A stretch of DNA of 64,000 nt from Firmicutes bacterium ZOR0006 (GTDB lineage Bacteria > Bacillota_I > Bacilli_A > Culicoidibacterales > ZOR0006): contig JTLC01000015.1 of NCBI GenBank assembly GCA_000798955.1, forward strand, positions 1 to 64,000. The letters run 5' to 3'. The position numbers and the translations under genes are program-made. The notes below the pieces were generated by a model. The model did not search any database. It was not told the origin of the DNA and worked only from the letters and a program-made list of their open reading frames with translations. This document shows positions 1 through 64,000 of the stretch, one piece after another. Each line of letters starts with the position of its first letter. Position 1 is the first letter of the stretch.

Positions 1-69
1 GCCTTTGGATTTCAAAACTTAGCACGTACTGAGAAGTTGATGATTATGCGAACTTCTTCCGCCCACTAA
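1..69 (+). CDS. Transposase C-terminus, ISL3-like (5' truncated by window edge)
   Basis: Frame 1 from base 1 encodes 22 residues beginning AFGFQNLARTEK and ends at TAA 67-69. An 'aFGfrNf' motif near the C-terminus followed by a basic tail is typical of ISL3 transposases. The stop lies two bases before the putative terminal repeat, which supports the reading. The catalytic domain is outside the window, so nothing can be said about activity. Confidence 0.5.
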   Translation, partial: AFGFQNLARTEKLMIMRTSSAH

Positions 70-83
70 ATTGACAAAGAACC
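1..83 (+). mobile_element. Right end of an ISL3-like insertion sequence (partial)
   Basis: The window opens inside an open frame that stops at 67-69. It is followed at once by TTGACAAAGAACC (71-83), whose reverse complement GGTTCTTTGTCAA closely resembles the terminal inverted repeats of ISL3-family elements (GGCTCTTTGTCAA type). In that family the transposase stop codon lies very close to the right terminal repeat, as here. The left end, and most of the element, lie outside the window. ISL3 elements make 8-bp target duplications, so the duplicate would start at 84, but this cannot be verified without the left end. The family assignment is an inference from the short terminus and the C-terminal residues. 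Confidence 0.55.
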
Positions 84-312
84 AAATGATTCAAGGCTTT
101 TTGATTATGTTTTCAGTCGCTTTAGTCGTGGCTGTGATTACAACGTAAGCTAGGCGATAAACCCAATAATTTGGTTTGAAATGCATAAGGATTGATTTCT
201 GTATGGAACAGGAGTCAGTCCTTTTCATTTTACCAAAATACATTTGGGATTCTAATATGCAAGCGCTATATTGACTCAACCCTGTTTTTTGAATGTAGCT
301 ACAATTTGAGGC

Positions 313-340
313 TTGTATGTTTACGAAGATAGCGTATAAT
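313..340 (+). promoter_or_regulatory. Sigma-A-type promoter for the membrane protein gene
   Basis: TTGTAT (313-318), a 16-bp spacer and TATAAT (335-340) lie upstream of the membrane protein gene at 408. Bases 84-312 show no convincing gene. The minus-strand frames there are unsupported. Confidence 0.55.
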
Positions 341-407
341 AAAAGCAAAATTTTCGTTTCTTTTGGCTAGCCTTGTGAAAAAGGACGGAAAACTTCTGAA
401 AGTGGTG

Positions 408-1367
408 ATGATGATGTTGAGAAAAAGCGTGTGGATTTTGTTTGGTGTGGTGCTGATATTGTTGCTTATTGGTGGTTTGCAGATTGTCATACCGACATGG
501 ATGATCGCGATTGCTGTTGCAGGCTTCTTGCTCGTGATTGCTCTATTTGCGTGGTGGGAACAAAATCTGCTTGTCTTAGGATTTATCACGTGGTATTTTC
601 TGACGGCAACACTCACAAGTTACACCTTTAATTATACCTTTATGAATACTTGTAAAGTTGCAACCGATTGCTTCACGTACACTATCGCGGGTCCAACTTG
701 GACGTCTGAACTGTTTGGCTGGTTTTATCCATTTTTAGGTGAAAGTAATTTTTTGATTATTACGACGGTTGCAACAGTTGGTCTCGTCTTTCTTTGGGGA
801 TTTTTGCTCTGGAAACGTTCGCAGCAAAAAATTGGTCATCGTGTCATTGCTACAGCGACTCGGAGAAAAGAATGGCTCTTATTCGGTAGCTTTATTGCTT
901 CACTCGTCTTGATGTATCCGATTATTATTATTAATTATCTCTTGCCAGGAGCAGGTGGCCAAAGTGATGCCTATGTGAGTTGGATTACAGTTGGGCTGTT
1001 TGGAGTGCTAAACTTCTGCCAATTTGGTTTGTTTTTCTGGTTACTTTCAGTAAGCTGGCAGGCACGTGATTGGCGATTTTTGACACTCGTATTGACTTGG
1101 GTTGGCGTTATGCTCTTTCTGTTGACAACAACGGCAGCACTCGTTGTGAATCCAAATAATCCATTGATGAATTTTGGTGCAACTGTATTCAGCTTTTCAC
1201 AGCTGATTGCCGGAGCCCCAATCAGTGGTATTAGTATGGCTTTGGGTAAGGCGGAAATTATCGCTAGTAATAGTGGTGCAACGTTAGCCCTTATCCCTTA
1301 TAGCGTCTTTTTCCTCATTACTTTTTTAACGAGAGAAAAAATTAGAAACTATTTTATCAATAAATAA
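408..1367 (+). CDS. Multi-pass membrane protein of unknown function
   Basis: About 319 residues with eight or nine hydrophobic segments spread over the whole length, short basic loops (for example WKRSQQK), and a longer extracytoplasmic-type loop with two cysteines after the third segment. I recognise no catalytic motif or known family. The frame is open from a TTG at 363, but I prefer the ATG cluster at 408-416 because it sits directly before the first membrane segment and a purine-rich AAGGACGGA lies upstream. The gene stands alone, with its own promoter and a strong bidirectional terminator shared with the convergent AraC gene. The adjacent insertion-sequence end suggests the left flank has been rearranged. 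Confidence 0.75.
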   Translation: MMMLRKSVWILFGVVLILLLIGGLQIVIPTWMIAIAVAGFLLVIALFAWWEQNLLVLGFITWYFLTATLTSYTFNYTFMNTCKVATDCFTYTIAGPTWTSELFGWFYPFLGESNFLIITTVATVGLVFLWGFLLWKRSQQKIGHRVIATATRRKEWLLFGSFIASLVLMYPIIIINYLLPGAGGQSDAYVSWITVGLFGVLNFCQFGLFFWLLSVSWQARDWRFLTLVLTWVGVMLFLLTTTAALVVNPNNPLMNFGATVFSFSQLIAGAPISGISMALGKAEIIASNSGATLALIPYSVFFLITFLTREKIRNYFINK

Positions 1368-1371
1368 TATT

Positions 1372-1411
1372 AAAAAACCAGCCATTGATCAGGAAATGGC
1401 TGGTTTTTTAT
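1372..1411. terminator. Bidirectional intrinsic terminator
   Basis: The perfect stem AAAAAACCAGCCATT / AATGGCTGGTTTTTT with a short loop is flanked by A-runs and T-runs, so it can end transcription from both convergent genes. Confidence 0.9.
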
Positions 1412-1416
1412 AGTTC

Positions 1417-2325
1417 TTATTCAAATAATGTGTACTGTTTACGAAATTTGGCAGGGGTCAACCCTTTTAATGCTTTAAATTTTTTGCTGAAATAGCTTTG
1501 ATCATCAAACCCAACTTGTAAACTAATTGCCAGGACTGATAAATCAGTGTTGACGAGAAGGTTGGCGGCTTGCTCGATTCGGAGTTGATGCAAATACTCA
1601 ATTGCTGTTAAACCGGTGTGCTGCTTAAAAAAACGACAAAAATATTCTGGTGAGACATTAATTAAAGCTGCGAGTTCAGCAATCGTGACTTTCGTGTGAG
1701 TATGTTGCTGTAAGTAGTCAATTGTTGTTTTGAGCATGTGCACTTTTTCGTGCTTGATTTGCTTATCCGAATGGTGATTCCGGACAAACTGTTGTTCTAA
1801 CAATAAAATTGAAACAACTTTAAGAAGGTTGGCTTTGACACTTAATTCCCAACCAAAGCGTTGCTCATGGAAGTTATGGAAAATTGCATCAAGTTCTTCA
1901 CAACATTGACGCCCCCAGTCAGTCGTACGGGTAATTTTATGTGGAAAAAAAAGCTCTTTCTTTAAAAGCGGATCTAAAAATTGATTTTGTGAAAAATCAT
2001 ACAGAAAGCTATTTAAGAGTTTAAAATCGAAAATAAGCGCATGATGGGTTGAACGCCCCTGAGCAAGGGCTCTAGCTGAGTGGAGAAAAGCTTGATTGAC
2101 AATGACATATTCGCCTTCATGAACGGGAAATGTTTCATTTTCAATGGTCATTTCAAAGCTTCCTTCTTGGCAACCAAGGATTTCAATCTTTTCGTGCCAG
2201 TGTGTGTATAAAAAAACTTGCTCATTGAGTGGCTGATTGAGATAAAATTGGACAGGTAAAAAAGCAGTACCGTGAGGCACAATTTCTTGGAGTTGTTGAT
2301 TAACAAATTGCTGTTCGTGTTGCAT
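1417..2325 (-). CDS. AraC-family transcriptional regulator with N-terminal cupin
   Basis: 302 residues. The N-terminal half is a cupin-like sensor (HWHEKIEIL near residue 43, then EGEYVIVNQAFLHS). The C-terminal ~100 residues hold the double helix-turn-helix of AraC/XylS regulators (TIAELAALINVSPEYFCRFFKQHTG, shown here only as a landmark, followed by the second helix pair ending AISLQVGFDDQSYFSKKFK). Proteins of this layout usually activate adjacent carbohydrate genes when a sugar binds the cupin. The gene is divergent from the alpha-glucosidase with a 129-bp shared control region, which makes that gene the likely target. A second regulator of the same layout at 32206-33090 is paired in the same way with another GH13 gene. 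Confidence 0.88.
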   Translation of the reverse strand: MQHEQQFVNQQLQEIVPHGTAFLPVQFYLNQPLNEQVFLYTHWHEKIEILGCQEGSFEMTIENETFPVHEGEYVIVNQAFLHSARALAQGRSTHHALIFDFKLLNSFLYDFSQNQFLDPLLKKELFFPHKITRTTDWGRQCCEELDAIFHNFHEQRFGWELSVKANLLKVVSILLLEQQFVRNHHSDKQIKHEKVHMLKTTIDYLQQHTHTKVTIAELAALINVSPEYFCRFFKQHTGLTAIEYLHQLRIEQAANLLVNTDLSVLAISLQVGFDDQSYFSKKFKALKGLTPAKFRKQYTLFE

Positions 2326-2454
2326 GAAAGTTCCTCCATATCAAAATTATCATAAAAGTGGTGAAAATATGCCAAGAAATATGAATTTATTACTAGTATA
2401 ATCATAAATGTAAGAAAAATAAAGACTTTAATTGGAATAACGGAGGAAAAGAAA
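2326..2454. promoter_or_regulatory. Divergent control region between araC-type gene and alpha-glucosidase
   Basis: A good -10 box TATAAT lies at 2397-2402 on the plus strand, but nothing near consensus lies 16-18 bp upstream (AAGAAA-like). A weak -35 is what an activator-dependent promoter would show, which fits control by the neighbouring AraC protein. The plus-strand ribosome-binding site is CGGAGGAAAAG before the ATG at 2455. Confidence 0.5.
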
Positions 2455-4140
2455 ATGAAAAAAAAATGGTGGCATGAATCAGTCGTTTATCAAATTTATC
2501 CACGCAGTTTTGCTGATAGCAATAATGATGGGATTGGGGACTTACCGGGAATTATTAGTAAATTAGATTACTTACAAACATTAGGAATTGATGTCATCTG
2601 GTTGAGTCCGGTTTATAAATCACCAAATGATGATAACGGCTATGATATCAGTGATTATCAAGATATTATGGATGAATTTGGGACAATGGCCGATATGGAC
2701 CGTTTATTGGCTGAAGCGAAAAAACGGAATATTAAAATTGTGATGGATCTTGTGGTTAACCACACATCAGACGAACACAACTGGTTTATTGAAGCCCGCA
2801 AAGGCAAAGAGAATGAATACCGCGATTACTATGTTTGGCGCGATCCAGCAGCAGATGGTGGGGCTCCAAATGATTTAGGTTCAACATTTAGTGGACCGGC
2901 ATGGCAATATGATGAAGCATCAGGACAATATTTTTTACATATTTTCAGTAAACGTCAACCGGATTTAAACTGGGAAAACCCAAAAGTACGTGAAGAAGTT
3001 TGGAATCTAATCAACTTCTGGCTTGAAAAAGGGATTGGTGGCTTCCGTATGGATGTGATTGATTTAATCGGGAAAATTCCAGATGAGAAAATTACCGGGA
3101 ATGGTCCAAAACTTCATGAATATTTACAAGAAATGAATCAAAAATCGTTCGGAAATTATGATGTTTTAACTGTCGGGGAAACATGGGGAGCAACACCAGA
3201 AATCGCGAAGTTATATTCAAATCCAGAACGCAATGAGTTAAGTATGGTGTTCCAATTTGAACATATTAGTTTAGATGAACAACCAGGAAAAGCGAAATGG
3301 GATTTACGTCCATTACAATTAACGGAGTTGAAAACGGTCTTTAACAAGTGGCAAACAGAGCTTGATGGCCAAGGTTGGAATAGTTTATTCTGGAACAACC
3401 ATGATTTACCACGCATCGTTTCGCGTTGGGGGAATGACAAAGAGTACCGTGTTGAAAGTGCGAAAATGTTAGCAACATTATTACACGGGATGCAAGGAAC
3501 ACCATATATTTACCAAGGTGAAGAGATTGGGATGACAAACGTTCGTTTTGCAACGATTGAAGAATATGATGATATTGAAACTAGAAATATGTATAATGAA
3601 CGGATTGAACAAGGCTATACAAACGAAGAAATCATGAACTCGATTTATGCCAAAGGTCGTGATAATGCCCGTACACCAATGCAATGGTCAAATGCCGCTC
3701 ATGGTGGGTTTACGGAAGGAACACCATGGTTAACAGTGAATCCGAACTATACCGAGATTAATGTGGATCAAGCATTAGCTGATCCAACTTCAATCTTCTA
3801 TCACTACCAAAAATTGATTCACCTCCGTAAAGAAAACCCAACGATTATCTACGGAACATTCAAAATGTTAGACTTTGCGAACGAATCAGTCTTCGCCTAT
3901 GTCCGTGAATATGAAGGGGATACAATTTTAGTAGTCTGCAACTTCACTGGAGAAGCAACAACGTTCAATTTTGAAGCTGCAAGTGAGTATGGGAATGGCG
4001 ATATTTTACTCGCGAACTACACAACAGCTCCAACATTAGCCTATAATATGGAACTCCGCCCATACGAAGCCGTAATGTATCGTTTAAGTGCTGATCACGG
4101 TGTTACCCAAAGTAAAAAAGGTAACATCGAGACGATATGA
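2455..4140 (+). CDS. dexB: GH13 alpha-glucosidase, glucan 1,6-alpha-glucosidase (DexB) type
   Basis: 561 residues. A cytoplasmic exo-alpha-glucosidase that would release glucose from isomalto-oligosaccharides or related short alpha-glucans. All GH13 landmarks are present: DLVVNHTSDEH near 98-108, nucleophile D200 in GGFRMDVIDLIG, acid/base E242 in LTVGETWGA, and the third carboxylate D317 in WNNHDLPR. The sequence follows streptococcal DexB closely from WWHESVVYQIYPRSF to the C-terminal beta domain. DexB homologues end near 'RPYEAVMYRLS'. Here the frame continues for about 16 residues that are encoded by the first unit of a structured repeat array, so the tail was probably added by the repeat. 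No signal peptide. Regulation is likely by the divergent AraC protein. Distinguishing DexB from MalL or TreC specificity is less certain than the family. Confidence 0.9.
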   Translation: MKKKWWHESVVYQIYPRSFADSNNDGIGDLPGIISKLDYLQTLGIDVIWLSPVYKSPNDDNGYDISDYQDIMDEFGTMADMDRLLAEAKKRNIKIVMDLVVNHTSDEHNWFIEARKGKENEYRDYYVWRDPAADGGAPNDLGSTFSGPAWQYDEASGQYFLHIFSKRQPDLNWENPKVREEVWNLINFWLEKGIGGFRMDVIDLIGKIPDEKITGNGPKLHEYLQEMNQKSFGNYDVLTVGETWGATPEIAKLYSNPERNELSMVFQFEHISLDEQPGKAKWDLRPLQLTELKTVFNKWQTELDGQGWNSLFWNNHDLPRIVSRWGNDKEYRVESAKMLATLLHGMQGTPYIYQGEEIGMTNVRFATIEEYDDIETRNMYNERIEQGYTNEEIMNSIYAKGRDNARTPMQWSNAAHGGFTEGTPWLTVNPNYTEINVDQALADPTSIFYHYQKLIHLRKENPTIIYGTFKMLDFANESVFAYVREYEGDTILVVCNFTGEATTFNFEAASEYGNGDILLANYTTAPTLAYNMELRPYEAVMYRLSADHGVTQSKKGNIETI

Positions 4141-4207
4141 CAAATAAGTGAACAATGGTAGCGTTCTGAGAACGCGGCCACCATTTTTTACGATTTGTCG
4201 AGTCTCG
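4128..4207 (+). terminator. Long hairpin of repeat unit U1, terminator-like
   Basis: Nested helices close from outside inwards: CGAGAC/GTCTCG, GACAAAT/ATTTGTC, AATGGT/ACCATT and GCGTTCT/AGAACGC. A T6 run follows the third helix on the 3' side. The dexB stop codon (4138-4140) lies inside the 5' arm. It could end dexB transcription and protect the 3' end. Confidence 0.75.
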
Positions 4208-4274
4208 AAGTGAGAAGCGCGTTATATCGTTTAAGTGCTGACGGTGATGCTACAACAAAGTAATACGGTAGCAT

Positions 4275-4353
4275 CGGAGTGAATGAAAAATGAGCGAACA
4301 TTGATAGGTGGCTGAGACACCGCCCATCAATGTTTGTGTTTTTTCGAACTCCG
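4275..4353 (+). terminator. Long hairpin of repeat unit U2, terminator-like
   Basis: The closing helix CGGAGT/ACTCCG (4275-4280 with 4348-4353), a middle GAAAAA/TTTTTC helix, the upper stem AACATTGAT/ATCAATGTT (4297-4305 with 4326-4334) and an inner GGTGG/CCGCC helix match the U1 layout with different stem sequences. A T6 run follows the upper stem. Confidence 0.7.
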
Positions 4354-4410
4354 AAACCGGAAGCATGTTATATCGTTTAAGCGTCTGATTGCGATGCCAT
4401 GAAATGGCAA

Positions 4411-4487
4411 CGGACTGATTTGTCAAAAAAGTGAGTGGGTGTAAAAACAGGGTAGTTTATCACCCAATTACGTTTTGACGAAGTCCG
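4411..4487 (+). other. Long hairpin of repeat unit U3
   Basis: CGGAC/GTCCG (4411-4415 with 4483-4487), GTCAAAA/TTTTGAC (4422-4428 with 4473-4479) and TGGGTG/CACCCA (4436-4441 with 4461-4466) give the same three-helix layout as U1 and U2. No T-run follows the upper stem, so it is less terminator-like. Confidence 0.65.
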
Positions 4488-4701
4488 TAGCAAGAAGCGC
4501 GTTATAAAGGCGAGTGCTGACACCGATGTCAAAAACTAAGTAGCAAAGTGGTGAAAGTGAACAAAATAAGGGATTTTGCACGGAAAATTTGCAGAATTCT
4601 GGCATGACACCATAAATGAAAAGTGATACAGTATGAAGTGTCACGAGTATTCAGAATTAAATATTACGGATACGAGTCTAAGAAGTAGAAGATAATACAA
4701 G

Positions 4702-4741
4702 AAACGAGCAAGAGTAACTTGGGAAGAAACAGTGCTCGTTT
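4702..4741 (+). promoter_or_regulatory. Leader hairpin just upstream of the acetyltransferase gene
   Basis: AAACGAGCA (4702-4710) pairs perfectly with TGCTCGTTT (4733-4741). The stem ends directly before the AAAGGA ribosome-binding site of the gene starting at 4756. It has no T-run beyond the last TTT. It may affect stability or translation of the mRNA, or may end readthrough from the repeat array. Confidence 0.5.
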
Positions 4742-4755
4742 GAAAGGACAACACA

Positions 4756-5334
4756 ATGGGAAAGACAGAATTAGAAAAAATGATTGCTGGGGAATTTTAT
4801 CGCCCAGGCGATGAACAATTATCAGCAATGCGGAGACATGCTCGGAAGATGACACGGGTCTATAATGAAACTGATGTCGAAGAGAGTGATACACGCCAAG
4901 CGATTATTAAAGATTTATTTGGCTCAACAACGGAAAATTATTATATTGAACCACCATTTCGCTGTGACTATGGAAGTAATATTCATTGGGGTGACAATAG
5001 TTATGCCAACTTCAATTTATTAATCCTTGATATTGCTCCAGTAACAATCGGAAAAAACGTTATGTTTGCTCCAAATGTCACAATTTCATCAGCAACTCAC
5101 CCAATTATTGCGAGTGAGCGCAACAGTGGTTTAGAATATGGGAAGCCAATTGTAATAGGTGATAATGTATGGGTTGGGGCACAAGTTGTGATTAATCCAG
5201 GTGTTACAATTGGTGAAAATACAGTTATTGGTGCTGGCAGTGTTGTGACCAAAGATATTCCAGCCAATGTTGTTGCTGTCGGGAATCCATGTCGTGTTTT
5301 ACGACCAATCACCGAAGCCGATAAAATGATGTAA
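4756..5334 (+). CDS. maa: Sugar O-acetyltransferase, maltose/galactoside acetyltransferase type
   Basis: 192 residues, the usual length for LacA/Maa/NodL enzymes, which transfer acetyl from acetyl-CoA to a sugar hydroxyl in the cytoplasm. The N-terminus (EKMIAGEFYRPGDEQLSAMR) is the Mac domain. The rest is a left-handed beta helix of hexapeptide repeats (for example VWVGAQVVINPGVTIGENTVIG, cited as landmark region 138-160) with the family's catalytic-type histidine in SSATHPI. Start: ATG 4756 with AAAGGACAAC upstream. The gene is bracketed by structured-repeat arrays, and the downstream array starts at its stop codon. Its proximity to dexB suggests a role in detoxifying or exporting excess glucosides, but substrate is not determined by sequence. 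Confidence 0.88.
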   Translation: MGKTELEKMIAGEFYRPGDEQLSAMRRHARKMTRVYNETDVEESDTRQAIIKDLFGSTTENYYIEPPFRCDYGSNIHWGDNSYANFNLLILDIAPVTIGKNVMFAPNVTISSATHPIIASERNSGLEYGKPIVIGDNVWVGAQVVINPGVTIGENTVIGAGSVVTKDIPANVVAVGNPCRVLRPITEADKMM

Positions 5335-5605
5335 GTGCTGACGTCGGTGCCAAAGATTAAGTGCTGATCACGGTGTTATCCAAAGTAAAAAAAGTAACAT
5401 CGAGACGATATGACAAATAAGTGAACAATGGTAGCGTTCTGAGAACGCGGCCACCATTTTTTACGATTTGTCGAGTCTCGAAGTGAGAGGCACACCGACG
5501 AATCAAGTGCTGACGGTGGTGCTACAGCAAAGTTTATAATGAATGAAAAATGAGCGAACATTGTCAGGTTGCTGAGGCACTCCCCATCAATGTTTGCTTT
5601 TTTTA
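5333..5605 (+). repeat. Structured-repeat array B (units U5-U7), near-copy of array A
   Basis: U5 (AAGTGCTGAC at 5333) is a 25-bp stub that begins in the maa stop codon. U6 starts at 5359 and U7 at 5505, 146 bp apart as in array A. Bases 5358-5488 match 4085-4215 with only two differences, at 4106 and 4120. U7 is a diverged copy of U2: the upper stem ACATTG/CAATGT survives but the closing helix is lost. The array fills most of the 344-bp gap before the next gene. Confidence 0.8.
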
Positions 5606-5678
5606 AGTTTAAAATCCGGAATCACCCAAGTTTTTAGCGAAACTACTAACATACAATTATTTTTAGGAGAAAGAAAAG

Positions 5679-6470
5679 ATGCTCAAACAACTGCAAGAAG
5701 AATTTGAAAAATTACCGGAAGTGGAAGCAATTGTATTAGGCGGGTCGACTGCTACTGGAGTGGCTGACTGTTATTCTGATTATGATATTTATATTTATGT
5801 TTCACAGATGCCAGCGCTCACTATTCGTGAACAAATTTTAAAATCTTTGAGCCAAACATACAGCTTAAATAATTTGGACTATGGTGTTGAAGATTTAGGG
5901 GTTTTTCTGGATGGCCAACACTATGAATTGATATATGGGACACTTGATAAGTTGGAGCAGCATCTAGTCACTGTTCGAAGTGGACAAGCAGCGCTTGGCT
6001 ATACGACTGGAGTATGGTGGACGCTGGCAAAATCACAAATTTTGTATGATGCGAATGGGCGATATGCCAAACTTCAAGCAAAATATCGCGAATACCCCCA
6101 GTCGTTACAGCAAGCAATTATTGAAAAAAATTTACCAATGTTAACAACAAAATCCGCAAACTTTGTCAATCAGTTGGAAAAAGCAATTCAACGACAAGAT
6201 ATTATCAGTATGAATCATCGGTATAGTGCAATAGTTGCGAGTGTTGCAGATATTTTATTTGCTTTAAATTATCATTTTCATCCTGGAGAGAAACGACTTG
6301 GGTGGTGGATTGCTCAACTTGAAATTCAACCCGAACGAACAGCACATCGCTTAGAGGCAATTACTGCTGAATTATACGAGCAACCGGAGCAATCATTGCT
6401 AGCATTACGCCGATTCATTTCAGAGCTTGAAGCCTTGTGTCTTAGACAGGATGAATCAAGTAAGGGGTAA
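5679..6470 (+). CDS. Nucleotidyltransferase-fold protein with DUF4037
   Basis: 263 residues. The N-terminus carries the minimal nucleotidyltransferase signature: GGSTATG at about 22-28 followed by SDYDIYIY, supplying the two acidic metal ligands. The remainder resembles the DUF4037 helical domain found behind such catalytic cores. Relatives include antibiotic-modifying nucleotidyltransferases, but most DUF4037 proteins have no known substrate and I would not call this a resistance gene. ATG 5679 follows TTAGGAGAAAG at a good distance. The gene stands between array B and a DUF1349 gene with no terminator-like hairpin of its own. Confidence 0.75.
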   Translation: MLKQLQEEFEKLPEVEAIVLGGSTATGVADCYSDYDIYIYVSQMPALTIREQILKSLSQTYSLNNLDYGVEDLGVFLDGQHYELIYGTLDKLEQHLVTVRSGQAALGYTTGVWWTLAKSQILYDANGRYAKLQAKYREYPQSLQQAIIEKNLPMLTTKSANFVNQLEKAIQRQDIISMNHRYSAIVASVADILFALNYHFHPGEKRLGWWIAQLEIQPERTAHRLEAITAELYEQPEQSLLALRRFISELEALCLRQDESSKG

Positions 6471-6652
6471 TGAGCGAGATGAATAGAAAAAACTAAGTAG
6501 TCGTTGCAGGAGCGTCAGTACTTTTATCATTGCTAGACTATGCCCAATTACATAGCAATTGTCATAAATAGGTTCACGAAAAATTTTGTATTGAATGGAT
6601 ACGAAAAATAGTATCTGATTTTAGTTAAATAAATCATAAGGAGAATTGTGAA

Positions 6653-7234
6653 ATGGAATTTAATTTACAAACAGGGGAGTGGATTTTTGCCCCAAAACAA
6701 GCAACCGTGACACCAACCACGGTTACAATTGTCACAGAACCAGGGACGGATCTCTGGCAGCGAACATACTATGGGTTTCAAAATGACAATGCCCCAGCCT
6801 TATTATTTAAGACAACAGCTGATTTTTCTTTTACGGTTAAAACGCATTTTCAAACTCAAGGGCAGTACGATCAATGTGGTCTGATTATTTATCAAAATAG
6901 TGAAAACTGGTGTAAAGCATCTAGTGAATATGAAACAGCTGACTTTCAACGGCTTGGAAGTGTCGTGACCAATTATGGATATTCTGATTGGGCAACAAGT
7001 GACATTTCAGCTGAAATTCAAGAAATTTGGTATCGTTTGAGTCGACGAGGTCAAGATTTTCAGTTTGAATATTCACTCAATGGTACAAAATTCCAACAAA
7101 TGCGGATTTTTCATCTATTTGATGCTGAAGAAACAATTCGTTTTGGTGTTTATGCATGCAGTCCAAAGCAATCAAGCTTTAGCGCTACATTTAGTGATTT
7201 TCATTTTGGTGCTTGTCTGTGGGAGCAGCATTAA
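6653..7234 (+). CDS. DUF1349 (concanavalin-A-like fold) protein
   Basis: 193 residues, with the characteristic pattern of DUF1349: WQRTYYGFQNDNAPALL, then TKTHFQ-like strand, YDQCGLIIYQNSENWCKASSEYE near 75-97 and VTNYGYSDWATSDI. These proteins form a single beta-sandwich related to the C-terminal domain of GH43 xylosidases and are thought to bind carbohydrate, but no catalytic activity is established. No signal peptide, so it is probably cytoplasmic. Ribosome-binding site AAGGAG before ATG 6653. Its position between a sugar-acetyltransferase locus and a glycan-uptake operon fits carbohydrate metabolism. Confidence 0.82.
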   Translation: MEFNLQTGEWIFAPKQATVTPTTVTIVTEPGTDLWQRTYYGFQNDNAPALLFKTTADFSFTVKTHFQTQGQYDQCGLIIYQNSENWCKASSEYETADFQRLGSVVTNYGYSDWATSDISAEIQEIWYRLSRRGQDFQFEYSLNGTKFQQMRIFHLFDAEETIRFGVYACSPKQSSFSATFSDFHFGACLWEQH

Positions 7235-7250
7235 TTTTTAAAAATACAGA

Positions 7251-7279
7251 AATCCTTCGGAAACGAAGGATTTTTTTTC
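7251..7279 (+). terminator. Intrinsic terminator after DUF1349 gene
   Basis: Perfect stem AATCCTTCG/CGAAGGATT with a GAAA tetraloop, followed by eight Ts. Confidence 0.92.
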
Positions 7280-7520
7280 TGGAGACGAGCCCAAAATATC
7301 GTAACCTCAGTCAGGGGAATTTAAGGAAATAATGCCGAAAAACAGTGAAAAAAAAGACAAATACGTCTATAAATAAACAGCAAAAAAATTTCATTTCTTG
7401 AAAAATACGGAAAAAGCACAGCAGAAGGGATAAAATAATGAGGAATTCATCAAAAAAGTCGAAAAGGAAAACGTCAGCTTTTGGAAAAAATTTCGGTTGA
7501 AAAGTCATTGAAAATCGGTA

Positions 7521-7550
7521 TTTACAAAAGGAAAAAAGACAACGTATAAT
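7521..7550 (+). promoter_or_regulatory. Promoter of the mannoside/glycan operon
   Basis: TTTACA (7521-7526), an 18-bp spacer and a perfect TATAAT (7545-7550) precede the solute-binding-protein gene. Bases 7280-7520 are A-rich and I see no gene or other element there. Confidence 0.7.
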
Positions 7551-7556
7551 CAGGAA

Positions 7557-7570
7557 TGTAAACGATTTCA
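7557..7570 (+). promoter_or_regulatory. cre site (CcpA carbon-catabolite repression)
   Basis: TGTAAACGATTTCA matches the Gram-positive cre consensus TGWAANCGNTNWCA at every position. It lies 6 bp after the -10 box, over the expected transcription start, the usual place for CcpA repression. This implies the whole downstream glycan operon is shut off by preferred sugars. Confidence 0.85.
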
Positions 7571-7592
7571 ATTTGAAAAGGGGAAAGAAATT

Positions 7593-8918
7593 ATGAAAAA
7601 AATGAAAAAAATCATGGCAGGATCAACAGCAGCAGCATTAGTACTTGGATTAGCTGCCTGTGGTGGAGCACCAGCAGAAGACACTGATAGCGGTGCCGCT
7701 GAAGGTGAATTATCAGGAAAAGTCACAGTTTGGACGGCTTCGTTAGCCGGAGAACCATTTGACTCGTATTTTGCCGATATCGAAGCGGAATTTGAAACGA
7801 TGCATCCAGATGTAGATATTGTGATTGAAGATATTCCGCAAGGGGAGATGGAACAAAAAGTCTTAACGTCATTAACGAGTAATGATGTTCCGGACGTAGT
7901 AAACTTAAATCCCCACTTTATGTCAAATATTGCCGCACAAGGTGGGTTACTTGATTTAACTGGAAAGTTAAGTGAAGGGACGGAAACAATGTATGTTGAA
8001 GGACCGTTTGAAGCTGGAAAATACGATGAAGGTTTATACGCCTTACCTTGGTACTTAACAACAACCGTATCGTGGTATAACGGTGCGAATTTCGAGGCAG
8101 CCGGTGTTAGCGAGTTACCGACAACACCAATGGATTTATACGAGACAGCGAAAAAAGTAACTGATGCAACGGGAAAACCAGCCTACTATCCGGTAATTAA
8201 TGATGGAAATGCAATCATGGAGAAAATGGTGACGTTAGCTGGTGGTGACGATATCGTGACAGACGGTGTCGCTAGCTTCGCTGATAATGCGGCAATCTTA
8301 GAATACTTCGAAGTTGCGCAAAAAATGTATGCGGAAGGAATTATTCCCCAAGAAGCAGCCGAAGGATCAATTAAAACAGGTCAAGAGTTATACATGGCAG
8401 GAAACACATCATTAATCGAAGGTGGCGTGACGTTCTTAGGACCAGTCGAATCAGGAGCACCAGAAATTTACAATGCTTCAAAAGCCGGACAACCAATTGC
8501 TGCAGCTGATGCACCAGTTAATGTGGCAGTGATGAACTTCGCGGTACCATCAAAAACAGATAATGAAGCAGCAGCGATTGCCTTCACAGAATTTATCACA
8601 AATGATGTGAACCAATTAGAATTTGCGAAAGTAGCAGGAACGGTGTTACCGTCAACAACAGCAGCGTTAGAAGACAGTTACTTTACAGAGCCAGGTGATT
8701 CACCAAAAGCTTTAGGAATGAAACAAGCGGCCGAAGCATTAGATCGTGCAGAAGTCTTAATTCCACCAACAGAAAATAGTGCCGAATTACGTGATGCCAC
8801 AAAAACAATTTTCGTGAAAACATTACAAGGTGCGATGACACCACAAGATGCGCTGACAGAATTAGAAGCACAATGGAATGCAGCCTTTGAAAAAACTGGT
8901 GAAACAGTATCGTTTTAA
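7593..8918 (+). CDS. Sugar ABC transporter solute-binding lipoprotein
   Basis: 441 residues. A type II lipoprotein signal peptide (basic start, hydrophobic core, lipobox LAAC with Cys23) anchors it outside the membrane. The mature part, from KVTVWTASLAGEPF onward, has the layout of family-1 (MalE-like) sugar-binding proteins, including DVPDVVNLNPHF and TDNEAAAIAFTEFIT. It would capture an oligosaccharide and deliver it to the two permeases encoded next. The binding specificity cannot be read directly; the downstream alpha-mannosidase suggests a mannose-containing glycan. Ribosome-binding site AAAAGGGGAAAG. First gene after a promoter and cre site. A hairpin separates it from the permeases. 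Confidence 0.92.
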   Translation: MKKMKKIMAGSTAAALVLGLAACGGAPAEDTDSGAAEGELSGKVTVWTASLAGEPFDSYFADIEAEFETMHPDVDIVIEDIPQGEMEQKVLTSLTSNDVPDVVNLNPHFMSNIAAQGGLLDLTGKLSEGTETMYVEGPFEAGKYDEGLYALPWYLTTTVSWYNGANFEAAGVSELPTTPMDLYETAKKVTDATGKPAYYPVINDGNAIMEKMVTLAGGDDIVTDGVASFADNAAILEYFEVAQKMYAEGIIPQEAAEGSIKTGQELYMAGNTSLIEGGVTFLGPVESGAPEIYNASKAGQPIAAADAPVNVAVMNFAVPSKTDNEAAAIAFTEFITNDVNQLEFAKVAGTVLPSTTAALEDSYFTEPGDSPKALGMKQAAEALDRAEVLIPPTENSAELRDATKTIFVKTLQGAMTPQDALTELEAQWNAAFEKTGETVSF

Positions 8919-8931
8919 AAAAATAAAAAAT

Positions 8932-8949
8932 AGGGGGCTCACGTCCCCT
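8932..8949 (+). promoter_or_regulatory. Intercistronic hairpin between binding protein and permease genes
   Basis: AGGGG (8932-8936) pairs with CCCCT (8945-8949) 14 bp after the stop codon, without a T-run. Hairpins here commonly stabilise the upstream message or reduce readthrough so that binding protein is made in excess over permease. Confidence 0.6.
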
Positions 8950-8980
8950 GTACAATGAAGAAAATGCTAAAGGAGCTTGT

Positions 8981-9940
8981 ATGATGACGACAGAAGAAAA
9001 TTTAGTTGTACCCATGACGAAAAAACAGCGAAAGTTACTTTCAATGAGCCAACTCAAAAACCCAAAAACACTCAAAAAAATGACACCGTGGCTATTCTTA
9101 ATTCCATCAATTATTGTATTAGGAACATTTTTCATTATTCCAATTTTAGAAGCCTTTCTTTGGAGTATTCAGGACTATAAAATTATTGCCGGAACCGGTG
9201 AATTTGTTTGGTTTGAAAACTTCCAATATATCTTCAGTGATCCGAAATTTTGGAACGCCTTAAAAAATACCTTCTTGTTTTTAATTTTTATTTTACCATT
9301 GAATGTTTTCTTGCCAATGGTCTTAGCAGTGCTTGTCAATCAACAAATTCGTGGGGCCAAAGCATTCCGAATTTTGTATTACTTACCAGTTATTACACCG
9401 ATGGTTGTCGCTGCGCTGATGTGGAAGTCAATGTATGCTCAAGGTGGGATGATTTCCAATGCATTACTATCTTTAGGAATATTTGATAGTCCAACGAACT
9501 TATTAACAAGTAGTTCAACTGCCCTCTTTGCCGTCGCAGCGATTACAGTTTGGAAAGGTTTAGGCTACTATATGATCATCTATCTCGCAGGATTACAATC
9601 AATTCCGCGTGATGTCTATGAATCATCAAGTATTGATGGTGCAACACCATTTCAACAATTCCGTAAAATTACTGTGCCGATGTTAATCCCTTCGGTGACA
9701 CTTGTTTCAGTTATGACCATCATTGCTGGGATGAAAATTTTCGAAGAAATTCAATTAACAACTGGTGGTGGACCGGCTGGTGCCACATCAACGCTTGTGA
9801 TGTATATTTACGATAACTTTAAGCAATTAGATGTCAGTGTCGCCTCAGCAGCTGGGCTCGTTCTACTCGTGTTAGCAATCGGAGCATCACTGTTACAAAT
9901 GAAATTAACAAGTAATCGCGAAGAAGATTTACGCGGATAG
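8981..9940 (+). CDS. Sugar ABC transporter permease (MalF/UgpA type)
   Basis: 319 residues, six main membrane segments after a basic cytoplasmic N-terminus of about 40 residues. The EAA loop that contacts the ATPase is seen as YESSSIDGATPFQQFRKITV near residue 210. It pairs with the second permease 13 bp downstream to make a CUT1-type importer for oligosaccharides. No ATPase gene is present in the operon, so a shared MsmX-like ATPase encoded elsewhere would be required. Start ATG 8981 follows AAAGGAGC; an alternative ATG is the next codon. Confidence 0.92.
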   Translation: MMTTEENLVVPMTKKQRKLLSMSQLKNPKTLKKMTPWLFLIPSIIVLGTFFIIPILEAFLWSIQDYKIIAGTGEFVWFENFQYIFSDPKFWNALKNTFLFLIFILPLNVFLPMVLAVLVNQQIRGAKAFRILYYLPVITPMVVAALMWKSMYAQGGMISNALLSLGIFDSPTNLLTSSSTALFAVAAITVWKGLGYYMIIYLAGLQSIPRDVYESSSIDGATPFQQFRKITVPMLIPSVTLVSVMTIIAGMKIFEEIQLTTGGGPAGATSTLVMYIYDNFKQLDVSVASAAGLVLLVLAIGASLLQMKLTSNREEDLRG

Positions 9941-9953
9941 GAGTGGGAAACAG

Positions 9954-10787
9954 ATGAAAAGTCATAAAAAAACGTTATTAGTACGAAAAATTTTCTTATA
10001 TGCCATCATGGTCGCTATTACACTTGTCACTGTTGGTCCATTTTTAATGACAATTTTCATGTCATTAAAATCAGCAAGTGAAGGTATCTATGATTCAGTC
10101 TTACCAATGGCACCAACATTCCAAAACTTTATTGATGCTTTTGCGAAAGCAAACTTTGGAAGTTACTTCATGAACACAGTCATTGTAACGGCTTTAGCAG
10201 TTCCACTGAATTTATTGTTCTGTAGTTTAGCAGCTTACCCATTAGCACGCATGGATTTCCGTGGTCGTGGGGCCGTATTAGCAATCATTATTGCGACAAT
10301 GATGGTACCATTCCAACTTTATATGGCACCATTATTCCAATTAACAGGTGAACTCGGTTTACGAAATACCCATATTGGCTTAATTGTCCTTCAAGTTTCA
10401 ACAGCCTTTGGGATCTTCTTGATGCGCCAAGCTTATCTCCGAATTCCGAAAGAATTGGAAGAATCAGCTTATATTGATGGGGCGAATCAATTCCAAGTTT
10501 GGTATAAAGTTGTCTTGCCACTGGTGAAACCAACATTGGTGACTCTAGCAATCTTCACGTTCATGGGCACATGGGGTGATTACTTATGGCCATTACTGAA
10601 CTCAGAATCGTCATCAATGTACACGTTATCGATTGGGATGGCGAGTTTAGCCCAAAACTTTGATGGAGCGAATTTAAAACTCATTAGTGCCGCTTCAATT
10701 ATTACAACGATTCCAACGTTACTCATTTTTATAGGATTACAAAAATTCTTTATTTCTGGGGCAACGGATGGTGCAGTGAAAGGATAG
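9954..10787 (+). CDS. Sugar ABC transporter permease (MalG/UgpE type)
   Basis: 277 residues with six membrane segments and an EAA loop ESAYIDGANQFQVWYKVVLP near 172-191. It forms the second half of the CUT1 importer. The gene starts 13 bp after the first permease, with GGAGTGGG as ribosome-binding site, and is followed 6 bp later by the RpiR-family regulator. Confidence 0.92.
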   Translation: MKSHKKTLLVRKIFLYAIMVAITLVTVGPFLMTIFMSLKSASEGIYDSVLPMAPTFQNFIDAFAKANFGSYFMNTVIVTALAVPLNLLFCSLAAYPLARMDFRGRGAVLAIIIATMMVPFQLYMAPLFQLTGELGLRNTHIGLIVLQVSTAFGIFLMRQAYLRIPKELEESAYIDGANQFQVWYKVVLPLVKPTLVTLAIFTFMGTWGDYLWPLLNSESSSMYTLSIGMASLAQNFDGANLKLISAASIITTIPTLLIFIGLQKFFISGATDGAVKG

Positions 10788-10793
10788 ATTCTC

Positions 10794-11618
10794 GTGAATG
10801 AATGTGGTGTTTTTGAACAAATCCAAATGTATAGTCATCAATTTACAGCAACTGATCATAAGATTGCGAGCTTCGTTCGCGAAGCTCCCGAATTTCTCAG
10901 TGATAAAGGAATCACAGAATTTGCGAAGGCAGCTCAAGTCTCAACAGCGGGCATTAGTCGCTTTTGCCAAAAGGTAGGTTATAGTGGCTTTAATGCTTTT
11001 AAGTTCTCGCTCCTGCAAGAGCAACAAATCGATGAACCAATTTTAACACCGGTGACCAAAGTAGAAGGTGAATTGTGTGATGATTATTTGACACTCTTGC
11101 GACGGAGTGTACTAAATCTCGAACAGCAACAAATCGATGCACTAATCCGACACTTACAATTAGCACCAAAAGTTTCGGTTTATGGATTAGGGAGCTCAGG
11201 TCTGATTGCTCAAGAGTTTGCGTCAAAACTGAAACGAATTGGTTTTGAATCAACCGCCAGTGTTGATAGCCATGCAATGGTTATCGATGCGGCTTTAGCC
11301 AAGCCACGCCAAGTGATTATTGCCTTTACACACTCTGGGCAAACGCGCGAATTGAATTATGCGATTGAGCAGGCGAAACGGCAAGGGAGTTATGTATGTA
11401 TTGTGACCAATACGAAAGGATCATTAGCAGCAATGATTGCGGATCTTGTTTTTCAAACACCCGTTAAGGATGATTTAGAAAATGGCGTCTATATGTCGGC
11501 ACAAGTGGCACAATTCTTTTTAATCGATACAATTTACAAGCAACTACTAGCAACAAATAAAGATCATTATTTAGCAGTATATCAACAAACTTTAGCAGCA
11601 TTACGGAATCGCGAATAG
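10794..11618 (+). CDS. RpiR-family transcriptional regulator (HTH plus SIS)
   Basis: 274 residues. Residues 1-75 form the RpiR helix-turn-helix (SDKGITEFAKAAQVSTAGIS then RFCQKVGYSGFNAFKF). Residues 115-245 form a SIS domain that binds a phosphosugar (VYGLGSSGLIAQEFASKLKR, then IIAFTHSGQTRELNYAIEQA). Regulators of this family sense phosphorylated amino sugars such as GlcNAc-6-P, ManNAc-6-P or GlcN-6-P, matching NanE and the ROK kinases encoded downstream. The start is GTG 10794, 6 bp after the permease stop, using the AAAGGA in the permease 3' end. It probably controls its own operon. Confidence 0.88.
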   Translation: MNECGVFEQIQMYSHQFTATDHKIASFVREAPEFLSDKGITEFAKAAQVSTAGISRFCQKVGYSGFNAFKFSLLQEQQIDEPILTPVTKVEGELCDDYLTLLRRSVLNLEQQQIDALIRHLQLAPKVSVYGLGSSGLIAQEFASKLKRIGFESTASVDSHAMVIDAALAKPRQVIIAFTHSGQTRELNYAIEQAKRQGSYVCIVTNTKGSLAAMIADLVFQTPVKDDLENGVYMSAQVAQFFLIDTIYKQLLATNKDHYLAVYQQTLAALRNRE

Positions 11619-11691
11619 TGATTCCGCATCAAAGACAAAGCACAAGCATACGCTTTTGCTTTGGTGAAAAAAACGGTGAGATTTTTTTCAC
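11603..11691 (+). promoter_or_regulatory. Three consecutive hairpins between RpiR and oxidoreductase genes
   Basis: CGGAATC/GATTCCG spans the RpiR stop codon. CAAAGCACAAGC/GCTTTTGCTTTG (11636-11663, one mismatch) and GTGAAAAAA/TTTTTTTCAC (about 11664-11691) follow. The last two sit close to runs of T. They divide the operon into a transport/regulator half and a catabolic half and may act as a partial terminator or mRNA processing site. Confidence 0.6.
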
Positions 11692-11721
11692 GAGAGCAAA
11701 AGATCAATTTTAGGGGGAAAT

Positions 11722-13077
11722 ATGATGGAATTCGAACAAACAACATTTGATGTTGTCGTCATTGGTGGCGGTACAACAGGAATCACTGCTGCACTGACGG
11801 CAGCACAAGCAGGATTACGCGTATTAATAATTGAAAGCCAGTTAGCACTAACAGGAACAATGGCTAATGCCTTAGTGACACCGATGATGCCAACATTTGT
11901 TACAAGTGGGACGCAACATCGTCAGTTTGTACAAAAATTAGAGCAACAGGCACAACAATCATTGCAAGGTCCAGGTTCGACAACAATTTGGTTTTCACCA
12001 GAAACAGCGGTTATAACCGCTGAACAATTGTGTCAAGAAGCGGGAATTACGATTTTATATCAAACTACGGTCTATGGTGTCGAAGTCGTTGCGGAAACGA
12101 TTCAAGCTGTCTTCGTTCAAAGTTTTAACCATCAGCTAAAAATAATGACACCACGTCTCATCGATACAAGTGGTGATGCGATTATTCCGCGATTAGCAGG
12201 AATTCCGGTTGCAAGTGGTGATGCAACTGGTCATAACCAAGCGGTTTCCTTTCGCTTTGAAATAGGAAATATTGATATAACACAATTACGATTGTGGTGT
12301 CGAGAACAAGGTTATACGTTTAATGCTTGTGATACCGATAGCTTCTTTGAATTTGTGCATGTCCCAAACCAACCGGCTTGTGGTCAGCTAGGTGCAATTT
12401 TTGCAGCAGCAGTGGCGAACGGCGAACTAGAAGCAGCGGATATTCGCTATATTCAAGGCTTTAGTATGCCAGATAAGCCAAATACATTATCATTTAACGG
12501 TCCACAAATACCAGCAAGTGACAACACGCAAAATCCATGGCAATTATCTGCTTACGTTCGAACTGGTCGTATGATGCAACAACGACTATGGAAGTTTTTA
12601 CAGGCAAATATTCCGGGATTTGCGACTAGTTTTATTAATCAAGAAGCACGCATGTTAGGAATTCGCGAATCATATCGCATCCAAGGTTATTATGAACTCA
12701 GTGCTACAGATTATCGTCAACGGCAAAAATTTGTTGACGGAATTGCGAAAGGTGACTGGTATATCGATATCCATCGTGACGATGAATCGGTGGAAGATGA
12801 CGCGTTTAAACAAAAATATACGCCCGGTGAATATTACGAAATCCCGTATCGCAGTTTGATTATCCCCGAACTTCGGAACTATATTGCTGCTGGTCGACAC
12901 ATCAGCTGTGAGTTTGCGATGCAGTCATCGGTCCGAATTCAAGCAACGTGCCAAATGATGGGGGAAGCAGTAGGGATTGCTGCGGGAATAAGTTTCCATG
13001 ATGGTCTTGATTTCCAAGCCATCGATGGTCAACAAATAAAAAAACAACTGGAGGAAGCACAAGCATGTCACAACTAA
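11722..13077 (+). CDS. FAD-dependent oxidoreductase of a glycan operon
   Basis: 451 residues. The N-terminal Rossmann motif is intact: VVVIGGGTTGITAALTAAQ at 10-28 and an acidic residue ending the second strand (LIIES). Later landmarks are RLIDTSGDAIIPRLAGIP, RESYRIQGYYEL and, near the C-terminus, AAGRHISCEFAMQSSVRIQATCQMMGEA (positions about 393-420), typical of the FAD_oxidored (PF12831) family. No iron-sulfur cysteines are evident. Its gene overlaps the alpha-mannosidase gene by 13 bp, which implies a linked role, perhaps oxidising a sugar or deoxy-sugar unit, but no substrate is known. Start ATG 11722 after TAGGGGGAAA; ATG 11725 is possible. Confidence 0.82.
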   Translation: MMEFEQTTFDVVVIGGGTTGITAALTAAQAGLRVLIIESQLALTGTMANALVTPMMPTFVTSGTQHRQFVQKLEQQAQQSLQGPGSTTIWFSPETAVITAEQLCQEAGITILYQTTVYGVEVVAETIQAVFVQSFNHQLKIMTPRLIDTSGDAIIPRLAGIPVASGDATGHNQAVSFRFEIGNIDITQLRLWCREQGYTFNACDTDSFFEFVHVPNQPACGQLGAIFAAAVANGELEAADIRYIQGFSMPDKPNTLSFNGPQIPASDNTQNPWQLSAYVRTGRMMQQRLWKFLQANIPGFATSFINQEARMLGIRESYRIQGYYELSATDYRQRQKFVDGIAKGDWYIDIHRDDESVEDDAFKQKYTPGEYYEIPYRSLIIPELRNYIAAGRHISCEFAMQSSVRIQATCQMMGEAVGIAAGISFHDGLDFQAIDGQQIKKQLEEAQACHN

Positions 13078-15575
13078 AAACAATTTATGTTATTAATCAT
13101 ACACACTGGGATCGCGAATGGTATGAGACAAAAGATACCTATTTGGCAAAATTAAAAACCGGAGTCTTATATCTGCTCGATAAATTAGATCGCGGTGAAG
13201 TGGCAAACTTCTTCTTCGATGGTCAAACAATTGTGGTTGAAGATTTGCGAGATGTCTTGAATCATGCAGACTTTGAACGTTTTGAAGCGTACCTGTTTGC
13301 TGGAAAAATTGAAATTGGTCCGTGGTATGTCTTAAGTGATGGCTTCCTTTGTGATGAAGAGACATACATGCAAAATTTAGCAATCGGAATGGAAATTGCT
13401 GAGCGCTATAACCAACGTGTACCACTCGCGTATTTACCGGATACATTTGGTCACATTGGGCAAATCCCCCAAATTATGCACGCTCATGGGATCGAAACTG
13501 CCTTTATTCATCGTGGTGCTAATAGCAAAACAGTGGAAACAATGTGGGAAGGCAGTGACGGCTCAGTGCTCAAAACTTTTGTGTTACCACTCAATTCAGG
13601 ATACTATCAAACAATGTTCCACGAAGAGCAAACTCATTTTCTGACGGCAATTGCAGAGTATGTAGCAGCGACACAGTCTTACCAAGTCGCTGACAGTATT
13701 GTTATTTTAAACGGCTGTGATCATACGTTCATGCCTGATGATTTTGCTGCGAAAATGACGCAATTAGAACAAGCATATCCAGGTGTTACAATCAAACAAG
13801 TCGTTATGAGTGAATATTTAGAAGCAGTCTTGCCAACATTTTCGACAACAGAGCGTATTACTGCTGAACAACAAGCACCAGGAAAAGCCTATGTGCTACC
13901 AGGTGTTTGGTCAACGCGGACGTACTTAAAACAACAAAATCGACAATTAGTTGATACGTTAACAACACAAGTCGAACCACTCCTTGCATGGCTCAATGCG
14001 AGTGAAACAAATACGGAATATGTCACGTATTTATGGAAAAAAGCGCTGCAAAATATTCCCCATGATTCACTGTGTGGTTGTTCGATTGATGAGGTCCATC
14101 GTGAAATGGAAATACGGACACAACAAGGTCTAGATGGTGCCAAACGATTAATGACAGAAATGGTCCACTTGCAATCACCACTTGATTTTACACAAACACA
14201 ATTAGGGATGAATCCATACTTTAGCTATTATCATGAACAGGTTTTACCAGGAAAGTATACCCAAACAGTAGAGATCTGCGTGCCAGCAAGTACCGAACAG
14301 CCACGTCATTTGCGCTTGCAGCGTCAGGGGCAGGATATTCCGCTAGAAATTTTCGCTGTTGAGCGGGAAGAACGATTATTTGCTACGTATAATCAGGCTC
14401 CTAGTTATCAAAATGTCGACTGCTATCAAGTTTGTTTGACTGATGATTTCACAGGACGTGGTTGCTATCAATATGAAATTAACTTGGAAGCAACACCGTG
14501 TGTCCTAGCAGTGCGCGAGTCATGTGAAATGATTAGTAATGCCTTCTATGAAGTGAGTGTTGATTCGGGAATCTTACGCTGTTACCGGAAAAGTGATCAA
14601 AAATATTTTGATAATTGGCTCATTTTCAAACATGAACTTGATGCTGGCGATACCTATAATTATTCAGCACCACAATTAAATCCTCAGCAGTACGGACGGA
14701 TTATGCATGCCCAAGCTTATAAGCAAGGACCAAAACAGTGGCTCACGCTCACATATGAACTCACAGCTCCAGCTAAGCTTGATGAAAATCGACAAATGGG
14801 CAGTGAACAGTGGCTCACAATGCCAATTACTGTCGAAATTGAATTAACTGCTACTGATGAGCAGATGCGAATCGCACTCAGTTTTGATCAAAAATTCCAA
14901 GATGCGAAGATTCAACTAGGGTGTTCTCTGAATCAAGCCAAGCTCCTTCAGGCCGATACTGCCTTTGAACTCGTTGAGCGAACGATTGGAACAGCAGTGA
15001 TTGGTAAAGCGGCACCGCAAAAAGAAATTCCATGGACGCAATTTCCAACACTTCGACATATTTATGTACCGACAGAAAAAATTCAAATTACACATGATGG
15101 TCTGACAGAAGGGACATTTACACAATTACCAACTGCAAATTACGTGTGGTTGACACTTGTTCGTGCAGTCGGCTGGCTATCACGTCGCGACTTAAATAGC
15201 CGTGGTGGTGGTGCCGGACCGAGTTATGTAACACCTGAAGCACAATGCCAACGCCAGTACAATTGTCAGCTCCAAATTTCATTAGAAGCACAAACATATC
15301 AGGCAAATACCTATCAACAACTTGTACCGCGCTTTGCTGTACAAGGAAATCGAGCAATGAGTGAATATGATTTTGTCGCTAGTGATAATCCAGCTATTCA
15401 AATTACAAGAACCGTCCAAAACGAGAATGCACTCCATGTTCGTCTCGTCAATCCGACGCATGTTGAGCAGGAAACACAATTGACAGTGTTCGGTCAAACA
15501 ACAAAAGCAGTATTGGCACCAAAAACATTTATGACCGTAGTGAGAACAGATGAAAGAAAAGGGATGGAATTATGA
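13065..15575 (+). CDS. GH38 alpha-mannosidase
   Basis: 836 residues, normal for bacterial GH38. The signature NHTHWDREWYET (11-22) supplies the zinc ligands His and Asp. The predicted nucleophile Asp is in AYLPDTFGHIGQIPQ near 124. NGCDHTFMPD and LPGVWSTRTYLKQQNR follow, then the helical middle domain with HDSLCGCSIDEVH and the all-beta C-terminal part. The enzyme removes alpha-linked mannose from N-glycan-type or mannosylglycerate-type substrates. Without a signal peptide, it acts in the cytoplasm on imported oligosaccharides. It overlaps its upstream neighbour by 13 bp and nanE by 4 bp, indicating tight translational coupling. Confidence 0.95.
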   Translation: MSQLKTIYVINHTHWDREWYETKDTYLAKLKTGVLYLLDKLDRGEVANFFFDGQTIVVEDLRDVLNHADFERFEAYLFAGKIEIGPWYVLSDGFLCDEETYMQNLAIGMEIAERYNQRVPLAYLPDTFGHIGQIPQIMHAHGIETAFIHRGANSKTVETMWEGSDGSVLKTFVLPLNSGYYQTMFHEEQTHFLTAIAEYVAATQSYQVADSIVILNGCDHTFMPDDFAAKMTQLEQAYPGVTIKQVVMSEYLEAVLPTFSTTERITAEQQAPGKAYVLPGVWSTRTYLKQQNRQLVDTLTTQVEPLLAWLNASETNTEYVTYLWKKALQNIPHDSLCGCSIDEVHREMEIRTQQGLDGAKRLMTEMVHLQSPLDFTQTQLGMNPYFSYYHEQVLPGKYTQTVEICVPASTEQPRHLRLQRQGQDIPLEIFAVEREERLFATYNQAPSYQNVDCYQVCLTDDFTGRGCYQYEINLEATPCVLAVRESCEMISNAFYEVSVDSGILRCYRKSDQKYFDNWLIFKHELDAGDTYNYSAPQLNPQQYGRIMHAQAYKQGPKQWLTLTYELTAPAKLDENRQMGSEQWLTMPITVEIELTATDEQMRIALSFDQKFQDAKIQLGCSLNQAKLLQADTAFELVERTIGTAVIGKAAPQKEIPWTQFPTLRHIYVPTEKIQITHDGLTEGTFTQLPTANYVWLTLVRAVGWLSRRDLNSRGGGAGPSYVTPEAQCQRQYNCQLQISLEAQTYQANTYQQLVPRFAVQGNRAMSEYDFVASDNPAIQITRTVQNENALHVRLVNPTHVEQETQLTVFGQTTKAVLAPKTFMTVVRTDERKGMEL

Positions 15576-16270
15576 AAAATAAAACGTTAGAAACGTTACG
15601 GCGGGGATTGATTGTTTCTTGTCAAGCTTTGCCGGACGAACCGTTACATAGTGAAGAAATCATGGCACGGATGGCAGTAGCAGCTCAACAAGGGGGTGCA
15701 GTGGGGATTCGCGCCAATGGCGTCAAAGATATTCAAGCAATTCGCAGCCAAGTCGCGCTACCGGTGATTGGTATTATTAAACGAGAGTACGCGAATAGTG
15801 ACGTATATATTACACCAACACAGCAAGAAATTGATGAACTTGCTGCGACAAAGTGTGAAATTATTGCAGTCGATGCGACAAGTCGTCACCGGCCAAATGG
15901 GACAACACTAGTTGAACTCGTTGCGTACACGAGACAACACTATCCCCACTTGCTTTTGATGGCTGATTGCGCAAGTGTAGCTGACGTCGAACAAGCAGAA
16001 AGACTAGGATTTGATATTATTGCACCAACCTTAGTCGGATATACAGCAGAAAGCCAAAGTGACGATATTCAAACAAATGAATTTGCTTTATTGAAAGCGA
16101 TGCGAGCAGCAACAACAGCATATTTTATCGCTGAAGGAAATATGAATACACCTGTAATCGCCAAACAAGCATTACAGCTAGGAGCTGATAGTGTTGTTGT
16201 TGGTTCGATGATCACACGACCGCAAGTTATTACGAAACGTTTTGTTGATGAATTAACAACAAACAAATAA
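15572..16270 (+). CDS. nanE: N-acetylmannosamine-6-phosphate 2-epimerase
   Basis: 232 residues, a TIM-barrel enzyme converting ManNAc-6-P to GlcNAc-6-P. Landmarks are RRGLIVSCQALPDEPLH at 11-27, GGAVGIRANG, PVIGIIKREY (catalytic Lys), EIIAVDATSRHRPNG (catalytic Asp region) and AEGNMNTP near the C-terminus. The ATG overlaps the alpha-mannosidase stop. A ROK kinase lies 12 bp downstream, a frequent nanE-nanK pairing. No sialic acid lyase is in the window, so the amino sugar may come from glycans rather than sialic acid. Confidence 0.95.
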   Translation: MKNKTLETLRRGLIVSCQALPDEPLHSEEIMARMAVAAQQGGAVGIRANGVKDIQAIRSQVALPVIGIIKREYANSDVYITPTQQEIDELAATKCEIIAVDATSRHRPNGTTLVELVAYTRQHYPHLLLMADCASVADVEQAERLGFDIIAPTLVGYTAESQSDDIQTNEFALLKAMRAATTAYFIAEGNMNTPVIAKQALQLGADSVVVGSMITRPQVITKRFVDELTTNK

Positions 16271-16282
16271 GAAGGTGAGAAG

Positions 16283-17170
16283 ATGAATTATATTACGATT
16301 GATCTTGGGGGAACCATGATTAAATATGGAGTTGTCAATGAACACGGAGCCTTTTTGATTCAGCAGCAAATGCCAACACATGCAGCCGCAGGGGCACAAG
16401 TAATTTATGAACGCCTCGCTGACCTCATTACAGAACTCCAAAATCAGTACTGTATTGCTGGAATTGCAATATCGACAGCAGGACAAGTCAATCCGTTTAC
16501 CAAAACAATTACGTATGCTTCGGCAGCAATTCCTGATTATATCAACTTTAACATCGGTACGTATTTGGAACAAAAATTTCAAGTACCTGTCACTGTTGAA
16601 AATGATGTCAATTGTGCCTTGTTAGGGGAAATGCACTACGGAGAGTTAACAACCACACAGAATGTTATGCTCACAATTGGCACGGGGATTGGTGGTGCTG
16701 TCAGTGTTATGGGACACGTCCTTCATGGACACACATTTGCCACTGGAGAAGTTGGGTACTTGCCGATGTCCGGATCAACTTTTCAAGAGTTAGCATCGAC
16801 AGCAGCTTTAATTCAAAAAACTGAGCAGTTATTAGCACTTCCGACTGGAAGTCTAACGGGAGAAGAAGTTTTTGTGCTAGCGAGACATGATCAACGAATT
16901 CAACAACTGATTACAGATTTTTATGATACATTAGCACAAGGAATTGCCACGATTATTTTTTTACTTGGGCCAGAAACAATTGTCCTTGGTGGTGCAATTG
17001 CGAACCGCAAAGAATTTATAATCGAAATTCAGCAGCAACTCTGTAAATATGTTCCTGATCATTTATTGCAACAAATTCACTTGCAGCGAGCGACACTTGG
17101 AAATTCCGCAGGGATGTTAGGTGCCTTAGCACATTTTTTAGCGAGCGAAACTGTGATTGAACAAAACTAA
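16283..17170 (+). CDS. ROK-family sugar kinase (possible ManNAc kinase)
   Basis: 295 residues. The ATP phosphate-binding motif IDLGGTMIKYGVV is at 5-17. Further ROK landmarks are VENDVNCALLGE near 109-120, TIGTGIGGAV and LGPETIVLGGAIA. The HTFATGEVGYLP segment holds the ROK histidine/glutamate region, but the usual CxCGxxGC zinc motif is missing and replaced by MSGSTFQELAS. Its position 12 bp after nanE suggests it makes ManNAc-6-P or a related phosphosugar. Glucose or other hexoses are possible substrates. Ribosome-binding site AGAAGGTGAGAAG. Confidence 0.82.
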   Translation: MNYITIDLGGTMIKYGVVNEHGAFLIQQQMPTHAAAGAQVIYERLADLITELQNQYCIAGIAISTAGQVNPFTKTITYASAAIPDYINFNIGTYLEQKFQVPVTVENDVNCALLGEMHYGELTTTQNVMLTIGTGIGGAVSVMGHVLHGHTFATGEVGYLPMSGSTFQELASTAALIQKTEQLLALPTGSLTGEEVFVLARHDQRIQQLITDFYDTLAQGIATIIFLLGPETIVLGGAIANRKEFIIEIQQQLCKYVPDHLLQQIHLQRATLGNSAGMLGALAHFLASETVIEQN

Positions 17171-17186
17171 TTGAAGAGAGACGAAG

Positions 17187-18734
17187 ATGATGAAACAAAA
17201 GTTGTTATATATACCATTAGACGAACGGCCATGTAATGCGATTTATCCGCAAATGATGCTTGAAACCAATCAAAATTGTGAACTCATTACCCCTAAAATC
17301 AGCATACTCAATCAGAAAAAGCAAGCAGCTGACGTGGATGAATTATGGAAATTCGTTTTTGACGCCGCGCCAGAAAGCCAAGCAGCGATTTTATCCGTTG
17401 AAATGTTAATCTACGGTGGTTTATTGCCATCACGATTACATGTGTTGTCAGCGGAAACGCTCCAAGCACGGGTAGCTAAATTTAGTGAGCTGAAACAGCA
17501 ATTTCCCAAGCTCAAATTATATGTGTCAAACTTGATTATGCGAACACCGCAATATTCAAGTAGTGATGAAGAACCTGATTATTATGGAACATATGGTGCC
17601 GAAATTTTCCGCCGTTCTGCCCTAAACGATCGTGAAATGCGTGAAGGCTTGAATCAGGAGGAGAGGGATGAATTAGCAACTCTAAATGAAGTGATTCCAC
17701 AGGTGCATGTACAAGATTACGAAACACGTCGCCAAGTGAATTTAACTGTCAATCAAGCAATTATTCAGTTAGTAGCAAATGGTGTAATTGAATTTCTTGC
17801 GATTCCTCAAGATGATTCAGCACCATACGGCTATACGGCTCGTGACCAACGGCAACTTGTGGCGTTCATTCAAGAATTACGGTTAACTCGTAAGATTCAG
17901 ATGTATCCTGGCGCGGATGAGGTCGGTGCGACACTGCTTGCACGAGCGTACAATCAATTGCTGAACCAAGTACCAAAAGTATATATTGCAACTTCAAGTT
18001 TAGGTGGACAACAGTTACTCCCATTATATGAAGACCGACCAATGGGTGAAACGGCACTGGCACATATTCTTGCTTGTGGGGCTATACCAGTTAATTCAGC
18101 AGAAGAAGCCGATTTTATTCTCGGCTATAATACACCAGGGCAAGTGATGCAAGAAAGTTGGGATCAATTAACGGCAAAAGATGTCACATACGCGAGTTTC
18201 CGACACCTTGTCTTTTTTGTCCAACAATTACAGCAATGGCATCGGGAAGGGAAACCACTCGCAATTGCTGATTGTGCCTTTGCCAATGGTGGTGAACTTG
18301 CATTAGTGGAACTCCTTGATGAATATGAGTTGCTTGATCATGTATTGTCATACAAAGGTTGGAATACGAATGCGAATACGTTAGGAACAACATTAGCCGC
18401 AGCGATGTTTGCTCTCTGGCAACCACGAACACAAGCTATTACGAAAAATGTGATGTATCATCTCTTAGAAGACGTGTGTTATCAAGCTGTTGTTCGTCGC
18501 AAAATCACAGATGAATTATTACCTAAACTTGGTTTGAATTATTTTGATTTAGGAACACAACAGACAGAAGTCTTGACACAAATCGATTATGACCTGGAGC
18601 AACTCTTAACAAAACTGTGTCGAAATAGCTTTCAAAATTACCAGCTGACACACCTCGCAAGCTTTAGCCCGTGGAATCGGATGTTTGAAATTGGGATTGA
18701 ATTCACAATTAGCAATAAAATTGAAAATAACTAA
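17187..18734 (+). CDS. DUF4127 family protein
   Basis: 515 residues. It matches the DUF4127 family from the first residues (YIPLDERPCNAIYPQM at 7-22) through LSVEMLIYGGLLPSR near 72-86, FLAIPQDDSAPYGY, PGADEVGATLLAR and a C-terminal NTNANTLGTTLA. These strongly conserved acidic and polar motifs look like an active site, but no biochemical function is established to my knowledge. No signal peptide or membrane segments. It is embedded between two ROK kinase genes in a mannoside/amino-sugar operon. Start ATG 17187, preceded by AAGAGAGACGAAG. Confidence 0.88.
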   Translation: MMKQKLLYIPLDERPCNAIYPQMMLETNQNCELITPKISILNQKKQAADVDELWKFVFDAAPESQAAILSVEMLIYGGLLPSRLHVLSAETLQARVAKFSELKQQFPKLKLYVSNLIMRTPQYSSSDEEPDYYGTYGAEIFRRSALNDREMREGLNQEERDELATLNEVIPQVHVQDYETRRQVNLTVNQAIIQLVANGVIEFLAIPQDDSAPYGYTARDQRQLVAFIQELRLTRKIQMYPGADEVGATLLARAYNQLLNQVPKVYIATSSLGGQQLLPLYEDRPMGETALAHILACGAIPVNSAEEADFILGYNTPGQVMQESWDQLTAKDVTYASFRHLVFFVQQLQQWHREGKPLAIADCAFANGGELALVELLDEYELLDHVLSYKGWNTNANTLGTTLAAAMFALWQPRTQAITKNVMYHLLEDVCYQAVVRRKITDELLPKLGLNYFDLGTQQTEVLTQIDYDLEQLLTKLCRNSFQNYQLTHLASFSPWNRMFEIGIEFTISNKIENN

Positions 18735-18753
18735 AAATATAGGGGGCGCATCT

Positions 18754-19659
18754 ATGAAGACAATTGGGATTGATATTGGCGGAACTCAAACACGAATTGC
18801 CGTTTTTTCCGGGAAAAAATTACTTGCACAAACACGATTCGTGACAAATAGTGAAAATCCTGAAGCTCATGTCCAGCATATGGCGGCAGAAATAAAAAAA
18901 TTAACGACTGAATACGCTGCTATTGGGATTGCTTGCCCTGGACCACTTGATTTAAAAGCTGGAGTTGTTTTGAATCCACCAAATTTACTTGGATGGCACA
19001 ACTTCCCTTTAGCAGCACGAATGCAAGAAATTATGAACGTACCTGTCAAAATTGAAAATGATGCGAATTTAGCAGCGTTAGCGGAGGCACTTGTGGGTGC
19101 GGGAAATGGCCAACCGATTGTGCAATTCATCACCGTCTCTACTGGCGTTGGTGCTGGCCTAGTTATCAATGGCACAATTTTTCAAGGTGCGCATGGCTTT
19201 GCACAAGAAGTAGCAAATTGTCTTGTTGATGAAACTTGCCTAGTTGCTGGGAATACATTGCCTGGGAGTGTCGAACGAATTTGTTCGGGAACAGGAATTT
19301 ATCAATTAGCACGGCAACGAGGACTAGCAGTCGAATCAACAGCTGATGTCTTTAGATTAGCGGGCGAGGGAGCGAGTGAGGCACAGGCGATTATCGAGTA
19401 TGTCGGAAGTCAATTAGCAAAATTTTTGGCGATGTTACAAGCTGTCATTGATCCAAGTGTGATCGTTCTCGGTGGTAGCGTTGCCCTCTATAACCCCCAA
19501 TTTGTTGCAATGCTGACTGATCAAATCAAAGCTTGTGTGTATCCCAATGTAGCACCCTATGTACATGTCGTTACAGCTGAATTAGGTGATGATGCTGGTG
19601 TGATTGGTGCGGGGTTATTAGCAAATAAAATCGCTTGTAAGGAGGAAGAGTCACAATGA
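18754..19659 (+). CDS. ROK-family sugar kinase
   Basis: About 301 residues. The start ATG 18754 gives MKTIGIDIGGTQTRIAVF, the canonical ROK N-terminus, and is preceded by AGGGGGC. An upstream in-frame ATG at 18685 would overlap the DUF4127 gene by 50 bp and adds an unrelated tail, so I reject it. Other landmarks are IGIACPGPLDLKAGVV, VKIENDANLAALAEA, TVSTGVGAGLVI and LGGSVALYNP. The histidine in GAHGFAQEVANC is kept; the usual zinc cysteine cluster is not. It would phosphorylate a hexose, plausibly mannose, feeding ManA whose start codon overlaps this gene's stop. Confidence 0.87.
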   Translation: MKTIGIDIGGTQTRIAVFSGKKLLAQTRFVTNSENPEAHVQHMAAEIKKLTTEYAAIGIACPGPLDLKAGVVLNPPNLLGWHNFPLAARMQEIMNVPVKIENDANLAALAEALVGAGNGQPIVQFITVSTGVGAGLVINGTIFQGAHGFAQEVANCLVDETCLVAGNTLPGSVERICSGTGIYQLARQRGLAVESTADVFRLAGEGASEAQAIIEYVGSQLAKFLAMLQAVIDPSVIVLGGSVALYNPQFVAMLTDQIKACVYPNVAPYVHVVTAELGDDAGVIGAGLLANKIACKEEESQ

Positions 19660-20474
19660 GTGTGAAACAATTAATTGCTTCCCATCAAGAAAAAGTGTGG
19701 GGCTTTGAGGAATGGCAATTTTCAACCCATCCAAATGGCATGACTAAAGTCGCGGCAACTGGGACTGATTTACGAACAGAGCTAGGACAATCACTACCGA
19801 TACTGATTAAATACATCGTCGCAAATGAAACACTTTCGGTGCAAGTTCATCCAGATGATCAGTATGCAAAAACACACACAACTGATTTAGGAAAAACTGA
19901 ATGTTGGTACATAACCGAAGCTCAGCCAGAGGCAAAATTGATTTTTGGTTTAAAACCAGGACTCACAGCAGAAACGTTGGCGACAATTATTGCAGAACAA
20001 CAAATTGAAGCGTATTTAGAGTTTGTTGATGTGCAAGCGGGAGATATGCTTTATATTCCAGCCGGTACAGTACATGCCATCATGGGTGGCTTGAAACTTA
20101 TTGAAGTCCAACAAAGTAGTGATACAACATATCGGCTATATGATTGGGGCCGTGATCGTGAAATTCATGTCGAAGAATCGTTAGCAGTGATTGATTATCA
20201 ACACAAAAATGGAGCTTGTAAAATTGCTGCTCAAAATTTTACTGAACTTGTCACCCCATATTTTACGGTTCAGAAAATTCAAGTGATACAAACATGGGAA
20301 TACACGTGTGTCCAAGCGGCAACAGTGACGGCACTCAATCACCAAATAACCGTGTTCACTGAGACTCATCCCACGCTGATAGCACCAAATACAACGCTGT
20401 ATGTTGAACTAGGAACAACACTTGTGATAAATGAACCAGGTGAATTGCTACTGACAACTTGGGAAGTGGAATAA
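19656..20474 (+). CDS. manA: Mannose-6-phosphate isomerase, class I
   Basis: 272 residues, the short Gram-positive type. It interconverts mannose-6-P and fructose-6-P and so connects mannose released by the GH38 enzyme to glycolysis. Zinc-site landmarks are LSVQVHPDDQYA near 63-74, KTECWYI, and AGTVHAIMGG near 137-146. The conserved TYRLYDWGRDR follows at about 165-175. The ATG overlaps the previous stop (ATGA), with AAGGAGGAAG as a strong ribosome-binding site. Last gene of the operon; a strong terminator follows. Confidence 0.94.
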   Translation: MSVKQLIASHQEKVWGFEEWQFSTHPNGMTKVAATGTDLRTELGQSLPILIKYIVANETLSVQVHPDDQYAKTHTTDLGKTECWYITEAQPEAKLIFGLKPGLTAETLATIIAEQQIEAYLEFVDVQAGDMLYIPAGTVHAIMGGLKLIEVQQSSDTTYRLYDWGRDREIHVEESLAVIDYQHKNGACKIAAQNFTELVTPYFTVQKIQVIQTWEYTCVQAATVTALNHQITVFTETHPTLIAPNTTLYVELGTTLVINEPGELLLTTWEVE

Positions 20475-20486
20475 GCAAAGTCAACA

Positions 20487-20515
20487 AAAAAACCAGTTTA
20501 AAACTGGTTTTTTTT
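20487..20515 (+). terminator. Intrinsic terminator of the glycan operon
   Basis: AAAAACCAGTTT/AAACTGGTTTTT stem with minimal loop and an eight-T run. It can also serve the convergent TetR gene. Confidence 0.9.
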
Positions 20516-20545
20516 GTGCGCTAAAAATTGCGAAGGCAGCAAGGA

Positions 20546-21118
20546 TTAACGGGAAATGATATCGATAATGAGGAGCTGCTCAAGTTCTTTTGTCAATTGT
20601 TCACGTGAAATTTTTTTCCCTTGTGTCAGCCACCATTTGGTAGTAGCAATGAGGGCACCAGTAAAGGATTGGGCAATAACATCTGGTGAAGCCGGAAGCA
20701 GAATTCCTCGCTTTTGGTCACTCACAAGCTTTGCTTTAATATCAATTACTGCTTGCTCGTTCACAATATCAAGTAAGAGATGAAAGTACGAACTACCAAG
20801 TACTGAGTTGACGAGTTGCTCATTACGATCCAAGAATGTGAGCATGGATTGGATAATATTACGATAATAGGCGAATGGTTCGTTGGGATCGAGAATAGCT
20901 TGATTTAAGCAGTCGCGTTGGACTTCATTCACAATAAAAACAAAAAATTCTAATTTATCCCCAAAGTGCTTATAAAATGTTGCTCGTCGAATCAAGGCAT
21001 GTTCACAAATTTCATTGACAGTAATTTCTTCAAATTTTTTAATAGCTAACAACTCAAAAAACGCCGTTGTCAGTGCTTTATAGGTTTTCGTAATGCGTAA
21101 ATCTTGCTTTATTTCCAT
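20546..21118 (-). CDS. TetR-family repressor
   Basis: 190 residues. Residues 9-55 form the TetR DNA-binding domain, with ITVNEICEHALIRRATFYKHFGDK cited as landmark region 33-56. The C-terminal part resembles the TetR_C-type ligand/dimer domain of DhaS/YxaF-like Gram-positive regulators. The gene is divergent from a large export ABC system, and a 46-bp palindrome lies between them. It probably represses that system and itself, and is released by an unknown inducer, possibly a membrane-active compound. Confidence 0.88.
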   Translation of the reverse strand: MEIKQDLRITKTYKALTTAFFELLAIKKFEEITVNEICEHALIRRATFYKHFGDKLEFFVFIVNEVQRDCLNQAILDPNEPFAYYRNIIQSMLTFLDRNEQLVNSVLGSSYFHLLLDIVNEQAVIDIKAKLVSDQKRGILLPASPDVIAQSFTGALIATTKWWLTQGKKISREQLTKELEQLLIIDIISR

Positions 21119-21140
21119 ATGTATTCCCCCTGTTTGGAAA

Positions 21141-21186
21141 CACTTCCTAGTGTTTTGTCAATTAAGTGACAAAATGCTAGGAAGTG
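21141..21186. promoter_or_regulatory. 46-bp near-perfect palindromic operator
   Basis: The left half runs CACTTCCTAG-TG-TTTTGTCA and the right half TGACAAAAT-G-CTAGGAAGTG, centred near 21163. Only a few central and internal bases break the symmetry. It lies between the TetR start codon and the promoter of the ABC operon, overlapping a TTGACA on the minus strand. It is long enough to take two TetR dimers. Confidence 0.85.
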
Positions 21187-21190
21187 AGCG

Positions 21191-21218
21191 TTGTATCATT
21201 TTCTCTGTTGATTATAAT
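21191..21218 (+). promoter_or_regulatory. Promoter of the ABC export operon
   Basis: TTGTAT (21191-21196), 16-bp spacer, TATAAT (21213-21218), directly downstream of the palindromic operator. A bound TetR protein would block polymerase at the -35 side. Confidence 0.72.
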
Positions 21219-21275
21219 AGGAAATGAAACAAGTGTCAAATAAAAGACAACTGTTAAATAAAAGGAGGAATATCG

Positions 21276-21977
21276 ATGGGATATATCGAAATGGAGCATA
21301 GTTTCAAACGGTATCAAGTAGGAGAAAGTGAGATTATCGCGAATAATGATGTGAGCTTTACAATTGAAAAAGGGGAATTAGTTGTGATTTTAGGGGCATC
21401 GGGTGCCGGAAAATCAACGGTGTTGAATATTCTCGGAGGAATGGATACGAATAGTTCGGGGAAAGTTGTCATTGATCAGCAAGATATTTCTCATTATGAC
21501 AGAAAACAACTAACAGCTTATCGCCGGAACGATGTTGGTTTTGTTTTTCAATTTTACAATTTAGTCGCAAATTTAACAGCACTTGAAAATGTTGAGTTAG
21601 CTGTCGAAATTGTTGAGGACGCAAGTGATCCGGCAACAGTCTTAACTGATGTTGGTTTAGCACATCGTATGCATAATTTTCCAGCTCAACTTTCAGGCGG
21701 TGAACAACAGCGTGTGGCAATTGCTCGTGCCGTTGCCAAAAATCCGAAGATTTTATTATGTGATGAACCGACGGGGGCACTGGATTACCATACTGGGAAA
21801 CAGGTGTTGCAAATTTTACAAGATATGAGTCGCAAAAATGGCACAACAGTTGTGATTGTTACCCATAATGTGGCATTAGCACCAATTGCTGATCGCGTGA
21901 TTCACATGCATGATGCGAAAGTAAAGGCAATTGAGACCAATAGTATCCCCCGCGATATTGCTGAATTGGAGTGGTAA
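21276..21977 (+). CDS. ABC transporter ATP-binding protein (MacB/LolD-type)
   Basis: 233 residues with all ATPase motifs: Walker [10 protein letters not shown] at about 40-48, Q-loop in [18 protein letters not shown], signature [14 protein letters not shown] near 137-150, Walker [13 protein letters not shown] and the switch histidine in IVTHN. This subclass powers FtsX-like permeases that move peptides or lipids or act mechanically, rather than nutrient import. AAAGGAGG precedes ATG 21276. The downstream permease gene overlaps its stop codon. Confidence 0.93.
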
Positions 21978-24900
21978 TGATGCAGATGAAAAAAACAGTT
22001 TGGAAAGATATTCGTCAATCATTTCGCAAATCGTGGGGTCGCTTTTTTTCAATTATGATTCTCATGGCCTTGGGTTCATTTGCACTTGTTGGTCTCTATG
22101 TGACTGGTCCAAATATGCGTACAACTGGGACAACATATTTGAATGCACGCAACGTGGCTGATTTAACAATAATTGGTGAATACGGTTTAGACGCAAGTGA
22201 TCAAGCGGCTCTTGCTACGCTGACGGACGTGAACGCTCTTGAATATCTCTATGTAAAAGATGTTAGCATCGCCCAGACACATACGAGTGTTCGGCTCTTC
22301 TCACAGCCTAAAACAATTTCGACACCGGAACTTATTGCTGGTAGGTTACCACGACAAAGTGGGGAAATTGCCATTGATGCGAGCCAACAAGCGGACTATC
22401 CACTTGGTTCAATCATTCATATCGATGAGAAAGCGGATCAATCAGGGACAAAAGTCATCGCCAAAAGTGAATTTGAAGTTGTTGGTTATATCCAATCTGG
22501 CGATTTTCTGTCATTAGCAACAAGAGGACCAAGCACAACAGGCACAGGACAATTAGATAGTTTTGCCATTATTCATCCGAGTGATTTTAAAAGTGATGTT
22601 TTTATGATGGCAAAATTACGATTTGATTCACTCATCGAGCTTAATCCATATAGTGATGCGTATTTAGAGCAGCTTCAAATTGAAAAAGATCATGTTTATG
22701 CTGTTCTGGCAGGACAACCGGAAATCCGTTTGCATGAACTGAAAACCACATATAATCAAAAAATCACGACAGGGCAACAAGCCATTAATGAGGGAGAACA
22801 AGAGCTTGACAATGCGGCGAAACAGTTAGAGGAAGCGGCCACATTATTAAAAGAAGGGCAACAAGCACTCGTAGCAAATGAACAGCTCCTATTGAGTGCT
22901 GAAGCTGAACTAGAACAGGCAAAACAAGAACTTCGTGAAAATGAAGTGCTTTTACAAAATACTGACACTGAGTTGCAGAGAACAGATGAAATATTACGTG
23001 AACAACAAGCTTTGCTAGCCGGGAAACAACAAGAATATGAGCAAGGTGTACAAACATTACAAGGAAAACAAGCAGAGTACAATCAAGCAGTTGCGGATAT
23101 TGATCAAGCACAACAAACAATTACTGAGCAATACAAACAATTAGCCACAGCCAAACAGGATTATACACGTGGTATTTCCGAATTAGAGGCTACTATATTT
23201 GCATTAGAGCAAGCATTGGGCGATGAAGCGTTAGACGATGCCGCGAGACAACAACTATTAGCTCAACTTGAACAGGTTAACCAGCAGTTGAAAGCAGTAA
23301 CGAGTGCATATACGCTTTTTTTACAACAAACGTATGAACCAGGAGTTATCCAACTTGACGCTGCGCAAAAACAGCTCGATCAACAAACGCAACAACTTCA
23401 AACTGTGCCATATGAAATCGAGGCGGCAAATAATCAATTAGCTGAAGCGAATCTACAAATAGCCTCTGGACAAGCACAACTTTTGGCAGGAAAAGCGGCT
23501 TTTGCTGATGGATATGCGCACTACGAAAGTGGCGTTCAACAAATAACGACCGCCAAGCAACAATTGATAACCGCAACGACGGAGTATCAAATGGGGAAAG
23601 AGCAACTTGCAGACGGGCAAAGTGAACTAATAGAACAAACGAGTTTATACGAAGAACAACGAAAGAAATATGAGCAAGAACTCCCAACAGCTACCAAACT
23701 ATTGGCTGAAAGTCGTGAAGAATTGGCAACAGCTAGAGAAATGGTTGAGCAATTAGTCGCACCGACTTATCGCGTTGATACACGCCGAGAACTGCTAGGA
23801 GGAGATGGGTACAAAACATATAGTTCCATTTCAAATATTGTTGATTCACTGGCTATGATTTTTCCGGTCTTTCTTTATTTTGTTGCTGCTTTAGTGACAT
23901 TAACAACGATGACACGTTTTGTTGATGAAGAGCGATTAAATTCTGGAACATTAAAAGCGCTTGGTTACGATGATTATGATATCATCAAAAAGTTTTGTGT
24001 GTATGGATTCGTTGCTAGTTTAATCGGAACAATTCTCGGGATTATCCTCGGTCATACTCTCATGCCGACGATTGTGTATCAAGCGTATCGTAGTGAATTT
24101 ACAGTTCCAGCTATCGAATGGCATTTTCATTTAGGGATTACACTGAGTGCGTTAGCATTAGCAATAATGAGTAGTGTTATTCCGGCCTACATCGTTGCGA
24201 AACGTGAATTACGAGAACAGCCAGCGACGCTCTTGCTACCGAAAGCACCTGAATCAGGGGATAAAATTTTCCTTGAGCACTTCCCAGGAATTTGGAGACG
24301 CTTGACGTTTACGCAAAAAGTTACGTGTCGAAATATTTTCCGTTATAAAAAACGGATGTATATGACCATTTTTGGCGTTGCTGGAGCGGCAGCATTACTA
24401 TTTACTGGCTTTAGTGTCCAACATTCAGTCTCGGAAATAAAGAGTCGTCAATTTGATACGATTACCCACTATGATCTGATTGTTGCTGAAAATCCACTAG
24501 CTTCTATGCCCGAACAACAGCAGCTCAGCGAACAGTTGCGTACGCCAGCAGTCAAAAATTATGCCCCTGTTTATTATGAAGAGGTCACACGAGTTGCTGG
24601 AGCACATAACGATACCCAAGCAATCACGTTAATTGTACCGGAAGAGCCAGAAAATTTTGCTCAATATATTACTTTAAAAGCACGTAAAACACAACAACCA
24701 TTGGAATTAATGGATGAAGGTGCCATTATTTCTGAACGGTTAGCAGATTTATTGCATGTCGAAATTGGCGAAACATTGCCATTTGTTGATCAAAATGGGG
24801 AACAACGTCAAGTTGAGATAACAGCAATTAGTGAAATGTATATTGGCCATTTTATTTTCTTAAGCCCATCTGGTTACGAAAAACTCTATCGTGCAGATTA

Positions 24901-25450
24901 TGAGTCAAATGCGTATTTTACAACTTTAATTGACTCGAGTAGTGAAAATACAAAAGTGGCAGCCTCGCAGTTTATGCAATTATCCGCAGTGGCTGGGGTT
25001 GTTCAAAATACGTCAATTATGTCATTGATTGATACAATAGTGACTTCGCTGAATCAAATTATGGCGATTCTCATTTTTGTTGCAATGCTGCTTGGAGCCG
25101 TTATTTTGTATAATTTAACGAATATCAATGTTTCAGAGCGAATCCGTGAATTATCAACGATAAAAGTCCTCGGCTTCTTTGATCCTGAAGTGACACGCTA
25201 CATCTATCGTGAGGCCACAATTTTAACCATTTTTGGAATTGTTGGCGGTTGGATTATTGGAATGGGCTTGCATAGCTATATCTTAGTAGTCGTACCACCT
25301 GATGAAGTGATGTTTAACCCTGCTCGTTGGATTGGGGCTTACATCATTCCAGTGCTAGTTATTGCGATAATTTCGCTAGTTTTAAAATTTTTTGTGAATC
25401 GTCGATTGATACATATTGATATGTTAGAGGCATTAAAATCGGTCGATTGA
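21977..25450 (+). CDS. Large FtsX/MacB-type ABC permease with long coiled coil
   Basis: About 1157 residues. A first membrane segment (about 20-45) is followed by an extracytoplasmic region containing a long coiled coil (about 265-610) made of glutamine/alanine/leucine-rich heptads with recurring 'LxxGQxxL' motifs. Then come three membrane segments of a first FtsX domain (about 630-750), a second extracytoplasmic domain, and a C-terminal FtsX domain (about 1035-1145). The size and layout match large Lactobacillales permeases linked to TetR regulators and YhgE proteins. The substrate is unknown. The frame is open from GTG 21971, but ATG 21977, overlapping the ATPase stop, with GGAG upstream is preferred. 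Confidence 0.9.
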   Translation: MMQMKKTVWKDIRQSFRKSWGRFFSIMILMALGSFALVGLYVTGPNMRTTGTTYLNARNVADLTIIGEYGLDASDQAALATLTDVNALEYLYVKDVSIAQTHTSVRLFSQPKTISTPELIAGRLPRQSGEIAIDASQQADYPLGSIIHIDEKADQSGTKVIAKSEFEVVGYIQSGDFLSLATRGPSTTGTGQLDSFAIIHPSDFKSDVFMMAKLRFDSLIELNPYSDAYLEQLQIEKDHVYAVLAGQPEIRLHELKTTYNQKITTGQQAINEGEQELDNAAKQLEEAATLLKEGQQALVANEQLLLSAEAELEQAKQELRENEVLLQNTDTELQRTDEILREQQALLAGKQQEYEQGVQTLQGKQAEYNQAVADIDQAQQTITEQYKQLATAKQDYTRGISELEATIFALEQALGDEALDDAARQQLLAQLEQVNQQLKAVTSAYTLFLQQTYEPGVIQLDAAQKQLDQQTQQLQTVPYEIEAANNQLAEANLQIASGQAQLLAGKAAFADGYAHYESGVQQITTAKQQLITATTEYQMGKEQLADGQSELIEQTSLYEEQRKKYEQELPTATKLLAESREELATAREMVEQLVAPTYRVDTRRELLGGDGYKTYSSISNIVDSLAMIFPVFLYFVAALVTLTTMTRFVDEERLNSGTLKALGYDDYDIIKKFCVYGFVASLIGTILGIILGHTLMPTIVYQAYRSEFTVPAIEWHFHLGITLSALALAIMSSVIPAYIVAKRELREQPATLLLPKAPESGDKIFLEHFPGIWRRLTFTQKVTCRNIFRYKKRMYMTIFGVAGAAALLFTGFSVQHSVSEIKSRQFDTITHYDLIVAENPLASMPEQQQLSEQLRTPAVKNYAPVYYEEVTRVAGAHNDTQAITLIVPEEPENFAQYITLKARKTQQPLELMDEGAIISERLADLLHVEIGETLPFVDQNGEQRQVEITAISEMYIGHFIFLSPSGYEKLYRADYESNAYFTTLIDSSSENTKVAASQFMQLSAVAGVVQNTSIMSLIDTIVTSLNQIMAILIFVAMLLGAVILYNLTNINVSERIRELSTIKVLGFFDPEVTRYIYREATILTIFGIVGGWIIGMGLHSYILVVVPPDEVMFNPARWIGAYIIPVLVIAIISLVLKFFVNRRLIHIDMLEALKSVD

Positions 25451-25463
25451 TGACATTGAAACT

Positions 25464-25502
25464 AAAAGCTGTATCAAAAAAAGTAAAGGTACAGCTTTTT
25501 CT
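25464..25502 (+). terminator. Intrinsic terminator of the ABC operon
   Basis: AAAAGCTGTA pairs with TACAGCTTTT across a 17-nt A-rich loop, followed by Ts. Confidence 0.85.
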
Positions 25503-25533
25503 ATGTTTTTCCAAGAAAAACCGTTTTCAAAGG

Positions 25534-25561
25534 TTGTCATGTTCTACTAAAGTGCTATAAT
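25534..25561 (+). promoter_or_regulatory. Promoter of the YhgE-like gene
   Basis: TTGTCA (25534-25539), 16-bp spacer, TATAAT (25556-25561). Immediately upstream, the reverse strand reads TGAAAACGGTTTTT, a partial cre match that lacks the final CA. Confidence 0.75.
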
Positions 25562-25593
25562 GTGAAAATAGTATCAAGAAAGAAGTGAAGGAC

Positions 25594-27753
25594 ATGAAAC
25601 GAATTTGGCAAATTTTCCGCTATGATCTCCAGAAATTGAAGGGAAATTATGCAGCAATTATTATTGTAGTTGCACTTACACTACTACCAGCGATGTATGC
25701 CTGGTTCAATATTTTAGCCTCATGGGATCCATACGGAAATACGGGACAATTACAAGTGGCAGTTGTCAATGAAGATGAAGGCGGAAGTTTTAATGGTGAA
25801 AGCTATCATATTGGTGATGAAGTAATCGCCAAGCTACAGGAGACGCCTTCATTAGATTGGCAATTTGTCGATGCTGAACAGGCAGAAACTGGCGTTGATG
25901 CTGGACGCTACTATGCATCGATAACATTACCGCAAGCATTTTCGAAAGATATTTTAAGTATTGCTAATGAAGATGCGGCAACAAAAGCAACAATTATTTA
26001 TACGTCTAATGAAAAAATTAATGCGATTGCACCGAAGATTACTGATAAGGGTGCAACGACATTACAAGAACAAATTAATCAAACAGTTGTGAAAACAATC
26101 AGTGAAGTATTACTCGAACAGGCCCAATTAAGTGGTGCTGAACTTGAGCAAGCTTTACCAAAAATTACGACAGCAAAGACAACATTGACTGAAGTTCAAG
26201 ACAAAATCGCTGAAGTTGAAACAACACTTGTGAATGGTGAAGCAACCATTGCCGAAATTAAGCCGCTGCTTGAAGCAGTGCAAGCAGAAATGCCGAAAGT
26301 TACTGAAATTGTCAATGATAGTATTGCCATTAGCGAAAATGTGGCAACATTTAGTGGGCAACTGAATCAAACTTTTGCTCAGTTAGGTCCGGAAATCGTC
26401 AGCGAGTTAAATCTTGTGGCCCAACTGACGCAAACAATAGCTGATGAATTGGCGAGCATTGATGAGTACGTGAATGATCCAACTCAAACAGAATTAGTTG
26501 TTGAATCATTAAAAAATATTCAAGGACAAGCTGCAACGGCCTTAACGTTCACACAAAATCTACAGCAATTTATAGAACAACTCCAGACACAGTATCCCAA
26601 TCTTGAATTACAAGATGCAGCGACTAAATTGGGACAATTAGCAACAAAACTGGACAACTTAGTGTCTTTAATTGATCAAGTCCAAAGTAATGTTGCCAAT
26701 GGCCAAACGTTACCACAAACCCTTATTGATCAACTGACAACCTTAAGTCGTGAAGTGGCAACAACAGCACAAACGGTAGCAACTGATGTGCCAACAGTCG
26801 TCTTACCTGCACTCGATACCATCACCAAAGAAATTGCCGCAACAGCTGATAAGCTACAAACAGAACTGGTGAAAGTTCAAGCGCAGTTACCGAATGTTGA
26901 GACGACACTCACGAATACGATTGCAACACTTGATGGAACCCAAACAACAATTGATGATGTCCAAGCACTCTTACCTAATGTCAAAGCGATGATTGCCGAT
27001 ACGTTGGCAATGGTGACAAAAGTTGAAACGAGTGAGTTACAACCATTGCTCAGTAAAATTTTAGGCCTAAATGTGAGCCAAAATGCCAACTTTTTAGAAC
27101 AACCAGTCCAAATCGAAAATCAAGTTCGCTTTCCAATGGCCAATTATGGAACGGCAATGACACCATTTTATACGATTTTATCGTTGTGGGTTGGTGCCTT
27201 ATTAATGGTTTCAATTTTAGGGACACATACACATCTAGAAGGGGAACATCGACCTTATCAGGTTTTCTTTGGAAAGTATGGCTTATTTGCTTTGATTGCG
27301 ATTGTTCAGTCACTAATTGTCACAACTGGAGATATTTGGCTTTTAGGTGTCCAACCAGCAAATATACCACTATTCATCGGTGTTGGTGTTTTAAGTAGTT
27401 TGTTGTTCTCATTCTTTATCTATAGTTGTGTTTCGGTTTTTGGTTCTGCTGGAAAAGTAATTGGAATTCTTTTACTCGTACTGCAAATTGCTGGTTCAGG
27501 TGGGACGTTCCCAATTCAGATGACACCAGAATTTTTCCAAACAATTTATCCGTTTTTACCATTTACCTATGCAATTTCAGCAATGCGCGAAACAATTGGT
27601 GGGATTGTTTGGCCAGTGTTTTGGCAAGATTTATTGATTTTAGGAAGTTACTTTATCGGTATTGGTGTTTTTGCGCTCACACTCAAAAAACCAATTAACC
27701 ATCTCGTTCATCCGTTTGCTGAAAAATTTGATGAGAGTGGATTGGGTGAATAA
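25594..27753 (+). CDS. YhgE/Pip family membrane protein
   Basis: About 719 residues. The N-terminus (YAAIIIVVALTLLPAMYAWFNI then SWDPYGNTGQLQVAVVNED) is diagnostic of the YhgE/Pip family. A long extracytoplasmic region (about 60-510) contains threonine/alanine-rich coiled-coil stretches. The C-terminal ~200 residues hold five or six membrane segments of ABC-2 type. Relatives include the lactococcal phage infection protein Pip, a phage receptor, and proteins linked to type VII secretion. I choose ATG 25594; an in-frame GTG at 25585 is possible. The gene has its own promoter but follows the TetR-ABC unit, a common neighbourhood for this family. Confidence 0.9.
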   Translation: MKRIWQIFRYDLQKLKGNYAAIIIVVALTLLPAMYAWFNILASWDPYGNTGQLQVAVVNEDEGGSFNGESYHIGDEVIAKLQETPSLDWQFVDAEQAETGVDAGRYYASITLPQAFSKDILSIANEDAATKATIIYTSNEKINAIAPKITDKGATTLQEQINQTVVKTISEVLLEQAQLSGAELEQALPKITTAKTTLTEVQDKIAEVETTLVNGEATIAEIKPLLEAVQAEMPKVTEIVNDSIAISENVATFSGQLNQTFAQLGPEIVSELNLVAQLTQTIADELASIDEYVNDPTQTELVVESLKNIQGQAATALTFTQNLQQFIEQLQTQYPNLELQDAATKLGQLATKLDNLVSLIDQVQSNVANGQTLPQTLIDQLTTLSREVATTAQTVATDVPTVVLPALDTITKEIAATADKLQTELVKVQAQLPNVETTLTNTIATLDGTQTTIDDVQALLPNVKAMIADTLAMVTKVETSELQPLLSKILGLNVSQNANFLEQPVQIENQVRFPMANYGTAMTPFYTILSLWVGALLMVSILGTHTHLEGEHRPYQVFFGKYGLFALIAIVQSLIVTTGDIWLLGVQPANIPLFIGVGVLSSLLFSFFIYSCVSVFGSAGKVIGILLLVLQIAGSGGTFPIQMTPEFFQTIYPFLPFTYAISAMRETIGGIVWPVFWQDLLILGSYFIGIGVFALTLKKPINHLVHPFAEKFDESGLGE

Positions 27754-27791
27754 GCTTTCGAAAGTAAAAATCGCAGCTCGGGAGGATTATT

Positions 27792-28769
27792 ATGGAACTT
27801 GTTGAACGCTATTTACGTGTTGTTGTCTCACATTTTCCGAAGCAACAACAACAAGCGACGGCGGAAAAACTACTCTCTGAAATTGAAACGAAAATCCAAG
27901 CAGACCACAGTGGCTTAAACGAAACGGACAAAGTGAAAAAAGTACTGGAAAATTTGGGTGATCCAAAAAAACTCGCTGTCGACTATGGTGCACCCCAACG
28001 GTATTTAATTGGACCAAAATATTTTGATGCGTATCTCTTAGTTTTGAAAATCGTCACCTTGGCCATTATTCTGGGTTTAACGATTGCCAATCTGCTTGCT
28101 GTGCTCATTAGTAGTGACCCAGTTTGGGAAGTGATTCCGAGTTATCTTGGTGGGATTTTTCAAGCGGTCATTCAAGGGGCAGCGTGGGTCACAGGAATTT
28201 TCGCCTTACTAGAATATCGTCAAGTTGATTTCGGTGCTGAGAAACCATGGCAAATAAGCGAATTACCAGCGGTAGCGCACAAAAAGCTGCGGATTTCGCG
28301 AATTGAATCAATTATTGCGATTATTCTCTCGATGATTTTCTTTAGTTTTTTATACTTCGCACCGCAAATTACGTTTGTGATGAATGCGTTGAATAGTGAA
28401 ACGGTCACCGTCATTCAATTGTTTAACCAACCAGTTTTTGAAACGACTAAGTGGTTACTCCTCATAAGTTTTATCTTTGCGTTATTACAAGAAAGTCTCA
28501 AAGTTATTTGGGGACAATGGACGCACAAAAATGTCGTGATCAATGCGCTCGTTTTACTAGCTTCAACGGTGTTTGTCCTTGTTTTTATCAATCTTCCCGA
28601 TGTGTGGAATCCCGAAATTGGCCAAGCGATTGTTCAGTATACGGATTTTGATGCCACATTGCTTCCAAGAGGCTTAACGCTCTTTATTGGTATTATTACC
28701 GTGTTAGAAATTGCGACAAGCTTTTATAAAGTTTATCGGTATCGTGAAAAAAACGAGTATCTCGATTGA
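27792..28769 (+). CDS. HAAS-domain (DUF1700-like) membrane protein
   Basis: 325 residues. The first ~80 residues (VERYLRVVVSHFPKQQQQA then VLENLGDPKKLAVDY) form a small helical HAAS signalling domain like that of DUF1700/YvlB-neighbour proteins. Six or so membrane segments follow from about residue 85. HAAS proteins usually transmit signals between PadR regulators and membrane stress systems. No PadR gene is visible here. The gene starts 38 bp after the YhgE stop, with GGGAGGATT as ribosome-binding site, so both are probably cotranscribed. Confidence 0.75.
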   Translation: MELVERYLRVVVSHFPKQQQQATAEKLLSEIETKIQADHSGLNETDKVKKVLENLGDPKKLAVDYGAPQRYLIGPKYFDAYLLVLKIVTLAIILGLTIANLLAVLISSDPVWEVIPSYLGGIFQAVIQGAAWVTGIFALLEYRQVDFGAEKPWQISELPAVAHKKLRISRIESIIAIILSMIFFSFLYFAPQITFVMNALNSETVTVIQLFNQPVFETTKWLLLISFIFALLQESLKVIWGQWTHKNVVINALVLLASTVFVLVFINLPDVWNPEIGQAIVQYTDFDATLLPRGLTLFIGIITVLEIATSFYKVYRYREKNEYLD

Positions 28770-28819
28770 AAAGGCGATTACACAATTTGCTGAGCAGGTT
28801 GTGTAATCGTCTTTTTTTC
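28769..28819 (+). terminator. Intrinsic terminator after the HAAS gene
   Basis: GGCGATTACACAA pairs with TTGTGTAATCGTC across a short loop, followed by seven Ts. Confidence 0.92.
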
Positions 28820-28951
28820 ATGAAAGCAAAATTTTAAAGTTTTCAAGCAGTATTATTGAAGTAGTGGATTCGTAAAATCGGTATGCTAAGGATAACAAGA
28901 TACGTGCGTGGAGCAAATGAACGTTTCATTACGCAAAAAAGGAGAGTTGAA

Positions 28952-30835
28952 ATGAATAAGCAATTAGATAATCGACACGCGGAGCAGGGTAGCATCAAAC
29001 CATCTGGGTGGTTATTGGAACAAATGCAAAAAGATTTAAAGCAAGGCTTCGTTGGCTATTTACCGCAACTGACACCGGATTTATTTGCTGATGATATTTA
29101 TGGAAGTGACCGCTTGAGCCGCCAGTTGCAAAAAAAAGATGTTGGTGCGTTGAGCGATGATGACCAGTGGGATGTTCAGTATTTGTGGTGGAATAGTGAG
29201 ACACAATCAAATTACTGGGATGGTTTTATTCGCCATGCTTTTTTAGTCGATGATAAAGTAGCGAAACAGCAAGCCGCTGATTATGTGCAACGCCTGTTAG
29301 CGACCCAAGATGCCGATGGTTACTTAGGGATTTATGATCAAGAATTACGGTTTCGTTTTCAAGGAGAAAATGGTGAGCTCTGGGCGCAGGCGAGTCTGCT
29401 ACGAGGATTGCTACATTATTATGAATTTATCCGAGAAAGTGATGTGTTAGCGGCAGTGATTCGTGCTGTTGCTGTGACCATGCAGGCGTATCCACGTGGT
29501 GGTGCGAACCCGTTTGCGGGAACTGATAACTTCGCTGGTGTCAGTCATGGTTTAATGTTTGTCGATGTTTTGATTCAATTAGAAAGATTGACGCACGATG
29601 AACAGTATCAAAGCTATGCTATTTGGCTATATGAACAATATAGTCAAGCGGAAGTGAGTGAAGCCGATGTGCAATGGCCACGGCTCATCGAACACGAGCG
29701 TTTTGCCGGACATGGCGTTCATACCTATGAACACCTTCGCGTCTTAGCTTATGTGGCGCTGAAAAGTCAAACACCAGTCTATGTACAAGCACTGCAAGCC
29801 TATTTAGCCCAATTACCATCTTATCTGACACCAAGTGGTGGTCCAATTGGTGATGAATGGATTTATGAACAAGTTGCCGATGCGACAGTGACCGGGTATG
29901 AATATTGTTCAATCTTAGAATTACTCGACTCGTATCGCTTATTATTAGAATTAACTGGTGATTTACGCTATGCCGATGCAAGCGAGTGGCTCTTTTTCAA
30001 TGCGGCTCAAGGAGCAAGACACCCCTATCATTCAGGAATTGCCTATTTAAAAACCGACAATTCGTATGCGATGATGGGAGCATTTCAACAAGAACAACCA
30101 CATTGTCATCATGAAGCACAAACGCGTTATCAATATTCGCCAACTCACCAAGAAGCCGCCGTTTGTTGTGTACCTAACGCTGGTCGTTTAGCACCAACCT
30201 ATCTGCAAATGCAGTGGACGACAACGGAGACAGGGTTTCAAGCGAATGTCTATGGCGCGAGTCGTTTCCAAACTCGCTATGACGGTGTAGACGTGACAAT
30301 TACGCAACAGACGAATTATCCGTTTAATCAAGATATTATATTTGTGATTGATGTCTCCCAATCACTAGAATTCACGTTGACGTTACGCAAACCACAATGG
30401 TTAGCGAGTTATCAACTCGAGGGTGAGGCGCAAATTATTGCTGAAAGTGAGACAACTGTGACGTTACAAAAAGTCTGGCATGCGGGTGAACGTGTGACAC
30501 TGAAATTGGCATATTGTCAGCAAGTCCATAGCGATCAGCAACAGCAATACTACTATAGTTATGGACCACTCCTTTATGCACTGCCAATTCAGGCCCAAGA
30601 ATATCAAAGTAAAACCTTCTCGGTTGCTGATTTTGCCAATTATCAGTATCAACCAACAGTACCTTGGCAACCAGTGCAACTCACAAAGCCGGATATCCAA
30701 TCAATTCAAGCCGGAAGAAGTTGGCAGCAACCAGGAACATTGACACTGGCTACAAATAGTGAGGAATTGGCACTCATTCCAATTGGTGCGACAATTTTGC
30801 GACAAACGACTTTTGTACATCTTGACTGTATGTAG
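28952..30835 (+). CDS. GH127-type (DUF1680) glycoside hydrolase, putative beta-L-arabinofuranosidase
   Basis: 627 residues from ATG 28952, which follows GGAGAGTTGAA. An earlier in-frame ATG at 28883 lacks a ribosome-binding site and adds a non-homologous tail. The N-terminal two thirds are an (alpha/alpha)6 barrel (DNYWDG-like region, FAGVSHGLMFVDVLIQLERL). The GH127 zinc/thiolate site is recognisable: Glu and Cys in GYEYCSILELL and paired cysteines in AAVCCVPNAGR. These support a Cys-nucleophile retaining enzyme. It is probably cytoplasmic. The family acts on beta-L-arabinofuranosides, but many Lactobacillales members are uncharacterised, so the substrate is uncertain. It stands alone. Confidence 0.83.
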   Translation: MNKQLDNRHAEQGSIKPSGWLLEQMQKDLKQGFVGYLPQLTPDLFADDIYGSDRLSRQLQKKDVGALSDDDQWDVQYLWWNSETQSNYWDGFIRHAFLVDDKVAKQQAADYVQRLLATQDADGYLGIYDQELRFRFQGENGELWAQASLLRGLLHYYEFIRESDVLAAVIRAVAVTMQAYPRGGANPFAGTDNFAGVSHGLMFVDVLIQLERLTHDEQYQSYAIWLYEQYSQAEVSEADVQWPRLIEHERFAGHGVHTYEHLRVLAYVALKSQTPVYVQALQAYLAQLPSYLTPSGGPIGDEWIYEQVADATVTGYEYCSILELLDSYRLLLELTGDLRYADASEWLFFNAAQGARHPYHSGIAYLKTDNSYAMMGAFQQEQPHCHHEAQTRYQYSPTHQEAAVCCVPNAGRLAPTYLQMQWTTTETGFQANVYGASRFQTRYDGVDVTITQQTNYPFNQDIIFVIDVSQSLEFTLTLRKPQWLASYQLEGEAQIIAESETTVTLQKVWHAGERVTLKLAYCQQVHSDQQQQYYYSYGPLLYALPIQAQEYQSKTFSVADFANYQYQPTVPWQPVQLTKPDIQSIQAGRSWQQPGTLTLATNSEELALIPIGATILRQTTFVHLDCM

Positions 30836-30971
30836 AGTAAGAGTTCATTTTCAATCAGCTGAAATAGTGGTGTATTGGGTAATGGTATTCTTAATTTTAC
30901 TGATTGCTTGGATGTAGCTTGAATGATATTCTTAAAAAGAATCTGCTTGAAAATGAAATTGGAGGTTTATA

Positions 30972-32045
30972 ATGGAAGATTTTGATAATTATGGTGTTAC
31001 CGAACGATACAGAAATGAAGCGACACTCTATCCCGAGCTTCAGCTCGCACGTGTGATTGCCCAATTTCAAGGAAGTTACAAGGTAATGACTGAAAGTGGC
31101 GAAAAACGCGCCCAAATTTCTGGGAAATTTCGTCATGAAACGACAGAACTAGCAAAATTCCCTGCTGTTGGTGACTATGTGATGATAACTGAGAATAATT
31201 CAAACGATGTGGGAATGATTCAACATGTTTTAACTAGAAAAAGTGTCTTCTTACGTTCAGCAGTTGGTGTTCGTAATCAAGCTCAAGTAGTTGCTGCGAA
31301 TATCGATACACTCTTTATTTGTATGTCTGTCAATAGTAATTATAATTTGAATCGATTAGAGAGATATTTGGCTATTGCTTGGGATAGTGGAGCAGTACCA
31401 GTTATCGTGTTAACAAAAATAGATTTGTGCTCTGATTTAGCACAAATTTTGCTTGAAGTTGAGACAGTATCAAATTTTAGTGATATTATCACTACAACGA
31501 TAGAAGAAGAGAATCTCAGTAAATTTGCACCGTATATCAAACATGGGAAAACTGTAGCCTTCATTGGTTCTTCAGGCGTCGGAAAATCAACCTTAATTAA
31601 TCAATTATTAGGTGAAGATCGTCTCACGACACAGAATTTAGGGAGAGACGATAAAGGCAAGCATACAACAACGGGAAGAGAGTTATTCGCTGCACCACTA
31701 GGTGGGGCAATGATTGATACACCGGGCATGCGAGAACTAGGTTTGCAGCAAGCAGATATTGAAAAATCTTTTGAAGATATTGAAGAGTTAGCGAAACACT
31801 GTAGGTTTAGTGATTGCACACATACGACAGAACCAGGTTGTGCAATTCAGCAAGCGATGACAAATGGGTTACTTGAGCAGAGGCGAGTTAATAATTACTT
31901 GAAACTAAAAAATGAACTTGGTTATGAAGGATTAAATAGCAAACAAATCGAACACCAAAAGTTAGAACGCATGTTTAAAGAGGTAGGCGGAATGAAAAAA
32001 GCCAAAAAATTTGTGGCTGAGAAGCGGCACGTAAAATATAAATAA
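30972..32045 (+). CDS. rsgA: Ribosome small-subunit-dependent GTPase A
   Basis: 357 residues. An N-terminal OB-fold (about 30-105) is followed by a circularly permuted GTPase: G4 VLTKIDL comes before G1 GSSGVGKST, then G3 DTPGMRELGL. A C-terminal zinc finger HCRFSDCTHTTEPGC completes the family layout. RsgA checks 30S maturation by releasing assembly factors. The N-terminal extension (YGVTERYRNEATLYPELQLARV) marks the longer YjeQ-like branch, often a second paralogue in Firmicutes beside the one next to the prkC/rpe cluster. It has its own GGAGG ribosome-binding site and stands as a single gene. Confidence 0.92.
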   Translation: MEDFDNYGVTERYRNEATLYPELQLARVIAQFQGSYKVMTESGEKRAQISGKFRHETTELAKFPAVGDYVMITENNSNDVGMIQHVLTRKSVFLRSAVGVRNQAQVVAANIDTLFICMSVNSNYNLNRLERYLAIAWDSGAVPVIVLTKIDLCSDLAQILLEVETVSNFSDIITTTIEEENLSKFAPYIKHGKTVAFIGSSGVGKSTLINQLLGEDRLTTQNLGRDDKGKHTTTGRELFAAPLGGAMIDTPGMRELGLQQADIEKSFEDIEELAKHCRFSDCTHTTEPGCAIQQAMTNGLLEQRRVNNYLKLKNELGYEGLNSKQIEHQKLERMFKEVGGMKKAKKFVAEKRHVKYK

Positions 32046-32061
32046 ATTGAAAAAATTCGTA

Positions 32062-32146
32062 AATAAAAGCATCCTCATGAATGCGGTGCTCCCCATTATT
32101 TGTGTCCAAAGCATGGGGAGCAGTGCAGAATGTAAGGATGCTTTTT
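32062..32146. terminator. Large two-helix bidirectional terminator
   Basis: The outer helix AAAGCATCCT/AGGATGCTTT and the inner helix GTGCTCCCCAT/ATGGGGAGCA are separated by internal loops, with A-rich and T-rich flanks. It lies between the convergent rsgA and AraC genes. Confidence 0.8.
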
Positions 32147-32205
32147 GATGATTTATTGACTGGATCCACCGAAGATGAGCTGTAGAGATTCGTGATTTCC
32201 ACCAC

Positions 32206-33090
32206 TTAGCTCACAATTGTAAATTTTTGGCGGTATGCTCGCGGTGTTATAATATATTTCTTTTTAAAACAAGTACTGAAATATGCCGAGTGTTCAAACC
32301 CGCACTCATAGGCGATATCAGTGATTGATAACGTTGAGGTACGTAAGAGTTCAGCTGCTTGCTGAAGCCGGTATTGTTGAATGTATTCACCACACGTAAT
32401 TCCCGTCTGTGACTTGAAAAAGCGCATAAAATGATACTCACTGTAATCAATACTTGCCGCGAGTTCTTGAATTGTGAGTGCCGAATGAAAATTTTCGTGA
32501 ATATGAGTAATCACTTGCTTCAATTTGGATAACTTCTCAGTCGTCGCCGTTAACGGTTCATTTTTTTCGGATGCGAGTTGGTAGTGAAACAGCGTGTAAA
32601 ATAATAAGAATAATTGGGCCCTGATTGCTAATTCGAAGCCATACGGTTTTTGGCGTTCAATATGAACTAACTGATTAAATATCTGCGTAATTTCACTGTA
32701 GCCGAGTGTTGTTGGGACGATATGGGCCGTTATTTCAATCCCGTCATTGAGTAATGGATTTAAAAACTTCATTTGACAGTTGTCTAAGTAGTTATGATCG
32801 AGCAAATGTAAATCGAAGTCAACTACTTGACAGGTGCACGTTGTCGTTGTTGCAGTACTTGCATGCAATGCACCACGGGGAATGAGGAGAAAATCACCAG
32901 CTGATACAGGGTATTTTTTTAAATCAATTTGAAAGGTGCTCTGACCAGCAAGGATGGCAACAATTTCCATCTGATGGTGGTAGTGAAGCGGTAAATCTTG
33001 TTCATTCTGAATGAGTGTATAAGTTGTTGCGGTCAAATCAACAAGGTCGCTTAAATCTGGTTGTAATTCTTTCAATTCTGTGAGTAACAT
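32206..33090 (-). CDS. AraC-family transcriptional regulator with N-terminal cupin
   Basis: 294 residues. The cupin sensor covers about 30-110 (LHYHHQMEIVAILAG, then GDFLLIPRGALHAS). The AraC double helix-turn-helix fills the last ~100 residues (LTIQELAASIDYSEYHFMRF and ITDIAYECGFEHSAYFSTCFKKK, cited as landmarks). It is divergent from the cyclomaltodextrinase-type GH13 gene and most likely activates it. The layout matches the regulator at 1417-2325, but the sequences are clearly distinct, so they are paralogues with different inducers. Confidence 0.88.
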   Translation of the reverse strand: MLLTELKELQPDLSDLVDLTATTYTLIQNEQDLPLHYHHQMEIVAILAGQSTFQIDLKKYPVSAGDFLLIPRGALHASTATTTTCTCQVVDFDLHLLDHNYLDNCQMKFLNPLLNDGIEITAHIVPTTLGYSEITQIFNQLVHIERQKPYGFELAIRAQLFLLFYTLFHYQLASEKNEPLTATTEKLSKLKQVITHIHENFHSALTIQELAASIDYSEYHFMRFFKSQTGITCGEYIQQYRLQQAAELLRTSTLSITDIAYECGFEHSAYFSTCFKKKYIITPRAYRQKFTIVS

Positions 33091-33223
33091 TGAGCAATTC
33101 TCCTTTGGTCTGAAGCAGTATTTTATAAAAAAATCACAGGATATTGGAAGTATTCTGCATTTTACTTCGTTATAGTATCAGTATAACAGAAAAAGAGAAG
33201 CGGAAAAAGTTGAGGACTAAAGA
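33091..33223. promoter_or_regulatory. Divergent control region with an inverted repeat
   Basis: GTTATA (33169-33174) and TATAAC (33182-33187) form a perfect inverted repeat separated by 7 bp. It overlaps TATAGT, the best -10 candidate for the plus-strand gene. I see no good -35 box, consistent with activator control. Confidence 0.45.
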
Positions 33224-34981
33224 ATGAATAAACATGCAATTTTTCATCGAAATACGAGTAACTATGCCTATGCAATCAATGAAACAACAGTACGGATTCG
33301 GCTAAGAACAGCCCATAATGATATTGAAGCGGTAAAAATTTGCTTTGATCATCCCCTTGGCTGGCAACCAGATGAGACTGGGGTTTGGCACTGGTATAAG
33401 CAAAAGGAGCCGATGACGAAAATTTATGAAACCGAATTATTTGACTATTGGCAAGTTGAAATTACCCCCAAAGATTTCCATATGCACTATGGCTTTTTAT
33501 TAGCTGATGGACAAGAAACGTTACTCTATGTCGAACGTGGTTTTTTCCGGGAAGATGATCCGGCAATTATTGACGATATCAATAGTTATTTCAATTTCCC
33601 GTATATCAATGCGATTGATGTCTTCACGGCACCAAAATGGGTGGAAACGACAAACTGGTACCAAATTTTCCCAGAACGTTTCTGTAATGGAGATGTGAAT
33701 TTAAATGGGGCGGAGGTCCTTCCCTGGGCGAGCTGCCCACCGAAAATGGAAACGTTCTTCGGTGGTGATTTGGCAGGGATTACCCAAAAGCTTGATTATC
33801 TCCAGACATTAGGGATTGATGGCCTCTATTTAACGCCAATTTTCACGGCGCCAACATCACACAAATATGATACGATTGACTATCTGGAAATTGATCCGAA
33901 CTTTGGTGATAAGAAAACATTCAAAAAACTCGTTGATGAAGCACATAGCCGGGGAATGAAGGTCATGCTTGATGCGGTCTTTAATCATATCGGTGATCAA
34001 TCGCCACAGTTCCTTGATGTCATTGCCAATGGCAGTGAGTCACGATATTATGATTGGTTCTATATCAAAAACTGGCCGGTGACAACGCCAGAAGGTGAGT
34101 TGATTGGTGAAAACTATCGGAATTTTGTACCAACGATGCCGAAATTGAATACCGAACACCCAGAAGTCAAGGCGCATCTGTTACATGTTGCTACCTACTG
34201 GGCTCGTGAATTTGCGATTGATGGTTGGCGATTAGATGTTGCTAATGAAGTTGACCACCAGTTCTGGCGTGAGTTCCGCCAAGCAGTCAAGGCCGTCAAT
34301 CCAGACTTATATATTCTCGGTGAAACCTGGCATGATTCACATGCTTGGATGCAAGGTGAACAATTCGATGCGGTGATGAACTATCCATTGACAAAACCAA
34401 TGCTCGAGTGGCTAGCAACGCAAACGATTGATGGGATTACGGCCCAACAGTCATTTGTTGAAGCTTTGATGCGCTATACCGATAATGCCAATGCCGCGAT
34501 GTTCAATTTACTTGATAGTCATGACACGCCGCGATTATTGACATTAGCCAATGGCAATCTTGAACGCGTAAAATCATGTTACACCTGGATGTATGCCAGT
34601 CCTGGTAGTAGCTGTATTTTCTATGGTTCTGAAGTTGGGGTGACCGGTCTTCAAGATCCTGATTGCCGTCCATGTATGCCATGGAGTGGGGCAGAACACC
34701 AACATCCACTCTTTCAACATCTGCAAGCCTTGATGCGCTTACGAAAAGAACATCCAGCTTTCCATCCAAGTGTTCCCTTGCGTTTTGTTCACGTTGATGC
34801 CAATCTGCTTGTTTGCCAAAAACAAGTGGCATCACAACAAATCTTCATCGCAATCAATGGAGGGACAACCCCTGTGAAATATGTGCTACCAGCAGCACGC
34901 CAATGGTCCAATGTTTTAACGGGTGAACGACTCGCAGTGACACTGGCATTAGCACCTGGTGAAGCGTGCCTCTACGAATAA
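33224..34981 (+). CDS. GH13 cyclomaltodextrinase/neopullulanase/maltogenic amylase
   Basis: 585 residues, the standard size of the CDase/neopullulanase group. Residues 1-130 form the N-terminal CBM34-like dimerisation domain. The barrel carries DAVFNHIG (250-257), nucleophile D338 in GWRLDVANEVD, acid/base E367 in ILGETWHDSHAW and D434 in LLDSHDTPR. A short beta domain ends the protein. No signal peptide, so it would hydrolyse imported cyclodextrins, maltodextrins or pullulan fragments in the cytoplasm. Regulation by the divergent AraC gene is likely. The exact preference within this subfamily cannot be told from sequence. Confidence 0.93.
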   Translation: MNKHAIFHRNTSNYAYAINETTVRIRLRTAHNDIEAVKICFDHPLGWQPDETGVWHWYKQKEPMTKIYETELFDYWQVEITPKDFHMHYGFLLADGQETLLYVERGFFREDDPAIIDDINSYFNFPYINAIDVFTAPKWVETTNWYQIFPERFCNGDVNLNGAEVLPWASCPPKMETFFGGDLAGITQKLDYLQTLGIDGLYLTPIFTAPTSHKYDTIDYLEIDPNFGDKKTFKKLVDEAHSRGMKVMLDAVFNHIGDQSPQFLDVIANGSESRYYDWFYIKNWPVTTPEGELIGENYRNFVPTMPKLNTEHPEVKAHLLHVATYWAREFAIDGWRLDVANEVDHQFWREFRQAVKAVNPDLYILGETWHDSHAWMQGEQFDAVMNYPLTKPMLEWLATQTIDGITAQQSFVEALMRYTDNANAAMFNLLDSHDTPRLLTLANGNLERVKSCYTWMYASPGSSCIFYGSEVGVTGLQDPDCRPCMPWSGAEHQHPLFQHLQALMRLRKEHPAFHPSVPLRFVHVDANLLVCQKQVASQQIFIAINGGTTPVKYVLPAARQWSNVLTGERLAVTLALAPGEACLYE

Positions 34982-34997
34982 ATCTGTATCAAAACCG

Positions 34998-35043
34998 ACA
35001 CTCTCATGCGTGTGAAGTCACAGCTATGAGAGTGTTTTCTTAT
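34998..35043 (+). terminator. Intrinsic terminator after GH13 gene
   Basis: ACACTCTCAT (34998-35007) pairs perfectly with ATGAGAGTGT (35026-35035), followed by a T-rich stretch. Confidence 0.9.
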
Positions 35044-35121
35044 TTTTTGAGAATTCTGCTAATTTAGGCTCGTTTTTTTAGCAAGCTACGCTATAATAAA
35101 AAAGAAAGGATGGTGGAGTAA

Positions 35122-36105
35122 ATGGAAAAAACAGTTACGAAACGCAAAGTTGTGATTATCGGTACTGGACTCGTTGGTTCGAGTTGTGCCTTTAGTCTTG
35201 TGCATCAAAGTTTATGTGAGGAACTCGTGTTAATCGATGTCAATCACGAGCGAGCGGTCGGTGAGGCCCTTGATTTGTTACACACAATGTCATATATGCC
35301 AACGGTAACAAAAGTCAAAGCGGGAACGTATGCAGATTGTCATGATGCTAATGTGATTATTATCGCGGCTGGGGGACCACCAAAACCAGGTGAAACGCGC
35401 TTGGATAGCTTACAGACTTCAGCGAAAATTTGCCAGGCAATTGTGCCAGAAGTGATGAAGAGTGGCTTCTCAGGTCATTTTCTCGTCATTTCCAATCCTG
35501 TTGATGTGATTGCCTATTATGTGTGGCAATTATCAGGCTTACCGTCATCACACGTCCTTGGAACGGGAACGGCGATTGACTCGGCACGGTTACAAGCGAT
35601 TTTAGCGCAACGATTTGGCTTAAATCCGAAATCAGTACAAGCAGTTGCTTTAGGTGAACATGGTGATTCGCAAATGGTACCGTGGTCACAAGTGATGATT
35701 GCGAACCAACCACTCGATCAGTGGTTAGCAGCACAAGGCCAAGTATTATCGCTAGAAGAACGGGCGCAAATTCGGACTGAGACAGCACGTGCAGGATGGG
35801 AAATTTTTCAACGCAAAGGCACAACATATTATGGAATTGCAGCCGCAGCAAATGCGATTGTCAAAGCTATTTTACATGACGAACAAACGGTGTTACCAGT
35901 GAGTACCCGTGTCACTGGCCAGTACGGTTATCACGATGTTTATTTTGGCACACCGGCTTTACTTGGGGCGAATGGTGTGGAAGCTGTTTACGAGGTGCCG
36001 TTGACCGCAGCGGAAATGGAACAACTCGCACACTCAGTGACAACTTTACAACAAGCACAAGCCAGTTTACCTGCAGTGATAAAGTCTGGGGTGGCAGAAG
36101 CATAA
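35122..36105 (+). CDS. ldh: L-lactate dehydrogenase, NAD-dependent
   Basis: 327 residues. Reduces pyruvate to L-lactate while regenerating NAD+. The Rossmann motif VVIIGTGLVGSSCAF is at about 10-24. The mobile loop holds PPKPGETRLD with the substrate-polarising arginine. ISNPVDVIAYYVW and the catalytic histidine in ALGEHGDSQMVPWS follow. The loop reads AAGGPPKPGETR, where most LDHs have AGAPQKPGETR, so it may be an LDH-like paralogue. It is followed 42 bp later by a HAD phosphatase gene, probably in the same transcript. Confidence 0.88.
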   Translation: MEKTVTKRKVVIIGTGLVGSSCAFSLVHQSLCEELVLIDVNHERAVGEALDLLHTMSYMPTVTKVKAGTYADCHDANVIIIAAGGPPKPGETRLDSLQTSAKICQAIVPEVMKSGFSGHFLVISNPVDVIAYYVWQLSGLPSSHVLGTGTAIDSARLQAILAQRFGLNPKSVQAVALGEHGDSQMVPWSQVMIANQPLDQWLAAQGQVLSLEERAQIRTETARAGWEIFQRKGTTYYGIAAAANAIVKAILHDEQTVLPVSTRVTGQYGYHDVYFGTPALLGANGVEAVYEVPLTAAEMEQLAHSVTTLQQAQASLPAVIKSGVAEA

Positions 36106-36147
36106 TTGACTAAAAAGATGAAGAAGAAAGTAAGAGGAGCATGAACG

Positions 36148-36945
36148 ATGATACGATTAATTGCCAGTGATATGGATGGAACGCTTTTAAAGGAGAGTGG
36201 TCACCTGCCAGCAGACTTCCCTGAGGTTTTTGCACAAATCAAGAGTGAAGGGGCAATCTTTGCAGCAGCGAGTGGGCGCCAATACTATAATTTATTAGAA
36301 AAATTTGCTGATTACGCTGATGAAATGCTTTTTTTAGCTGAAAATGGAACGCTTGTGATGCATCAGGGGCAAGAATTATATACGCATGCCTTGCCTCTTG
36401 ATATTGCGCGTGCTCTCATTGAACGTGGTAGAACAGTGAAAAATGCTTTTGTGATTTTATGTGGAAAAGAAGCGGCATATGTTGAAAGTACCGAGCCACA
36501 TTTCATTGCTGAAGTTGAAAAATACTATGCTCGCTATGAAATCGTTGAAGATTTACTTTTAGTCGAAGATACAGTATTGAAAGTGACAATGTGTGACTTT
36601 ACGAGTGCACAAACAAATAGCTTGCCGGTCTTTGCCGATTATGTCGATCAATTACAAGTGAGTGTTTCTGGTCAAATTTGGCTTGATGTCACCAATCAAG
36701 GAGCAAATAAAGGTAAGGCAATTGCTGCGATTCAAAATAAACTAGGAATTACATTTGAAGAGACGATGGTTTTTGGCGACTTCCTCAATGATTTAGAAAT
36801 GATGAGTAGTGGTTATTATAGTTATGCCATGCAAAATGCTCATCCTGAATTGAAAGCAGCAGCTCGCTTTATCAGCCCTTTAACGAATGAAGAAGAGGCC
36901 GTTACACAGATTATTAAAGAAGCTTTTCAAGATACAAAAAAATAA
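36148..36945 (+). CDS. Cof-type HAD-IIB family phosphatase
   Basis: 265 residues. Motif I is SDMDGTLL near 7-14, with the two catalytic aspartates. Motif III is the lysine in QGANKGKAI. Motif IV is FGDFLNDLEMM. The C2B cap sits between motifs II and III. The family dephosphorylates sugar phosphates, flavin precursors or similar small molecules in the cytoplasm. The substrate is not predictable. Ribosome-binding site AAGAGGAGC before ATG 36148. Confidence 0.9.
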   Translation: MIRLIASDMDGTLLKESGHLPADFPEVFAQIKSEGAIFAAASGRQYYNLLEKFADYADEMLFLAENGTLVMHQGQELYTHALPLDIARALIERGRTVKNAFVILCGKEAAYVESTEPHFIAEVEKYYARYEIVEDLLLVEDTVLKVTMCDFTSAQTNSLPVFADYVDQLQVSVSGQIWLDVTNQGANKGKAIAAIQNKLGITFEETMVFGDFLNDLEMMSSGYYSYAMQNAHPELKAAARFISPLTNEEEAVTQIIKEAFQDTKK

Positions 36946-36954
36946 GGTAAATCG

Positions 36955-36986
36955 TTGACAATATCACATAAAAGCGTTACAGTAAC
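36955..36986 (+). promoter_or_regulatory. Possible promoter and small palindrome upstream of EIIA gene
   Basis: TTGACA (36955-36960), a 17-bp spacer and TACAGT give a moderate promoter. GTTACAGTAAC (36976-36986) is a perfect 5-bp inverted repeat overlapping the -10. A second candidate -10, TATCAT, lies at 37102-37107, closer to the gene. Confidence 0.35.
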
Positions 36987-37140
36987 AGTACATCATACCA
37001 ATAACACCCTGCCCAGATAGTAAAATGATTTTTTTATCATTATAGGTTCGTTATTTGTATGACACAACAACGATATTGCTTGCTTATGAAAAATTTTTTT
37101 GCTATCATAAGTGAGTATTTTAATCAAGGAGGCTTTTCTC

Positions 37141-37656
37141 ATGGGATTTTTTGACTTTTTAAAAGGTAAAAAAGAAGAAACGGCTGCACCGGTTGTCGAA
37201 GCACAACCAGCAGTAAGTACATTAGCAGCAGTAATGGATGGTGAAATTTTACCAGTAACGGAAACACCAGATCCAGTATTCTCACAAAAAATGATGGGTG
37301 ACGGATACGCAGTTGTTCCAGCAAATGGAACAGTTGTTTCACCAGTTGACGGAACTGTTGAATTAGTATTCCCAACTAAACATGCAATTGGTTTAAAATC
37401 AGTTGATGGTTTAGAAATCATCATTCACGTTGGACTTGATACTGTTGGTTTACAAGGTGAAGGATTTGAAGTATTTGTCGCACAAGGTGATACAGTAACT
37501 CGCGGGCAAAAGTTACTTGAAGTTGATCTTGAAGCAATTCGTGACAAAGTGCCTTCATTAGTGACACCAGTTGTTATTTCTAACCTAGAAGGTAAAGAAG
37601 TTGAAGTAACAACAGGAGAAGCAAAAGCTGGAGATACAGTTTTAACTGTTAAGTAA
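37141..37656 (+). CDS. crr: PTS glucose-family EIIA domain protein (EIIA-Glc)
   Basis: 171 residues. A short amphipathic/basic N-terminus ([11 protein letters not shown]) is followed by a complete EIIA-Glc domain. The motif [17 protein letters not shown] contains the phosphorylated histidine. It accepts phosphate from HPr and passes it to EIIB domains of glucose-family permeases; it can also take part in regulation of non-PTS permeases. An upstream in-frame start at 37111 is unlikely because AAGGAGG sits 7 bp before ATG 37141. It is a stand-alone EIIA with no permease gene nearby, so it probably serves several EIIBC proteins. Confidence 0.93.
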
Positions 37657-37663
37657 TGCTTTT

Positions 37664-37691
37664 CAACCCCTGACGTTCAGGGGTTTTTTTC
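37664..37691 (+). terminator. Intrinsic terminator after EIIA gene
   Basis: AACCCCTGA/TCAGGGGTT stem with a three-base loop, followed by a T-run. Confidence 0.93.
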
Positions 37692-37760
37692 TTACATGAA
37701 CAAGAGTGAGGAAAAGTCGGGAGAGTTTCCTCATAGGTTAATGAAATGGAAGTGAACATT

Positions 37761-37988
37761 ATGAAACCAAAAGCGAAAATGAAAATTCGAACACGGATTA
37801 GTATCGGAATCATGAGTTTTGCTGTACTTTATGTCGCTGTTCGCGTGATTGAGAGTTTATATATGACTGGGCAATTTGTCTTTCACTTATTTGATGCTGT
37901 TTTGTTTATCCTTTTCATCCTTGTCATTATCGCTTTTATAGCGAAAATGGGGAAAAAGAAACCACAGGAGTCACAACCAACCAACTAA
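37761..37988 (+). CDS. Small two-segment membrane protein
   Basis: 75 residues from ATG 37761. A basic N-terminus (MKPKAKMKIRTR) is followed by two hydrophobic segments (about 13-30 and 37-60) and a basic/polar tail. The frame also contains an ATG at 37746, but GGAAG lies at a better distance from the second one. I recognise no family. It lies upstream of comEA, but a separate start region follows, so a link with competence is unproven. Confidence 0.65.
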   Translation: MKPKAKMKIRTRISIGIMSFAVLYVAVRVIESLYMTGQFVFHLFDAVLFILFILVIIAFIAKMGKKKPQESQPTN

Positions 37989-38118
37989 TTATCAGTATGA
38001 AAATGAATCCGCTTAATGTCGCTTTATGAACGGCACTAGGCGTTTTTTTTATGGAAAAAATTTTAAAAAAGCCATTTTGCCTAGAAAGCGAGTATATAGA
38101 GTTGAAAGGGGGGAATAT

Positions 38119-38607
38119 ATGATGCACAAGTGGAAACAAAGCATCGTTCAGTGGTGTGAGCGACCACAGATGCTGTTAGGGCTTGTTGGAATCAATCTGC
38201 TTGCAACAGTCGGACTTGGGATTATCGTTACGATGACAAGTATTCGCATACCAAAAACAATTGATCAATCAACGGTAGTGACGCAACCTCATGTTCCAGA
38301 GACTAATTCGCAAGAAACTCCAGTAAATCCTGGATTACAGACACCACCAATTGGGGAAGAACCAACAAGTGAGGAACCACCGGTTGCCACAACTGATCAG
38401 CAGGCCGTGGCAAATGGCAAGGTCAACATCAATTTGGCTTCAGCAACATTACTTCAAGAACTACCAGGAATTGGGCCACAAAAAGCCCAAGCAATTATTG
38501 AATATCGCCAACAAACACCATTCGTGACAATCCAAGATATCCAAAAAGTCAGTGGTATTGGTGAAAAAACATTTGCGAAATTGGAAGCCTTGATTCTAGT
38601 CGAATGA
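38119..38607 (+). CDS. comEA: ComEA-type competence protein, DNA-binding
   Basis: 162 residues. One N-terminal membrane anchor (about 21-44), a proline/threonine-rich linker, and a C-terminal helix-hairpin-helix pair (NINLASATLLQELPGIGPQKA, then VSGIGEKTFAKLEALI). ComEA is the membrane-bound receptor that binds incoming double-stranded DNA outside the cell. The linker is long and the SLBB domain of longer ComEA proteins is not evident. The start is ATG 38119 after AAAGGGGGG. The stop overlaps the comEC start codon. Confidence 0.93.
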   Translation: MMHKWKQSIVQWCERPQMLLGLVGINLLATVGLGIIVTMTSIRIPKTIDQSTVVTQPHVPETNSQETPVNPGLQTPPIGEEPTSEEPPVATTDQQAVANGKVNINLASATLLQELPGIGPQKAQAIIEYRQQTPFVTIQDIQKVSGIGEKTFAKLEALILVE

Positions 38608-40775
38608 TCGCCTTAAGTGCAACAATTTTAATGGCGATTTGGCTTGTAACCGGACAAGCGAGTTGGGTGTTCCTATTCGTGATTGCTGCTAGCGGTGTTT
38701 TACTCGTCAAGAAACAGTGGCTTGAGTTTGCAGTTTTACTCGTATTATGTGGACAGTTAGTGGCTTTGCCACAGATTGAACCGCTCCAAGAGCGTGGCGA
38801 GCAGCAACAGCTCCAATTTACCATTACTTCGGTGCCAGTTATGACCGAGAGTGGCTGCCGTGCGTATGCGAAGTTGGCGAATGGAGAACCGTGGTTAGTC
38901 ACGATGAGAACAAAAACGCAATGTGAGTTCGAATATGGGATGAAGATGCTGGCTACTGGTGTGCCAACACCAATTCAAGGTTTGCAAAATTTTCAATTAT
39001 TTCAACGTTCCCGATTTTACACGCGTCAAAAGCAAGTCCGTGGTGAATTACAAGTAAAAGCAATCCACCAGCGAGAAGTTGCTACGAAGCGTTATGAGCA
39101 ACAACTGGCGATTTTATCATGGATTGATCAGCGAATTGGACATCCCGAAGGGGCGATTTTATTCAAAGCAATGATTTTGGGAGAAACGAGTGAATTTTCC
39201 GAGGATGTACGAGCCGTTTGGCAAACATTAAACATCAGTCATATTTTAGCAATTTCGGGTCTCCATGCTGCAATCTTTATCACTTTGATTCGAATAGTTT
39301 GTCGTCGCTGTCACATACTCAAACATTGGCATCCGTGGATTATCGGGGGTATTTTACTACTCTTACGCTGGTATAATTTTGCATCGGTTTCGTTTACGCG
39401 TGTTGTCTGTATGTGGTTTATTAGCCTATTACTCGGGAAACGTTGGAGTCAGTACCAAAAATTGCTGATTGCGAGTGCAATCGTTGGTTTGCTTTGGCCG
39501 CAAGAATTACTAGGCATTGGCTATTATTATTCATTTAGTTGTGCATTACTACTCACGTTGGGGCGGAAATTATGGCAAAAAAAATGGGGATGGTTCGCGA
39601 TTCCATTCACGTTACAACTGTGGCTGTTACCAATCACGTTATGGCAAACGGGAAGTTTTTTACCCGTGAGCTTACTGGCCAATATGTTAGCAATCCCTTT
39701 TGTGACGTTGTTGTTACCATTGCTATTAGTAATGCTACTTTTTCCGTTTAGTGCAGAATTTGTCGTGTGGTTTTATCACTGCGGTGTCTTTTTCTTTGAA
39801 TGGTTACTTGAAATTGCTCCGTGGACACTGACACTTGGCCAACTCACACTACTGAGTTGTATCATAATTCTAGGTGGTCTTTATTTAGGTTACTATTACC
39901 ATGAGCATCGCGCCTACTATCGTTGTGTATTTGTTAGTTTTGCTTGTATGAGTCTTGTGTTCATCAATTTTTGGCGTCAGCCGGAGGTGACAATGGTTGA
40001 TATCGGCCAAGGCGATGCAACGGTAATTCTTGATGAGCGCCGAAAGGCATTTGTGATTGATACTGGGGGGCCGAGTAAGCTGGAAACAGACGATTGGCAG
40101 CGTGAACCAGTAGTTGAAGCATATTTGAAACAACGTGGTGTTCGCCAGATAGAAACGTTAGTCATCACTCATGGTGATTTAGATCATCTTGGCTATTCAT
40201 TGGCTTTATTTGCTCGTGAAGACATTCGGATTGAAAACCTCGTTTTAGCTGCAATGCAAAATGAGACGCCAGAAGAACAGCAACTCTTGCAATTAGCGAC
40301 GAAATTAGGCACAAATATTCATTTTGTTCAGGAAGGCACGCAAATACAATTTGGGAAATTACAATTTAGTGTCTTATCACCAGTATCCAATCAACGTGTT
40401 AATATCAATAATCACTCACTCGTTTTGTGGAGCCAAATTGGTGGTTTGAATTGGCTATTTACCGGTGATATTGAACAGAGCGTGGAACATGATCTCGTCA
40501 AACGTTACCCTGACTTACCAGTCGATGTGCTAAAAGTCGCACATCATGGCAGTAAAACATCAACGAGTTTGCTATTTTTGCTGACATACCAACCAAAATA
40601 TGCCTTAATTTCAGCTGGAAGGAATAATCGCTTTAATCATCCACATCCGACTATCACCAAGCGACTAGCAGATCATCAAGTGATGACGGTCACGACGAGT
40701 GAAGTTGGGATGATTCGATTTCGCCCTTGGAGTCAGCAATGGGAATGTGTTGAACAAGCGCTGTGCTTCCAATAG
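38604..40775 (+). CDS. comEC: ComEC/Rec2-type DNA uptake channel
   Basis: 723 residues, the expected length. An N-terminal membrane/OB region is followed by the ComEC competence domain with multiple membrane segments (about 195-450; landmark ISHILAISGLHAAIFI). The C-terminal metallo-beta-lactamase-like domain has VDIGQGDATVI near 468 and the metal-binding HGDLDHLGY. ComEC conducts single-stranded DNA across the membrane, and the MBL domain may degrade the other strand. ATG 38604 overlaps the comEA stop. No frameshift is seen, so the uptake genes appear intact; comEB is absent from this locus. Confidence 0.95.
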   Translation: MIALSATILMAIWLVTGQASWVFLFVIAASGVLLVKKQWLEFAVLLVLCGQLVALPQIEPLQERGEQQQLQFTITSVPVMTESGCRAYAKLANGEPWLVTMRTKTQCEFEYGMKMLATGVPTPIQGLQNFQLFQRSRFYTRQKQVRGELQVKAIHQREVATKRYEQQLAILSWIDQRIGHPEGAILFKAMILGETSEFSEDVRAVWQTLNISHILAISGLHAAIFITLIRIVCRRCHILKHWHPWIIGGILLLLRWYNFASVSFTRVVCMWFISLLLGKRWSQYQKLLIASAIVGLLWPQELLGIGYYYSFSCALLLTLGRKLWQKKWGWFAIPFTLQLWLLPITLWQTGSFLPVSLLANMLAIPFVTLLLPLLLVMLLFPFSAEFVVWFYHCGVFFFEWLLEIAPWTLTLGQLTLLSCIIILGGLYLGYYYHEHRAYYRCVFVSFACMSLVFINFWRQPEVTMVDIGQGDATVILDERRKAFVIDTGGPSKLETDDWQREPVVEAYLKQRGVRQIETLVITHGDLDHLGYSLALFAREDIRIENLVLAAMQNETPEEQQLLQLATKLGTNIHFVQEGTQIQFGKLQFSVLSPVSNQRVNINNHSLVLWSQIGGLNWLFTGDIEQSVEHDLVKRYPDLPVDVLKVAHHGSKTSTSLLFLLTYQPKYALISAGRNNRFNHPHPTITKRLADHQVMTVTTSEVGMIRFRPWSQQWECVEQALCFQ

Positions 40776-40847
40776 TCAGGCTATTTCTTTGTTTCGCTGT
40801 CAATGTTATAATAAGTGAGAGAAACAGTGAGAAAAGGGAGAAAACTG

Positions 40848-41822
40848 ATGAGTGTTCATATTATTCTTGGCGAAGATCGCTATTTAACTGAAACAACGAT
40901 TACGACACTTTGTCAACAAGCTGGACTGGCCCGTGATGATTTTGGTGTAATGCAAGGATCATTATTAGAACAAAGTTTACAAGATATCATTCAAGATGCG
41001 AATACGACATCATTATTTGCTGAGCGAAAAGTCATCATTGCTCGCGATGCATATTGTTTTACTGGGAAGCGTGTCAAACAAACTTTTGATGGTGAACATC
41101 AACTAGCTGTTTTAGAACGTTACTTGCAGCATCCCAATCCTGAAACAGTGCTTATTTTTGTTGTCCCTGCTGAAAAATTTGACGAACGTAAAAAAGTTGT
41201 CAAAGCACTCAAGCAGCTAGCGACAGTACACCTCGCACAACCATTGAATGATAAACAATTACACAGTTGGCTTGAGCAACAGCTAATTAATCGCCAGTTA
41301 CAATTTGAGGCAATTGCCAAACAAGCACTATTAACCCGCTGTGATTTTCAGCTAGAAATGCTCGTGCATGAGCTTGATAAATATCAATTGTATGGGAAGC
41401 AAGAGCGCTATACTGTTGGAGATGTCGAAATGCTGACACCTGATAATTTACAAAGTGATATTTTTCAATTTATCGATGCTTTATTGTTAAAGAAATTTTT
41501 CCTTGCACAAAAACAGTTGGATAAATATTTACAAGAGGGGGAAGATGTCTTTGGAGTGATTGCCTTAGTTGCTAATCAACTCAAACTCTTACTCCAAGTG
41601 AAAGCTTTACATGATAGTGGCTTAAATCCACAAACGATTGCTTCGCGATTAGGTGTTCATCCATACCGCGTGAAACTAGCGTTGGAAAAATCACGGCAAC
41701 ATGCACCACAGCTCGTTATGCAAACTTTAACGGCATTAACAGAACTTGATGTTCAAGTCAAACAGGGACAAATGGACAAGAAATTAGGTTTTGAATTATT
41801 TATGATTCGTTTTTGTCAGTAG
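40848..41822 (+). CDS. holA: DNA polymerase III delta subunit
   Basis: 324 residues from ATG 40848 (MSVHIILGEDRYL), preceded by AAGGGAG. An upstream in-frame ATG or alternative start at 40815 lies in the promoter region. HolA is the clamp-loader subunit that opens the sliding clamp. Landmarks are the degenerate P-loop region, VIIARDAYCF, VFVVPAEKFDERKKVVKAL and the helical C-terminus GVHPYRVKLALEKSRQ. comEC-holA is the usual order in Bacilli. The rpsT gene that often follows is not found here. Confidence 0.94.
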   Translation: MSVHIILGEDRYLTETTITTLCQQAGLARDDFGVMQGSLLEQSLQDIIQDANTTSLFAERKVIIARDAYCFTGKRVKQTFDGEHQLAVLERYLQHPNPETVLIFVVPAEKFDERKKVVKALKQLATVHLAQPLNDKQLHSWLEQQLINRQLQFEAIAKQALLTRCDFQLEMLVHELDKYQLYGKQERYTVGDVEMLTPDNLQSDIFQFIDALLLKKFFLAQKQLDKYLQEGEDVFGVIALVANQLKLLLQVKALHDSGLNPQTIASRLGVHPYRVKLALEKSRQHAPQLVMQTLTALTELDVQVKQGQMDKKLGFELFMIRFCQ

Positions 41823-41889
41823 TGACCAAAAAATTATTTCCACAGTATGCAGAAATAATCAGTAGTTACACAAGTCAATAACACAAAAA

Positions 41890-41921
41890 TGGGGGGGAGC
41901 GAGTATGCGCCTCCTTTTTTG
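41890..41921 (+). terminator. Intrinsic terminator after holA
   Basis: GGGAGC/GCGCCTCC forms a GC-rich stem with a short loop, followed by six Ts. Confidence 0.7.
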
Positions 41922-42006
41922 GTGTTTACCGTTGAAATATTAGCTGAAAATTCATTTTTTTCTTTGTATAATGATGAGTATAAGATGACAAAAGGGGGAG
42001 AATTCC

Positions 42007-42996
42007 ATGGTAAAAAATCAATGGTATGTGGTTTTGCTTGCGAGTGATGTCAAAGTTGGTCAAGCAGTCGGATGTACTCGCTTCGGTACCAAACTTGTGC
42101 TCTGGCGCGATCATAACCAGCAAGTACATTGTATTTATGATCGCTGTATCCACCGGGGGGTGTCTTTATGTAAAGGCGAAGTAAAAAATAATCATATTAT
42201 GTGTCCATTTCATGGGTTTGAATTTGACGGTAGTGGTCGGTGTGTGTTGATTCCTGCAAATGGACAAGTGACACCGGTTCCGAAAGGCTTTCAGACGCAA
42301 GCGTATCGTGTTGTTGAAAAATATGGGTACCTTTGGCTCTATTATAGTGATCAGTTTCCAGAAACAGATGAAGTTCCGTTTTTTTCGGATTTAGCCGCTG
42401 AAAACGGTGCTGCTTTTGCGACAAACGACTTTGTTGATTTATGGGAGACACACTATACGCGTGCTGTTGAAAATCAACTAGATGTTGTGCATTTACCGTT
42501 CATTCATCGCAAGACAATTGGGAAAGGAAACAAAACAATTGTCAACGGTCCGTACCTCGAAGTGGATGAAGAACAAATGATTATTCGGACATATAATGAA
42601 GTTGATCATGGGCAGAAGCCAAAATCAGCACAGGAAATTGCTGAACAGGTTTTACAAAAAGAATATAAACTCGAATTTCGTATGCCAGCTTTATGGCAAA
42701 ATCACGTGTTTGATAAACTCCGAATTACAATTGCTTTTTCGCCAATTGATGAAGAACATACGATGATTTATATGCGGACGTGGCAAAAAATCATGACAGT
42801 ACCAGGACTAAAGCAGGTCCTTAATTGGCAGTCGATGCGTCAAGCAATTCAAGTGCTCTATGAAGATAAATATGTTGTTGAAAGCCAAGAACCAAAAGCA
42901 ACATCATTGCGAATGGGAGAAAAACTTATTAAAGGGGATCAACCAATCATCGTTTTTCGGCAAATGCGTGAACGTTTATTACAAGAAATGGACTAG
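42007..42996 (+). CDS. Rieske-type non-heme iron oxygenase, alpha-subunit-like
   Basis: 329 residues. The N-terminal Rieske domain has both ligand pairs of a [2Fe-2S] cluster: C47-I-H49 and C66-P-F-H69. The catalytic domain shows the mononuclear iron motif E155-N-Q-L-D159-V-V-H162 then H167, so the protein looks active. The family uses O2 and reducing power to hydroxylate or demethylate substrates. The length and spacing resemble the single-subunit PaO/vanillate-demethylase-like group. No reductase or ferredoxin gene is adjacent. Such enzymes are uncommon in fermentative Gram-positive bacteria. GGGGGAG precedes ATG 42007. Monocistronic. Confidence 0.9.
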   Translation: MVKNQWYVVLLASDVKVGQAVGCTRFGTKLVLWRDHNQQVHCIYDRCIHRGVSLCKGEVKNNHIMCPFHGFEFDGSGRCVLIPANGQVTPVPKGFQTQAYRVVEKYGYLWLYYSDQFPETDEVPFFSDLAAENGAAFATNDFVDLWETHYTRAVENQLDVVHLPFIHRKTIGKGNKTIVNGPYLEVDEEQMIIRTYNEVDHGQKPKSAQEIAEQVLQKEYKLEFRMPALWQNHVFDKLRITIAFSPIDEEHTMIYMRTWQKIMTVPGLKQVLNWQSMRQAIQVLYEDKYVVESQEPKATSLRMGEKLIKGDQPIIVFRQMRERLLQEMD

Positions 42997-43023
42997 AACA
43001 AGGGTATCCTTGTTCTTTTTTTT
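42996..43023 (+). terminator. Intrinsic terminator after Rieske gene
   Basis: GAACAAGG (42996-43003) pairs with CCTTGTTC (43008-43015), followed by eight Ts. The stem includes the last base of the stop codon. Confidence 0.93.
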
Positions 43024-43127
43024 AGCAATTTTATTAGTTAGCAGGGGAAAATACCGAGTTTGCTTTGCAATTCGTTAGGTTTTGATTTAAAATAAAGAGT
43101 GTAAGTGGTAAAAAAAGGGGAGAAAAT

Positions 43128-45767
43128 ATGAAAACAAAAACGATTCAATATTACGAGCAACAGGTGACAATTCACGAGCCGTATTATTCACAAGCAGTAA
43201 CTGCATTTCCCTTTAAATCATGTACGACGTTAATTAATCATCTAGTGACATTTTTAGATGTAAAAGTATTGGGTGATTTACCTAATGATTTTGCGACACT
43301 TCCATTTCAAGTGAGCGAAAAGAAAATTCATAAATTTTTTGAACAAGTAGCAGAATTTACATTTATCTCGCCAGATGATCAATTTAGTTTATTATTTGCG
43401 GGACGAATTATAACTTTACCGCCAACAATGCTCACTGAAGTCATTGATCCAATTGATTATGAAACGTGTCCCATTGTCATTCAACGGTTAATGGAACATG
43501 GCTGGACAACATACGGGCAATTACCAGCCCAACTTGCAAGTTTAGAAAATATGCGCTCAATCGGTCACAAAGCTATTGAAAAGTTTGTGGATCACTTGCA
43601 TCATGTAATTGCCAGACACGAGGCATCGTTACGTCGACTTTCGCAAGCAGGAAGCTTTACACTACAAGAGCAAATCCAACACGAGTTACAACGGATATAT
43701 GATGAATTTCAAAATTACACAAGTGAGAGCTTTAGTGATCGCGATTTGTTTATTTTCGAAAAATTCTATGAACAATATTTGACAGATCATCGCTGGACGC
43801 TCGAAGCTATCGGTCAAGAGTTAGGGGTGACTCGAGAACGAATTCGACAAATTCATCAAAAAAATAAACGCCGACTGCTAGCAATTGCACAACCGATTAT
43901 GCCCTTACTCATACAAGAGATTGAAAAGCGGCATGGATTTAGTCGGATTGATTTTTTCCGAACAATCGATTTCACGAAGTTTTTGGTGACAGAAGTGTTA
44001 TATGAGCAAGGCATTTACTTGTATAGTGAAGAATTGGCAATTGTGACAACATATCAAAAGCCGCAATTACGGCAGTTAGAAGAAAAAATTGCTGATTATG
44101 TCGAAGGAAAAGCGCAATTTCAATTGCTAACGTCTTCACAAACAAAAGCAATTGGCGAGAAAATCAAACGGAAATTTGCAATTCGATCAACTATTTTTAT
44201 TAAAGAACAGCTACGAAAACTCTTTTTGCCGACCCGAAATCGTCAATACGTCTTACGTTCAATTTCAAAGGCACAAATTGTCGACATTGTCTTGCAACAA
44301 TTTCCACTAGGAATTGAATTGTATAAAAATGAAGAGCAAATTCGGCAGTTAGCTAATGAAATTGTTGCTCAAACATTTACAAATGAGAAAGATCGGGCAA
44401 TTGTCGGTTTAATCCAACGCGAAGAACTGCAATATCGGATTTTACTGTGGGGACGTGGGTATTATATTCATCGTAATTTTGTCACGTTAGATCAAACACT
44501 GTTACAAGAAATTCATGAGTATTTAGAACAATTGCTGACGAGTATCCCTTCAACAACGGCGGAGCATGTTTATGAGCAATTTGAATCATTACTCCAGGCA
44601 AATAATATTCCCAATAAGTACGCCTTATACACTTTGTTGCGATTGTCAAATTCGACGGCGGTTATTGCCTATCCAGAATTTCCCAAGATTATGCATGCTG
44701 AAAAAAGCGGGGAAAATTATGATAATCGTTCCCAAATTGTTGATTATTTAAAAGCCTGTGGCCACCCGGTGACAACTGAACAATTACGGAAAGAATTTGT
44801 CGAAGTACGGGGTTGGAAATTATATACGCTGACAGCAACACTCTCATATAGTACGGAAATTATTTCGACGAACTATAGTGAATATGGATTACTTGCCTTT
44901 TATCAACAATTTCAAAAACGCGATTTTCTCAAAATTGCGCAAACAATTCGGCAAAAGTTAGAAGAGCAGCTTATCATTGCAATTGATGGTATCTTTTATG
45001 AGTACGAGAGTACGTTAGAAAAGAGCGGGATTCAGTCCCGACAACTACTCTATTCGTTACTCAAACATTTCTATGGTCATGAGTTTCGCTTCACACGCTA
45101 TCCGCATATTGTCAGTGTCGATTATCACGATGATATCTCATTTGCCGCAATTATTGAAAATTACTTGTTACAAGCTGGTGAATTAGTCAATCGTTCGCAA
45201 ATGCTCGAGTGGCTTTCGCAAGATGTTGGGGCAAATAGTCGGACATTTGATGCTGTTTTACAGAAATCGGCGGCAATTATCGCATATACAAACGGACAAA
45301 CTGCTCAATATATCCACCGTGATATTTTAGAGTGGAGTGAAGAGAAGCAAAAGCGACTTGGGGAACTCGTTCATGAACATATGCAGCAAAAACCATCAAC
45401 ATTTGTGAGTGCGCAATGGGTGCTCGATAAATTTACTTTACCGCAGCTCGGGCTGAAATTACCGTGGAATAAAGAACTGTTAATCAATTTATTGAAACGT
45501 GATGAAAGTTTTGTATTAATTGGTTCAGAATCACGAATTATCGTAGAGCGAGATAATTTACAGGGTATTCATTCGAACATGACTTTTATTGCTCATGTAA
45601 TTCGGCGAAAATTTGGCGGCAAGACAACAGTCGAAGAACTTCGCTATAAATTGAAATCATATAATTTTTCTCGTGATGGGGACTTTTTAGAAGATACAAT
45701 GAAGGCATTAGCAGTAGAACAAGCACCATTCTTTATCGATGGTGAAATGATTGCGTTGAAAAATTAG
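43128..45767 (+). CDS. Large protein with RNA-polymerase-alpha-CTD-like and sigma-4-like DNA-binding domains
   Basis: 879 residues. Two segments (about 30-75 and 113-160; landmark GWTTYGQLPAQLASLENMRS) resemble the helix-hairpin-helix alphaCTD of RNA polymerase. Residues 222-250 are a near-perfect sigma-70 region-4 helix-turn-helix (WTLEAIGQELGVTRERIRQI). The remaining ~600 residues contain several winged-helix-like repeats, for example around 445-510, 535-590 and 695-760. No sigma-2 domain is present, so it is not a sigma factor. It may bind promoters or polymerase, or recognise DNA in repair or defence. I know no function. It has its own GGGGAG ribosome-binding site and terminator, with no evident partner gene. 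Confidence 0.75.
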   Translation: MKTKTIQYYEQQVTIHEPYYSQAVTAFPFKSCTTLINHLVTFLDVKVLGDLPNDFATLPFQVSEKKIHKFFEQVAEFTFISPDDQFSLLFAGRIITLPPTMLTEVIDPIDYETCPIVIQRLMEHGWTTYGQLPAQLASLENMRSIGHKAIEKFVDHLHHVIARHEASLRRLSQAGSFTLQEQIQHELQRIYDEFQNYTSESFSDRDLFIFEKFYEQYLTDHRWTLEAIGQELGVTRERIRQIHQKNKRRLLAIAQPIMPLLIQEIEKRHGFSRIDFFRTIDFTKFLVTEVLYEQGIYLYSEELAIVTTYQKPQLRQLEEKIADYVEGKAQFQLLTSSQTKAIGEKIKRKFAIRSTIFIKEQLRKLFLPTRNRQYVLRSISKAQIVDIVLQQFPLGIELYKNEEQIRQLANEIVAQTFTNEKDRAIVGLIQREELQYRILLWGRGYYIHRNFVTLDQTLLQEIHEYLEQLLTSIPSTTAEHVYEQFESLLQANNIPNKYALYTLLRLSNSTAVIAYPEFPKIMHAEKSGENYDNRSQIVDYLKACGHPVTTEQLRKEFVEVRGWKLYTLTATLSYSTEIISTNYSEYGLLAFYQQFQKRDFLKIAQTIRQKLEEQLIIAIDGIFYEYESTLEKSGIQSRQLLYSLLKHFYGHEFRFTRYPHIVSVDYHDDISFAAIIENYLLQAGELVNRSQMLEWLSQDVGANSRTFDAVLQKSAAIIAYTNGQTAQYIHRDILEWSEEKQKRLGELVHEHMQQKPSTFVSAQWVLDKFTLPQLGLKLPWNKELLINLLKRDESFVLIGSESRIIVERDNLQGIHSNMTFIAHVIRRKFGGKTTVEELRYKLKSYNFSRDGDFLEDTMKALAVEQAPFFIDGEMIALKN

Positions 45768-45769
45768 AA

Positions 45770-45822
45770 AGAAACCACGAAATATGTGGGCTAAATTGCC
45801 AAACATTTCGTGGTTTCTTTTC
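45770..45822 (+). terminator. Intrinsic terminator after the 879-residue gene
   Basis: GAAACCACGAAAT/ATTTCGTGGTTTC stem across a 21-nt loop, followed by T-rich sequence. Confidence 0.9.
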
Positions 45823-45939
45823 GAACATAAAAATTAAATGTTTTTTTGGTTTTTAAGATGAATAAATTCAAAAAAAGTGGTATAATCACTCACAGAGTGG
45901 TAAGCAATTTTACTACTGTTGGCGAAGGGAATGCAAAAG

Positions 45940-47211
45940 ATGAAAAAAAATACTATTCTGTTAGTTGTTAGTATTGTCATTATGGTGATGATTCTTACAT
46001 TCGCATTGAGTAGCTGGAATAAAGAAAGTGAAGAAGAGATCGTTCTACGATTTGGAACATGGTCATCATCACCAGCAGAAAATGTTGTGCTTGATCGGGT
46101 GATTGATGTCTTTACGCGCAAAACTGGTATTTATGTTGAACGAGAGACATATCCATATAACTATAGCTCAATTATGACGAGCAAGCTGCGTGAAAATGAA
46201 GAACCCGACGTTTTTTTTGTGTCACAAATGGATTACCGTTTTTGGCAACATAATGGTTGGTTAAAAAATGTGAATGATCTAGTCGCAAATCCCGGTGATT
46301 ATTATCGTCCAATTCGAGAAACATTCCGTACGAGAGGTGAGTTTTACACCGTACCGAAAGATTTCGCTTCAATTATGTTGTATATCAATGAAGATTTATT
46401 GAATGAAGCTGGTTTCAAACTTGAAGATGTCCCGCAAGAGCTTGCAGCAATGCCTTCTTTTTTAGAAGCATTACAAGCTCATTTGCCCGAAGGGATTACG
46501 GCAATGACTGTCGATGTGCAATTTGAGAATTTTATGTCATTATTTGAAAAACTTGATCCAGTTGCGTATTCAACGTTTGATTTTGCAGAATCGGAACCGA
46601 TTCAAGACTTTATTCAACAATTTAGTCAATTAGTGCAAAGTGGTGCACTCAAACTAATGAATGAAAATTTAGAGCAAGAACGTGCGGGCGAACAATTTCG
46701 TAAACAGGAGACCGTCCTTACATTGGAAGGAAACTGGCTATACAATGATTTAAACTATTATGAATCACCATTTCATTATCATGTTGAACAATTACCACAA
46801 ATCAATGGGAAAACGCCAATGGCAGCCTATTTTACTGGTTATGGTATTTCAGCCGATACTGAATATGCCGAAGCAGCCGGGCTTTTTGTCAAATATTTGA
46901 CATCAGCATTTGCCCCTTACGTTGTAGATAATATTTCGTCTTTTCCAGCAAGTGCCTCAGTAGCAGCAGAAGTATTCGGCAGTGAAAGTAATCTTGATGA
47001 TATTGGTTCGGCAATGGTAGAAGGACTCGGAAAAGAAGTAGTTGTCGGTCGAAATTATTACCATGTCATCTATTCCTACTACTTTGGCATGCATTTACCA
47101 GAAATCATCGCAAATCCCGAAAATTCAGCCGCAATTTTTGAACAAATTTTAGCAGAAGCTGATGGTGCCGACAAGTATGTACGAGAAATCATTGAAATTC
47201 GGAATGAATAA
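45940..47211 (+). CDS. Extracellular solute-binding protein, membrane-anchored, orphan
   Basis: 423 residues from ATG 45940. AAGGGA ends 10 bp before it, and earlier starts (TTG 45919, ATG 45931) lie on or before the ribosome-binding site. Residues 4-24 form one hydrophobic segment without any cysteine, so it is an uncleaved anchor or type I signal rather than a lipoprotein, unlike most Gram-positive binding proteins. The body has the family-1 sugar-binding layout (VFTRKTGIYVERET, EEPDVFFVSQMDYRFW, VPKDFASIMLYINEDLL). No permease gene is near. A 56-residue membrane protein follows 26 bp later. TATAAT at 45881-45886 is the likely -10. Confidence 0.85.
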   Translation: MKKNTILLVVSIVIMVMILTFALSSWNKESEEEIVLRFGTWSSSPAENVVLDRVIDVFTRKTGIYVERETYPYNYSSIMTSKLRENEEPDVFFVSQMDYRFWQHNGWLKNVNDLVANPGDYYRPIRETFRTRGEFYTVPKDFASIMLYINEDLLNEAGFKLEDVPQELAAMPSFLEALQAHLPEGITAMTVDVQFENFMSLFEKLDPVAYSTFDFAESEPIQDFIQQFSQLVQSGALKLMNENLEQERAGEQFRKQETVLTLEGNWLYNDLNYYESPFHYHVEQLPQINGKTPMAAYFTGYGISADTEYAEAAGLFVKYLTSAFAPYVVDNISSFPASASVAAEVFGSESNLDDIGSAMVEGLGKEVVVGRNYYHVIYSYYFGMHLPEIIANPENSAAIFEQILAEADGADKYVREIIEIRNE

Positions 47212-47237
47212 TACAGCTATTTGAAAGGAATTTTGAG

Positions 47238-47408
47238 ATGAAAGCAATTTTTAAACAGTATGAGGCTATTTTTATTACGTTAGGTTTAGCGTTACTGGTA
47301 TTAATTTTTACAAAGTGGGATCCCCAAATTATGACTTTTGTGAGTCTATTCTTACTCCTTGAGGCAGTTTATTTAGGTATTACCTATCTCCGACAACGAA
47401 AAAAATAA
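47238..47408 (+). CDS. Small membrane protein, 56 residues
   Basis: ATG 47238 follows GAAAGGAATTTTGAG and opens a 56-codon frame ending TAA 47406-47408, directly before a strong terminator. The protein has two hydrophobic segments (about 10-25 and 32-50) joined by KWDPQ and ends with the basic RQRKK. It begins 26 bp after the solute-binding protein and ends the transcript, so it may be an accessory or regulatory membrane subunit. No family recognised. Confidence 0.75.
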   Translation: MKAIFKQYEAIFITLGLALLVLIFTKWDPQIMTFVSLFLLLEAVYLGITYLRQRKK

Positions 47409-47422
47409 TAAATAATTACTGC

Positions 47423-47457
47423 AAAGCAGTCTTTCTAAGGAAAGACTGCTTTTTTTG
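47423..47457 (+). terminator. Intrinsic terminator after the small membrane protein gene
   Basis: AAAGCAGTCTTTC pairs with GAAAGACTGCTTT across a four-base loop, with a seven-T run. Confidence 0.95.
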
Positions 47458-47867
47458 TTTTCTTGCCTCACTGCAACTGTAGTACCAATTCGCCTGATAC
47501 TAGCGTTCGTTTTGCTTTCGTCGTCTTTTTTGCAAACAGATTACAGATGTCTTTCTTCTTTTTGTGCATTTCTACAAATGAACCGTGTTTTTAAATATTT
47601 AGTTAAAAATAAATAATTCAATAAATAAACAAATTTTTGGAATTAAACCAATAAAAATGCTATTTCATCATAAAAAAAGCCTTTTTAATTGTTATTTTCT
47701 ATAAAAACAGAAAATTTAACAAAAAGCAACAAAATATAGTATTAGTTTTTATTCGTGCAAATTCACAAATAAAAACGATAAAAATTGTCAAAATAACATT
47801 TAAAATTACAAAACGAAAAAAACACTTCTCAACTCTGGTTTACATAATATACATTATCGGAAGTAAC

Positions 47868-47981
47868 AAAAAAACCAGCCTCTTGAAGAAAGCTGGGTGT
47901 TTAGCGAGAATAAATATCTATACAATCATGGCTACTTCCACCTTGTAAAAAAAGCTGGTGAAGCGCTGACTGCTAAGTTCT
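47868..47981 (-). ncRNA. Candidate minus-strand small RNA
   Basis: A consensus-quality promoter on the minus strand lies just upstream (see 47988-48016). About 105-115 nt downstream the minus strand reads CCAGC, a 12-nt loop, GCTGG and a seven-T run, an intrinsic terminator. Between them there is no open frame of useful length with a ribosome-binding site. CACC/GGTG can form a second helix near the 5' end. Size, promoter and terminator together suggest a regulatory RNA. No family recognised. Confidence 0.4.
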
Positions 47982-47987
47982 GTTACT

Positions 47988-48016
47988 AGTATAGCAAATT
48001 GCAGCACTAAATTCAA
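47988..48016 (-). promoter_or_regulatory. Minus-strand promoter of the candidate small RNA
   Basis: Read on the minus strand: TTGAAT (48016-48011), a 17-bp spacer, TATACT (47993-47988). It matches sigma-A consensus well and drives no visible coding gene. Confidence 0.55.
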
Positions 48017-48117
48017 GCTAGGATCCTATTTCTCCAAAAATTGGTATGACTTGTTCCCTGTTAACAAAAAGAACACTTAAAGTTTAAAATATAGCTGATG
48101 AAATTGCTTGTGAACAC

Positions 48118-48145
48118 TTGTAATAACTGAATATCTTTTTATAAT
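48118..48145 (+). promoter_or_regulatory. Promoter of the 75-residue protein gene
   Basis: TTGTAA (48118-48123), 16-bp spacer, TATAAT (48140-48145), 49 bp before the start codon. Confidence 0.7.
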
Positions 48146-48193
48146 AAACGTATCTTTAATGAAATTTGTCGGTTAGAGACTGGAGGCTAGATT

Positions 48194-48421
48194 ATGACTT
48201 TAGATGATGTAAAAAACAAAATCATGGCACTTGCTCGATTCCATCGTGAAACAGATGTTGATGCAGCGCAATTTCATCTCGAAGATGAGGAACGGACACT
48301 CACACGCTTACAAGATGATGAGGTCTGGTACCATATTGTCGAGTTAGAAGAATTGACTGGAGCTGATTTTGACCGGCGCGATGCTGTTCACCTCTATCGA
48401 AAAACGTATTTAGGTGATTAA
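48194..48421 (+). CDS. Small acidic protein of unknown function
   Basis: 75 residues, rich in Asp and Glu, predicted soluble, with a helix-rich N-terminus (LDDVKNKIMALARFHRETD) and a C-terminal ELTGADFDRRDAVHLYRKTY. No family recognised. It has a clear promoter, a GGAGGCTAG ribosome-binding site and a terminator beginning at its stop codon, so it is almost certainly a real single-gene transcript. Confidence 0.8.
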   Translation: MTLDDVKNKIMALARFHRETDVDAAQFHLEDEERTLTRLQDDEVWYHIVELEELTGADFDRRDAVHLYRKTYLGD

Positions 48422-48443
48422 AAGGCTCATTGAGCCTTTTTTA
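48421..48443 (+). terminator. Intrinsic terminator
   Basis: AAAGGCTCA/TGAGCCTTT with minimal loop and a T-run, starting in the stop codon. Confidence 0.9.
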
Positions 48444-48510
48444 TTCCTACTCCTCCTGCTCTTGTGAAGAGTTACTACCTGTAGATAAGTAAGAAAGAAA
48501 GGGTGATTGT

Positions 48511-49476
48511 ATGAAACCAACAACTAAAACATTACTCCCAGCACTGGCAACAACAACGATTATTACTGGCATAATCGGTATCAACTATACAATTGCTCAT
48601 CAATTGACACATCCTAAGCGTTCAAGTATTTCGGTGCCGCCAAATCAAGCGGCTTTAATCTATGAAGATATTAGTGTTTCAACACCGGATCAGTTGAATA
48701 TTAAGGGTTGGTTTTTACCCGCACAAAACAATGGTGAAGAACATTTAAGCCAACAAACCATTATCTTTGCCCACCACTACGGTGGTTCACGGACAAGTGA
48801 TGAATTAGGCTCATTAGAATTTTTCAAGAATTTTCTGCCAAAGGGCTATAATATCATTGCGTTTGATTTTCGAAATTCGGGTTTATCTGATGGTGATATG
48901 ACAACGATGGGGGTTAGTGAACAAGATGATTTAGCAGCTATTGTTGCTTGGTGTAACCAGCGGATTCCCAATGGTCAAATTGTCTTATGGGGCTTTTCGA
49001 TGGGAGCAGCTGTTTCGCTTAATAGTGGTTGGCAATTCGCGAACGTCGTTGGGGTCATTGCTGACAGCAGTTTTTCTGACTTGTCGCGATACTGCTTAGA
49101 GGCATTGGAAGCTTGGGCACCAGTAAACCCATTAATTTTTAGTTATCCTGTTTTTTTGATTTCACAATATGTCTTAGGGATTAAGGCAGAAAAAATGAGT
49201 CCCTTAAAGGCGATCAAAAACTATGAAAGCTGCCAACTGTTATTAATCCATTCGCATAAAGATCGAATTATTCCAGTCCAACATGCCATGGAACTTTATG
49301 CAGCAGCAAACCCAAATACGTGTGAGCTTTGTATTTTCCCTAGTGAAAATCATGCTGCTTCTTATTTTACAAATTCAGATCTTTACTTACAAAAAGTATT
49401 TGCTTTTCTGCAACGAAGCTTTCAAACAGCAGCATTATCACCGTTAACGGATGATATCTTACAAAAACGAGCATAA
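48511..49476 (+). CDS. Alpha/beta hydrolase, membrane-anchored serine hydrolase
   Basis: 321 residues. A hydrophobic N-terminal segment (about 8-27) probably anchors it, with the catalytic domain outside. The oxyanion region FAHHYGGSR, the nucleophile elbow WGFSMGAAVSL with the catalytic Ser, and HSHKDRIIPVQHA plus ENHAASY give a complete Ser-Asp-His set. It resembles YqkD/BAAT-like lactobacillar hydrolases. Substrate unknown. AAAGGGTGATTG precedes ATG 48511. Confidence 0.88.
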   Translation: MKPTTKTLLPALATTTIITGIIGINYTIAHQLTHPKRSSISVPPNQAALIYEDISVSTPDQLNIKGWFLPAQNNGEEHLSQQTIIFAHHYGGSRTSDELGSLEFFKNFLPKGYNIIAFDFRNSGLSDGDMTTMGVSEQDDLAAIVAWCNQRIPNGQIVLWGFSMGAAVSLNSGWQFANVVGVIADSSFSDLSRYCLEALEAWAPVNPLIFSYPVFLISQYVLGIKAEKMSPLKAIKNYESCQLLLIHSHKDRIIPVQHAMELYAAANPNTCELCIFPSENHAASYFTNSDLYLQKVFAFLQRSFQTAALSPLTDDILQKRA

Positions 49477-49518
49477 TGACAAGTGCATATTTTCCGCAAT
49501 ACTAGCACTAGATACAGA

Positions 49519-49563
49519 GAAATGACGTGACGATGGCAGTAAGTCTAACGCGTCATTTTTTAT
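49519..49563 (+). terminator. Intrinsic terminator after hydrolase gene
   Basis: AAATGACG pairs with CGTCATTT across a 23-nt loop that includes a few further pairs, followed by Ts. Confidence 0.75.
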
Positions 49564-49567
49564 ATGT

Positions 49568-49600
49568 AAAAAAACCGTATCACTTAGAGCGATACGGTGA
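49568..49600 (-). terminator. Intrinsic terminator of the minus-strand two-gene unit
   Basis: ACCGTATC (49574-49581) and GATACGGT (49591-49598) form a perfect stem. On the minus strand a seven-T run follows. Confidence 0.9.
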
Positions 49601-49609
49601 TAATTTTGG

Positions 49610-50914
49610 TTAAGTAAATAATGCACTACTGTTACTGGTGCTAATTTGGAGTTGTTCTGCATGCTCAAGTCCAGCAATGAGGCTGTGAGCAGCGCTATTG
49701 GTAATCACGCGCTCTTTAAACTCTGTTCCACCAAACAAGACGTTTTGTACCGCAAACTGAAGGCGGGTATGTGTATCGCGTATTTGCAGATGGTGGAGTT
49801 TAGCAATAGTGACAGCTTCAGCTTGAATCAGCGCGCCCTTGAAAATCATTGTTTCTGGTGATTGTAAGAGTGAATTTGGCGCCTTTAACTCACCAAGATC
49901 AATTGTGAATTGACTGTGAGTTATTGTCAGACCATCAATTTTGAAGAAATGAATATCTTTAAGGTGGAAGAGTGAAAGTGCTGGCTGTGTCGTAGTAATA
50001 AATAAACCGTTTATCACTAAATTGGACCATTCTAATGTATGAACCTGTTCAAAGATGAAGTATTCGGGTAAATATGCCCCTTTTTTCGTACTCAAGGCAC
50101 AGTTGCGAATTGTAACTGTTTGATTATCATGAAACCGAATTGGTGTCGTGAACTGGGTCAGATCAAAATATGCATGCGCAATATCAACATGTTTACTTGT
50201 AATCAGGTGATAATCTTCCACTGGGAAGCGGACAAGCTCAGTGGCAGTAAATTTAAAATAGCGCTCGTTAGCAACTAAGACTCCTGATACAAACGTTTGT
50301 GTGTAATAAGTGAAATAATCGAGTAAGGGGTTGAGTTGCATAAAGTTATTTGTAAAAAGAACAGTATCTTGGAGGAGCACAATTTTTGCTAATAGTGTTA
50401 GTTGCTCAAGTTCTTCAGAAGTCAAAGCAAAAATATTGGCAAGTTCAGCAATGTACTGTAAGCTTTGCGGTGTCGGTTGGCTCTGACAGCTACTTAAAAT
50501 TAAAGCATCGACAATAAAGGTGTAACGGTACGGTGTAGCGGTGATTAATGGGAGAAATTCATCAAAGATATACTCATCGAGATTCGTTGCTAATTGTAAA
50601 TGCGCAACAACAGCTTCTTCCGGAGCGATAGCTGTGTGTAGCCGTGTGAAAAAAACGAGGTTCGTCATTAAATCACCTTGCAAGTGTGCTAAAACCGTCG
50701 CTAAGATGGTGCAATAGCGTGACTTTAATTGATTTTCCGCTTGGTACAAAGGGTGATTATGGTAGTGCATTTGATTTGCGAGACGTTGGACAACGTTGAG
50801 ATCATATTCAGTAAATGTATTTGGGACTGCTTCAGACTCAGTAAGGCTGGCTTGCATGGCATGGAGCTGATCAAGAATACCAGTTAACTCCTGTTGTAAA
50901 TGTTGTGTTTTCAT
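49610..50914 (-). CDS. Unknown protein: helical (TerB-like?) N-half, beta-helix-like C-half
   Basis: 434 residues. Residues 1-180 are predicted all-helical. A stretch about 75-180 (NLVFFTRLHTAI, LDEYIFDEFLPLI, ELANIFALTSEELEQLTLLAKIV) has the rhythm of TerB-like helical domains. From about 225 to 430 the protein becomes a series of short beta strands, 'IRFHDNQTVTIRNCAL', 'LEWSNLVINGLFI', 'IHFFKIDGLTITHSQF', 'LHHLQIRDTHTRL', that resembles a right-handed beta helix. No signal peptide. One base separates it from the upstream gene, so they are translated together. Both assignments are fold impressions only, and I know no characterised homologue. Confidence 0.7.
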   Translation of the reverse strand: MKTQHLQQELTGILDQLHAMQASLTESEAVPNTFTEYDLNVVQRLANQMHYHNHPLYQAENQLKSRYCTILATVLAHLQGDLMTNLVFFTRLHTAIAPEEAVVAHLQLATNLDEYIFDEFLPLITATPYRYTFIVDALILSSCQSQPTPQSLQYIAELANIFALTSEELEQLTLLAKIVLLQDTVLFTNNFMQLNPLLDYFTYYTQTFVSGVLVANERYFKFTATELVRFPVEDYHLITSKHVDIAHAYFDLTQFTTPIRFHDNQTVTIRNCALSTKKGAYLPEYFIFEQVHTLEWSNLVINGLFITTTQPALSLFHLKDIHFFKIDGLTITHSQFTIDLGELKAPNSLLQSPETMIFKGALIQAEAVTIAKLHHLQIRDTHTRLQFAVQNVLFGGTEFKERVITNSAAHSLIAGLEHAEQLQISTSNSSALFT

Positions 50915-50915
50915 A

Positions 50916-52091
50916 TTATACTTCTCCTTCTTCTGATGGGACTAATGTGTGTGTGAATGGAATTGTTGCTGGCAAGTGCCAATTTTTTTGGAGATAGGCT
51001 TGAAACTGCTCAGCAAGAAACGGTGTTGCCAGTTGTGGTGTAGCTTGCACTGTTAGTAAAGCTTCAAAGGGATGCTGATCAGCTGTTAATGGCTGACGTT
51101 GTGTCCGCTTTTGAAAAGCCTGGAGTACTTGCGTTGTTGCGAGTAACGGTTGTAATACGGGACTCGTGGGAGCTTCGTCACCAAGTAATTGTTGAATGAG
51201 ACGATGAAAACGTAGATGAAAAGTTTGCCACATGTTGAGCTCTTGCTGGAGTTGTTTCAGTTGGCTTTGATGTTTCGCCATTCGGACAAGATTGCTACTC
51301 GCCAATGTCAGTTGGCGTTGTTCGTAGTTAATCAGTAATTCTAAGGCGTGCTGATAGCTTGAAAATTGGATCTCGAATGCGTGGTAAATATCCTGATGTG
51401 TTGGGACAAGTTCTAATTCAGCTAATTCAGTTACAAAATTAAGCGAACTGAGAATTATCACATTTGTTTGTGTAAATTCTTGCGTCAATTGCTGATTGTC
51501 AGCAACAATAAAATGATACTTATTGGGAAATTGCTGAATTTGTGCATAGCAACTTGCTTTATTCGTTTCATCAAGAAAGTAGAGAAAATAATCTGTTAGC
51601 ATAAATTGTTCTTGTTGAAATGGTAGTAAAAATACGAGTTGGCTCGTTTCAAGCTTTGGTGTTTGCACATAAAGATGCTGTAAAAGATGGGAGAAATCGG
51701 TGGGAAGTGTGCTGAGTTCTTCATAACTAAAAGTTTGTTGCATATGAAAAAGATTGAGTCCAAGTGCCATTTCTTCACCACTTTTGATGAATGTTGGTGT
51801 TTGGAGTTGATACCATGCTAAATCAAGCGAGGTCAAAAATTGGTGATAGTTACCGAACACCGTAACGGTTGCTGTTTGTTTTAAATTTGGATATAGCGTA
51901 TAAAACAGAAATTCTCGATAAAGTTTCTGTAATGTCTGAACTGCAATTTTTGCTTGTGGACGATATGCAAATTCAATAATTTCAGGTAGTTGTTGCCCGA
52001 AGAAACTATGAAGTTCACGAAAATTATGTTGATCAACCACTTGTTCATAGGGTTGGATTAATTTATAGAAAAGTTTGTGTAATTCGTTCAT
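50916..52091 (-). CDS. Unknown protein, possible degenerate dynamin/GTPase-like partner
   Basis: 391 residues, soluble, helix-rich. Residues 70-110 (TVTVFGNYHQFLTSLDLAW) sit where a dynamin-like GTPase would have its P-loop, but the GxxxxGKS residues are absent. Residues 260-310 (YEQRQLTLASSNLVRMAKHQ, then QLKQLQQELNMWQTFHLRF) form a long coiled-coil-like helix pair. No recognised family. It is translationally coupled to the following gene (1-bp gap) and starts after GAAAGGAAAAAATATAC. The GTPase idea is weak. Confidence 0.65.
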   Translation of the reverse strand: MNELHKLFYKLIQPYEQVVDQHNFRELHSFFGQQLPEIIEFAYRPQAKIAVQTLQKLYREFLFYTLYPNLKQTATVTVFGNYHQFLTSLDLAWYQLQTPTFIKSGEEMALGLNLFHMQQTFSYEELSTLPTDFSHLLQHLYVQTPKLETSQLVFLLPFQQEQFMLTDYFLYFLDETNKASCYAQIQQFPNKYHFIVADNQQLTQEFTQTNVIILSSLNFVTELAELELVPTHQDIYHAFEIQFSSYQHALELLINYEQRQLTLASSNLVRMAKHQSQLKQLQQELNMWQTFHLRFHRLIQQLLGDEAPTSPVLQPLLATTQVLQAFQKRTQRQPLTADQHPFEALLTVQATPQLATPFLAEQFQAYLQKNWHLPATIPFTHTLVPSEEGEV

Positions 52092-52308
52092 AAGTATATT
52101 TTTTCCTTTCGTTCTCTTTTTATTTTATCATTTTATTCCAATCAGAGATAGAAATATTCGTGAATATCATGAGAAAAAAGTGGATGATTTGTATTTTTGT
52201 TAACAAATACAAGGAAAAGAAATTTTTTTCTAGGTATTTGTTAACATTTTTGCTATAATAGATAAAAGTTTGTAATTCAAACAAAAAAAGAATACATGAG
52301 GTGAAAAG

Positions 52309-53633
52309 ATGAATCAATCTAAAAAAGTCGAATTCAAAAAATCAATAACGCTCTGGGGAGCGACAAGTCTCGTTATCGGAACAGTCATTGGAAGTGGTAT
52401 TTACTCAGTACCAGCTTCAGTTTTAGCTGGTACAGGGTCACCAATTAATGCCCTTTTAGCTTGGCTCGTCGGTGGAATTATCACCATTTTTAGTGCTTTA
52501 ACAGTTGCTGAAATTGCGGGAATCTTTCCTGAAGAAGGTGGAATTGTGACGTATATGCGTGAAGCCTACGGAAAAGTTGCTAGTGCATTAACAACGTGGG
52601 TATTTGCAATTATTTATTATCCAGCCGTGTTAGCAGTACTTTCAATTGTTGCGGGTGATTATACAAGAGCCCTCTTTTCTTGGCCAGAAACGGTCAATGG
52701 ATTTCCGGTTAATGTATTAATTGGCCTTGGAACTTTGGCGTTTATTTTAATTATCAATATTATCAGTACAAAACTAAGTAGTCGTTTCCAAATTTTCGCT
52801 TCTTTTGCAAAATTATTGCCAATTATTGTATTATCAATTGCCGGGATTCTCTTTGCTTTTCAAAATGATACGGCAGTTAACTTCTCACAAGTGGCATCGG
52901 GAGCAACACCGTTAACAATTGCCACTTTTGGAACGGCAGTTGCTGCAACTTTATTCGCCTATGAGGGATGGATTGGTGTCGGTGCTATTGCTGGTGAGAT
53001 GAAAAATCCCCAACGTGATTTAATGCGTTCAATTGTGATTGGTGTTGCCGTTGTTATTGTGGCGTATGTTCTGATGAATGTCACATACTTTTTCGTGATG
53101 TCACCTGATCAAATTTTAGGATCTGCAGCACTCGGAAGTGATGTCGCAACATTACTTTTAGGAGCAACAGGTTCACGTCTCGTTACATTAGCTATTGCCG
53201 TATCATTATTTGGGAGTGTGAATGCCTATTCAATGATTGCCAGCCGCTTCTTCTTCCAAGCAGCAAAAGACCGTGAAATTCCACTGAGTCGAGCTTTAGA
53301 TAAATTAAATCCGAAAACAGCAACTCCGGTCCGTGCATTAATTGCCGTTATGTTACTAGCTGGATTATTTATGCGGCAATCATTTTATCAGTATTCCGCT
53401 TACGTAAATCACACGCACACATTGAGCGTAAATTTAAAGTGCCATTCTATCCATACTTACCAGCATTGGCATTTATCGCCGCTGTCTACATTGTTGTCTC
53501 AAAACTCTTTGCATCAATTACAAGCTTAGGGACTGGAACACCAGATTTATCAGCCGTCTTTACCCTTATTATTTTTGCACTTGGATTTATTATTTATATT
53601 CCCGTCTCAAAATACTATCAAAATGAACAATAA
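52309..53633 (+). pseudogene. Amino-acid permease (APC family), broken by deletion and frameshift
   Basis: The first ~350 codons encode a normal APC transporter: GATSLVIGTVIGSGIY, EIAGIFPEEGGIVTYMREAYGK, FAYEGWIGVGAIAGEMKNPQRD and SRFFFQAAKDREIP are typical of the serine/threonine exchanger-like group. After AGLFM (about 53372) the frame runs into unrelated residues and stops at 53529. A second frame continues with ILSVFRLRKSHAHIERKFKVP and the final membrane segments to TAA 53631. Compared with the family, about 20-25 residues are missing at the joint, so a deletion of roughly 60-75 bp with a frame change is likely. An assembly or read error remains possible. A promoter-like region and AGGTG ribosome-binding site precede ATG 52309. 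Confidence 0.87.
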
Positions 53634-53635
53634 AA

Positions 53636-53698
53636 AAGCCAGCTCAAATTAGAGCTGGCATGCAGGCGTTTCTCACGAAGAGGACACCTGCTTTTTTT
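53636..53698. terminator. Double-hairpin terminator between convergent genes
   Basis: GCCAGCTC/GAGCTGGC (53638-53659) is followed by GCAGG(C)GT/AC(A)CCTGC (53662-53690) and a seven-T run. The second hairpin also lies next to the stop of the minus-strand gene. Confidence 0.85.
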
Positions 53699-55031
53699 AT
53701 TGTTGTACTGGCGTTGTTTCCGCAAGTGTGACTTGTGAATAAATTTGTCGAGCAATAAATTCAGTCTCTTCCGTTGAATTTATTTCACTTTCCAAAAATT
53801 CTAAGTAATCACCAGGAGAAAGCACACCACTAATGTGGGGATCACGAATCCCTAATCGATTCAAGAATTGCTCAGTCATCCGCACGCAATTACTATTTAA
53901 TGCAAAATAGTATTTATAGCGCCGATCTTTAAATTTGTAAAATGTCGCTCCTGTTAAACGATAGAGCTGTGAAGCCGCATCATTTGCCTCAGGATCAGTA
54001 GTAGCGGGTGGATACCAGTCAAATGTATTCGCAAAGAGTTCTTGAAGTGCTGGTTCAATTTGGGCGATTTGCTCTGCTGTTAAGTTGATTGTATAACCCA
54101 TAAGCACTTTTTTCTCTTGTTCAACAGCGTATTTCAAATACTTTTGCTTAGTAGTTACTGCCAAAACGCCCTCACTTATTAATCCCCCGAATTTAATACT
54201 TGCCCCATCATATGTTCCGTATGAAAGCACCATATCACCAATAGCAAAATCAGTATGTCCCATCATGAAGGGATCATTCTCCCAACTATGGATAAATACT
54301 TCGATTTGTACGGGTGATTTTTCAGTGGTTTTGACTAAATTTTGTTTATCCAAATACTTTCGGAAGTTTTCATCTTCTTTTTCCCGACTCCGATAAGTAT
54401 TCATTAACTTACGTGGAAAGAGAGCTGCTTTGAGTGTCTCAGCACGAAGAAAGAAATAGCCACCTTTAACCCGGTGCTTCGTTTCAGAAAGCGACTGTCC
54501 TTTAAAAATGTTATCTAAAATCACGCTCAATCCTTGAAAAATCAGTCCAACACCAATAGTTGCCAAGAATAATCCTGTGCTAAAACGCGTCGAAAAGATG
54601 AATAATACGACAAAGAGAAAAGATGTTAATGATGATAAAAGCATTGCCCACCAATTTGTTTCTTGTGATTGTCGATATTGATTAGCAATAATCAGTTTGA
54701 TAAATCCATCAATGAAAAACCAAAAACCAAGTAAAAGTGCGAGTAGAAATGTACTGAATTGTGGATATGCAATAATTAAACCACTCATCCCGAGATAAGC
54801 AAAGCCCCCAAGCACGATAATCAAGCGATGTTCAATCGGATAGAAAATCCCCTTAATGAGTAAAGTAATCCCGTTAATCACGGCAGCGATGAGTAGGGTG
54901 AAAATTAAAAAACTCAGGCTAAAACTTGGTGCAAAGATGATGACGAAACCAATGACAATTAAGCACAGATTCGTAAAAAACGAGAAAATATCAGTTCCAA
55001 TTTCGCGTTTTTTAAATTGATAATCACTCAT
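53697..55031 (-). CDS. HdeD-like membrane protein fused to a papain-like (NlpC/P60-superfamily-like) domain
   Basis: 444 residues. Residues 15-185 contain six membrane segments in the pairwise pattern of HdeD/DUF308 acid-resistance proteins. Residues 190-440 are soluble. They contain HTDFAIGDMVLSYG near 257-270 and a cysteine in FALNSNCVRMTEQFLNRLG near 378-396. The His...Cys order and the surrounding pattern resemble permuted papain-like domains (DUF4105/YiiX type). If that is right, this is a membrane-tethered thiol hydrolase. The function is unknown. The gene is monocistronic. Confidence 0.75.
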   Translation of the reverse strand: MSDYQFKKREIGTDIFSFFTNLCLIVIGFVIIFAPSFSLSFLIFTLLIAAVINGITLLIKGIFYPIEHRLIIVLGGFAYLGMSGLIIAYPQFSTFLLALLLGFWFFIDGFIKLIIANQYRQSQETNWWAMLLSSLTSFLFVVLFIFSTRFSTGLFLATIGVGLIFQGLSVILDNIFKGQSLSETKHRVKGGYFFLRAETLKAALFPRKLMNTYRSREKEDENFRKYLDKQNLVKTTEKSPVQIEVFIHSWENDPFMMGHTDFAIGDMVLSYGTYDGASIKFGGLISEGVLAVTTKQKYLKYAVEQEKKVLMGYTINLTAEQIAQIEPALQELFANTFDWYPPATTDPEANDAASQLYRLTGATFYKFKDRRYKYYFALNSNCVRMTEQFLNRLGIRDPHISGVLSPGDYLEFLESEINSTEETEFIARQIYSQVTLAETTPVQQ

Positions 55032-55170
55032 AAAAAAACCCCCTTTTTTGCTTATTCTAGCATAAAAAGAAGGTAATAAAACGCATTTGATTGATAATTA
55101 CAATAATTTTAAGGCGCTATGCATCATTCAATCATGTTGACACTTGATACAATGAAAGATACCAAAAGAT

Positions 55171-56736
55171 TTAAATACATGATTCAAGAAAACGTGCGTG
55201 GTATTTTGCTAAAAGTTCACTGATTTTTTGACCAATATAACAGTAATCCGTATCGGGTAAATTAGCGAGCGAAATGCGAATTGTACCAACAGGAGCATCA
55301 AATCCTGGACCATTCATCACGACGACATCTTCTTCTTTAGCTAAATTAAATTCAAACTGAATGGTATCCGTAGTCTGCCGAAGATAGTCAGCAAAATCAC
55401 AGGTATATTTTTGTTCAGCTAATTGGTAAATATCGACGAGTGTATAGTAAAAAGTTTGATCGGAAATCGGTGGCATCGCCACACCTAGTGCCTCATAAAA
55501 AAGTTGATAACGATGATGAATGAGCGTACGGGCGTTCTGAACATATGTCTGTGTTGTATCAGTGAGTGTTCCAAGAGCAAAGAGTGCCATTTGAATTTGC
55601 TGTGGTGTTGAAAGTCCGGCAGTATGATGCATAGCGACAAAACGACTATCCGCCACAATACGATCAATAAAAGGGAATTTTTCAGGTTCAATAGCAATCA
55701 AGCCATATCGCTCAGCGAGGCGTGTTCGTTGTTCTTGTGGTAACTCATGAATTAAACGATCAAAAACATTTGCTTTTGCAGTGGCAATTAAGCCGAGTCG
55801 CCAACCTGTAGCCCCATATAATTTTGAAAAAGAATAGACAAATAATGTGTTTTGTGGTGCAACTTGGAGCACACTCTGATAACTCTCGCTAAAGGCGGCA
55901 TAGACATCATCAGTAATGAGAATTAAATCCGGTCGCTGAGCAACAACCGTAGCGAGTGCTTGGAGCACTGCTGCACTCAGTGGGCGACAGCCAGGGTTGG
56001 AAGGATTTATTAAAAAGAAGGCTTTAATCTCCGGATTACATAATTGTTTTATTTGCTCCAATGTCACTTCGTATTCAGTAGTTTCACTTGCCTGCAAATT
56101 CAGCTCAATAAATTCAAAATCATTTAGTTCGGGAATCTCGAGATAAGGCGTGAAAATTGGCGTGCTGAGTGCAATTTTATCACCACTTTTGAGTAAAAAA
56201 TTCTCTTTGAGTGCTTGGAACAGATAGCCAATTGCCGCACTTCCACCTTCAGTTGGAAAGATGGTTAAGTCCGGGAGTTCCGTCGCACGACTAATTTTCG
56301 TAATATAGGCTGCAAGAATTGACTCGACACTTTCTAGACAGCGATTCGGTTCCGGATAAAAATCGCCAAGAATGCCATTGACAAAATCGAGCAAAACATT
56401 TGAGCGTGATAAACCTAACGTTGTTTCACAATACTGGAAGCAGGCTGCTAAAAATTGATCGGTAGCTGCTACTGTTTGAAAGTTTTGCCACTGAACAGTG
56501 AGATCGCCTGCTACTACCATGCCAAAATCTCCCTGCGCTTGAGCAACGTCTAATGCAAAAGTTAATAGCCGAGCAAAAGCCGCGCGAGTAGAAATTTGGA
56601 GCCAATTCGGATTACCTCTTCCGGCATTGACAACAGCTTGCGTATGATGGTTAATTTTTGCTACTTCAATCAGTAACTGACTCGTATCAAACGGACTTAA
56701 TGTTTCTAATTGCTCAGGATTAATCATTTCACCCAA
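55171..56736 (-). CDS. aspD: Bifunctional aspartate aminotransferase/aspartate 4-decarboxylase
   Basis: 521 residues, close to the usual ~530. The N-terminus (LSPFDTSQLLIEVAK, then VVNAGRGNPNWL) is specific to AspD rather than ordinary aminotransferases. The PLP lysine is in YSFSKLYGATGWRLG, and INPSNPGCRPL and ITDDVYAAF give the remaining cofactor contacts. It converts L-aspartate to L-alanine plus CO2, consuming a proton. With an aspartate:alanine antiporter (AspT) it makes proton-motive force, but no aspT gene is in the window. AGGAGG precedes ATG 56736. Confidence 0.93.
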   Translation of the reverse strand: MGEMINPEQLETLSPFDTSQLLIEVAKINHHTQAVVNAGRGNPNWLQISTRAAFARLLTFALDVAQAQGDFGMVVAGDLTVQWQNFQTVAATDQFLAACFQYCETTLGLSRSNVLLDFVNGILGDFYPEPNRCLESVESILAAYITKISRATELPDLTIFPTEGGSAAIGYLFQALKENFLLKSGDKIALSTPIFTPYLEIPELNDFEFIELNLQASETTEYEVTLEQIKQLCNPEIKAFFLINPSNPGCRPLSAAVLQALATVVAQRPDLILITDDVYAAFSESYQSVLQVAPQNTLFVYSFSKLYGATGWRLGLIATAKANVFDRLIHELPQEQRTRLAERYGLIAIEPEKFPFIDRIVADSRFVAMHHTAGLSTPQQIQMALFALGTLTDTTQTYVQNARTLIHHRYQLFYEALGVAMPPISDQTFYYTLVDIYQLAEQKYTCDFADYLRQTTDTIQFEFNLAKEEDVVVMNGPGFDAPVGTIRISLANLPDTDYCYIGQKISELLAKYHARFLESCI

Positions 56737-56749
56737 CCTCCTTTAAAAA

Positions 56750-56814
56750 TAAAACAACGACAAGAATCATATATTGCAGATACATGCAAAGCTGATAAAC
56801 TCGTCGTTGTTTAA
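56750..56814 (-). terminator. Hairpin with long loop between isochorismatase and aspD genes
   Basis: AAACAACGAC (56752-56761) pairs perfectly with GTCGTTGTTT (56803-56812) across 41 nt. Read on the minus strand it is followed by TTATTTTTA. It may end the upstream transcript or act as a leader structure of aspD. Confidence 0.65.
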
Positions 56815-56824
56815 AGAGAAAAAA

Positions 56825-57385
56825 TTACAGGATCTCAACTCCAGTATTTTTCATTATATTTAATGCCATTTGTTGATATGTTTTTGCATCATGATCAGGT
56901 GCATCATATGTTGCTACTGCTTCATGGATGACTTTGACTGCAATTTTTGCCCCTTTATCGTGAAGGTACGTTTGTAGATTTAACACAAACTGTAACACAC
57001 AGATATCAGTGCAACAACCAACAACATGAATTTCTTGAATCTCATCTTCAATCATCTGATCGACAACAAGGCGTGTGTAAATTTCATGCCAAGCATTCGT
57101 CGTTGATTTATAGATGACATTCGCTTTATGCAAAAGTGGTAAAATTTCAGGAATCACTTCTGACTCATGTGATCCAGCTAAACAATGTTCTGGATAAACA
57201 GCAAACTCTAAACTATCAGGTTTGTGTGCATCCGCAAATGCATAAACTGGGTATTTACGTTTGCGAAATTGCTTAGTTAACTCCACAACATACGGAACAA
57301 TTGCTGCAACATTTGGACTACTCATCGGTCCATCATAAACAAATCCATTCACCATATCAACAATAAATAATGCTTTCTTTTCCAT
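56825..57385 (-). CDS. Isochorismatase-family cysteine hydrolase (nicotinamidase-like)
   Basis: 186 residues from ATG 57385, which follows TTAGGGGGTTTTCCT. An earlier in-frame ATG at 57421 lacks a ribosome-binding site. The catalytic triad is recognisable: Asp in LFIVDMVNGF near 6-15, Lys in VIYKSTTNAWHE, and Cys in VVGCCTDICVLQF near 127-139. The protein closely resembles PncA-like amidohydrolases that make nicotinate from nicotinamide, but family members also hydrolyse other amides. Confidence 0.9.
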   Translation of the reverse strand: MEKKALFIVDMVNGFVYDGPMSSPNVAAIVPYVVELTKQFRKRKYPVYAFADAHKPDSLEFAVYPEHCLAGSHESEVIPEILPLLHKANVIYKSTTNAWHEIYTRLVVDQMIEDEIQEIHVVGCCTDICVLQFVLNLQTYLHDKGAKIAVKVIHEAVATYDAPDHDAKTYQQMALNIMKNTGVEIL

Positions 57386-57564
57386 AGGAAAACCCCCTAA
57401 ATTACTTGTGCTTATCATCATTATACTCGATAGTTTGCTAAAAAACTATATAATGATTTGAAATTTCATATTTTTATCGGCAGTTTCAGATTTGAGATTG
57501 GGTGTGAATTCAAAAAAATCCGTGTTGTTAGCGGATAGTACAACTGCTTGGCAATTTGGCACGC

Positions 57565-57792
57565 TTACTTTTGTAAAACAAAGAGATCTTCGAGTTTCGC
57601 TTGTAAATAGGCATACGATTCTTCAATTGCGAGATTATAAATTTCAGGGCCGATTGTTTTTAAAATAAAGTCAAGTAAGAGATAGGCTTGCAATTGGGTA
57701 ATGGGTTCAAGGTTATCGCTAAAATACGTTTGTAACGCCTCGACAATCTCGGTTTCTTGGTGCTTACTAAATTTTAAGGCTTGATGAGTCAT
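57565..57792 (-). CDS. DUF2164 family protein
   Basis: 75 residues. The motif LLLDFILKTIGPEIYNLAIE (44-63) and the preceding EIVEALQTYFSDNLE are characteristic of DUF2164, a family of small soluble helical proteins without a known role. GGAAGG precedes ATG 57792. The gene stands alone. Confidence 0.85.
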   Translation of the reverse strand: MTHQALKFSKHQETEIVEALQTYFSDNLEPITQLQAYLLLDFILKTIGPEIYNLAIEESYAYLQAKLEDLFVLQK

Positions 57793-57872
57793 AAAAAATT
57801 CCTTCCTTTATGGATTTTGGATAATATGTTAGTGGTAAATTAGTCCTATTTCTCAAAATATTATTTGGGGTT

Positions 57873-57912
57873 TGTACACAAGGCTACTGATGGATATGCG
57901 TGTAGGTGTACA
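57873..57912. other. Small inverted repeat in the DUF2164-nuclease gap
   Basis: TGTACAC (57873-57879) and GTGTACA (57906-57912) are perfectly complementary, and CTAC/GTAG extends the pairing inside with a bulge. It lies upstream of the minus-strand DUF2164 gene and could be an operator or a transcript hairpin. Confidence 0.4.
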
Positions 57913-57966
57913 TTTGGGATCACAGCAATTGCTCATCGAATAAACCTGTGTATCAAAGCGCTAGAG

Positions 57967-58001
57967 AAAAAGCCAGACGAGATGATCGAATGGCTTTTTG
58001 T
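57967..58001 (-). terminator. Intrinsic terminator of the nuclease gene
   Basis: AAAAAGCCA (57967-57975) pairs with TGGCTTTTT (57991-57999). On the minus strand the T-run lies on the 3' side. It ends 3 bp from the nuclease stop. Confidence 0.9.
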
Positions 58002-58002
58002 A

Positions 58003-58617
58003 TTATTCTGTGACATTAAAAAAATCAAAAGTAATCGGTTCCCCATCGAGCATGAGTCCGATTGCATAACTTTCGGGAATTTGTGTAGCTGTATCAGCAT
58101 ATTCGATGACAGCTACAAAGTCCGTAACAGTTCCGCCATTTTTTAAAGTGTCGCGCATCATTCGTTCCATTTCGGCTTGTTCACCGTAGCGATTGAGTTG
58201 TGACTCTTGTGGTGTGATATTATAGGCATTTCCGACCCCACCAAGACTATCAGCAATCACATGACCTTCATCTAAGTTTTTGGCTTCAGTTCCGGGAACT
58301 TTAGCTTCATCATTACAGTAGCGTTTTTTCCCCGCTACGAGTTCATCATCAGTTTGTAGGGTAATTTCATTGGCCTGAACATAGGCAAGCTGCCCATATT
58401 CATTTGTGTACGCATAGTATTCACGGTCACCATAGCCAATATCAACTTTAACATTCGCTTTTCGTTCGCCACTTAAATTGCAACTTTCTACTTCAATTGT
58501 TTTATTGTTGCTGTATTCACTTGGAACAATAAGATTTCCACTTGTGGTTGGTGTGCTTTGGAGCCCACATCCCGCAAGGGTGAACGTTAAAAGTAACCCA
58601 AGTATCATTTTCTTCAT
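58003..58617 (-). CDS. Secreted lipoprotein DNA/RNA non-specific endonuclease
   Basis: 204 residues from ATG 58617, which has GGTAAAGG at a better distance than ATG 58626. A lipoprotein signal ends in the lipobox LAGC, so the protein is anchored on the outer face of the membrane. The catalytic motif of the beta-beta-alpha-metal nuclease family (usually DRGH) appears as DEGHVIADSLGG near 125-136, and the metal-binding Asn is in NRYGEQAEMERM. The Arg-to-Glu change in the motif might alter activity. Similar membrane nucleases (EndA/NucA) nick DNA during transformation; comEA/comEC 20 kb away make that plausible but unproven. Confidence 0.85.
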   Translation of the reverse strand: MKKMILGLLLTFTLAGCGLQSTPTTSGNLIVPSEYSNNKTIEVESCNLSGERKANVKVDIGYGDREYYAYTNEYGQLAYVQANEITLQTDDELVAGKKRYCNDEAKVPGTEAKNLDEGHVIADSLGGVGNAYNITPQESQLNRYGEQAEMERMMRDTLKNGGTVTDFVAVIEYADTATQIPESYAIGLMLDGEPITFDFFNVTE

Positions 58618-58714
58618 TGTTGTCATACCTTTACCGCTCTTTCTCTTTATCTTTCCTCATTATTATATACTTTAAATGTCATTTTGACAATTTAAAATTC
58701 CACTGCTCACGATC

Positions 58715-59428
58715 TTAGTCGTAATTCATCACTTTACTCATACCGCCATCAATCACTAAATTGTGTCCATTGATAAAGTCATTTTCGCTCGCACACAGAA
58801 ATAATGCTGCATTGACAATGTCTTGTGGCCTACCAACACGCCCAGATGGATGTTGTGTATGATCAGAAGGCATCAAGTCTTGTTCATCTCCAATATGAAT
58901 CCAGCCAGGGCTAATTGCATTGACAGTAACTGGGCGATTAGCAAGAGAAACAGCAAGGCTAGTTGTAAAGCTAATAAGCCCACCTTTTGTCGCACCATAT
59001 AATTCCCAGTTTGGTTGATTTTGCTGTGCACGCGTTGAGGCAATATTGATAATCCGCCCAAACGAAGCACCAACATTCAATTCCAAAAATTGTTGGCTAC
59101 ATAAAATTGCCGAGGTTAAGTTCACCATCATCACTTTATTAATCTCTGTTGTTGTGACAAATCCGAGTGGCTCATCAAAGTAAGCAATTGCAGCATTATT
59201 AATCAAGACATGTACAACCGGATGTGCTTGTGTAATTTTGGCAAAAGTTTCCAGTGTTTCTTTTTGACTCCGTAAATTAACTTGGTAATAGTCCATTGTG
59301 GCTGTTAAGTGGGTTGGTCGTGAAACTTGGTCAATACCAATCACGTGGTAACCAGCATGTTCGAATCCGACCATCAGTGCAGAACCAATGCCACCAGCAG
59401 CGCCAGTAATAATACAAGTAGGTATCAT
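58715..59428 (-). CDS. SDR-family oxidoreductase
   Basis: 237 residues from ATG 59428, giving MIPTCIITGAAGGIGSALM, and preceded by AGAAGGAAAAAGC. The longer frame from 59584 would overlap the acetyltransferase gene and has no ribosome-binding site. The cofactor motif TGxxxGIG, NNAA, the catalytic Ser in INIAST, YGATKGG with the catalytic Tyr and Lys, and SPGWIH are all seen. A classical SDR dehydrogenase/reductase of unknown substrate. It lies 16 bp downstream of the GNAT gene, in one operon. Confidence 0.9.
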   Translation of the reverse strand: MIPTCIITGAAGGIGSALMVGFEHAGYHVIGIDQVSRPTHLTATMDYYQVNLRSQKETLETFAKITQAHPVVHVLINNAAIAYFDEPLGFVTTTEINKVMMVNLTSAILCSQQFLELNVGASFGRIINIASTRAQQNQPNWELYGATKGGLISFTTSLAVSLANRPVTVNAISPGWIHIGDEQDLMPSDHTQHPSGRVGRPQDIVNAALFLCASENDFINGHNLVIDGGMSKVMNYD

Positions 59429-59444
59429 AGCTTTTTCCTTCTTT

Positions 59445-59969
59445 CTATCTGGTAAGTTGTTTATAAAAACGCAAATCAGCATGCCGCCTTCCTTGGTACC
59501 AAACAAATTCTGGCACTTCGGCAAATTGTTGATAGCCACACCGACGATATAGAGCTTGGGCAGGGAGATTATAGGCAAAAACACCTAGCTCAATGGAACG
59601 AAACCCTTGCATAACTGCTTCGGATTCAATAAAATCTAGTGCGATTTTACCAATTCCTTTTCCTCGAGCAGCAATTTCACCAATACAGATACTAATCCAA
59701 GCGGCTTGTGGGTGCGATAATAACATGAAGAAATCGGCTTCGATACTCACATAGCCAATTGGACAACCATTTTCTTTAATCAAATACAACTTTTTTTTAT
59801 CTTGGCTTTTTTCTGCTTGTTGTTGCAATGTGTGAACAGTGACTTTTGGCAGTGGCTCATCCGTAAAATTAGGACGACTCAAAGCTGAGGTATTTGGATC
59901 ATTATCCCAACGTGCAATCCAAGTGAATGCTTCAGCATCGTCAGAGAAAATTTTTTGGAAAGTAATCAT
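59445..59969 (-). CDS. GNAT-family N-acetyltransferase
   Basis: 174 residues. The acetyl-CoA-binding signature is AARGKGIGKIALDF near 112-125, followed by GFRSIELGVFAYNLPAQALYRRCGYQQF, the typical last strand-helix (about 136-163). Similar enzymes acetylate amino groups of small molecules or ribosomal protein N-termini. The acceptor is unknown. AAGGAGC precedes ATG 59969. It is the first gene of a two-gene unit with the SDR. Confidence 0.9.
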   Translation of the reverse strand: MITFQKIFSDDAEAFTWIARWDNDPNTSALSRPNFTDEPLPKVTVHTLQQQAEKSQDKKKLYLIKENGCPIGYVSIEADFFMLLSHPQAAWISICIGEIAARGKGIGKIALDFIESEAVMQGFRSIELGVFAYNLPAQALYRRCGYQQFAEVPEFVWYQGRRHADLRFYKQLTR

Positions 59970-60121
59970 TTTTGCGAGCTCCTTTTGTATTACTGATTGT
60001 TATTATACCGTATTCTTGTTAAAGTGTGCAATTTTTCAATGAAAAAAAGTTGTCAAAGCTAACAAAAATAATGCGAGCTGCTTGCAAGTGCTCTTACAAT
60101 CGAACCTTTGCTAAAAAACTA

Positions 60122-61051
60122 TTAACAATTTTTGCAAACTGATTGATAGTGGCGATTAGTCAAAATTTCAGCATGCTGACCAACAAAAGCTTTTTTAGCC
60201 GTTTCATCGGCTTGTAACTGCCACATCAACCAAGCAGTCACATAACCATCGGCAAGATATAGAAGTTCGTGATGCTCGGCAAGTGAACGCCGAAGCTTTA
60301 CTTTTAATACTGATGCAGGAATCCGCCGATAAATATCAGCTAGTTGTTCATCAGAAACTATGAACGTTTCTTCACTTTTTCCGGTACCAGCTAGTAGTAA
60401 AGTCGTAGCTTGCAGTTGTGATGGGTCATACTGCCACATCAGCTGCTCGGCAAGTTCCATATTCGTCGGACTAAGAGCGACAATAGTTTTGATGAGCTGA
60501 CAATGATTTTGGACTGTAGCACTATTCATGACACCAACACCACCTTGTGAGTGACCAACTAAACCAATATTCATCAAATCGATAGCTTGATAGAATGGAT
60601 TGCTATCCCAAGCATCGACAGTTTGGTTTTCATGTAGATGGATCAATAAACGCAGACACATTTCTGAGGAAAAACCATTCCAAGCATGGTGTTCTTGCGT
60701 ACCAATGGTGATGAAACCCCAAGTGGCTAAGCGTTCAAGTTGTTTTTCGTATTTTGAGACAGGAACTCCTGTCCCATTAGCAAAAATTACAACTGGCCAT
60801 TTTTGATTCTCGTTAGTCTGTTGTTCAGGATAATAGCAAATATACTTTTTAAAGCTACTCAAAGCTGAAAGTTCTTTGCGATAAACCTTGATGTAGCCAC
60901 CATTCAGGACGTAATGAGCCTCAATTTCTCCATCCGTTTGAATTTTCCGCGTATATGTAGGCGTTAAAAGTGGTTTTTTTAGCCAAATTATGACTATGAG
61001 TAACATAGTAATTGTGAATATGATTCCACTCATGATACAGATAATTGTCAT
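60122..61051 (-). CDS. Alpha/beta hydrolase with N-terminal membrane anchor
   Basis: 309 residues. The first ~25 residues are a hydrophobic anchor (IICIMSGIIFTITMLLIVIIW). The hydrolase domain shows VIFANGTGVPVSKYEKQLERLATWGF, the nucleophile elbow GLVGHSQGGVGVMN and a C-terminal His in RSLAEHHELLY. The pattern is that of the chlorophyllase/PET-hydrolase-like fold, often acting on esters. It would face the outside. Substrate unknown. Monocistronic or cotranscribed with the upstream GyrI-like gene 43 bp away. Confidence 0.87.
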   Translation of the reverse strand: MTIICIMSGIIFTITMLLIVIIWLKKPLLTPTYTRKIQTDGEIEAHYVLNGGYIKVYRKELSALSSFKKYICYYPEQQTNENQKWPVVIFANGTGVPVSKYEKQLERLATWGFITIGTQEHHAWNGFSSEMCLRLLIHLHENQTVDAWDSNPFYQAIDLMNIGLVGHSQGGVGVMNSATVQNHCQLIKTIVALSPTNMELAEQLMWQYDPSQLQATTLLLAGTGKSEETFIVSDEQLADIYRRIPASVLKVKLRRSLAEHHELLYLADGYVTAWLMWQLQADETAKKAFVGQHAEILTNRHYQSVCKNC

Positions 61052-61094
61052 CGTCGATCTCCTAATAATAGTATCCTCGCTGAAGCAAGCAGTT

Positions 61095-61718
61095 TTAGCG
61101 TTTTTCGACGCAATAACGTAGTAAAGTTTTCAACTTCTCCGGTGCTGTTTTTCTTGGATCAGAAAGATAAATTTCACGGTGAACAAGGCTTTTGATTTCA
61201 AGATTGTTTTCTGCTATAAATGCCTTCATTTTTGCAAAACTGGCAGGCTCATCATCATATGACCCCAAATGAAGCAGCTGAACGACTAATCCATCGCTAC
61301 TATCACTGATAAATACGTCATCAAGCAGTGGCTGTGGCTTCTTCTTTCGTACGTGAGCAAATGCACGAGTAATAATCGCATCATCAACAAAATTAGGTTG
61401 GCGAATCATCAAAGTATAGACGAGATGATTTTTGTCAAATTCTTGGCTTTGCCGACCAATTTCATTTAAATCCCAAAGACCTTCTAAGGGATATACGGTG
61501 TACTCAAAGTAACCAGGTGGGGTAAAACCGGTCTTTGGCATCATTCGAATGGCGTAAGCAAGGGAATAAAGCACCTCAACACGCTCGCGAAATGCCGCTG
61601 TATTCGGATTACCTTCTCCTTTCACGCAAAGATAACGCTGTGTTCCTACTTCCAGTAAAACTGGCGTTGTTTTTGTACCATATAATTCTTTTTCGTGTTT
61701 GCGATATTCATGTTTCAT
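61095..61718 (-). CDS. GyrI-like small-molecule-binding domain protein
   Basis: 207 residues with the pattern of stand-alone GyrI-like proteins: KGEGNPNTAAFRERVEVLYSLAYAIR near 33-58 and GYFEYTVYPLEGLW, then VVQLLHLGSYDDEPASFAKM near 143-162. The fold binds hydrophobic small molecules, and some members hydrolyse them or blunt drug effects. No DNA-binding domain is fused. Ribosome-binding site AAAGGAGCCGC before ATG 61718. Confidence 0.9.
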   Translation of the reverse strand: MKHEYRKHEKELYGTKTTPVLLEVGTQRYLCVKGEGNPNTAAFRERVEVLYSLAYAIRMMPKTGFTPPGYFEYTVYPLEGLWDLNEIGRQSQEFDKNHLVYTLMIRQPNFVDDAIITRAFAHVRKKKPQPLLDDVFISDSSDGLVVQLLHLGSYDDEPASFAKMKAFIAENNLEIKSLVHREIYLSDPRKTAPEKLKTLLRYCVEKR

Positions 61719-61759
61719 TTAGCGGCTCCTTTATTTACGAAAATATTCATTTGCAATAA

Positions 61760-61792
61760 AAAGGGAGTACTTTTACTATCGTACTCCACTTC
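61760..61792 (-). terminator. Intrinsic terminator after the aldo/keto reductase gene
   Basis: GGAGTAC (61764-61770) pairs with GTACTCC (61781-61787). On the minus strand CTTTTTATT follows. Confidence 0.8.
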
Positions 61793-61806
61793 TCTTGATT
61801 GTCTCG

Positions 61807-62706
61807 TTATTTAATACTGTGACCCATTTGTGCTTGCAGAATTGTGAACCACTGTTGAACAGTTAAAGTCAACTCAAGAGCATCAATTGCCACATCAATA
61901 CGCTCCAGTTTTCCTGAACCAACAATTGGCATTAAATTATTCGGCATTTTATAGAGCCAAGCATATAAAACAGCATCTACGCTAACTCCTAAATCAGTAG
62001 CAATTTCCTCAATTGCTTGCTTCGTGCGAATATCGGCGGCTGATTGCGGTTGGAAAATTCGTCCCCCTGCTAACGGAGACCAAATCATTGGGGCAACTTG
62101 CTTGCATTGTAAGAAGTCCAAATTACCGTTATCGATATGCTCATGGCAAACTGCAGAAACTTCAATTTGGTTTGTAACAAGCGGCTGATCAATCGCTGCT
62201 TGAATTAAATTGAAATGATCTTGATAGAAGTTCGAAACACCGAAATGACGAACTTTACCCGCTGCTTTTAAATCAACAAAGGCTTTGGCAATGGCCTGTG
62301 CGTCCATTAATGGCGATGGCCGATGTAATAAGAGGACATCGAGTGTTTCAATCTGGAGTGTCGTTAATGAGCGTTCAGCCTGTTGGATAATATATTCATA
62401 CTCATAGTTATAATGAGTAGTGTATGTTGTTGGATATTGTGGATTTGGGTATTGAATACCGCATTTTGTTACAATTTCTAGTTGATCACGTAAGCTAGGT
62501 GCTTGCGCAAAGACTTTTCCTAAAAAAGCCTCGCCTTCAAACCCACCGTAGATATCAGCATGATCAATTGTCGTAATTCCTCGTGCCAGTAACTGTTCAA
62601 TGAATCCTTGATAGTCGTCGACACTCATTCCCCATTCAAGTGAACGCATTTCGCCATGGATAACACGTGAAAAACTCAAATCATTTGCTAGTTGAATTCG
62701 TTGCAT
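61807..62706 (-). CDS. Aldo/keto reductase (YdhF-like)
   Basis: 299 residues. The catalytic tetrad is recognisable: Asp and Tyr in GITTIDHADIYGGFEGE near 39-55, Lys in IVTKCGIQYP, and His in LLLHRPSPLMD. VRHFGVSNF and VGSGKLERID near the C-terminus bind NADPH. The closest type is the E. coli YdhF group. It reduces aldehydes or ketones in the cytoplasm, with broad specificity. GAGGTATAAAT lies before ATG 62706. Single-gene transcript with its own terminator. Confidence 0.92.
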   Translation of the reverse strand: MQRIQLANDLSFSRVIHGEMRSLEWGMSVDDYQGFIEQLLARGITTIDHADIYGGFEGEAFLGKVFAQAPSLRDQLEIVTKCGIQYPNPQYPTTYTTHYNYEYEYIIQQAERSLTTLQIETLDVLLLHRPSPLMDAQAIAKAFVDLKAAGKVRHFGVSNFYQDHFNLIQAAIDQPLVTNQIEVSAVCHEHIDNGNLDFLQCKQVAPMIWSPLAGGRIFQPQSAADIRTKQAIEEIATDLGVSVDAVLYAWLYKMPNNLMPIVGSGKLERIDVAIDALELTLTVQQWFTILQAQMGHSIK

Positions 62707-62801
62707 ATTTATACCTCACTTTTTTTATTTCCTCTTTAGTATACGGTATTTTCTTCGAAATGACATCGTTTTCAATTGATTTCCGAAAGAAAGTTCAAAC
62801 T

Positions 62802-64000
62802 TTAACGGGTGTGCTCTTGTGTTTGGACCAAATGGTCATACGCACGAATCGCGTAGCGGCTTGTGATTGGATCACTATCATGAATGAGGGATAGCAGTAT
62901 ATCGGCTGGTGTTTGCGCATTTTTGGCAACTGCCTCACGGACACTAGCTTCAGAATCATCTGCTAAATCACGTAAAATCGACTCAGGACAGATAGGGTTT
63001 TTAGCAACGTTGCGGCGAATGAGAATGACAGGACTATGAGCATAAGTAGTAAGCTCTTGTTGCTGAATTTGCGGGTTGGCAACGGCCATTGCTTGGACCG
63101 ATTCATCATGTGAATGTAGTAAAATCTCTAATAAATATCTTGGTAATTTAGGATTTTCTGCTAATGCTCTGCGGACACTTGGTGTATCATAATTCAATTT
63201 TTCTAGGATTGCTGCTCCTGTTTTCAAATTCCGGGCAACAGCTTGACGGACAATCGCTTCGCTATCATTTGTCAATTGCAAGAGAATATCTTGCGAGACA
63301 TACGAACTTCTTGCAATTGCACGGCGGACAGTATAATCCGGGTGTACAAGCAATAACGCTAATGTCTTTGCTTCCAGTCGCTGTTTTTTGACGAGGCGAA
63401 CGAGCGTTTTTGGTGTTAGTGTCAATAAGGCTTCAATAAAGTCTTGCCAAATCATATCTTCACTTGCATGTAGTGGTAACTGGTAGCTCTGACGATAACG
63501 GAACAGCTCCCGTAAGCTTGTTGTCAGTTTTGGATGGGAAAGGGCTGCTTGACGGACAGCATTCTTTTCATCAGCAGCTAGATAATACAAAAAGGCCAAG
63601 GGAATGTTCGGATTATTAGCAAATGCAATCCGAATTTGTAGTTCTTGTTGTTTGGCAAAAAAGAGGTAGTGATGAACTGGTAGACTGGGATTAACAGCGA
63701 GTGAACGCCAAAGATACCGGTCACCACTAGCTAAAGCCGCTTCTAATAAAGCCACTGGTAACTTTGCATTTGTTGCTAAGGCAATATGAGCTGTGGGGAG
63801 ATGTAACCATAAATCACCAAGTACGCTTGTTGGAGTATGTGGATTTTTGGCAACTGCTTCAACCACATATGAATTTTTATCCTGGGCGAGCAGTGCCAGG
63901 GTAGTTCGTGATGTATGTGGATTTTTCGCCACTTGCTCACGTACATAATGATTGGCATGTGTTGCTAACTGCGTTAAAATATCCGTTGGCGTTTGTGGAT
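62802..64000 (-). CDS. Leucine-rich-variant/HEAT-like repeat protein (5' truncated by window edge)
   Basis: At least 399 residues of tandem ~24-residue helical repeats with the consensus 'D..(Y/A)VR.AVAKNP.TP..IL..L', for example SEASVREAVAKNAQTPADIL near the C-terminus. The frame remains open to the right edge, and the extra residues (PQTPTDILTQLATHANHYVR) keep the repeat pattern. A GTG at 63932 is therefore an internal codon, not the start. Such LRV proteins form solenoids that bind other proteins; the Fe-S cluster of Azotobacter LRV is not seen in this part. The function is unknown, and a catalytic N-terminal domain could lie outside the window. Confidence 0.85.
   Translation of the reverse strand, partial: PQTPTDILTQLATHANHYVREQVAKNPHTSRTTLALLAQDKNSYVVEAVAKNPHTPTSVLGDLWLHLPTAHIALATNAKLPVALLEAALASGDRYLWRSLAVNPSLPVHHYLFFAKQQELQIRIAFANNPNIPLAFLYYLAADEKNAVRQAALSHPKLTTSLRELFRYRQSYQLPLHASEDMIWQDFIEALLTLTPKTLVRLVKKQRLEAKTLALLLVHPDYTVRRAIARSSYVSQDILLQLTNDSEAIVRQAVARNLKTGAAILEKLNYDTPSVRRALAENPKLPRYLLEILLHSHDESVQAMAVANPQIQQQELTTYAHSPVILIRRNVAKNPICPESILRDLADDSEASVREAVAKNAQTPADILLSLIHDSDPITSRYAIRAYDHLVQTQEHTR

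Follow-up and report, generated by a model that had tools for sequence, protein, structure and literature searches.

What are the tandem units of about 145 nt that follow a glucosidase gene in Firmicutes bacterium ZOR0006, sharing an order of motifs while differing in the sequence of their stems, and what could their structure do at the end of a gene? We approached this question from a 64,000-nt stretch of DNA (the window), part of a 1.97-Mb draft genome. The analysis points to a stop-codon-anchored family of branched repeats confined, among the genomes searched, to a single genus, which probably acts as RNA.

Arrays of the unit in the window

The unit folds into a basal helix P1 (5 bp), a GA/GA internal loop, a second helix P2 (4 bp), and a three-way junction from which emerge P3 (about 7 bp plus loop) and a long arm consisting of P4 and P5 (7 bp each), separated by a 5/2 internal loop, with the hairpin P6 beyond P5. 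Two arrays of such units occur in the window (Table 1). In the first, the reading frame of the glucosidase gene enters unit 1 and continues 53 nt beyond the start of P1, to a TGA stop codon at 4138-4140; the linker that joins unit 1 to unit 2 carries TATCGTTTAAGTGCTGA at 4225, a repeat of the gene end at 4078. The degenerate fourth unit of this array yields no match to the covariance model built for the family. In the second array, the TAA stop codon (5332-5334) of the maltose-O-acetyltransferase-like gene overlaps the 5' end of the array, giving the junction TAA/GTGCTGA. The full unit of this array shares 98% identity with unit 1 across 135 nt but differs from it in its flanks. The last unit retains P6 and its T run, but its closing helices lack their 3' strands.

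The first-pass annotation of this DNA had placed tandem units at 4086, 4233 and 4379, which correspond to the three full units of array 1, and all helices that it named are present in the sequence. Of the seven units that it counted, four are full copies, the other three being partial or decayed. Correct as an observation, it had missed P1, P2, the GA/GA loop, the anchoring at stop codons, the copying of the linkers and the distribution of the family across the genome.

Table 1. Coordinates of the two arrays, the elements of unit 1 and the flanking genes in the window
Feature	Position	Strand	Evidence
Alpha-amylase-family glucosidase (oligo-1,6-glucosidase type), upstream of array 1	2455-4140	+	Pfam PF00128, PF16657
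Array 1, unit 1, full	4083-4226	+	covariance model match, 144 bits; fold z -6.8
Unit 1, P1	4088-4092/4216-4220		
Unit 1, GA/GA	4093-4094/4214-4215		
Unit 1, P2	4095-4098/4210-4213		
Unit 1, P3	4101-4107/4120-4126		
Unit 1, P4	4127-4133/4202-4208		
Unit 1, P5	4139-4145/4193-4199		
Unit 1, P6 hairpin	4148-4191		
Array 1, unit 1-unit 2 linker, in part	4227-4234	+	sequence
Array 1, unit 2, full	4230-4372	+	covariance model match, 132 bits; fold z -8.7
Array 1, unit 3, full, of a different body type and with a short P3 loop	4376-4506	+	covariance model, 108.5 bits; fold z -6.5
Array 1, fourth unit, degenerate, end of array; AGTGCTGACACCGATG start	about 4510-4650	+	sequence; repeat family D7
Maltose-O-acetyltransferase-like gene	4756-5334	+	PF12464, PF00132
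Array 2, first unit, truncated, begins at stop codon (gap 0)	5332-5354	+	sequence
Array 2, full unit	5356-5499	+	covariance model, 126.5 bits; fold z -5.5
Array 2, last unit, 3'-truncated	5502-5631	+	covariance model match, 43 bits
Nucleotidyltransferase-fold protein, downstream gene, same strand	5679-6470	+	Pfam PF18765, PF13228

Conservation of the fold and identity of the folded strand

Despite heavy sequence change, the units retain one secondary structure. Single units of the window have folding energies 5.5 to 8.7 standard deviations below those of dinucleotide shuffles. Among 14 hand-picked units, one of which supplied the structure being assessed, 98.0% of helix cells pair (75.4% when shuffled), both-sided, compensatory change is seen at 26 of 33 pairs, and the covariation score is 0.714, against 0.248 for shuffled sequences and no more than 0.13 when the partners are slid. 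In an alignment of 150 copies the corresponding values are 96.3% of cells pairing, compensatory change at 32 of the 33 pairs and a score of 0.822 against 0.212 shuffled; as this alignment was fitted to the covariance model, the 14-unit figure is the independent one. The excess of covariation is too large for either property of the alignments to explain. Features outside Watson-Crick pairing are likewise retained, namely the GA/GA loop (exact in 129 of 162 units), a GNTG junction, a GTT end and the 5/2 internal loop.

Read on the gene-sense strand, the helices contain 272 G-U pairs versus 34 A-C pairs. Since the complementary strand would show these counts reversed, the strand that folds is that of the upstream gene. 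The earlier proposal of selection on structure is supported by covariation far above both the shuffled and the slid controls, and its wording "RNA or cruciform" can be narrowed in favor of RNA, the pairing asymmetry speaking against a cruciform.

Two further structural peculiarities were observed. Type-A units (e.g. 4153-4182) often carry within P6 a compact conserved module, TAG-stem-CTGAGA-stem-GNCA, whose stems covary and which is possibly a protein-binding or tertiary motif. A short AT-rich member of the family is embedded in inverted orientation within other units, where by eye it sits at the P3/P4 junction; it is seen as minus-orientation matches of 117-118 bp at L125, L135, L165, L169 and L177, and occurs in both species that carry the family and in different body types. 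It could be either a nested insertion or a four-way-junction variant.

Copy number and phyletic range

The covariance model has 111 matches (E<=0.1) in the 1.97-Mb genome; the only sequenced sister species of the genus has 38. The model had no match in two genomes from a different family of this order, in the rest of 395 sampled genomes of the class or in 392 sampled genomes of the phylum, these class and phylum searches scoring few candidates per genome, such that distant relatives could be missed. Phages and plasmids (searched by DNA similarity) and viral contigs (by pattern scan) also gave no match. A family extending across the Lactobacillales is not supported, as only two species of one genus carry the unit among the genomes searched. 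In the window, Rfam gave 0 matches at the gathering threshold, the best permissive hits of 15-18 bits (E>5) being at chance level, and a tRNA search found none. The first-pass annotation, which did not recognize the family, had looked to further genomic copies, covariation and Rfam for a verdict; more than 100 copies were found, covariation is strong and Rfam has no matching family.

Many contigs of the genome (e.g. C28, C29, C33, C35, C36, C44, C45, C51 and C85) end in or beside arrays, which means that the assembly breaks at these repeats and that longer arrays are likely. With many arrays at contig ends, the true copy numbers are probably higher than those given here.

Anchoring of the arrays at gene ends

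Arrays, of up to 5 parsed units each, were read from the sequence stretches around the model matches. This defined 82 array starts, 65 of which have the end of a same-strand ORF, 80 codons or longer, close by; most of the others are cut off where a contig or locus ends. The arrays lie on the strand of the gene directly after its stop codon, in places before an ordinary terminator. P1 starts 0-9 nt past the upstream stop codon in 51 of the 65 arrays; in seven, including that of the window glucosidase, the reading frame of the gene extends 7-53 nt into the unit, in three a truncated unit begins at the stop codon, and one array lies 22 nt from the stop. The last three (L140:1841; L139, minus strand, 2043; and L181:2056) start immediately behind an ordinary terminator and its T run.

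The proteins encoded upstream look like products of core genes, which by eye we take to be dnaK, dnaJ, pgk, lepA, frr, ackA, ftsZ, obgE, priA, mutS, rnj, valS and ileS. Arrays that are read into by the gene include those of the presumed ValS and IleS (by eye; first units at L129 and L141). The repeat encodes the last residues of the glucosidase (window 4074-4140) and, by eye, of ValS and IleS; hence, a unit can supply the stop codon in place of that of the gene itself.

Evolution of the arrays: positions, linkers and bodies

The array positions are largely common to the two species. For 11 of the 16 sister-species arrays with readable upstream sequence, an array also follows the orthologous gene in the ZOR0006 genome, far above the roughly 3% expected under random placement among genes, and the sister ortholog of the window glucosidase has an array at the same place too. 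By eye, the sister sites at ackA, rnj, lepB, tlyA and priA lack an array and show an ordinary hairpin and T run shortly after the stop codon, no unit is seen at the sister mutS2, and the units found there at ftsZ, cpsD and ileS are diverged or decaying. At ackA of the ZOR0006 genome, the terminator is still present downstream of the array.

Linkers are homogeneous within each array and copy the end of the gene, whereas bodies are shuffled between arrays. The similarity of a gene end to its own linker is 0.72, versus 0.51 to those of other arrays (0 of 20,000 permutations), and that of the linker plus P1 within an array is 0.70, versus 0.555 when permuted (0 of 5,000). Unit bodies differ only slightly in this respect (0.59 within versus 0.54 between arrays), and near-identical bodies are found in separate arrays whose linkers are less similar. 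Arrays terminate in a 3'-truncated unit. The simplest account would be tandem duplication that includes the gene-end linker, together with exchange of bodies. Transposition is a possible route for the spread, but spread driven by a RAYT or a reverse transcriptase was rejected: no Y1 transposase (PF01797) was found in the ZOR0006 genome and no reverse transcriptase (RVT_1) in either species. These findings also give no support to the earlier idea of a hairpin-mobilized repeat of the simple Y1/RAYT kind. The sister species has one Y1 transposase (L205, G001:C2:103904-104269).

Comparison with known repeats

Bacterial interspersed repeats are mostly short palindromes. The Efar repeats of Enterococcus faecalis are about 170 bp long, form hairpins and lie near gene ends. 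They are similar to the present unit in these general features; the covariance model had no match outside the genus in the class and phylum samples. Efar is listed as a MITE (PMC3733652). Set against the terminal inverted repeats and the target-site duplication at a precise insertion that mark MITEs, the unit has an imperfect inverted repeat at its ends, formed by P1; its linkers copy the gene end, but its arrays end in truncated units, so that no clean duplication is seen.

The REP/BIME sequences of enterobacteria and pseudomonads resemble the unit in being high-copy and hairpin-forming, often directly past ORFs, and their clustering just downstream of genes is matched by the 0-9 nt spacing of those 51 arrays. 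However, REPs are simple palindromes of 20-40 bp with GTAG/CGTC tags, often alternate in orientation and are tied to RAYT (Y1) transposases, whereas the unit is a branched RNA of about 145 nt with a three-way junction, repeated head to tail, without the GTAG/CGTC tag and in a genome lacking a RAYT gene. BOX elements of Streptococcus pneumoniae (boxA-boxBn-boxC) are modular and non-autonomous, with a tandemly repeated module and a predicted RNA structure (PMC3049150). In BOX, though, only the internal boxB repeats between fixed ends, whereas here the whole unit repeats without distinct end modules; stop-codon anchoring and array-specific copied linkers do not figure in the passages considered (PMC3049150).

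A Rho-independent terminator is approached by units in which P6 is followed by a T run, found in 61 of 162 (38%) versus 1 of 162 shuffled. Yet most units lack this combination, and the P1-P3 core has no place in such a terminator; on the antisense strand terminator-like P6 hairpins are about equally common (72 of 162), and many body types have none. Accordingly, a simple terminator was rejected as the identity of the unit and termination cannot be its shared function; the modular terminator role suggested earlier does not suffice as an explanation, and some arrays may also serve as two-way terminators. An integron attC site, considered for the conserved GTT at the unit end, was dropped by eye, there being no matching AAC box at the 5' side, and the order of core bases, also by eye, does not fit a hammerhead. 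On the whole, the family would work most like REP/BIME clusters with BOX-like modularity while failing the defining features of both, and is best filed among the interspersed repeats of bacterial 3'-UTRs, as an uncatalogued member that is branched, anchored at stop codons and of unusually large size.

Functional interpretation and alternatives

The placement on the gene strand, together with strand-specific pairing, argues for action within the transcript. We favor, with modest confidence, a genus-specific, REP/BIME-like modular repeat of 3'-UTRs that acts as RNA. The arrays would be transcribed as 3'-UTR modules and work like the REP/BIME sequences of E. coli, the stacked domains blocking 3'-to-5' exonucleases and stabilizing the upstream message, while units with P6 followed by U's would terminate or attenuate transcription before it reaches the gene downstream. 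Tandem duplication that takes in the gene-end linker could create new units, whose bodies would then be swapped between arrays through recombination at the conserved ends. The conserved core (P1/P2, GA/GA and the junction) exceeds the needs of an exonuclease block and may bind a specific protein. A bolder version, which we regard as unlikely, sees in the unit a structured RNA of a new class, built from a conserved core that binds a protein or the ribosome and from arms that can be exchanged. It would join about 60 housekeeping mRNAs, at their stop codons, into one post-transcriptional regulon, and its spread would be aimed at the 3' regions of transcripts.

The same arrays might instead be the work of a selfish MITE/PATE-like element, mobile but non-autonomous, that is directed at the region just past stop codons and whose structure serves movement rather than the mRNA. 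The more than 100 copies, the empty sites in the sister species, the imperfect terminal inverted repeat that P1 forms at the unit ends (TAAGTGCT / AGCACGTTA), the movement of bodies between arrays and the inverted members seen within other units at the P3/P4 junction are all in keeping with such an element. We consider it a somewhat doubtful explanation, given that most array positions are common to both species while bodies diverge, that target-site duplication is not clean and arrays end in a 3'-truncated unit, that the Y1 transposase is missing from the ZOR0006 genome and the reverse transcriptase from both, and that tolerance of G-U is strand-specific.

The very tight spacing of 0-9 nt would also be expected of a strong structure acting on the terminating ribosome through stalling or trans-translation. 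Such action has been reported for REPs of E. coli lying up to 15 nt from a stop codon, and REPs near stop codons affect translation (PMC12306157). Such a role appears improbable: it leaves the tandem units further downstream unexplained, constitutive down-regulation seems unlikely for needed housekeeping genes (by eye, dnaK, pgk, ftsZ, valS and ileS), and three arrays come after terminators instead of stop codons. Finally, template switching can make matched stem changes without selection, and the units are near-palindromic, such that the arrays might be neutral tandem repeats whose compensatory changes arose by quasipalindrome correction. This we hold to be very improbable, as it accounts neither for the retained GA/GA loop, GNTG junction, GTT end and 5/2 internal loop nor for the G-U excess on one strand only, the anchoring at stop codons and the positions common to both species.

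Implications

The family presents a large branched RNA fold that selection maintains in more than 100 copies while their sequences diverge rapidly, and adds a candidate RNA family that is missing from Rfam. Its anchoring at the stop codons of core genes, with positions common to two species, offers a clean natural experiment on the role of a 3'-UTR repeat, and the same arrays offer one on the shuffling of bodies with retention of array-specific linkers.

What the first reader, a model, noticed from the sequence alone, without database searches (positions are those of the whole stretch)
43128..45767. 879-residue protein joining two alphaCTD-like modules, a sigma-4 helix-turn-helix and tandem winged-helix-like repeats
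These DNA- and polymerase-contacting modules normally belong to different RNA polymerase subunits. There is no sigma-2 domain and no catalytic domain. The combination could make a transcription factor that mimics polymerase contacts, a genome-defence sensor, or an architectural protein. It stands alone with its own terminator.
Basis: partly seen in the sequence, partly recalled or inferred. Interest (0 to 1): 0.7.

Follow-up and report, generated by a model that had tools for sequence, protein, structure and literature searches.

The report
Lone sigma-4/winged-helix DNA-binding protein
This gene encodes a large DNA-binding protein that carries the promoter-reading finger of the cell's own main sigma factor plus a long row of DNA-gripping domains, and it is a free-standing relative of proteins found at the head of several bacterial antiviral gene clusters, so it is probably a promoter-binding regulator or a defence component without its usual partners.

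Summary
The ORF is real: 879 codons, own ribosome-binding site, terminators on both sides, and a 71%-identical, syntenic ortholog in the one other held genome of the genus. A sigma-70 region-4 helix-turn-helix (res. 202-251) is confirmed; its recognition helix (GVTRERIRQI) is identical to that of the organism's principal sigma factor. There is no sigma-2 or catalytic domain. The C-terminal two thirds model as about eight tandem winged helices. The two alphaCTD-like modules are only weakly supported in this protein, but distant relatives with the same order of parts carry two canonical PF03118 modules, so the proposed architecture is real at family level.

Profile searches recover over 20 relatives in Bacilli. 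Roughly half head or sit inside DNA-targeting defence loci: candidate system PDC-M33, Pbe/Dnd phosphorothioation, and a BREX locus (a sigma-less form). The other half stand alone, as here. No phage, plasmid or viral-contig copy was found. MzaA and PglW are the nearest named proteins; it fails membership in both.

Best reading: a multivalent binder of -35 promoter elements, unable to open DNA itself, derived from the recognition subunit of defence systems. Whether the lone copy regulates host promoters or defends against phage is open.

The parts
43128..45767 (+). 879-aa protein P0001, monocistronic
   Evidence: ORF; 71% identical ortholog in congener G001, pN 0.195 vs pS 0.745
43185..43367 (+). 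res.
   Evidence: z=-0.35 vs RpoA-CTD for 20-82; repeat of 81-165 z=4.6 (ortholog 2.8)
43425..43622 (+). res. 100-165: second alphaCTD-like helix-hairpin-helix module (MRSIGHKAIEKF)
   Evidence: z=4.7 (ortholog 3.8) vs RpoA-CTDs; not seen by profiles
43731..43880 (+). res. 202-251: sigma-70 region 4 (4.1 and 4.2)
   Evidence: Pfam PF04545 above cut-off; aligned with own SigA
43827..43856 (+). res. 234-243 around the sigma-4 recognition helix, VTRERIRQIH; GVTRERIRQI identical to own SigA
   Evidence: R236/E237/R238/R240/Q241 conserved in 11-12 of 12 family members
44061..45764 (+). res. 312-879: about eight tandem winged helices (approx. 312-376, 381-448, 456-523, 533-588, 597-663, 672-730, 738-802, 808-879)
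   Evidence: AF2 secondary structure, Foldseek, family profile
44268..44471 (+). res. 381-448: most conserved winged helix (91% identity between the two orthologs over 381-450); FPxGI and RGYYI motifs shared with the family
45432..45497 (+). res. 769-790: family signature LPxLxxxWNKxLL
43065..43093 (+). promoter-like TTGCAA-17-TAAAAT (9 of 12)
   Evidence: such matches are not far above chance frequency
43117..43122 (+). ribosome-binding site GGGGAG, 5 nt before the ATG
   Evidence: read from the sequence
42995..43016 (+). terminator of the upstream Rieske-domain gene, which separates the two transcripts
45770..45820 (+). terminator-like 15-bp perfect inverted repeat with 21-nt loop and T-rich 3' arm
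   Evidence: read from the sequence; not called by the scan, which allows loops of at most 8

Best explanation
A free-standing, multivalent promoter-binding protein. Shown: a sigma-4 helix-turn-helix whose recognition helix is identical to that of the cell's principal sigma, an array of about eight winged helices (model), no sigma-2 and no enzyme domain, a single-gene transcript, and constraint between two species. Inferred: the sigma-4 unit reads -35 (TTGACA-like) elements, the winged helices and the N-terminal HhH/alphaCTD-like part grip the flanking DNA, and because it lacks sigma-2 it cannot melt the -10 element. It therefore occupies or competes for promoters (a silencer or road-block, possibly with RNA polymerase contact through the beta flap) rather than starting transcription. 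It descends from a family whose other members probably serve as the DNA-recognition or regulatory subunit of DNA-targeting defence systems (PDC-M33, Pbe/Dnd, BREX variant); this branch works without those partners.
For: Sigma-4 match and identity of GVTRERIRQI with own SigA; recognition residues conserved in 11-12 of 12 members. Winged-helix array. Homology of the C-terminal part to the family: hhalign probability 99.3%, E=6e-21 when the family profile excludes the window protein and its ortholog. Defence-locus membership of relatives. No partner gene within the transcript; the ortholog's genome lacks M33A and DndB. Locus synteny and core-gene-like conservation: 71% identity against 27-84% for its neighbours.
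Against: No DNA-binding or expression data. In some relatives the sigma-4 is degenerate (G183: KDRVRI) or missing (G562, G615), so -35 reading is not the family's only job. Only two species carry this branch, so vertical keeping is judged from one pair. The AF2 model is of moderate quality (pTM 0.35).
Confidence: 0.42

Rival explanations
1. A stand-alone anti-phage protein: it patrols or marks promoter-rich incoming DNA (or stalls phage transcription) by itself and needs no neighbours.
For: About half of the relatives are in defence loci; lone copies recur in several branches and pair across distant genera, e.g. G364/G531 at 67% identity in different families, which fits horizontal transfer; no enzyme is needed for a road-block defence.
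Against: No nuclease, ATPase or other effector domain; the window locus is not a defence island; conserved in place and slowly evolving between the two species.
Confidence: 0.28
2. Recognition subunit acting in trans with a partner elsewhere in the genome, for example the PDC-M33-like GHKL operon on contig C2 of the same genome.
For: G000:C2 carries GmrSD, an M33A-like GHKL ATPase (E=6.8e-52) and an M33B-like protein without a sigma-like first gene.
Against: The congener G001 keeps the sigma-like gene but has no M33A; the C2 operon has GmrSD in the first position instead; seven other genomes with lone copies also lack M33A.
Confidence: 0.1
3. An architectural (chromosome-organising) protein that bridges many sites through its winged-helix array, with the sigma-4 as just one more DNA contact.
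For: Eight or so DNA-binding units in one chain and no enzyme domain.
Against: The sigma-4 recognition residues are among the best kept of the chain (89% identity between orthologs over the domain; near-invariant in the family), which argues for specific sites; narrow and patchy distribution (about 3% of Bacilli genomes for the family).
Confidence: 0.12

Closest known systems
MzaA (PADLOC PDLC02203, NCBIfam NF041931), sigma-factor-like protein of the mzaABCDE anti-phage system
   Same: Sigma-70 region 4; partner operons of relatives contain GHKL/MutL-type ATPases; 7 of 12 family members hit the model
   Different: Where located, the match covers only about 30 residues of sigma-4; in MzaA the sigma-4 is at the C-terminal end (673-701 of 726), here it is at 202-251 of 879 and is followed by the winged-helix array; no mza partners adjacent
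PDC-M33 candidate defence system (PADLOC PDC-M33A/B/C)
   Same: Relatives are the first gene, directly upstream of M33A-B-C, in G341, G503, G057, G513, G531 and (M33A-B seen) G349
   Different: No M33 genes beside the window gene; the sigma-like protein is not itself a model of the system in PADLOC
PglW of BREX (alphaCTD-like helical domain followed by winged helices; PMC12839542)
   Same: The alphaCTD-then-winged-helix layout; the alphaCTD part of relative P0002 hits PglW (E=1.3e-5); a sigma-less relative in G562 sits beside BrxP-BrxC-PglZ
   Different: PglW has kinase domains and no reported sigma-4; the window protein has no kinase
Pbe/Dnd phosphorothioation systems (PbeABCD, PMC6459918)
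   Same: Relatives adjoin PbeA/PbeC/DndB in G077 and PbeC in G046
   Different: No Pbe or Dnd genes beside the window gene, and no DndB in the genome
Principal sigma factor SigA/RpoD
   Same: Region 4, with identical recognition helix
   Different: No region 2; cannot be expected to bind the -10 element or open promoters

Membership tests
sigma-70 factors | region 4 with -35-reading helix-turn-helix | tested here: met
   PF04545 above cut-off; identical recognition helix to own SigA
sigma-70 factors | region 2 (-10 binding, core binding) | tested here: not met
   no Sigma70_r2 match at E up to 10
MzaA | full-length model match with sigma-4 at the C-terminal end | tested here: not met
   22 bits against a cut-off of 800; only 29 residues matched
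PDC-M33 system | adjacent M33A (GHKL), M33B, M33C | tested here: not met
   neighbours are a Rieske oxygenase and a solute-binding protein; M33A-like gene only on another contig
RNA polymerase alpha C-terminal domain (PF03118) proteins | PF03118 match | tested here: inconclusive
   no Pfam or profile-profile match; pairwise z=4.7 for res. 100-165; canonical in relatives P0002/P0003
PglW | Ser/Thr/Tyr kinase domain before the alphaCTD-like and winged-helix parts | tested here: not met
   no kinase match
the sigma-4/winged-helix family described here | colinear C-terminal winged-helix array (FPxGI, RGxY, GIxNxYxL, LPxLxxxWNKxLL) | tested here: met
   hhalign 99.3%, E=6e-21 against the family without the window pair; alignment A7
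promoter-binding regulator | binding to -35 DNA and effect on transcription | not testable with these tools
   needs experiment

The most novel reading that the evidence does not exclude
A previously undescribed family that strings RNA polymerase promoter-contact modules (alphaCTD, sigma-4) onto winged-helix arrays is the interchangeable 'promoter-reading' subunit of several unrelated defence systems (PDC-M33, Pbe/Dnd, BREX), so that these systems find invading DNA by its promoters; the window protein is a lone form that has become a host regulator or a single-gene defence.
Probability: 0.3. Interest if true: 0.8.

Novelty: new variant of a known kind. Interest (0 to 1): 0.55.

Why it matters
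If the sigma-4 part really reads -35 elements, these proteins would show that bacteria use the promoter code itself to recognise or silence DNA, both inside antiviral gene clusters and as single genes. The family ties together three defence types that are usually treated apart, and it gives a concrete, testable prediction: the target is the same hexamer that the cell's main sigma factor reads.

Tried and rejected
Window protein as a phage or plasmid gene: no tblastn match in 50,697 phage and 72,556 plasmid records and none in viral contigs for the window branch or the wider family. Weak Pfam hits (TBK1_ULD, LisH, COG2p_C, S6) are far below their cut-offs. Lipocalin hits in the PDB have E-values of 0.17 or more: chance. 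Profile-profile test of the N-terminus against 27 RpoA C-terminal domains: no better than shuffles. A separate fold of the N-terminus failed (pLDDT 37), so it was not searched further. Fold hits to cullins and proteasome lids have rmsd over 20 and low probability: ignored. The tree places the window pair on a long branch next to other long branches; its position is not resolved, so I draw no conclusion on which defence branch it came from, nor on the number of switches between lone and operonic forms. The relative in G066 lies at a contig end, so its 5' context is unknown.

Full report
What is there. The ORF at 43128-45767 (+) encodes 879 residues. It has a GGGGAG ribosome-binding site five bases before its ATG, the upstream Rieske-oxygenase gene ends in a terminator at 42995-43016, and a perfect 15-bp inverted repeat with a T-rich arm follows the stop codon at 45770-45820. 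It is therefore its own transcription unit. The neighbours are ordinary: a helix-hairpin-helix (ComEA-like) protein, a ComEC-like protein, the DNA polymerase III delta subunit and a Rieske oxygenase to the left, a solute-binding protein and a hydrolase to the right.

Conservation. The only other held genome of the genus (a metagenome-assembled 'uncultured Firmicutes') has a 71%-identical full-length ortholog, followed by the same genes in the same order. Identity of the genes in that block ranges from 27 to 84%, so this gene is kept about as well as the core genes around it. Amino-acid-changing differences are few against saturated silent ones (pN 0.195, pS 0.745; dS is saturated, so a dN/dS ratio is not meaningful). 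The best-kept parts are the sigma-4 region (89% identity) and the second winged helix (91%). The left flank differs between the two species.

Domains. Sigma-70 region 4 is above Pfam's cut-off, and all credible sequence matches in the PDB are sigma region 4. The stretch GVTRERIRQI, which in housekeeping sigma factors contacts the -35 element (established knowledge), is identical in the organism's own RpoD/SigA-like sigma factor. There is no sigma-2 and no catalytic domain in any library used. From residue 312 to the end the AlphaFold2 model shows about eight repeats of helix, strand, helix, helix, beta-hairpin, mostly at pLDDT 60-90. The best structural matches are proteins with tandem winged helices: UFL1/DDRGK1, and the C-terminus of elongation factor SelB. 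The model's overall arrangement is not reliable (pTM 0.35).

The alphaCTD claim. In the window protein it is weak. Neither Pfam nor profile-profile comparison sees it. By pairwise scoring against 27 RpoA C-terminal domains, residues 100-165 stand out from shuffles (z=4.7, and 3.8 in the ortholog), while residues 20-82 do not, though they resemble 81-165 as a repeat (z=4.6, 2.8 in the ortholog). These are the best of several segments tried, so they are suggestive only. The stronger argument is by family: relatives in genomes G384 and G330 (P0003, P0002) begin with two unmistakable alphaCTD modules (PF03118, E=2.3e-11 and 2.8e-23), followed by sigma-4 and a C-terminal part homologous to the family's winged-helix array (hhalign 98.2%, E=2.8e-14).

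The family. Profiles of the C-terminal array find relatives across Bacilli. The window pair's C-terminus matches the profile of the others with 99.3% probability and E=6e-21. In one search, 392 genomes gave about a dozen genomes with more than a sigma-4 match, so roughly 3% carry one; most rows of that search are ordinary sigma factors. The surroundings fall into two classes. Defence loci: directly upstream of PDC-M33A-B-C in G341, G503, G057, G513, G531 (contig C15) and, as far as read, G349, with shortened, sigma-less forms in the same place in G595, G615 and G216 (E down to 6e-156 for M33A); next to Pbe/Dnd genes in G077 and to PbeC in G046; a sigma-less form beside BrxP-BrxC-PglZ in G562; near a C5 cytosine methyltransferase in G066 and a helicase in G218. 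Lone genes: G364, G531 (contig C68), G183, G639, G552, G539, G540, G542 and the window pair. Lone and operonic forms are mixed on the tree, but most inner branches are poorly supported. M33A genes do not always have such a neighbour: in several genomes, including the window's own, another gene takes the first position, so the sigma-like protein looks like an exchangeable part.

Partners. The window genome has an M33A-like operon on another contig, headed by a GmrSD-type gene, but the congener keeps the sigma-like gene without any M33A, and most other genomes with lone copies lack it too. A trans partnership is thus possible in this genome but not required in general. No copies were found in phages, plasmids or viral contigs (one search found only sigma-4 matches).

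How it most likely works. Steps shown: the sigma-4 unit, the winged-helix array (by model and homology), the absence of sigma-2 and of enzymes, the single-gene transcript (from sequence), the constraint. Steps inferred: binding of -35 elements through sigma-4, added grip through the winged helices and perhaps the N-terminal HhH part, and hence occupation of promoters without opening them. I put 0.42 on a promoter-binding regulator or silencer, 0.28 on a stand-alone defence protein, 0.12 on an architectural role and 0.10 on action with a distant partner.

What is known. Of the named proteins, MzaA ('a sigma factor' of the mzaABCDE system, as cited in PMC9523054) shares only sigma-4 and has it at the other end. 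PglW of BREX shares the alphaCTD-then-winged-helix layout (PMC12839542) but has kinases and no reported sigma-4. A sigma-related helix-turn-helix is also reported inserted in some DndH proteins (PMC10853773) and in BrxL (PMC12839542). In the open-access papers I searched I found no description of the family itself; papers in subscription journals were not available, so it may have been noted there. I therefore call it a new variant of a known kind.

Noticed in passing
L138 4625-13075 (G000 contig C2, same genome as the window): A defence-type cluster: PLD plus SF2 helicase, GmrSD (DUF262/HNH), a PDC-M33A-like GHKL ATPase and an M33B-like protein; GmrSD takes the first-gene position that the sigma-like protein has elsewhere.
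   Followed up: partly
L131 77-11922 (G562): BrxP-BrxC-PglZ BREX locus headed by a 996-aa relative of the family that lacks sigma-4.
   Followed up: partly
L132, L133, L172, L178, L179 (upstream of M33A): Shortened relatives (247-475 aa; in some only a stretch similar to G122 matches) without sigma-4 directly upstream of M33A, which suggests the sigma-4 part is dispensable in some systems.
   Followed up: no
L033 1149-2495 (congener, left of the ortholog): A 448-aa N-terminal fragment of a DUF4011-type helicase, apparently a decayed gene.
   Followed up: no
window 49610-52091: Two adjacent genes of 434 and 391 aa with no Pfam match, conserved in order in the congener at only 34% and 27% identity.
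   Followed up: no
L067 11996-15872 and L126 2042-6701 (beside lone relatives in G183 and G639): Runs of five to six tandem small secreted-like proteins of similar size and start beside the lone gene in both genomes.
   Followed up: no
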